DNA of 22,708 nucleotides from NCBI GenBank assembly GCA_018985225.1, contig JADGIF010000080.1, positions 1-22,708 on the forward strand, in the 5' to 3' direction. Below are positions 1 to 22,708 of this stretch, piece by piece. The translations under genes and the position numbers were made by a program. The DNA is from Amoeboradix gromovi (taxonomy: Eukaryota; Sanchytriomycota; Sanchytriomycetes; Sanchytriales; Sanchytriaceae). Every line of letters starts with the position of its first letter. Position 1 is the first letter of the stretch. The notes beneath the pieces were generated by a model. That model worked only from the letters and a program-made list of their open reading frames with translations. It ran no database searches and was not told where the DNA came from.

Positions 1-1671
1 TAACCCTGCATCGTCAACTTTCACTATGAAATCTATCAATCCCAAGTCATCTGGTCTGCTAATTGGCGAGTAAAATCGTGTCAGTCCTCTGTATGTCAAC
101 GACACATATTGCCCTGGCTTACATCCTGTTTGACTTTTGGTGGTTGGCAAATCGAATCTGAAGAGTTTTATAGACGAGCCCAGATCGTACTTGGATCGTA
201 ATTTGATCTTGTTGCTAAAACTGTTGTTGAGCGCGATATTAATTGTACTCGCTCTCTTACCTGCTAGTCTACCGAATACTACGCATTCCAACAAAGAATT
301 ACCTGCTAACCTGTTCTGCCCGTGCACTTTAGAAGTAGTTTCACCAGCAGCATATAGTCCTACCATTGGTATTTCGATATCGCCATCGCTTCTCTTTTTA
401 ATAGTTAGTACCTCACCCATCTCATTGATCTTTAAACCACCCATGGAATAATGAATTACAGGTGTTATGCTGGCAAGATACCACACAGAACTACTGTCAG
501 CCACAGTGCTAGGATATATTGAATCCTCAAATTTATTGGCAGCTGAATACTTAAGATTACTGACTATTGCACTTGCATCAATGGATGAAGTTACATTGAT
601 ATCATGATTTAGCTGCAAATAGCCAGCTATTTCATCAAATGACGAGTATTTGATAAAGAGTCCTTTTTTTAAATAAAACTCAAAAGTCGCTACATCGTAT
701 GTCGCAACAGCAGATTCACTCATTAAAAGATAGGCCGATTTGCAATGTTTGAATATTGCTTCTGTTACTACATCTCTTGATCGCAATTCATTTACAAATC
801 TATTACCCAATTCGTTCACCAATAAGCCACCGCTGCCTCGCAATGCTTCAGGACACAGAAATTTAGTATTTTCGCCATTGCTAAAACCTGTTGGGTGTAC
901 CTGAATAAACTCCATATCAGCTATTATAGCACCATGAGAATGTGCTATTTTTATACCTTCACCCAATGCGAAATTACCATTTGTAGTAGGCAATTTAGTA
1001 AGCTGAGGGCAGTATTTTTGTAAATAACCGTTATAATCGTGACAGTATCCTCCAGTGGCCAAAACTACAGCGTCAGAGCGGATATCTAAAGAGTTATTGA
1101 TTTGAACACCTACAATAGCTGAATCAGTAACTAACAAATTTGTGAGTGTAGAGTTGAACCTAAACTCAATCGAGCCGTAGCCTGGATTGGATTTTTTGGA
1201 TTGCTCGGACAAAATGTATTGTTTTAATGCTGTGATAATGGAATATCCAATATTGCTGGGTTTATCGGTAGGGGCTTGGCGGTGTGTACGAGCTACGGAA
1301 TGACCGCCACACCGAGATATCTTAGATAAAGTAAGATTGAAAGACTCTAAAAATTGAAGAGCAGATTTGGATTGAGAGACAAGTGTCTGCACAAGCAAAG
1401 GATCATTGAGATTGTGGCCACTTTTCATAGTATCATTGTAAAATAAATCATAAGTATCTATGATGTTATTAGACACCTGGTACTGGGAGAGAGCATTTAT
1501 ACCCGAACTTGCCTTACAGCTGTTGCCATACAATCCAGCTTGTTTCTCGACCAAAGTAACATTCGCACCGTTGCGATATGCTTCAATGCTAGCTGATAAG
1601 CCAGCTAAGCCACCACCAACAACTATAACATGTGTCATAAAAGAGTTGGGGAACTTCGTAATTTGTAGCAT
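1..1671 (-). CDS. Soluble fumarate reductase fused to a b5-reductase-like flavin domain (partial, 3' end outside window)
   Basis: Open frame of 557 residues on the minus strand, no introns, running off the window edge. Residues about 15-490 form a fumarate reductase/succinate dehydrogenase flavoprotein of the Osm1/FRDS type. A VVGGGLAGLSA dinucleotide fold lies near residues 17-27. Substrate and proton-transfer residues are recognisable: VHPTGF (H259), NELRSRD (R297, R299), IHYSMGG (H407) and HGQNRLAGNSLLE (R454). After a linker, residues about 497-557 begin a ferredoxin/cytochrome-b5-reductase FAD domain with KPGQYV and RFYSPIS (532-538), the family's RxY(T/S)xxS flavin motif. The enzyme should reduce fumarate to succinate, reoxidising flavins; the fused domain probably feeds electrons from NAD(P)H. 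A second in-frame ATG at 1638 would remove 11 residues. The Rossmann fold starts almost at once, so no clear targeting peptide is visible. Similar domain fusions are known in kinetoplastid NADH-fumarate reductases. The gene is divergent from the TMEM209-like gene across about 150 bp. Confidence 0.9.
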   Translation of the reverse strand, partial: MLQITKFPNSFMTHVIVVGGGLAGLSASIEAYRNGANVTLVEKQAGLYGNSCKASSGINALSQYQVSNNIIDTYDLFYNDTMKSGHNLNDPLLVQTLVSQSKSALQFLESFNLTLSKISRCGGHSVARTHRQAPTDKPSNIGYSIITALKQYILSEQSKKSNPGYGSIEFRFNSTLTNLLVTDSAIVGVQINNSLDIRSDAVVLATGGYCHDYNGYLQKYCPQLTKLPTTNGNFALGEGIKIAHSHGAIIADMEFIQVHPTGFSNGENTKFLCPEALRGSGGLLVNELGNRFVNELRSRDVVTEAIFKHCKSAYLLMSESAVATYDVATFEFYLKKGLFIKYSSFDEIAGYLQLNHDINVTSSIDASAIVSNLKYSAANKFEDSIYPSTVADSSSVWYLASITPVIHYSMGGLKINEMGEVLTIKKRSDGDIEIPMVGLYAAGETTSKVHGQNRLAGNSLLECVVFGRLAGKRASTINIALNNSFSNKIKLRSKYDLGSSIKLFRFDLPTTKSQTGCKPGQYVSLTYRGLTRFYSPISRPDDLGLIDFIVKVDDAGL

Positions 1672-1822
1672 GTAAGATCGGTTTTAGTCCGAAGGGAGTA
1701 ACTAGTTAGGATTAGTCATTGGCAGTCATGAAATCAGCTTATTGCGATTCTATTACTTAATTGAGAATTCCTTTTATATTTTTATAAACATCTCTCCCAT
1801 TGATATTTCAAAACAACAAAAA

Positions 1823-2872
1823 ATGATTCCTTCTAAAGTTTATTACAACCTCGGACTGATTGTAGTTATAGCTGTGGTTTACTTTTACATTCCAATTCTA
1901 CATACAGCATGTGTATTTCTGCTTGGAATTTCAACATGGAACATCTATGAGGGATTGCAGATAAAACCAAAGAATCCGAAAATACAAATGACACCATATA
2001 ACAAGCGATCGGCAGAATCAGTCACTTCATCCAAATGGTCAGATTCTCTTCCGCCGTTAACTCCAATTTCACCTTTGCAAAAACAAAGTACCCCAACACC
2101 CTTGAGCCATACAAATACACCGCTGAATAAGATATTTGAGAAGGCAAAGCACTCTACAAGTAACACTATCCAGAAGTATCCAGTTACGATAAAGGAAGAT
2201 CAGGTTCATCTCATGAAGTCATGGATTGTAAACAAAATTCTCAGACCATTTGTGAAGGATTTGAAGTTAGTAAACCTTGTATATCCAATTGATTCAATGA
2301 TAGAACATCCGAATAAATCTATTCCTTTTGTTCCAATCGATGATCCTCTAATTGAATGCCAGGAACTACCCCAACTTCATCTAGATAACAAATGGGCATT
2401 GAAGCGATTTACTTACGAGATGTTTCTGCAGGTACCTGGTACAGATCAAAGTGGAGTAGCTAGAAAGTACTTAATAAACCGTATTAAGGAATTAGCTCAA
2501 CATTCACATCTCATAAACTACTGCACAGATTCTAAATCAATTCTGCATTTTCAGCCTACATTTGCTACGGATGGACAGATAGTATTGCATTTCGTAGACG
2601 TCTTTCTCAAGATAAATGCCCCTTACCATTCCCAGTCCATCTTACAGTTTATATGCTGTATGAACAGATTACCAGATGAGTATCATTTTAATAGCAATAG
2701 AACTTTGTACAAGCTAGATGAAAAGGACAGTCTTATGAAAGCTCTGGTTGCATTTGTTTTGTATATTGAAGAAGAATGCGGTGGATACTTTGGATTGTTA
2801 AATTTACACACCCCAATGGTTAATGTCCCGCATTTAAAAAGTAAGATAGAGGTCGGTGAGATTGAGCAATAA
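1823..2872 (+). CDS. TMEM209-like (CytochromB561_N family) nuclear-envelope protein
   Basis: 349 residues from the ATG at 1823; the frame is open further upstream but has no earlier ATG. Residues about 8-45 contain two closely spaced hydrophobic segments, likely a membrane hairpin. Residues about 50-105 are Ser/Thr/Pro-rich with many SP and TP pairs, suggesting a phosphorylated cytosolic or nucleoplasmic linker. The C-terminal half resembles the TMEM209/CytochromB561_N domain: a WALKRFTYEMFL stretch, a GQIVLHFVDVFL stretch, and a final block with YKLDEKDSLMKALVAFVLYI and GYFGLLNLHTPMVNV, matching the conserved C-terminus of that family. Family members sit in the nuclear envelope and associate with nuclear pores in animals; the fungal role is inferred. 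The TAA stop lies inside an AATAAA (2868-2873). Assignment is from remembered motif similarity, without a search. Confidence 0.72.
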   Translation: MIPSKVYYNLGLIVVIAVVYFYIPILHTACVFLLGISTWNIYEGLQIKPKNPKIQMTPYNKRSAESVTSSKWSDSLPPLTPISPLQKQSTPTPLSHTNTPLNKIFEKAKHSTSNTIQKYPVTIKEDQVHLMKSWIVNKILRPFVKDLKLVNLVYPIDSMIEHPNKSIPFVPIDDPLIECQELPQLHLDNKWALKRFTYEMFLQVPGTDQSGVARKYLINRIKELAQHSHLINYCTDSKSILHFQPTFATDGQIVLHFVDVFLKINAPYHSQSILQFICCMNRLPDEYHFNSNRTLYKLDEKDSLMKALVAFVLYIEEECGGYFGLLNLHTPMVNVPHLKSKIEVGEIEQ

Positions 2873-3360
2873 ACAAACTAATAAATTGTTTCAAATAACT
2901 AAAAGCCTTGATAGCAAATCCTTCTTTAGTTTGGTTCTGGCCCTACTGAAAGTTAAAAAGTTTACTTTATCAACATCCTTGAAGTAAATTTATGCTGAAA
3001 GCATTGTGAAAGCTCTTCATTTTAGCATTTTGCTTACCGAGTCCGTGGCACGGGAGCAGTAACAATCACATTAATTGTGTTAGCATTGCTTTTCGTATGA
3101 CGCCTTGCACATGGTGGAATTGAAGCGTTTTGTTGATAATTTTTAATCTTGAATGGAATTGAGATGCTCTTTTCAAACCGAGTACTTATAGAGCTCAGGT
3201 TATATGTTCTCATCATAGGATGATATAAATTGAGAGGATCCAACTGAACAGAGCATGAGATAGCACAATCTTTGACAGGCTTATAATTTGCATCCTCTCG
3301 AGATAATTGGTGATAAAAACTTAATGTATCGTTTGCAATTTTAATATTTTTGAAGCAGAA
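2873..3360. other. Intergenic region with a long antisense open frame
   Basis: 488 bp between the TMEM209-like gene and HIS6. The plus strand shows no gene. On the minus strand one frame is free of stops from about 3390 down to the TAG-free interval's TAA at 3034, roughly 118 codons, but its first ATG is only at 3216, giving 60 residues. The translation matches no family I recognise. See findings; I do not call it a gene. Confidence 0.5.
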
Positions 3361-4101
3361 ATGACAAAATTCAGACCATGCATTGATTTACATGACGGCA
3401 AGGTAAAGCAAATCATCGGATCCACATTGATGGACAGCAGTATGGAAACCAACTATATAGCAGATAAACCCAGCACGCACTATGCAGAACTGTATCGTAA
3501 GTACAAACTGACAGGAGGGCACTGCATAATGCTTGGGCCCAACAACGAGAAATCGTGTATGGAAGCAATCAGAGTGCACCCGATGCAGGTAGGTGGAGGT
3601 ATAGACATAGACAATTGCATAGGTTGGATAAGCAGCGGTGCAACACATGTAATAGTGACTTCGTACTTATTTGAGAACGGAGTATTTGAACTGAACAGGC
3701 TAGTAAAAATGGCAAGTCTCATAGGAAAGGATAGGATAGTCGTAGATCTGAGCTGCAAATTGATAAACAACGAATATCGTGTAGCAATAAACAAGTGGCA
3801 GACCATAACTGACCTGGTGTTGAGCAGAGAAGTGATCAAGGAAATCGAGCAGCATTGCGATGAACTGCTGGTACATGCTACCCATGTAGAAGGCAAGCAA
3901 TCTGGAATGGACTTTGAACTGATAAGATGCCTAGCTGAGTGGTGTGATATACCAGTCACATACGCAGGCGGAGCTAGAAGCATAGAGGATATAGACAAAT
4001 GCAAGCAGATATCAAAAGGTAAAGTGGATGTGACAATCGGAAGCGCGTTGGATATATTCGGAGGAAAATTGAGTTTTGAGGCAGTTGCAAATTATAGTTA
4101 G
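3361..4101 (+). CDS. HIS6: Phosphoribosylformimino-AICAR ribotide isomerase (histidine biosynthesis)
   Basis: 246 residues, complete and intronless, close to the length of yeast His6. It catalyses the Amadori isomerisation of ProFAR to PRFAR, the fourth step of histidine synthesis, on a (beta/alpha)8 barrel. Visible marks are the first strand FRPCIDLHDGKVKQIIG with catalytic Asp9, VGGGIDI (77-83), VVDLS with the second acidic residue Asp129, LLVHATHVEGKQSGMD (169-184), and the phosphate loops YAGGARS (201-207) and VTIGSALDIFGG (224-235). The extended eukaryotic type fits a fungus or plant rather than bacterial HisA. The gene ends in TAG and is convergent with the cyclophilin gene. An organism carrying it should make its own histidine, which argues against an extremely reduced intracellular parasite. 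Confidence 0.96.
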   Translation: MTKFRPCIDLHDGKVKQIIGSTLMDSSMETNYIADKPSTHYAELYRKYKLTGGHCIMLGPNNEKSCMEAIRVHPMQVGGGIDIDNCIGWISSGATHVIVTSYLFENGVFELNRLVKMASLIGKDRIVVDLSCKLINNEYRVAINKWQTITDLVLSREVIKEIEQHCDELLVHATHVEGKQSGMDFELIRCLAEWCDIPVTYAGGARSIEDIDKCKQISKGKVDVTIGSALDIFGGKLSFEAVANYS

Positions 4102-4271
4102 AGGATTCTTTATATTTGATATTTATTACTAATACCATTGAGATTTTGGCCGCATGTTTTACTTGCTGCTTGCAAGTATGTGAAGTGTAAATTACACCGA
4201 AATACTAAGCCTTTAGAAAACTTATTGCCGGGTTTATAATTATGTATTTGATATAATTAAAACTATTTACT

Positions 4272-5013
4272 TTAAAGTTCTTCAATTTTGTCTCCTTCCT
4301 CGGATTTCTCCTTCTTTTCTGCTTTCTTATCATCACTCTTCTTCTTGTCCTTTGAATGAGCCTTGTGCCAGTTCATACCATCATCTAATTTGATCATCTT
4401 CTCACCCTCTTTAAAGGGTTTAATTTTAATCTCTCCACATTCCTTGATAATAATTGGTTTGATTGGAGCATCTTTGTGGTCAGTTTTAGTTTTCTCCATC
4501 TTACGCACAACGTCCATACCTTCGACAACTTTACCGAATACTACATGTTTCTTATTCAGCCACGGTGTTGCCACGGTAGTGATAAAGAATTGACTACCAT
4601 TGGTGTCCTTCCCCGCATTAGCCATACTTAAATAACCTATATTACAATGACTTACCTGGATCTTTGTGAGTTAACTTGAAGTTTTCATCCTTAAATTTCT
4701 CACCATAGATAGATTTACCACCAGTTCCGTCACCTTTAGTAAAATCACCGCCTTGTAACATGAAATCAGGAATAATTCGATGAAACTTGCTACCTTGATA
4801 ACCCACACCCTTTTCCCCATCAATTTCAGTACCGTACGCTAAATCTACAAAATTTTTGACAGTTTTTGGAACGGTTTTACCGTATAAGCCAACCAAGATT
4901 CGACCGAGTTTCTTATCTTCTTGTGCAATGTCAAAATAAACTAGCTGAGTCATAACTGGCCCCTTGCCTTTATTGGTAGCGAATATCAAAGCAATCAAAA
5001 GAAATACCAACAT
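4272..5013 (-). CDS. Secretory-pathway cyclophilin (peptidyl-prolyl isomerase), two exons
   Basis: Join of exon 1 (5013-4656) and exon 2 (4636-4272) gives 240 residues. The 19-nt intron 4637-4655 interrupts a Gly codon; splicing restores the family sequence [19 protein letters not shown] (115-133). A short hydrophobic N-terminus (residues 1-12, ending LIFA) looks like a signal peptide, placing the enzyme in the ER as for cyclophilin B. The isomerase core spans about 22-195, with [15 protein letters not shown] (catalytic Arg79, Phe84, Gln87), SQFFITT (134-140), Trp145 at the cyclosporin-contact position, and His150. A Lys/Glu-rich tail (about 195-240) ends in -EEL, which is not a canonical HDEL/KDEL but could be a weak variant; this is inference. 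The start is shared across a 158-bp divergent promoter with the sorting nexin. Confidence 0.93.
4637..4655 (-). other. 19-nt spliceosomal intron of the cyclophilin gene
   Basis: On the minus strand the intron reads GTAAGTCATTGTAATATAG. It has a strong GTAAGT donor, a TAAT branch-like element and a TAG acceptor. Without removal the frame hits a stop soon after the donor; removal restores the conserved [10 protein letters not shown] block of cyclophilins exactly. Confidence 0.93.
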
Positions 5014-5171
5014 AATACTGTTTCAAAAATATTTTACGCATCTTGCCATAAATAGTCTTAAGCCGTGGTGAAAATTGCCATGAGGTTGTTGGACCGTAAG
5101 TGCGAATAGCATAACGAAATATAGGATATTGGATGAATTTAATTTTTATAATTCTCCTCTTTACAATCACC
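5014..5171. promoter_or_regulatory. Divergent promoter region between the cyclophilin and sorting-nexin genes
   Basis: 158 bp separate the cyclophilin ATG (minus) from the preferred sorting-nexin ATG (plus, 5172). No convincing TATA box was found. An upstream ATG at 5133 lies in frame with the nexin but would add a hydrophobic leader unexpected for a cytosolic coat protein, and its -3 base is T. Confidence 0.5.
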
Positions 5172-6573
5172 ATGAACCCATCCGGCAACACTCTTACGAA
5201 TCCATGGACACAGCAAAAACAGCTAGAATTTAAAAAGCCTCAAGCTGTTGGTGTATGGGAAACTCTCCCGTCGATAACTATAGATATTAGTAACGAGAAA
5301 GGCGGTACCTTTATTAAACATACTAACTACGTCATATATGTAGATGACCAATCAATAATCCGCAGATATAGCGACTTTGATTTACTGAACTCGGAACTAC
5401 TTAAAAGATACCCTAGTAGACTGATGTTACAATTACCTCCAAAAAAGTTTAGCGGCAACAAAGAAACAGATTTTCTTATCCAACGCAAGCAGGGATTGTT
5501 AAGATACCTGCTGTTTGTTTATAGACATCCTATCATTAACAAGGATGATGTGTTAGCTGATTTTCTATCCTCACCAGTATTTTTAAAAAAAGATTGGATT
5601 CCAAGTATTGACAATGATGCTTTGGTGAAAAAGATTTTCCCACCAGTATATAGTATTTTTAGTAAGTATTCAATTTCTCCCCCTGAAGATCTTCATGTTA
5701 TTGACCTGGGTTGGCTATTTGAGTGGGAATCCTTGTCTCAAGTTGATGAAAACGCTCTAAACACATTGCTATTACGCCGCAGCACCTTTCTGCATAAACT
5801 TGAGGCAGCAATTATGACTTATCACCGTCTTAGTGTGTTGGCAGTCAAATTACAGCGTAAACACAAAGGTACCTCGCTTTAATTTAGTTTTGAATCAGGG
5901 AACCGAAATGCAAGAGATTATTGCCAAGATTACTTGCCTTGTGGAAGAAAAGCAAGACTTTATTCATTTGGACGAGAGAGTTGACAATATATCAGAGGTC
6001 GTTGAGTTGAATAGTGTTACTCACACGCCAATTACGAGCCCAAACCACTCTCAGGGCAGCAGCAAAAAGGAAATTAAACTACACAGCCACGAGGCTGAAG
6101 AAGTGCTTTTGAATCGTGACTCCTTTTTATCGCATTTTAAGACCTTGGGCACTAAGTTATATTTAATCCAGGATCATCATTTAGGCAACCAAATGATATA
6201 TTTTGAGTTTGTTCAGGCGCTAAAGATAAGAAGGGACATGCTGATGCATTTTAAAGAGCTGATCAAAACGCAGCAAAATCGATTTAAGCAAATAACAGGG
6301 AAAAAGAGCTCTTTAATAAAAGCTCAGGAATCAAATGTGAGTGTAGAGATCGTAGAGGATGACCTGAAAATCAAGGAATTTGAATTTGAACTAGAATTAA
6401 TACAGCATATAGTGGAGAGTGAATATCGACTGTTAATGGAATACACTGGACTAATCACATTTATCTTCCAGAATTTTATAAAATCAATGATGAACTATAC
6501 ACACCAGACTTACTTAATGTGGAATGACTTGAATGACAACATGAGTGAATGGCCAAGCGAGCATTTAATTTAA
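5172..6573 (+). CDS. Mvp1/SNX8-like PX-BAR sorting nexin, two exons
   Basis: Join of 5172-5868 and 5888-6573 gives 460 residues, near the size of yeast Mvp1. Start 5172 is preferred over the in-frame ATG at 5133: its context is CACCATG and it omits an odd hydrophobic leader. The PX domain (about 34-138) has IRRYSDF (63-69), the PPK loop (LPPKK, 88-92) and the RKQGLLRYL segment (105-113), the residues that grip phosphatidylinositol-3-phosphate. The strand pattern TFIKHTNYVIY closely resembles the FKHVNYVV strand of Mvp1. The rest is helical and charged, as expected for a BAR domain that bends endosomal membranes for retromer-related recycling. Splicing the 19-nt intron joins RKHK to VLNQGTEMQE and extends the reading frame across the helical region. 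An AATAAA begins 2 nt after the stop. Confidence 0.88.
5869..5887 (+). other. 19-nt spliceosomal intron of the sorting-nexin gene
   Basis: The intron reads GTACCTCGCTTTAATTTAG. It contains an in-frame stop, and its removal links two open frames that overlap out of phase. Length and 3' pattern (TAAT plus two bases plus AG) match the cyclophilin intron. Confidence 0.88.
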
Positions 6574-7079
6574 AAATAAATCTGGTAACAGATGCTCTTT
6601 TTCTTGTTTTACCTGAGTTACGATCTAAAACTACAAAGTCTTAAAACAAATATCTCAAGCAGGGCAAACAAGCATAAAAATCTCATGCTTTATTACCTTG
6701 CTCTATTCAGTAATTCCTAGTAAGAATTAAAGGTATATTTAATGCAGACTCACATCTTATCCCAGGTCTGCACCAGAGTCTTGTTCTTTTCACATACTAT
6801 AAACTTAGAAAGACACAGAAAGATACTTGCTATAACACCTATTTAGTTTCTAGCTTTTATGGTTCTTAAGCCACCTTTACCATGTGTGTACAACCTTTTT
6901 TCTCTAATGCTTAGTTCAAAGCCTCTGTTCTTACAGTAACTTCATGATGTGAAGTCTATAAACATTTCTGAACGCAAATTTGTATGTATCAGTGTTCACC
7001 AAGTTCATCACCTCTAACGTATGATAAGAACACGATCCAGCTCATAAATCAACAAATTTACTAAGTGATATGTTCTCAG
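6574..7079. other. Intergenic region, no feature seen
   Basis: 506 bp between the convergent sorting-nexin and coiled-coil genes. AT-rich, with stops in all frames. Apart from the AATAAA at 6575-6580 serving the nexin, I see no RNA gene, repeat or open frame. Confidence 0.6.
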
Positions 7080-8036
7080 TCAACTCATGAGTATATCATT
7101 CATCCATTGACGATTATCATTATTTAATAGTCTTTTTAATTCAGCCACTTCTCTATTGTACAAGTATTCTTTTTGTTTTACATTGGAAAGGTCTTTTTGT
7201 AAAATAGCAATCTTTTCATGAAGGTCTTGGACGAGATAATCATTACTTCGTATCTGCTTATCACTAAGCTTTTTCATTTCCTTGATTTCAAATGATTTAG
7301 AGAAGTTAACCTCATCAACTAGTTTTTGATGAACTTGTTTAAAATGATCTAGTTCTAGCCTCAGTTGGTTAACTTCGATTTCTTTGTTGCTAAGTTTCTT
7401 TTGCGTTTGCTTTACTAACTCAATTTTCTCTTCCAACAAACAGAATGTATCCTTAAGAGCATCTTTACTCATAGACAGTCTTTGGTCAAATCCTAGTTGC
7501 AACTGCTCATTAATTTGTCTGTATTGATGATGGGCCTCTTTTTGACGTTGAGTTTGATGAATTAGCGATTCCTTCTCTTGAATTAATTTGTGGTTTTCTT
7601 GAATCACCAATTTTAATTTTGACAAAATTTGTCCGGGATCTTCTGTATCCAATAAAGTGGACAATCCGACGATCAGTTTTAAATGGTCAATGTCTTTCTG
7701 TTTATCAACTGGCTTTTGGTGTGCTTCTTCAGATAATTTAGCTTCCAAGGTCTTACAAGTATTCTTCCAGTATTCCAAATCGTTCATGAGCGACTTTTCA
7801 TTCAAATTTGGCTTTTTTACAATGGTTTGGGCTACTGGTTCCTTGGTTTCTAGGCTTTTCGTCAAATTCTGAAATTCAACTTCTAATCTTTTGTAGTTTC
7901 CACTCAAAGAGTTATATTTAGCTTCTAGACTTTTGTATTTGTTGTTCTTGTCAGTGCTATCTTCCTTAATGACTAATAGATTGCTCTCTAGTTGTTTTAA
8001 AAGTTCAAATTGACGCGATGGACTTTTGACACTCAT
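7080..8036 (-). CDS. Coiled-coil protein of unknown function
   Basis: 318 residues from the ATG at 8036; an in-frame ATG at 8120 would add 28 residues with no obvious character. The 8036 ATG has A at -3 and is preferred. Almost the whole chain after residue 10 is predicted by eye as alpha-helical coiled coil, rich in Leu, Glu, Lys and Gln, with repeated heptad-like spacing (for example LEAKYNSLSGNYKRLEVEF and VAELKRLLNN near the C-terminus). A break near residues 65-75 (KEPVAQTIVKKPN) separates two coil blocks. There are no transmembrane segments, signal peptide or catalytic motifs. Such proteins commonly serve as golgins, spindle-pole or tethering factors, but nothing here decides among these. 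Ends with TGA. Confidence 0.8.
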   Translation of the reverse strand: MSVKSPSRQFELLKQLESNLLVIKEDSTDKNNKYKSLEAKYNSLSGNYKRLEVEFQNLTKSLETKEPVAQTIVKKPNLNEKSLMNDLEYWKNTCKTLEAKLSEEAHQKPVDKQKDIDHLKLIVGLSTLLDTEDPGQILSKLKLVIQENHKLIQEKESLIHQTQRQKEAHHQYRQINEQLQLGFDQRLSMSKDALKDTFCLLEEKIELVKQTQKKLSNKEIEVNQLRLELDHFKQVHQKLVDEVNFSKSFEIKEMKKLSDKQIRSNDYLVQDLHEKIAILQKDLSNVKQKEYLYNREVAELKRLLNNDNRQWMNDILMS

Positions 8037-8764
8037 TTGTAATGAAACTTGAAATCGTAAGAAATTTATTATTTTACAGTCTAAATTAGTTTGGTAGTCA
8101 GTAACATGGTATGCTATCATCGATACGGTTCAGTAGCAGAACTGATCAATCTTTCAATATTGACTTACCTAGATCAAAATAAACTCCATGGAATTTTAAG
8201 CAGCTATTCGCGCTAATTTAAAATTGAATCTATCTAATATCTCAACGAATCCACTTGTCTAAATTAATAACTTTGTCTCAGAAACAAACACTAACATATC
8301 TTCATTATTCTGAGTGAGCTGAGTGTAATCGTCTTCAAAATTAAACTTACCTTAAAACAAAAATTAAGCAGTTTAGGATGGACAAGTACTAGAAATGATT
8401 TCCTCAATAGCAACAATTTGCCCCGAGAAACTCACGTAGACAGCGAATAAGCTACAGTTCTTGCTCAAACTTCCGGTGCCCTAAGACGGGATTCAATTAG
8501 CATGCATACAATTACGTGTTTCTTGTTGTAATAAAATTGTTATCCCGCTTCCAAATGACAATTGATAGAGGTATAAGCTTCAAGTTGCTTTCTATTATAG
8601 TATTACACTTTGTAACCGTTTGACTGGTAAATAGTTAATTACATTCCAAGTGCCGGCAATGTATTTCACCGTTTTGATTACTAATTTCAAGGAGCGTTCC
8701 TCTTTTTAACCTTTGCCGCAACTACAGGTGAGAATCATATACTGACGTGGCTGCGCGTCACTAA
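8037..8764. other. Intergenic region upstream of the coiled-coil gene and the tRNA
   Basis: 728 bp. The minus strand carries two GTAAGT donor-like sites (8345-8350 and 8163-8168), each followed 18 nt later by AG, but I could not build a reading frame through them. Short open stretches of 20-35 codons occur without ATG. No repeat was recognised. Confidence 0.4.
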
Positions 8765-8845
8765 GACTGGATGGCGGAGTGGTTATCGCGGCAGCCTGCT
8801 AAGCTGTTTCCTTCGGGAGCAGGAGTTCGAATCTCCTTTCAGTCG
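8765..8845 (+). tRNA. tRNA-Ser(GCU)
   Basis: A full type-II cloverleaf with long variable arm. The acceptor stem GACTGGA (8765-8771) pairs with TTCAGTC (with G-T wobbles), followed by discriminator G. The anticodon stem GCAGC/GCTGT holds the loop CTGCTAA with anticodon GCT, reading AGC and AGT serine codons. The variable arm is TCC-TTCG-GGA. The T arm is AGGAG-TTCGAAT-CTCCT. The A box TGGCGGAGTGG and B box GAGTTCGAATC are intact. No intron follows the anticodon. CCA is not encoded, as expected for a eukaryotic nuclear gene. Confidence 0.97.
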
Positions 8846-8850
8846 TTTCG

Positions 8851-8854
8851 TTTT
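8851..8854 (+). terminator. RNA polymerase III terminator of the tRNA gene
   Basis: A TTTT run starts 6 nt after the tRNA 3' end, the usual minimal Pol III stop signal. Confidence 0.75.
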
Positions 8855-8980
8855 CACTAGTCATATTTACCTGTACAAATCAAGTTTTTAAATCATAGGA
8901 AATTCAGTGACATTTTGAACTCATTAATATTCAAGCAGTTTGTTCATATCTTAATAAATGCTTTTTGTAATGTAGAATTA

Positions 8981-9190
8981 AAAATAAACTAGTTCATATG
9001 CGTCATGTCTTAAGAACGAGATACTCAAAAGAATTACTTGATAATTGAATTCCATCAAAATATGATACGAATCTTCATGTTCCTATTCTTTATGAACAAC
9101 CCAAAAAGAAATTGAAAACTGTTAAAGATCTTAAGACCAAACAAGAGATTGATGAGAGATTTGAGATTTTTAAATTCGTTGATACAAGCA
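8981..9190 (+). pseudogene. Coding-like relic of unknown origin, abutting a transposable element
   Basis: One plus frame reads as protein-like sequence from about 8971 to 9190 with a single TGA near 9046: it contains VLRTRYSKELLDN, then the stop, then NLHVPILYEQPKKKL and EIDERFEIFKFVDTST. It ends exactly where the GGGACA element begins. It lies upstream of, and on the same strand as, a Fanzor C-terminal relic, so it might be part of the same decayed element; the sequence itself does not prove that. I recognise no domain. Confidence 0.35.
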
Positions 9191-9193
9191 CAT

Positions 9194-9643
9194 GGGACAT
9201 CAAATATAAAAACTGGACTAACTTTCTGCAACAACTTGGAACATTATTTCAGCTTTATTAGTTTTATGGATTTAAGAGGCGAGTGGACATTCAGCTAGTT
9301 GACGAGTATAAAAGGAAAATAAATAACTTTTTGTACAGCTATTCTCTTACTCTTTCGTTTAGTCTTTATTTCAAATAAAATATCACTATTACTCTTCAAA
9401 GAAATAGATAAGAGTAATGATGTTAGTATAGCATTACAAAGTGACTCTAGAAAAGAGTACCGTCTAAGACGATGCACCTTTTGCTTAGATGCTCAAAGAC
9501 CTCATCTACTTTTATTTTGAAGAGTGGATTGAAAGTAATGAAAGAAAATTGGTATAATAGAAGATCTTTTATTAATGATAGCATTTCCTCCGTATGGAGC
9601 ACCTTCGAAAACGAGTTAGTCTAGCTTTTATATTTGGTGTCCC
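9194..9643. mobile_element. GGGACA-ended element, copy A (450 bp, terminal inverted repeats)
   Basis: The left end GGGACATCAAATATAAAAAC and the inverted right end GGGACACCAAATATAAAAGC match over about 30 bp, continuing into ...GACTAACT. The flanking 4-mers (ACAT, ATTT) do not match, so the target duplication is eroded or rearranged. Compared with copy B it carries 179 extra bases (9279-9457) bounded by the direct repeat AAGAG (9274-9278 and 9453-9457). It has no intact transposase and is probably a non-autonomous, MITE-like element. Confidence 0.85.
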
Positions 9644-9858
9644 ATTTAATCTAGAAATGGTTCTAGGGTTGTCATATGCCAAACAAGATGTTAGAGAGTG
9701 AAATAGTATGGTTAGTGATTTACTATGGTGCTTGCAGTTATAAGCATGATAGAAAGTGCCATTTTAGGATCTCAATAAAAAAATTCTATAAAAGATATTG
9801 TATTTGCATATTCTTGAGTTTAACACAACCAAAGAGCGCTTAAATCTCTTGAATTTGA

Positions 9859-10041
9859 TGGAGAGTACAGAAGCACTCAGCGATATCATATAGAGCCAAA
9901 GGTTACGCCATTGTGGTTGTGGACAGAGATGGGAATGCATGTTGTAATAATCTTCAAGTGGTAGATAGTTTGCTAGCGAATGGTGAGAGGCCAGGTTGGC
10001 AACAAAGGATCACTGATAAAGTAGTTTCGCCTATTGCCTAG
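9859..10041 (+). pseudogene. Fanzor relic 1: C-terminus of a eukaryotic TnpB-like RNA-guided nuclease
   Basis: In the frame ending at the TAG 10039-10041, residues read KGYAIVVVDRDGNACCNNL (from about 9898), then SLLANGERPGWQQR. The block DRDGNACCNNL fits the RuvC-III motif of Fanzor/TnpB (RDxNAxxNxL, with the catalytic Asp), and a tail with NGxRPxxxxR is usual for Fanzor1 proteins. The upstream half and zinc ribbon are lost to stops and frameshifts; a neighbouring frame has EFDGEYRSTQRYHIEPK, which parallels the relic at 18050-18140. It is clearly non-functional. The call rests on motif reading, not a search. Confidence 0.6.
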
Positions 10042-10053
10042 GTGAAGAAATAT

Positions 10054-10136
10054 GGGACACTACTGTGAAAATTTCAACTGGGTAAATTTCGTCACTCGCT
10101 TTTTACCCCTAGTCTAGTTTTTACAGAGCATGTCCC
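10054..10136. mobile_element. GGGACA-ended hairpin element, copy D (83 bp) with ATAT target duplication
   Basis: GGGACA at the left and TGTCCC at the right are flanked by ATAT on both sides (10050-10053 and 10137-10140), a 4-bp target duplication. The whole element is an imperfect palindrome: the left arm GGGACACTACTGTGAAAA pairs with the right arm GGGACATGCTCTGTAAAA read on the other strand. The right arm continues AACTAGACT, as in the terminal repeats of the longer copies, which links the two families. It separates two Fanzor relics. Confidence 0.8.
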
Positions 10137-10140
10137 ATAT

Positions 10141-10639
10141 ATGAAATCAATGACTGGCAAGATAAAATTCTCTAATTCCTATTTCAAAGACAAGAGAAGA
10201 GCTAAACAGTCCTATTGGAATAAAGATCATCAAAGAAGAAATACTTATTGGAAGCTGGTAGTTATGTTCATTGTATTGGGAATCCACAGTTCAAAATAAA
10301 CTTATAATGTATGCATTATGTAATAGATCTAGAGTTGTTATTACACCAGAATTTAGAACCTCAAAGTTGTGTTGCAAGTGTCATCAAATCTTAACAAAAG
10401 AAACAATATCATTTGATGGTCAACGACAACTTTTGTTTAGAAATTTCCTCTTTGTATTTAATAGAGACATGAATGCATCTATAAGAATAGAAGAAGCTGT
10501 AAACTGTTATTGTAGCACCTCCAGGAAATTTGAATGGCAAGGAATGAACTTTGAAGCAACGATCCTTTGGGACACCCACAGCGTCCATCAAGAAACCCCT
10601 ATTCAATGTAATGCGTTGCATTTCTCAGATAAAGAATAA
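10141..10639 (+). pseudogene. Fanzor relic 2: zinc-ribbon and RuvC-III region of Fanzor1 type
   Basis: The open frame 10271-10639 has the diagnostic RVVITPEFRTSKLCCKCHQ (beginning about 10330), equal to the (D)EFRTSxxCxxCH start of the Fanzor1 C-terminal zinc ribbon. NRDMNASIRI follows near 10462, the RuvC-III motif. The second zinc pair is missing: the stretch RNFLFVFNRD has Phe where Cys would be expected, consistent with TGT to TTT decay. The upstream segment 10141-10270 (QSYWNKDHQRR, then FIVLGIHSSK and a stop) may be the preceding RuvC-II region, out of frame. No in-frame ATG precedes the motif by a normal distance. It ends 16 bp from the Rab gene, tail to tail. Confidence 0.72.
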
Positions 10640-10655
10640 TATAAATTTATTTAAC

Positions 10656-11303
10656 TTAGCATGAGCAATAGCTAGATTCTGTAGAAGGCCGATTAAATTG
10701 TATGCTTCTTACACTTCTCAAACTAGATGATCTCTTAACCTTCTTAGACAGCGATGGAATTATTACTCCAAGCAACGTCTGAAACACTTCGTTGATATTC
10801 AAATTAGTTTTCGCACTTACTTCGACATAAGTTGCGTTAATAGACTCTGCATATTTTGTGGCCTCTTGTCTAGTTATTTCTCTTTTTTGGTCTGATTTAT
10901 TTCCAACAACTACAATAGGAACACTAGGACAGTAAGCCTGCAACTCTTTATACCATTTATCAAGAGAAGTAAATGTTTCTTTATTACTCAAATCAAACAC
11001 TAATAAAACACCTTGTGCATTCCGGTAATACGAACTTGTCAGTTTGCTGAACCTTTCTTGACCAGCTGTATCAAAGCAGCATAGTTTGTAAGTCTTTTGA
11101 GCTTCAGAGACAGGTCCAACAACTTTCGGCGATAGTTCTTTGTCCTTAATTTCAGTTTCTTGATATTGAACCATTTTTAATTTGAAATCCACACCAATAG
11201 TAGTTATACTTTCATCTGTGAAGGTGTTTTCCGTAAACCTTAGCAATATGGACGATTTACCGGCATTGCTGTTTCCTATTAGCAGTATTTTTAGAGTTTC
11301 CAT
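10656..11303 (-). CDS. Rab18-like small GTPase
   Basis: 215 residues from the first ATG (11303). Rab proteins switch between GTP and GDP to direct vesicle or organelle membrane traffic. All G boxes are present: GNSNAGKSS (10-18), TTIGVDF of switch I (34-40), DTAGQERF (78-85), NKSD (135-138) and SAK (163-165). The C-terminus ends in C-S-C, a double-geranylgeranylation signal. The start METLKILLIGNS and the LLRFTENTF and RNAQGVLLVFD blocks are closest to Rab18 among Rabs I remember. An in-frame insertion of about 20-25 residues (about 47-70) sits between switch I and the DTAGQ box, in the beta2-beta3 hairpin; it has no intron signals of the 19-nt type. The usual WDTAGQE is FDTAGQE. AATAAA lies 4 nt past the stop. 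Rab18 proteins act at ER and lipid droplets; that role is inferred here. Confidence 0.93.
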   Translation of the reverse strand: METLKILLIGNSNAGKSSILLRFTENTFTDESITTIGVDFKLKMVQYQETEIKDKELSPKVVGPVSEAQKTYKLCCFDTAGQERFSKLTSSYYRNAQGVLLVFDLSNKETFTSLDKWYKELQAYCPSVPIVVVGNKSDQKREITRQEATKYAESINATYVEVSAKTNLNINEVFQTLLGVIIPSLSKKVKRSSSLRSVRSIQFNRPSTESSYCSC

Positions 11304-12015
11304 TTGTAGTTCAGTTTTAGAAGACGTTTGAAAATTTATAAATCGGTTAGAGCCAATCACATTGTAGCGAAGTAAATTAGTACTAGGAATTCATGGGGGC
11401 CAATGTAAAAACTGGATTCATTAACTTTAACCGAATTGCCACACAAGTCGTTGGCTAGACATTAGGCTGAGTACTTGTACTGTCATTTCATTTCTATCAA
11501 CCTGACATTTATTCTTATTCGCAGAGATTCTAAGGCTTCAATGACGTGGTAAATTGCTTTAATAACATTTTAATTTGGCTAGGTAGGTTTAGAAGTAGTT
11601 TGGGCGTCATTGTATAGTCGCATAACATTTCCGTTTCGTTGCAGTCTTTTTACTTTGAAGGCACATTATCTTCGGTAGTGAAATGTTCTAATGGCTTCTG
11701 TTAATTACACTCTTGTAGACCAATGTAAACCAAAGTATTTATCGTTAATTCTGTTCATGTGTACATAAATACCTGACTTCAGAACGCCGGGTTATTGTTT
11801 TCTATTGCAACGGAATTCAGGTCCAGCACAATAGCATTTAGCAGCCTCTCAAAGGTCCAAGCTAGCACCAGTAGCATTAGATCAAGTTGTCAATTCATGC
11901 TAAAAAAATCGTTAAGTCACAAGAATTCTATTAAGAATAGTGAGACAAGATTGGCAAGCAAGATTTTTTAGCGCATCCCAAATTCAATCACCCACAAATA
12001 TAATGAATAAATTTA
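11304..12015. other. Intergenic region, no feature seen
   Basis: 712 bp between the Rab promoter side and the first small secreted-protein gene. I saw no RNA gene, no GGGACA terminus, and no open frame with protein-like composition. It may hold the Rab promoter at its left edge. Confidence 0.55.
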
Positions 12016-12381
12016 CTAGAAAATCACAACTGCAAGCGGAAAAAAATGCAACACTACTGAACTCGAAATGCTGACAAAAGATATAGGCTTTTTGCTAGGG
12101 ATAGGCTCTCTTGACCCTAACACTGCCTTTGTAGCTTTGAAAAACTTAGTGGAGGTGTGAACTGAGGTTACATTTGTTCCATTTGAGTAGTATTTGATGG
12201 TCACATCAGCATCTACCGGCACTGTATCATTGAAGCTAGTACTATTAGACCATTGCGTGGTTGGTGTTGGTAATGAAGTATCAGAGTTAGGATACTGTAC
12301 AGCATTTATGGTGCCTATTGCACCATCGTTTATATCAAATGAGTTATACTGAGCTGAAATAATACATATGAAAAAATACAT
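12016..12381 (-). CDS. Small secreted, probably GPI-anchored protein (121 aa)
   Basis: The start is the ATG at 12381; the frame is open upstream but has no ATG. Residues 1-10 (MYFFICIISA) look like a very short signal peptide ending at Ala before Gln. The mature part has an Asp/Asn/Thr-rich stretch and four N-glycosylation sequons (NST, NDT, NGT, NVT). The C-terminus, after KKPISFVSISSS, is a hydrophobic run VVLHFFPLAVVIF typical of a GPI attachment signal. No catalytic motif and no recognisable family. It is the first of five minus-strand genes of similar design, which suggests a cell-wall or surface protein. Stop TAG. Confidence 0.68.
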   Translation of the reverse strand: MYFFICIISAQYNSFDINDGAIGTINAVQYPNSDTSLPTPTTQWSNSTSFNDTVPVDADVTIKYYSNGTNVTSVHTSTKFFKATKAVLGSREPIPSKKPISFVSISSSVVLHFFPLAVVIF

Positions 12382-12496
12382 TGTTTTAAATTTCGATAAA
12401 TTTTCAAAAGATTTAACTTGCGCATGACCCAACGTATTCTTGGCATGAGTGTTATCCAATACTAAAGAAAACTATTGAATATCAAATAACGGCTAT

Positions 12497-12751
12497 TTAT
12501 TGAATTAATCCAACGGCTCCTAAAAGTGCAGCAAGAGTGATTAAACTCGGAGTGCCAGCGGCTGAGTCGTCAGAGGTTGGTTTCTTTGTAGACGTCTCAT
12601 TTGTATCAGTGCTGTTGTCAATATTGGTTGAGTTTACTGTAGTTGCGGTAATGTTCGTTGAAGTAGAAGGATCGCTACTGTCTGTAACAATTACAGTACT
12701 GTTGGTAGAGTTTTGTGCAAATAGTAAAGTGAACAATAACAATGAATTCAT
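12497..12751 (-). CDS. Ser/Thr-rich GPI-anchor-type surface protein (84 aa)
   Basis: Signal peptide MNSLLLFTLLFA (12 residues, cleavage expected before Gln13), then a 50-residue low-complexity body made mostly of Ser, Thr, Asn and Asp with several N-glycosylation sequons. After TSDDSAAGTPS comes a hydrophobic tail LITLAALLGAVGLIQ suited to GPI transfer, with Ala-Gly or Ser as possible attachment sites. A TATAAAT box (12777-12783, minus strand) lies 32 nt before the ATG. The TAA stop is inside an AATAAA (complement of 12496-12501). The dense O- and N-glycosylation potential fits a fungal cell-wall or plasma-membrane mucin-like protein. The opposite-strand frame over the same interval is a shadow of this simple sequence. 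Confidence 0.75.
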   Translation of the reverse strand: MNSLLLFTLLFAQNSTNSTVIVTDSSDPSTSTNITATTVNSTNIDNSTDTNETSTKKPTSDDSAAGTPSLITLAALLGAVGLIQ

Positions 12752-12776
12752 GTTTAGAGCTTATGGAGTTATGGAA

Positions 12777-12783
12777 ATTTATA
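12777..12783 (-). promoter_or_regulatory. TATA box of the 84-aa surface-protein gene
   Basis: TATAAAT on the minus strand, first base 32 nt upstream of the ATG at 12751. A similar spacing is seen at three other secreted-protein genes nearby. Confidence 0.55.
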
Positions 12784-12942
12784 CTGTGCACAGATCATTA
12801 ATTTAATGAAATGTGCGAAGGGATGTCGCACACAGCGCCTACGTTAAATGTGAATAATTCGAAAATCATGAAGATTTCAAACCCACACTTCTCAAGTGTA
12901 GACAACTTGGGGAGATACTATTTGAGCATGTTCTTGCCTACA

Positions 12943-13377
12943 TTATTTTGAAGTACTCGGATTGATATCTCTATGGTCTTGGTGACCGCATTGTTGACAA
13001 TGAAACCATCTATCATTGACATTCGCTCGACTTTGATGATGGCATTTGAAGCAAGTTATGGTAGAATAGGCCTCATTAATAATCAATAAACTTTGGCCAT
13101 ACAATTTACATTTATGCGCTAGCCTTTGCTTGGATATGTAATGACGCAACGATTGAATCCTTTCATAACGCTTGCAGCTGCTACAAGTGTTGGACACATC
13201 ATATTGTTTTTGAATGGTCGCAAATCTAACGAACTTTGAGTTCTTTTCATTTCGCATATTCTGATGCGATAAAATTGCTCCAAGTCGTAGATCTGCAAAG
13301 TGTTGAATGGTGACAAAATACCAGTACCAATAAAAAGAAGTCCTGTGATATTGAGAGTTGTTTATTTTTTGTCTTTT
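12943..13377 (-). pseudogene. Fanzor2/TnpB-like relic with intact zinc ribbon
   Basis: A stop-free frame of 144 codons on the minus strand (13377 to the TAA at 12943), lacking an early ATG. It reads, in order, FADLRLGAILSHQNMR, SLRHYISKQRLAHKC, LLIINEAYSTITCFKC, WFHCQQCGHQDHRDIN. These correspond to the pre-RuvC lead-in, the hYxFkqrL helix, the (E)xYTSxxCxxC start of the zinc ribbon, the second CxxC, and the RuvC-III HRDIN motif of TnpB/Fanzor2 nucleases. Both Cys pairs and the final Asp survive, so decay is recent or the domain was kept by chance. The rest of the protein upstream is destroyed by stops (two TGAs near 13378-13387). This lineage differs from the Fanzor1-type relics in the same window. 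Confidence 0.78.
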
Positions 13378-13524
13378 TCACTTTCACGCCAGCGGGTTGA
13401 GATGTATGCGAAATGCACAATTTAAGACTACTAAAGTTGAGTTGTTAATTTGTGCGGTAAAACCATAAAATTACTAGAAACTTGCATTTTGAGATTTTCT
13501 AAATAGTTAACATAACATAATTTA

Positions 13525-13854
13525 CTACATTATTAGCGATAATACAAGCATGCAGACAAGCTGAGCTGCACCTGCTTGCACAGTTGAAGAGGTAGCGTCA
13601 CTTCCCTTTATTACTGCGTCATTTGTGCTACTTTTTGAACTCGGAGAATTTGCGTTATCAAGTGCATCTTGTACATTTTTTAAACATGTATCTTTACATG
13701 TTGAAAAGTTGCTGCTGTTTTGGCATGTCGTAGCGCAGTCTGCATCAGATTTGCTAGAATTAACAGCCTGAGTAACCGCATTCTTTTGGCTTTGAACCGC
13801 AGCATTAGTTGCCGCTTCATCAGCAATTGCTAGAATAAAAAAACAATGAAGCAT
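13525..13854 (-). CDS. Small secreted protein with twin CX3C motif and GPI-type tail (109 aa)
   Basis: Signal peptide MLHCFFILAIA (11 residues), then an Ala/Gln/Asn/Ser-rich helix-prone region. A four-cysteine block follows, CATTC...CKDTC, spaced C-X3-C-X8-C-X3-C, which could form a disulfide-stapled helical hairpin. Ser-rich sequence follows and a hydrophobic C-terminus (AAQLVCMLVLSLIM) of GPI type. Cytosolic twin-CX3C proteins such as small Tims share the pattern, but the signal peptide and tail argue for the cell surface. No family recognised. Belongs to the five-gene minus-strand cluster. Stop TAG, with no AATAAA close by. Confidence 0.7.
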   Translation of the reverse strand: MLHCFFILAIADEAATNAAVQSQKNAVTQAVNSSKSDADCATTCQNSSNFSTCKDTCLKNVQDALDNANSPSSKSSTNDAVIKGSDATSSTVQAGAAQLVCMLVLSLIM

Positions 13855-13909
13855 GGAGATAGGGGATCCAATGTTTTTAGCGAATTAAGTTGCTACCAAT
13901 AAAATTTCT

Positions 13910-14119
13910 TTATTCTATAGCTAGTAGAAGAGCCCAGGTTGAGATGTAATAATGCATAACTAATGCGGAATATCCACTAGTTTGAGTTTTTCCATTTGAA
14001 TTGGTACTACTAGTTTTGTTTCGAACAGCTGTTGCAATCTTATTCTTGATTTTATTTTTAGTATTCTGCGATATCTTTTGCGCCATGATGGATGAAAATA
14101 AAAGTAGCTCAAATTTCAT
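13910..14119 (-). CDS. Small basic secreted protein with hydrophobic tail (69 aa)
   Basis: ATG at 14119. Residues 1-13 (MKFELLLFSSIMA) form a short signal-like segment ending at Ala before Gln. The body is Lys/Asn-rich (NTKNKIKNKIATAVRNKTSS), then Ser/Thr-rich. The last 18 residues (about SALVMHYYISTWALLLAIE) are hydrophobic, ending in Glu, an imperfect GPI-type tail. A TATAAG box lies 28 nt before the ATG (complement of 14142-14147), and the TAA stop is embedded in AATAAA (complement of 13909-13914). These signals support a real gene despite its size. Function unknown; it resembles its neighbours in layout only. Confidence 0.58.
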   Translation of the reverse strand: MKFELLLFSSIMAQKISQNTKNKIKNKIATAVRNKTSSTNSNGKTQTSGYSALVMHYYISTWALLLAIE

Positions 14120-14141
14120 TCCTCAAGTTATTCTGCCTGAT

Positions 14142-14147
14142 CTTATA
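14142..14147 (-). promoter_or_regulatory. TATA-like box of the 69-aa gene
   Basis: TATAAG on the minus strand, 28 nt before the ATG at 14119, matching the spacing of the other TATA boxes in the cluster. Confidence 0.4.
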
Positions 14148-14767
14148 AGCTTATCTGTTTTAGAGAAACTTAGAGACGACTAAAAAATGTTTTTTGTGTA
14201 TTGAAATAACACAGCACGGAAATGTTATTTATCACTGAAGCAGCCGTCGTTCTAATCCTATAGTTTGCAGTTTTACTAGTTTGATAGTTTCTCACCGTTG
14301 TGTTGTTTGTCCAATGAACAGCTTGACTAATTCAATTTAGTACAATCATGAGATTTGAACTAAACCCCAAGACCCTGAATACGAGACGGTCTGCGAATGC
14401 TGCTCAAACTGTAATTGAAGGAACTATTGCAAGTGTTTTGTAGAATTAATTGAAATCCAACTATTTATTTCTAACCGCATACTTGTGCTCTTATTTGGTT
14501 TGTACCATGTAGGCAGTCATTGAAAGTGCCTAAGCTCATAGAGAGCTGATGCATGACGTCAATTATGTCAATATTTAAAACAGTTCTTGATAGGTATAAG
14601 ATATCCTGTAGTTAATTCAGGTATCTGAGTAGTTTTCGGAATTAAAAGAAGTGTGATTTCGATTGTGTTAACGGTTACGTGAAACTAATGACCATTTCTG
14701 GGACTTTGCAATGGTGAAAATAGTAGCTGACTAGCAAGATATGATATCGACATAGTAAACACCATCT
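14148..14767. other. Intergenic region, nothing firm
   Basis: About 620 bp. A 31-codon ATG frame at 14348 (plus) is too short to support. I see no RNA gene. The ATCT at 14764-14767 is the target duplication of the following element. Confidence 0.45.
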
Positions 14768-15061
14768 GGGACACCAAATATAAAACCAGACTAACTCGTT
14801 TTTAAAGGTGCACCATACGGATGAAATGCTATCATTAATAAAAGATCTTCTTTCATACCAATTTTCTTTCATTACTTTCAATCCACTCTTCAAAATAAAA
14901 CTAGAAGACCCTGCATCTCGTTCAAATATATGAGGTCTTTGAGCATCTAAGCAAAAGGTGCATTTTCTTAGACGTTACTCTTAAATCCATAAATTAATAA
15001 AGCTGAAATAATGTTCCAAGTTGTTACAGAAAGTTGGTCCAGTTTTTATATTTGATGTCTC
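14768..15061. mobile_element. GGGACA-ended element, copy B (294 bp) with ATCT target duplication
   Basis: Starts GGGACACCAAATATAAAA and ends in the inverted repeat TGTCTC preceded by TTTTTATATTTGA. The flanks are ATCT on both sides (14764-14767 and 15062-15065), a clean 4-bp target duplication. It is the reverse complement of copy A over both ends, including a shared GATCTTTTATTAATGATAGC-type internal block, but it lacks the 179-bp middle segment of A. No coding capacity. It lies between two surface-protein genes. Confidence 0.87.
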
Positions 15062-15120
15062 ATCTGTTTTGTAACCAGTTTCATCACGTTAATACCATTT
15101 AAAAATAATTACTTTATTAA

Positions 15121-15462
15121 TTATGCAAGATATAGAGCACCAATTGAGACGATGGCGATTCCTGCAACTGTTGTGCTAGCACCCGAGCCGGCGTTGCCTG
15201 TATTTCCGGAATTCGTACTGGAAGAATTTGTGGAAGTTGTATTGTCTCCACTGTTGTCTCCTTCGGTGGAATTGGAAGTCGAGTTATTCGAATCGCCCAT
15301 TCCATTGCCTGTAGTGTTTGCCTGAATCTGGTCTTTTACGTTGTTTGCTGCATCAGTTATCTTGTCCTTTATGTTGTTTGCAATATCTCCTTTATCGGCA
15401 TTTGGATCCTGTTGACCAGAAGATTGTGCAAATAACATCGTTACGAATAATAGCAATTTCAT
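15121..15462 (-). CDS. Secreted Asn/Ser/Thr-rich GPI-anchor-type protein with LEA-like helix (113 aa)
   Basis: Signal peptide MKLLLFVTMLFA (12 residues, cleavage before Gln13). Residues about 24-48 form an amphipathic segment DIANNIKDKITDAANNVKDQ, similar in rhythm to the 11-residue repeats of the divergent neighbour at 15721. Residues about 49-95 are almost purely Asn, Ser, Thr, Gly and Asp with many N-glycosylation sequons. The tail STTVAGIAIVSIGALYLA is a GPI-type signal. A TATAAAAA box lies 36 nt before the ATG, and an AATAAA starts 2 nt after the stop. The shared 258-bp promoter with the LEA-like gene suggests joint control. Probable surface or wall protein; no family recognised. Confidence 0.75.
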   Translation of the reverse strand: MKLLLFVTMLFAQSSGQQDPNADKGDIANNIKDKITDAANNVKDQIQANTTGNGMGDSNNSTSNSTEGDNSGDNTTSTNSSSTNSGNTGNAGSGASTTVAGIAIVSIGALYLA

Positions 15463-15490
15463 GTTTTACAGGAGGCTACTGTTTGTTTTC

Positions 15491-15498
15491 TTTTTATA
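15491..15498 (-). promoter_or_regulatory. TATA box of the 113-aa surface-protein gene
   Basis: TATAAAAA on the minus strand, its first base 36 nt upstream of the ATG at 15462, within the divergent promoter shared with the LEA-like gene. Confidence 0.6.
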
Positions 15499-15690
15499 CC
15501 TACAACCGCCAAGGAGGCCATTTGGACGTGTCAGCTATTTTTGCCAAACTAAACATCTGTTTTTGTCAAGTGCTGCATATCCGGATTGCTGTTTCAATTA
15601 GTCACATGCGCTGTATCCATATGAGTAATATGATTGCTCAAAATATTTTCAACGTTTAAACTCGCACATGCCTCTATATTTTAGATCCAA

Positions 15691-15698
15691 TATATAAA
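15691..15698 (+). promoter_or_regulatory. TATA box of the LEA-like gene
   Basis: TATATAAA, first base 30 nt before the ATG at 15721. This spacing leaves room for only a very short 5' untranslated region if the usual TATA-to-start distance of about 30 nt applies. Confidence 0.6.
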
Positions 15699-15720
15699 TT
15701 CGAATCTATAGTAAGCATTA

Positions 15721-17835
15721 ATGCTGCTTATCACATTTTCAATACTCGCATTTAACGACCCATTTAGGTACTCTTTGGAATATGCCAAGGATACAATCAA
15801 ATCAACTTCAACTTCGGTTTCTAGCTGGTTCCAATCTAAAGACCCCAATAAGTCTAACTTAGACGATTTGTTCCATGAATATTTCAACTCTCTAAACGTA
15901 GAACCTAGCAACCATATCTATGAGATTTACATGGAGACTTCCAAGGATTTGAATGTTGATAACCCGAACCTTAAAAATCAAATCTATAAGAGGATTGAGT
16001 ATATTGTCCAGTCTTCAGGGAACGCAGATATCAAGAGCAAACTTTTCAGTGCCCAGCATGCAAAGGATACGGCAGAATATGCTAAATCAAAGCTACAGCA
16101 ACACTCTCGGGAGCAAGACACTTCAAATAATGAATGGGATACTCCAAAGAGCGCTAAAGATAAATTAGAATATTACACTAATAGTCATGATAATTTCGAG
16201 GATTTGCATGATAGATATGATGATGTTAAACATACTGCCAAAGATACTGGAAAACATTATGCGAAAAAGGCCGCTGACGCAGTTAATAATGCGAAAGACA
16301 CCTCACAGGATGCTGCTAATCAGGCATCTAATAAAGTGAACGAAATGTCAGGAAAGGCTAGTGATATTGCTAAAGAATCGTATGAAAGAGGTAAAGAAAA
16401 AGTAAATCAAGGTAGTGAACAGTTTCAAGACACAGTCAGTAAAGCCTACGATTCTGGAAAAGATTCAGCTGATAATGCTTATAGTAGAGCCCAAGATGCG
16501 GCTAGCAAGGCTTACAACGCCGGCGAAGGTGTTATAAAGGACTCTGCTGCTCAAGCCAAACATAAAGCACAAGTCATGACTGACAAGTCTTACAGTGCTG
16601 GTAAAGACGCAGTTGATAATGCTAACGGTGTTTTTAAAGACACCGCTTATCAAGCGTATGATGCTGTGAAAGAGACAGCGAACAAAGCGTATGAAATTGT
16701 AAAAGATAAAGCTGAAAGCACTGCTGCGCAGGCATATGAAAAAGCAAAAGAGACCGCAAACGTGGTTTATGAAAAAGGAAAAGACACTGCTTCGGATGCT
16801 TATGATTATAGCAGAGGTGCTGCAAACGTTGCCTATGAAAAGGGAAAAGACACCGCAAATGTTGCCTATGAAAAGGGAAAAGATGCTGCAAACGTTGCCT
16901 ATGAAAAAGGAAAAGACACTGCTTCAGATGCTTATGATTATAGCAGAGATGCTGCAAATGTTGCCTATGAAAAAGGAAAAGACACCGCAAACGTGGTTTA
17001 TGAAAAAGGAAAAGATGCTGCAAACGTAGCCTACGAAAAAGGAAAAGACACTGCTTCAGATGCTTATGATTATAGCAGAGATGCTGCAAACGTGGCCTAC
17101 GAAAAAGGAAAAGATACTGCTTCAGATGCTTATGATTATAGCAGAGATGCTGCAAATGTTGCCTATGAAAAGGGAAAAGATACTGCTTCAGATGCTTATG
17201 ATTATAGTAGAGATCAGATAAACAACAACGCTGGTAGGGCATACATCAACATGAAAGACAAGGCTAATATGATGTATAATTCCGAAGATAATGTAAAACA
17301 AAACAAGATGCTAATAGACCCAATCAGAGCTCTAAGAGACGGATTTGTTGGTAAACTCAGCAATCTGTTGCAGTGGAATGACTATCTAGCAAGAAATGAC
17401 AAAATGTATACCGGATACAAGAGCATTCATGATTACCAGTCAAATGAAGATCTTCAGGGAGACTCAACCATTCTTGAAGATATTAAAGACTCCATGTATG
17501 ACAAATATGAGTATATGAGTCGGATGTTTGGATACTACAGTGACGCAGCTAATGAGAACTTGGAAAACTCTAACTTGAATCAAAAATTCAAAAACATTAA
17601 GCCAAGTCAAGGAGTGAAAGATCATTTAAATAATCTAGTGGGAAGAGACAATGTTGAGAATATCAAAGAAAATATTAACGAAAAATATAACAAGGCAGCT
17701 GAGGGTATTAAAAACAGTGGAGAGTATATGATGGAGAAGAAATCGGAAATAATTGATGATGTTGGTAACAAGGCTAAAAATATATATGAAGGAGCCTCTC
17801 CAAATGCAGACCCAATTGATTACGAAATAGTTTAA
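15721..17835 (+). CDS. Secreted LEA-like protein with 11-residue repeats (704 aa)
   Basis: Short signal peptide MLLITFSILA (10 residues). Residues about 15-110 are a helical, non-repetitive N-domain. From about 110 to 345 come imperfect 11-residue units rich in Ala, Lys, Asp and Tyr (such as AKDTSQDAANQ and AYNAGEG), like group-3 LEA (LEA_4) proteins. Residues 346-499 are 14 near-perfect 11-mers of two kinds, ANVAYEKGKDT (A) and ASDAYDYSRDA (B), in the order ABAAABAAABABAB. A non-repetitive C-domain (500-704) is Asn/Lys/Asp/Tyr-rich and helical. LEA proteins are hydrophilic, disordered in water, and protect membranes or proteins during drying; fungal Msc1 has comparable repeats in the ER and nuclear envelope. 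The export signal points to the ER lumen, wall or extracellular space. There is no GPI tail or HDEL. AATAAA lies 1 nt past the stop. Confidence 0.88.
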   Translation: MLLITFSILAFNDPFRYSLEYAKDTIKSTSTSVSSWFQSKDPNKSNLDDLFHEYFNSLNVEPSNHIYEIYMETSKDLNVDNPNLKNQIYKRIEYIVQSSGNADIKSKLFSAQHAKDTAEYAKSKLQQHSREQDTSNNEWDTPKSAKDKLEYYTNSHDNFEDLHDRYDDVKHTAKDTGKHYAKKAADAVNNAKDTSQDAANQASNKVNEMSGKASDIAKESYERGKEKVNQGSEQFQDTVSKAYDSGKDSADNAYSRAQDAASKAYNAGEGVIKDSAAQAKHKAQVMTDKSYSAGKDAVDNANGVFKDTAYQAYDAVKETANKAYEIVKDKAESTAAQAYEKAKETANVVYEKGKDTASDAYDYSRGAANVAYEKGKDTANVAYEKGKDAANVAYEKGKDTASDAYDYSRDAANVAYEKGKDTANVVYEKGKDAANVAYEKGKDTASDAYDYSRDAANVAYEKGKDTASDAYDYSRDAANVAYEKGKDTASDAYDYSRDQINNNAGRAYINMKDKANMMYNSEDNVKQNKMLIDPIRALRDGFVGKLSNLLQWNDYLARNDKMYTGYKSIHDYQSNEDLQGDSTILEDIKDSMYDKYEYMSRMFGYYSDAANENLENSNLNQKFKNIKPSQGVKDHLNNLVGRDNVENIKENINEKYNKAAEGIKNSGEYMMEKKSEIIDDVGNKAKNIYEGASPNADPIDYEIV
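16756..17217 (+). repeat. Tandem 33-bp repeat array inside the LEA-like gene (14 units)
   Basis: Fourteen 33-bp units encode 11-mers of type A (nine copies, ANVxYEKGKDx) and type B (five copies, ASDAYDYSRxx). Units are nearly identical at nucleotide level, with silent changes such as AACGTT/AACGTG/AATGTT, which implies recent expansion by unequal exchange. The last three AB pairs look like duplications of a 66-bp unit, while the earlier part repeats a 132-bp BAAA unit. Confidence 0.92.
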
Positions 17836-17926
17836 GAATAAATATTATTACAACTCCACGACTCTTACGTAACAATGTTTTTATTGTGAATGTCGCCCTT
17901 GTTCCATGGGGTATCTATATCAGAAG

Positions 17927-18200
17927 ATATCGCAAATCAGTGTGTGCGCTAGATAGAAGGACTTTAGAGTAGTTTATTGCAAAGCTGAGAAAATATAACG
18001 AGTGGTCTAAGTTCTCAGGGTAATGATAGCAAGTATAATAACATTCTACAATATCGCACAGTACCAATGTTGAGCCAGGTATACAAAGTGATGCAGTCGT
18101 GGACACCGATGTGAATGCATATAACAGCAATCTAGAGAACTGATAAAGTCTACTGAGCAATGTTAAAGTACAGGTTGGCAAAGAAGAGCAATTGCTAACA
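17927..18200 (+). pseudogene. Fanzor relic 4: decayed C-terminal RuvC-III region
   Basis: The frame around 18045-18143 reads HSTNVEPGIQSDAVVDTDVNAYNSNLEN before a TGA. The part VVDTDVNAYNSNLE aligns with VVDRDGNACCNNLQ of the relic at 9859-10041, and with the RuvC-III motif RDxNAxxN of Fanzor, though the Arg has become Thr. About 30 nt later, in another frame, STGWQRR parallels RPGWQQR of the same relic. Several stops precede it. DNA similarity between the two relics is visible in blocks such as GTGGACA and CAGGTTGGCAA. It sits between the LEA-like and ankyrin genes and is non-functional. Confidence 0.52.
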
Positions 18201-18335
18201 GAAACTTGTCTTCTAAATCCTATAGGTATATTACAAGATATATGAATTATCTACAGTACCATGAACCGTTAGCAGTGACGGCAACTTAATGCCAGCGATA
18301 GAGGCCCAATCAGTTAGAAAAGGAGTGAAACTTCA

Positions 18336-21002
18336 ATGGACCATTTGTTACTATTGATTAATGAGAATGAAATAGCGCCGAGCGATATCAAACACATTAA
18401 TCAACTGTCATACTGGGACACAAGCCAAACCAATTCCATTGGTAACATCAAACAACCTAGCCACAGTTACATGGCACTACCGTTGAACATCGCTATTTTC
18501 AATGGCAACTTGCAGGTGGTTAATCTGCTGTTAGAATATGGTGCTGACCCTCTACTGAAAGATGGTCTAGGTCGAAATGCTCTGGTTTCCTGTATTTATG
18601 GGTATGATGTTTATCAGTTAAATTCAACAACGATTGAACATATTTCTAGCCAACATGAGTACCATCTGAGCATACTGTCTGTTCTATTGGTATATCTTTC
18701 TAAATTCGAAAAAATCGATTTATTAAACCTTCCTTGCAGTGAATTAAACGGAATCACATTGCTCTGCTTTACTTCTTATCTTAACAAGCATCTATTTGTT
18801 GAGTTGCTCTTAAAATATGTGGATGTTGATGCTTGCGACATTAGTGGAAGTACTCCTTTAATGTATGCAGTTCGTGATGTTCAAATCAACGTTATAAAAT
18901 TACTGATGCAGCACAATGCAGATCCTTATAAAAAGAATAAACAAGGTTTAGATGCCTTTAGCTATAGTAACGCTGCCACTAAACCTTTGCTAAAGCAGGA
19001 TTCCATCGACATCAGCAACGAATTACGTCTAGTTTTGGACGGTCCAGGCTCTCCTTCATCGGCAACCTTCTCTTCAAGTGATATCAGTAGTTTAAACTAC
19101 CATTCTACCGATGCGATAAAATCCGCGTGTACTAAAAATCCACATTTGCTTACATTTGTCGATTCTCACCATAACTCACTGCTGCATTATGCCTGTAAGC
19201 TGCCCAATTACTCATTATTGCAATATCTTTGCCCTTTGATGAATGTTAACATTCTCAACATTCATAACAAATCACCACTTCATTATTTGATAAAAAAGAA
19301 CAAAAATCAATCTCTCCTTGGTAAATGTGTATTGATATTACTACAATTTAACTGCAATTTGAACATTAAAGACAAGTACGGTGCAACCGCCTATGATTAT
19401 GCTGTGAAATACAACTATGCCGACCTATTGCCACTTTTAAAAAGAAATAGGCGAGGGTCAAATTCAATTAGTACCGAGTTTAATAACATCTTAAACAAGT
19501 ATAGAGGAAGAGATGCTAGGGATAGTAGAGACGCTAGGGACTCAGATACCCTGCAGCGTGATTCAAAAGAACTTCGGCCTATAAGGAGAGACTCTGCGAA
19601 ACTACTTCAGCCATCGGTTGATAGACCAACGGATAGAAGTACTCCACGATATGACAGATCCCTTGATAAAACACCGATACCCGACTATTCGCTCTCTGAT
19701 GATAAACTGGACAACAGTACAGACAACAATGCTGTGACACATCTGGTTCAATTATCTACTGCTTTGTGCGAGTTGGTGGATATTTGCGGCGACGCTGGAG
19801 AGTCTTATGTAAATCGTCCTAATAGTCACTCTTCTGCTGAGATAGTTCAAGTTCTGGTTCCTGTTCATGTAACTGAACCATTAGACCACTTAGATTATGT
19901 AGAAGTAGAACAGCACGAAAATGAGAGATTAAAATCCTTGAACGGGTTTCTATATAAATACTGTCAGCAGCTACAACAAAAACCAAACACGAATGTCTTT
20001 AAGCAGAAATGGGAAGTAATGATAAATCATGTTGAATCTTTGATGGCAAACATTGAAGAGATGCAATTGTTGGGAACTATGGCTACCAATAGCGTTAATG
20101 ATGACAGAGTACAGTTGCACATAGATTGGTATAAAAGTAAATTGCAAGAGACAAACTCAAGTATATATCAAATAGATTCATTGATATCACGAATACATGA
20201 AGAGAAACATGGATTATACAACGAATTGCAGCTTTTGATAAAGAACAAAAGAGACTCAAAAGAACTGAATGTAGAGAATGAATATTACGACATTAATGAA
20301 AGAAAGGAGCAACTAGAGATGGATTTACATGGATTAACAATAGAGAAAATGGTACTTACAATGGACAGGTGTAAGGAAATTCAAAAATTAAAAGAGTTGG
20401 AGAACTGTGCGTCGTTTGATCACATGATATCGATTATCAAACAAATGGTTAAAAACGTACAACAACAGCCGATGCCGTATAGCAGTATCAACATGGATAA
20501 TTTCAAGTACACCAATGAAGAGTTAATGCATAAGATTGTAGAATTAGAGATACATTACGAGTTGCTAACAAACTTGCACAAAAACAAGATACTGAACATG
20601 GAAAATCAACATTCGGACTTGCTCTACCAAGGACAGCAAAAAGATGAGGTGATACGGCAGCAGGACAGGACTATAATGAGATTGAAACAAGAAATAGATA
20701 AGATGAAACCAAAAGAGGGGATTTTAGCAAGAATGAACTCCACAATAAATAGCACACTGCAAAGAAATGACAGGATATCACACACAAAGACTACTTTTAG
20801 TAGCGAATCAGATCTAAGCATATCAGATACTGAGATATATCCTAATGCGTTAGCCACCTTGAGTAGAAATCCACAAAAAGATAGAAAGTCGATGCCACAT
20901 GATGACAAGTACATCAACGAGCAATCCCAAGTGCCAAGATTGTTTAAAAGAATGAACAAGAGTTTAGTTAATCTGAGATCAAAATTTAACAAACATGAAT
21001 AA
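18336..21002 (+). CDS. Ankyrin-repeat protein with long C-terminal coiled coil (888 aa)
   Basis: 888 residues in one frame. Ankyrin repeats are visible at about 48-80 (LNIAIFNGNLQVVNLLLEYGADP), 138-205 (GSTPLMYAVRDVQINVIKLLMQHNADP) and 275-365 (NSLLHYACKLPNYSLLQYL, SPLHYLIKKN, GATAYDYAVKYNYADLLPLL), indicating a protein-binding surface. Residues about 388-445 are an Arg/Asp/Ser-rich linker with RDARDSRDARDSD and repeated RDS phosphorylation-like motifs. Residues about 500-850 are largely coiled coil (Glu, Lys, Gln, Leu rich), followed by a basic end. No kinase, palmitoyltransferase, or DNA-binding motif is seen, nor any signal peptide or membrane span. The layout suggests a cytoplasmic scaffold, but the partner is unknown. 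The TAA stop lies inside AATAAA (20998-21003). The first half is pyrimidine-rich and the last third strongly purine-rich, following composition of the coiled coil. Confidence 0.88.
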   Translation: MDHLLLLINENEIAPSDIKHINQLSYWDTSQTNSIGNIKQPSHSYMALPLNIAIFNGNLQVVNLLLEYGADPLLKDGLGRNALVSCIYGYDVYQLNSTTIEHISSQHEYHLSILSVLLVYLSKFEKIDLLNLPCSELNGITLLCFTSYLNKHLFVELLLKYVDVDACDISGSTPLMYAVRDVQINVIKLLMQHNADPYKKNKQGLDAFSYSNAATKPLLKQDSIDISNELRLVLDGPGSPSSATFSSSDISSLNYHSTDAIKSACTKNPHLLTFVDSHHNSLLHYACKLPNYSLLQYLCPLMNVNILNIHNKSPLHYLIKKNKNQSLLGKCVLILLQFNCNLNIKDKYGATAYDYAVKYNYADLLPLLKRNRRGSNSISTEFNNILNKYRGRDARDSRDARDSDTLQRDSKELRPIRRDSAKLLQPSVDRPTDRSTPRYDRSLDKTPIPDYSLSDDKLDNSTDNNAVTHLVQLSTALCELVDICGDAGESYVNRPNSHSSAEIVQVLVPVHVTEPLDHLDYVEVEQHENERLKSLNGFLYKYCQQLQQKPNTNVFKQKWEVMINHVESLMANIEEMQLLGTMATNSVNDDRVQLHIDWYKSKLQETNSSIYQIDSLISRIHEEKHGLYNELQLLIKNKRDSKELNVENEYYDINERKEQLEMDLHGLTIEKMVLTMDRCKEIQKLKELENCASFDHMISIIKQMVKNVQQQPMPYSSINMDNFKYTNEELMHKIVELEIHYELLTNLHKNKILNMENQHSDLLYQGQQKDEVIRQQDRTIMRLKQEIDKMKPKEGILARMNSTINSTLQRNDRISHTKTTFSSESDLSISDTEIYPNALATLSRNPQKDRKSMPHDDKYINEQSQVPRLFKRMNKSLVNLRSKFNKHE

Positions 21003-21500
21003 ATAGTTATCGTAAATACAAAAATTTTACTTTTCCATTGCCTTTCTTGTTTTAATTCTCTAATTGAGTAAAAACAATTGTTACGTTTCTCATATATGAT
21101 AAAGGACTCCGAATCATCCCAGTGCTAGTATATTTTAAAAAATGTTTCCCTAGTTTTTTAGAATGGGTGTCAACCACTATTGGTTAAATGTAGAATAGAC
21201 CATTTGGGGGGGGGTATGAAAATTCAGAGGTATAATCAATTGGAGCAGGTACAGTCTCAAATGCTCTGTTTAACAAGTGTGCAGACCAATCCCTAATAAT
21301 ATTGCGTATTATAAATATTAATTTAAACGAAACTAATTAAAAGAAACAGCGATTAGATCGCCCAATGTTCATATTTTGGACTGCTTAAGGGGATTCACAG
21401 AGCCAATTTGATAGTCGGAAAGTTAACATCTTCAGATGCAAAGATAATTGCATTACAGGTAGTCGGTAATGATTATAGAGAGAGGGAGGTATTTTTAGGC
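21003..21500. other. Intergenic region with a G9 tract
   Basis: About 500 bp after the ankyrin gene with no open frame of note. A run of nine G (21206-21214) stands out in this AT-rich sequence; it may be a slippage-prone tract. The right part probably merges into the decayed retroelement that follows. Confidence 0.4.
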
Positions 21501-21514
21501 GAGTTTTAGTCTTC

Positions 21515-22070
21515 TCAATTAGATTTGGATTGCATAGTGAAGCACATACCTGGCGGATTGGCAAAGGTGGGTATATTTACAAGGATTTGACCATCACCGC
21601 TTAACTGAAAATTGAAACTTATAAGGAATATTACATGGACAGAAACGCCGTCCATTAAATGAAGAATGTGATTCATCCCATCGGGCTTGCAGTGGCACAT
21701 CCCATCACCTCATCAGATATGTTAGATGACCATTTTGCCAAAGCTAGGTTGACAGACTTCAATGTAAACTTATAGGGTAATTTGAGGATGCAGTTATTTT
21801 GTCATTCCACCTAAAAGGTGGTCTTGAGGCTTTCCATCAATGTCCATTCCTAAAAACTTTGCGTTAAATCAGTTAAAAAGAGTTATTCAAAAACTGAATT
21901 TGAGTAACAATAGCCATGTCATAGTTGGCGGCGATTTAAATATTAGCAATGCAGATATAATACTCATAACTAGATAGAATGAGATTTAAAAAAGCGTGTT
22001 AAGCCACTAACGGTGTCGATAATACCTACTTTATCTCTGACTCGAATGATGTAGATACATAATTTACCAA
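21515..22070 (+). pseudogene. Decayed endonuclease domain of a LINE-like retrotransposon
   Basis: Plus-strand fragments in shifting frames resemble an apurinic-type endonuclease/exonuclease/phosphatase fold. Near 21548 is PGGLAKVGIFTR. A 45-codon frame 21840-21977 contains NFALNQLKRVIQKLNLS then HVIVGGDLNISNADI, where GGDLN matches the conserved catalytic GGDxN block of LINE endonucleases. Near 22009 NGVDNTYFISDSNDVD recalls the later substrate loop, in a different frame. Multiple stops and shifts separate them. No reverse transcriptase was found in the window. Alternative: a decayed cellular EEP-family gene. Confidence 0.45.
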
Positions 22071-22079
22071 AAACATTTG

Positions 22080-22564
22080 ACAAGGATGGACAATAGTGTT
22101 AGTAATCATATCCTGCTCTGCAAAGTTTTGATTATCAGCTCTCAAGCGAAAAAATGGCAAAGGAAAAACGAACTGACAGTGGATTTTGTTGAATAAAGAT
22201 ATATCGAGAGTATATGTCGTCTTCTATATTAATACTATTCTTTGCTAGACGCTTCGAATCGGATAAAAATGTGATGCCCTCGCTACTCATCGATGTCAAG
22301 TAGTTCTAAACCTCGTAATTGTGAACATGTCAGATCTAAAGAGATAACTAATAGATACAGTACACATTCATAGACATTGTGAAACTGGTTCAATAACAGG
22401 AAAACTAGATTTCTTTCAACGCTTTCTCATTACGCATTCAAATAGCGCTTGAAATCCAATGTACATTTAGAGAAAAGACCATAATTGAATTTAATGTAGC
22501 ATTTACTAATCAAACATGTACAAGAGTGTGCTTTTAAAGAATGCTGATTTGAAGATCTACACGT
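22080..22564. other. Intergenic region, nothing recognised
   Basis: About 480 bp of AT-rich sequence with stops in all frames. It may be further decayed retroelement. No RNA gene or repeat was seen until the GGGACA element begins. Confidence 0.4.
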
Positions 22565-22708
22565 GGGACACCAAATATAAAAACTAGACTAACTCGTTTT
22601 TAAAGGTGCACCATACGGAGGAAATGCTATCATTAATAAAAGATCTTCTTCTATTATACCAAGAATCTCTCATTGATTGTATTCCTCTTTTTAAAATAAA
22701 ACTAGAAG
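22565..22708. mobile_element. GGGACA-ended element, copy C (left part, continues beyond the window)
   Basis: Begins GGGACACCAAATATAAAAAC after ACGT and follows copy B closely for about 145 bp (for example TAAAGGTGCACCATACGG and GCTATCATTAATAAAAGATC), ending at AAAACTAGAAG. The right end, and thus the target duplication, is outside the window. Confidence 0.85.

Follow-up and report, generated by a model that had tools for sequence, protein, structure and literature searches.

Which Fanzor remains does this locus hold, and are they unrelated fossils of full-length insertions or copies of something that has spread? We addressed this in a 22,708-nt stretch of DNA from Amoeboradix gromovi (contig JADGIF010000080.1; hereafter the window), in which a preliminary description had claimed four Fanzor segments, three of them Fanzor1-like. 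The host is a small fungal-type genome of 6.78 Mb that holds hundreds of short, gene-less Fanzor-transposon copies, and elsewhere in it lie a small number of full-length genes for Fanzor and transposase that might still be the drivers of these short copies.

Fanzor remains in the window

Three of the four claimed segments (9859-10041, 10271-10639 and, on the minus strand, 12943-13377) were upheld as Fanzor-derived and the fourth, 18045-18200, found no support. The profile search proposed with the description found PF07282 at 12943-13377 (minus strand, E 1.4e-15) and 10262-10639 (plus strand, E 2.8e-6), and no Pfam match at 9859-10041 (plus strand). Together with tblastn, the PF07282 matches support TnpB/Fanzor remains of two lineages in the window. 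Only two of the segments are Fanzor1-like, not three, and both lie in one region; 12943-13377 is Fanzor2.

The Fanzor1 region (8864-10605) was compared with C351, a 748-aa open Fanzor1 frame elsewhere in the genome (PF07282, 8.3e-9). A decayed N-terminal part at 8864-9183 (plus strand) corresponds to residues 14-109 of this frame (tblastn E 5.5e-15; 71% by blastn over 9007-9111), and a C-terminal part with the 3' end at 10137-10605 (plus strand) corresponds to residues 586-727 (tblastn E 1.7e-38; blastn 73% to L032:3800-4273) and carries the RuvC/zinc-ribbon motifs EFRTSKLCCKCH and NRDMNAS. A further C-terminal fragment at 9910-10005 (plus strand), within 9859-10041, matches residues 690-721 (50% over 32 aa, tblastn E 0.002); its score of 70 was reached by 0 of 300 shuffles, the best of which scored 41. 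Going by these alignments, the pieces at 9859 and 10271 match one Fanzor1 protein and lie in one decayed region, whose middle is missing, which has an internal stop and in which another transposon, element B, is nested. The N-terminal part and the stretch 10138-10251 had previously been overlooked. Both long Fanzor1 copies of the genome retain DPG, TPEF-TSKLC (one residue differs) and DRDVN, a pattern that we take to be Fanzor1-type. The only sequence relatives found were two proteins, both of this same genome; a PDB sequence search with Fanzor1 gave no match, and an AlphaFold model from the two sequences had a pLDDT of 30.5.

Element B is a short transposon with inverted ends, recognized by its repeats at 9186-9648 (about 9189-9648; plus strand), where 9193-9648 is 78% identical to L010:641-1104. 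The window holds a second copy on the minus strand at 14764-15068 (repeats and sequence match) and a third, cut by the window end, at 22564-22708 (minus strand, 94% to L010:959-1100). Genome-wide, the element B end motif was counted 694 times, compared with 0 for a control.

Segment 18045-18200 contains two stops as read and gave no tblastn match at E<=1 to the nine proteins used. Its scores were reached by shuffles in 18/300 cases against the Fanzor1 of C351, 63/300 against the Fanzor2 of C218 and 121/300 against C68. It keeps a weak Fanzor hint because only 4/300 shuffles, the lowest of the four comparisons, matched its score against C9.

Two families of short Fanzor2 elements

Segment 12943-13377, described as a fossil, belongs instead to an element that has suffered an internal deletion and been amplified, and of which it represents one copy. 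The long form of this element, C, is a 560-bp non-autonomous IS607/Fanzor2 element at 12836-13395 (minus strand), in which the start of an IS607 serine-recombinase gene is fused to the end of a Fanzor2 gene. It is well preserved, and the open frame 12943-13377 begins in sequence from the recombinase start and continues into the Fanzor2 C-terminus. Each half has a match in the IS607 element of C135 (79.7% over 13265-13192 and 66.9% over 13132-12885). Element C shares its ends with IS607 elements that carry a recombinase: the right end of C68 is 95% identical to its own, and the left ends of C135 and C68 carry, as read by eye, the CCGTTG motif. Matching pieces are scattered over the 6.78-Mb genome at 81-97% identity, mostly 90-97%. 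By eye, element C would seem to lack a target duplication and to have a matching dinucleotide at its ends. No empty site was found for it among the loci examined. That this repeated element (13395-12836) contains 12943-13377 had escaped the preliminary description.

Element A, of ~620 bp, comprises a Fanzor2 C-terminus plus a right end, and ~340-370 ends of each kind are detectable in the genome, one per 18-20 kb. The families A and C differ in age. In the window A is present as relics, not noted before: one, holding the Fanzor2 C-terminal part, at ~8453-8649 (minus strand; blastn ~65-70% over ~200 bp to element-A copies in many loci, tblastn E 7.3e-6 over 8518-8646) and one at 22323-22565 (plus strand; blastn 73% over the 150 bp of 22419-22565, tblastn E 4.7e-8).

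The idea with which the window was first described, that full-length Fanzor insertions decayed independently and left its pieces as fossils with no link to one another, does hold for the Fanzor1 region 8864-10605 and the old relics of A. It is refuted for elements A and C themselves: copies of C have the same ends, a 420-bp form of C has one identical internal junction in 11 contigs, and A has hundreds of matches per end, with 40 scored copies mostly near full length. As a general account we consider independent decay highly improbable.

We searched for the source of element A among longer elements. C61 and C241 are longer relatives without a recombinase. No recombinase-bearing element with A's ends was present in C218, C68, C304 or stretches of C313; C254, C96 and C49 lay outside this search. 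Identity between C218 and A is 54% across 98 aa, and C218 was dismissed as direct parent because nothing in it resembles A's ends more than shuffles do; the C313 recombinase was dismissed as partner since two stretches of 951 and 501 bases hold no A-like ends. The left part of A, examined for recombinase homology, had no match at all in Pfam (three copies) or NCBIfam (two copies). Across 31 copies of A no target duplication was seen, and AG lies near both ends, a signal that is the best of many offsets tried. Two apparent empty sites proved to be one locus matched twice and not a true empty site, and none of the loci examined confirmed the insertion dinucleotide. Helitron- or TIR-type transposition was rejected on the lack of target duplication and an end similarity, by eye, of 4-5 bp only.

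Probable movement in trans and the constrained right ends

The expectation that long open copies exist elsewhere in the genome was borne out by C351 (748 aa) and by the Fanzor2 of C218 (672 aa; L031:1476-3491, minus strand), which matches PF07282 (1.6e-18), PF12323 (4.4e-6) and NF040570 (117.6 bits, cut-off 100). Its best fold match is a mimivirus Fanzor2. Residues D471-P472-G473, P558 and E605 are invariant in 42 aligned sequences, and on our reading of PMC10711439 E605 would be the relocated (alternative) glutamate. An IS607 serine-recombinase ORF overlaps this gene (L031:2770-3399, minus strand; NF033518, 6.6e-46), and recombinase frames are open at C218, C135 and C313. No intact nuclease was found near element C because a stop breaks the Fanzor2 of C135. 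At C9, in the one copy examined, a Tc1/mariner-type transposase and a further long open Fanzor lie between 25-bp perfect inverted repeats.

We consider it probable that IS607 transposons (serine recombinase plus Fanzor2) and Fanzor1 transposons invaded this fungal-type genome and that internally deleted derivatives then took over, moving in trans and perhaps keeping a guide-RNA scaffold. This reading starts from what was observed: the sequence and build of the elements, the junctions that their copies share, the number of copies, the frames that are open and the constraint on the ends. In A and C the recombinase and the nuclease core would be gone, leaving one left end and a complete right end that includes the final Fanzor2 codons, and we infer that they were moved by the IS607 recombinase of full-length relatives such as those with the C218, C135 and C313 frames. 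The retained 3' end may in addition encode a guide-RNA scaffold readable by an intact Fanzor2, with flanking DNA as the guide; a Fanzor2 so guided could cut the empty site of each copy and lead to recopying. That the 3' ends of A and C are guide RNAs is a weaker claim than IS607 movement, one that we take seriously while leaning slightly against it.

The 3' ends, the candidate scaffold, are constrained (p 2.5e-7). In element A shared variants are low over the last ~250 bases (0.03-0.24 per site in windows from 368 on), compared with only the first ~160 on the left (0.09-0.20), and folding is stronger at the right end (mean z -1.36, 12/31 below -2) than at the left (mean z 0.51). Both differences argue against A and C being ordinary non-autonomous IS607 derivatives whose 3' end is kept for recombinase binding only, with no guide RNA, as does the 166 bp of right end kept in the short form of C. 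That explanation, which we regard as somewhat unlikely, gains from the constraint on A's left end (19:104), from an interior (310-440) that folds nearly as well as the right end (mean z -1.13, 7/31), and from weak covariation and absent coding constraint. The available part of PMC6188088 also reports that IS1535 TnpA protects ~70 bp of the left end. Recombinase binding alone could account for the constrained 3' end. The right end of C (12836-12934, minus strand), likewise a candidate scaffold, was aligned with 12 other right ends, and its folding is suggestive only: z values of C-type right ends range from -0.13 to -2.92, both sides changed in 2/19 predicted pairs, and the covariation term is positive, that is, unfavourable. 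A predicted closing stem was discarded, being incomplete in C135, C116 and C20, and no Rfam guide-RNA match was found in the four sources scanned.

Alternatively, the 144-aa C-terminal fragments might be produced as proteins, perhaps serving as nuclease regulators. In 10/31 copies of A one forward frame or another runs for 144 codons or more with no stop, and the copy of C in the window has an open frame of 144 codons; against this, changes in A show no clear codon-position bias (private 59/71/71, shared 28/29/38), which makes A unlikely as a protein-coding unit, and the short form of C loses part of the zinc-ribbon region. We give this explanation very little credence.

Returning to the guide-RNA reading, its furthest extension, unlikely in our judgement, is that each of several hundred short IS607 elements is a guide-RNA gene for its own insertion site, all of them serving in trans a single intact Fanzor2 protein or a handful of these: the recombinase would paste, Fanzor would recopy, and guide genes would have parasitised and largely replaced nuclease genes. 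If true, such elements would form an RNA-guided homing network, naturally multiplexed and spanning a eukaryotic genome.

Relation to known Fanzor elements

The closest parallel is with the Fanzor "ghost" loci of Spizellomyces punctatus, described in the available portions of PMC10432273 as ~550-nt, Fanzor-less loci in which the two ends of the transposon and the 3' guide-RNA region persist. They outnumber Fanzor loci in Spizellomyces by 134 to 42, and their guide RNAs are functional with SpuFz1; these portions leave open whether ghost guides naturally work in trans. A figure legend also compares ghost loci of G. theta and of two Fanzor2 hosts, N. lovaniensis and M. mercenaria; for these three species the same portions state that inverted repeats are absent and that no transposase is clearly associated. 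The elements described here are likewise short and Fanzor-less, and Spizellomyces too is a fungus. Yet the Spizellomyces loci have 30-nt inverted repeats and no transposase was found inside them, whereas ours lack long inverted repeats, derive from IS607 in a genome that has recombinase genes, keep Fanzor2 C-terminal codons and, for one family, reach ~340-370 detectable copies within 6.78 Mb.

As in the IS607-type Fanzor2 elements of eukaryotes and giant viruses (PMC3627910, PMC10711439), a serine recombinase accompanies Fanzor2, with DPG, what we read as a relocated glutamate and, as far as seen, no target duplication; high-copy, internally deleted IS607 derivatives are not described in the accessible parts of those papers, nor did we find such IS607/Fanzor2 derivatives in a eukaryote in the open-access literature, as far as its accessible text extends. 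The available text of PMC3627910 offers two further likenesses. The Fanzor in C9, one copy of which was examined, resembles Fanzor1 in mariner-type transposons in its pairing with a Tc1/mariner-type transposase. The Cyanidioschyzon Fanzor element CMe-1A (~150 copies) and its short relative TE-N2_CMe (~70 copies) are comparable in high copy number, in the existence of a short relative and in the absence of inverted repeats, but TE-N2_CMe matches the 5' 635 bp and its transposase class is unknown, whereas the elements of this genome retain the 3' end and its Fanzor codons. Ghost-like Fanzor loci are already known, and here their pattern is seen tied to IS607/Fanzor2. Because one small genome combines recombinase genes, a long open nuclease and guide-like copies by the hundreds, it can now be tested directly whether nuclease-less copies rely on Fanzor and whether Fanzor aids the spread of IS607 in a eukaryote.

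Fanzor remains in the window and their long relatives

The preliminary description had proposed at least four Fanzor fossils of two lineages in the window; on the evidence of hmmscan, tblastn and shuffle scores, three of the four segments hold. Profile searches for TnpB/Fanzor matched PF07282 (Cas12f1-like TNB) at 12943-13377 minus (E 1.4e-15) and at 10262-10639 plus (E 2.8e-6), and when the genome's own long Fanzors served as tblastn queries, a Fanzor2 of the type on contig C68 mapped to 12946-13377 minus (E 2.3e-42). The segment at 9859-10041 gave no hmmscan match, and scored 70 against Fanzor1, with a shuffle maximum of 41 (n=300). The fourth segment, 18045-18200, is not supported: it gave no tblastn match to the genome's own long Fanzors at E≤1, and its scores in four comparisons were equalled by 18, 63, 121 and 4 of 300 shuffles, i.e., were not clearly distinct. 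The finding is genuine and extends beyond the original claim. Across the genome (6,779,989 bases in 366 contigs, the window being contig C346), PF07282 yielded 342 first-look candidates, and all 150 that were scored exceeded the family cut-off; serine recombinases (PF00239) were found at eight places (8/8 candidates scored). For enolase, two neighbours (one in EukProt, one in NCBI/ENA) share 88-89% identity, the remainder of the 120 listed out of 7,997 reaching 69% at best. GC content was 36.24% over 196,387 bases; PMC8371127 gives 36.27% for Amoeboradix gromovi and 34.64% for Sanchytrium tribonematis, both from SPAdes single-cell-mode assemblies. These values are in keeping with a sanchytrid fungus as the host, Amoeboradix being the likeliest candidate.

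By tblastn, the Fanzor1 remains align to residues 14-109 (8864-9183), 690-721 (9910-10005) and 586-727 (10138-10561) of the frame on C351. A short transposon bounded by inverted ends, element B, is nested among them (~9189-9648). Together with the order in which the pieces lie, this suggests remnants of two related Fanzor1 copies, or a single rearranged copy. A tRNA-Ser (GCT) lies immediately 5' of the remains (8765-8845 plus), and another dispersed short repeat, at 10068-10140, is 87-92% identical to stretches of C218 (L031:4272-4344) and C304 (L035:2718-2788).

Long paralogues, sought elsewhere in the genome, were indeed present. Fanzor1 has open frames of 748 aa (C351) and 693 aa (C39), and its genome search returned 57 matches from 60 of 67 candidates scored. 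Among 5.8 billion proteins, in a search limited to those sharing short words, the only relatives were the C351 and C39 copies, and the C351 protein (L032, 2046-4289) had no PDB match by sequence. Fanzor1 element ends carry, by eye, short inverted repeats. On C73, C315, C169 and C144, N- and C-terminal Fanzor1 pieces are neighbours with the middle absent, and thus this lineage, too, may be a source of short derivatives. The long Fanzor2 (C218, 672 aa) overlaps an IS607 recombinase. It has 163 homologues at E≤0.001 (among the 120 listed, the named matches come from brown algae and from a yeast, Lipomyces), and its catalytic-type residues are invariant across 42 aligned sequences. The top match of its predicted fold (mean pLDDT 67) is mimivirus Fanzor2, with bacterial TnpB a close second. 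The recombinase frame is also open on C135, where Fanzor2 is interrupted by a stop, and on C313.

Architecture and spread of elements A and C

The architecture and spread of two short families, elements A and C, were observed across the genome. Element A, comprising a Fanzor2 C-terminus and right end, is sharply bounded on both sides. A 621-base query gave 556 candidates, of which 40 were scored, with 45 matches; its right-end pattern (≤3 mismatches) has 370 occurrences in the genome (control 0) and its left-end pattern 341 (control 2). In the loci examined, 76 chained copies were reduced to 48 full ones by our rule and to 36 by removing duplicates; the 31 of at least 555 bp were analysed and five shorter ones excluded. 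Longer relatives on C61 and C241 extend into RuvC-I (DPGV); on C153, a RuvC-I fragment occurs with no element A part attached. These show element A to be a Fanzor2 element with an internal deletion. Its copies displayed no 2-10 bp target duplication; AG lies near both ends with 63% matching, the best signal among many offsets tried.

Element C (13395-12836 minus) joins a recombinase-gene start to a Fanzor2-gene end: 13265-13192 matches the 5' end of the recombinase genes on C135 and C68 (~79-80% identity), 13132-12885 matches the 3' end of the Fanzor2 gene on C135 (66.9%), and 13157-12833 is 95% identical to C68. The genome search (82 candidates, 40 scored) found 61 matching pieces at 81-97% identity, mostly 90-97%. 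Element A looks older than element C, as its mean pairwise identity is only 85.6%. In a short form of element C, query position 359 directly abuts 500, the pieces being exactly adjacent on 11 contigs (C88, C352, C29, C297, C184, C99, C120, C181, C21, C104 and C132); the same junction at so many places means a single deletion, amplified afterwards. Among 22 distinct copies (23 sequences, L013 and L057 being the same place), the left-end pattern was present in 20, 12 of them with CCGTT preceding GGCGTG, and altered in two. The right-end pattern was present in 17 (16 as TTTAACGTAG, one as TTTAATGTAGG); two others had one or two changes and three were cut short or truncated.

Other repeats and open frames

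Element B copies with inverted ends lie at 9189-9648, 14764-15068 and 22564-22708. Its end motif occurs 694 times in the genome (control 0) and by eye resembles the Fanzor1 element end, GGGACATC. Many of 100 listed places are at most a few hundred bases from a contig end, and so element B may break the assembly. On C9 (positions 1590-4502 of L033, which covers C9:2500-12000), 25-bp perfect inverted repeats flank a Tc1/mariner-type transposase (PF13358, 3.2e-15) together with a Fanzor frame of 299 aa (PF07282, 2.5e-8); this Fanzor is a further lineage within the genome. Four short minus-strand frames identified by eye (12016-12471, 12497-12760, 13525-13884 and 15121-15465), each with an N-terminal-side hydrophobic stretch, a polar Ser/Thr/Asn- or Ala/Ser-rich centre and a hydrophobic tail, appear like small anchored surface proteins. 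A 706-aa frame (15715-17835 plus) has 12 overlapping repeats in its middle, mostly spaced by 33 nt (11 residues).

Constraint at the ends, proposed mobilisation and possible guide RNAs

Changes in element A by codon position (private, 59/71/71; shared, 28/29/38) gave no clear sign of protein selection. Variants common to at least four copies were depleted at both ends relative to the interior (common to rare, 88:180): 12:113 at the right end (458-621; p 2.5e-7) and 19:104 at the left (1-164; p 3.6e-4), p-values that are only indicative because the copies are related and the interior carries indels. Compared with shuffles, right ends folded somewhat better (mean z -1.36; 12/31 below -2) and left ends no better (mean z 0.51; 0/31), with interior 310-440 near the right-end level (mean z -1.13; 7/31). 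In C-type families, two-sided change was kept in 2 of 19 predicted pairs, and the covariation term was unfavourable. The pattern of constraint and folding is compatible with a guide-RNA scaffold, short of proof.

IS607 transposition, as described in PMC10711439 and PMC6188088, proceeds through double-stranded circles with crossover at a matching dinucleotide. We infer that elements A and C are mobilised by the IS607 recombinase; internally deleted copies retaining both ends could move in trans. High-copy IS607/Fanzor2 ghost-like elements populate a fungal-type genome. In Spizellomyces, according to PMC10432273, guide RNAs from Fanzor-less ghost loci are functional with SpuFz1. We tentatively hypothesise, as a possibility somewhat short of probable, that elements A and C function likewise, supplying ghost-type guide RNAs that would serve Fanzor2 here as the Spizellomyces ghosts serve SpuFz1 there.
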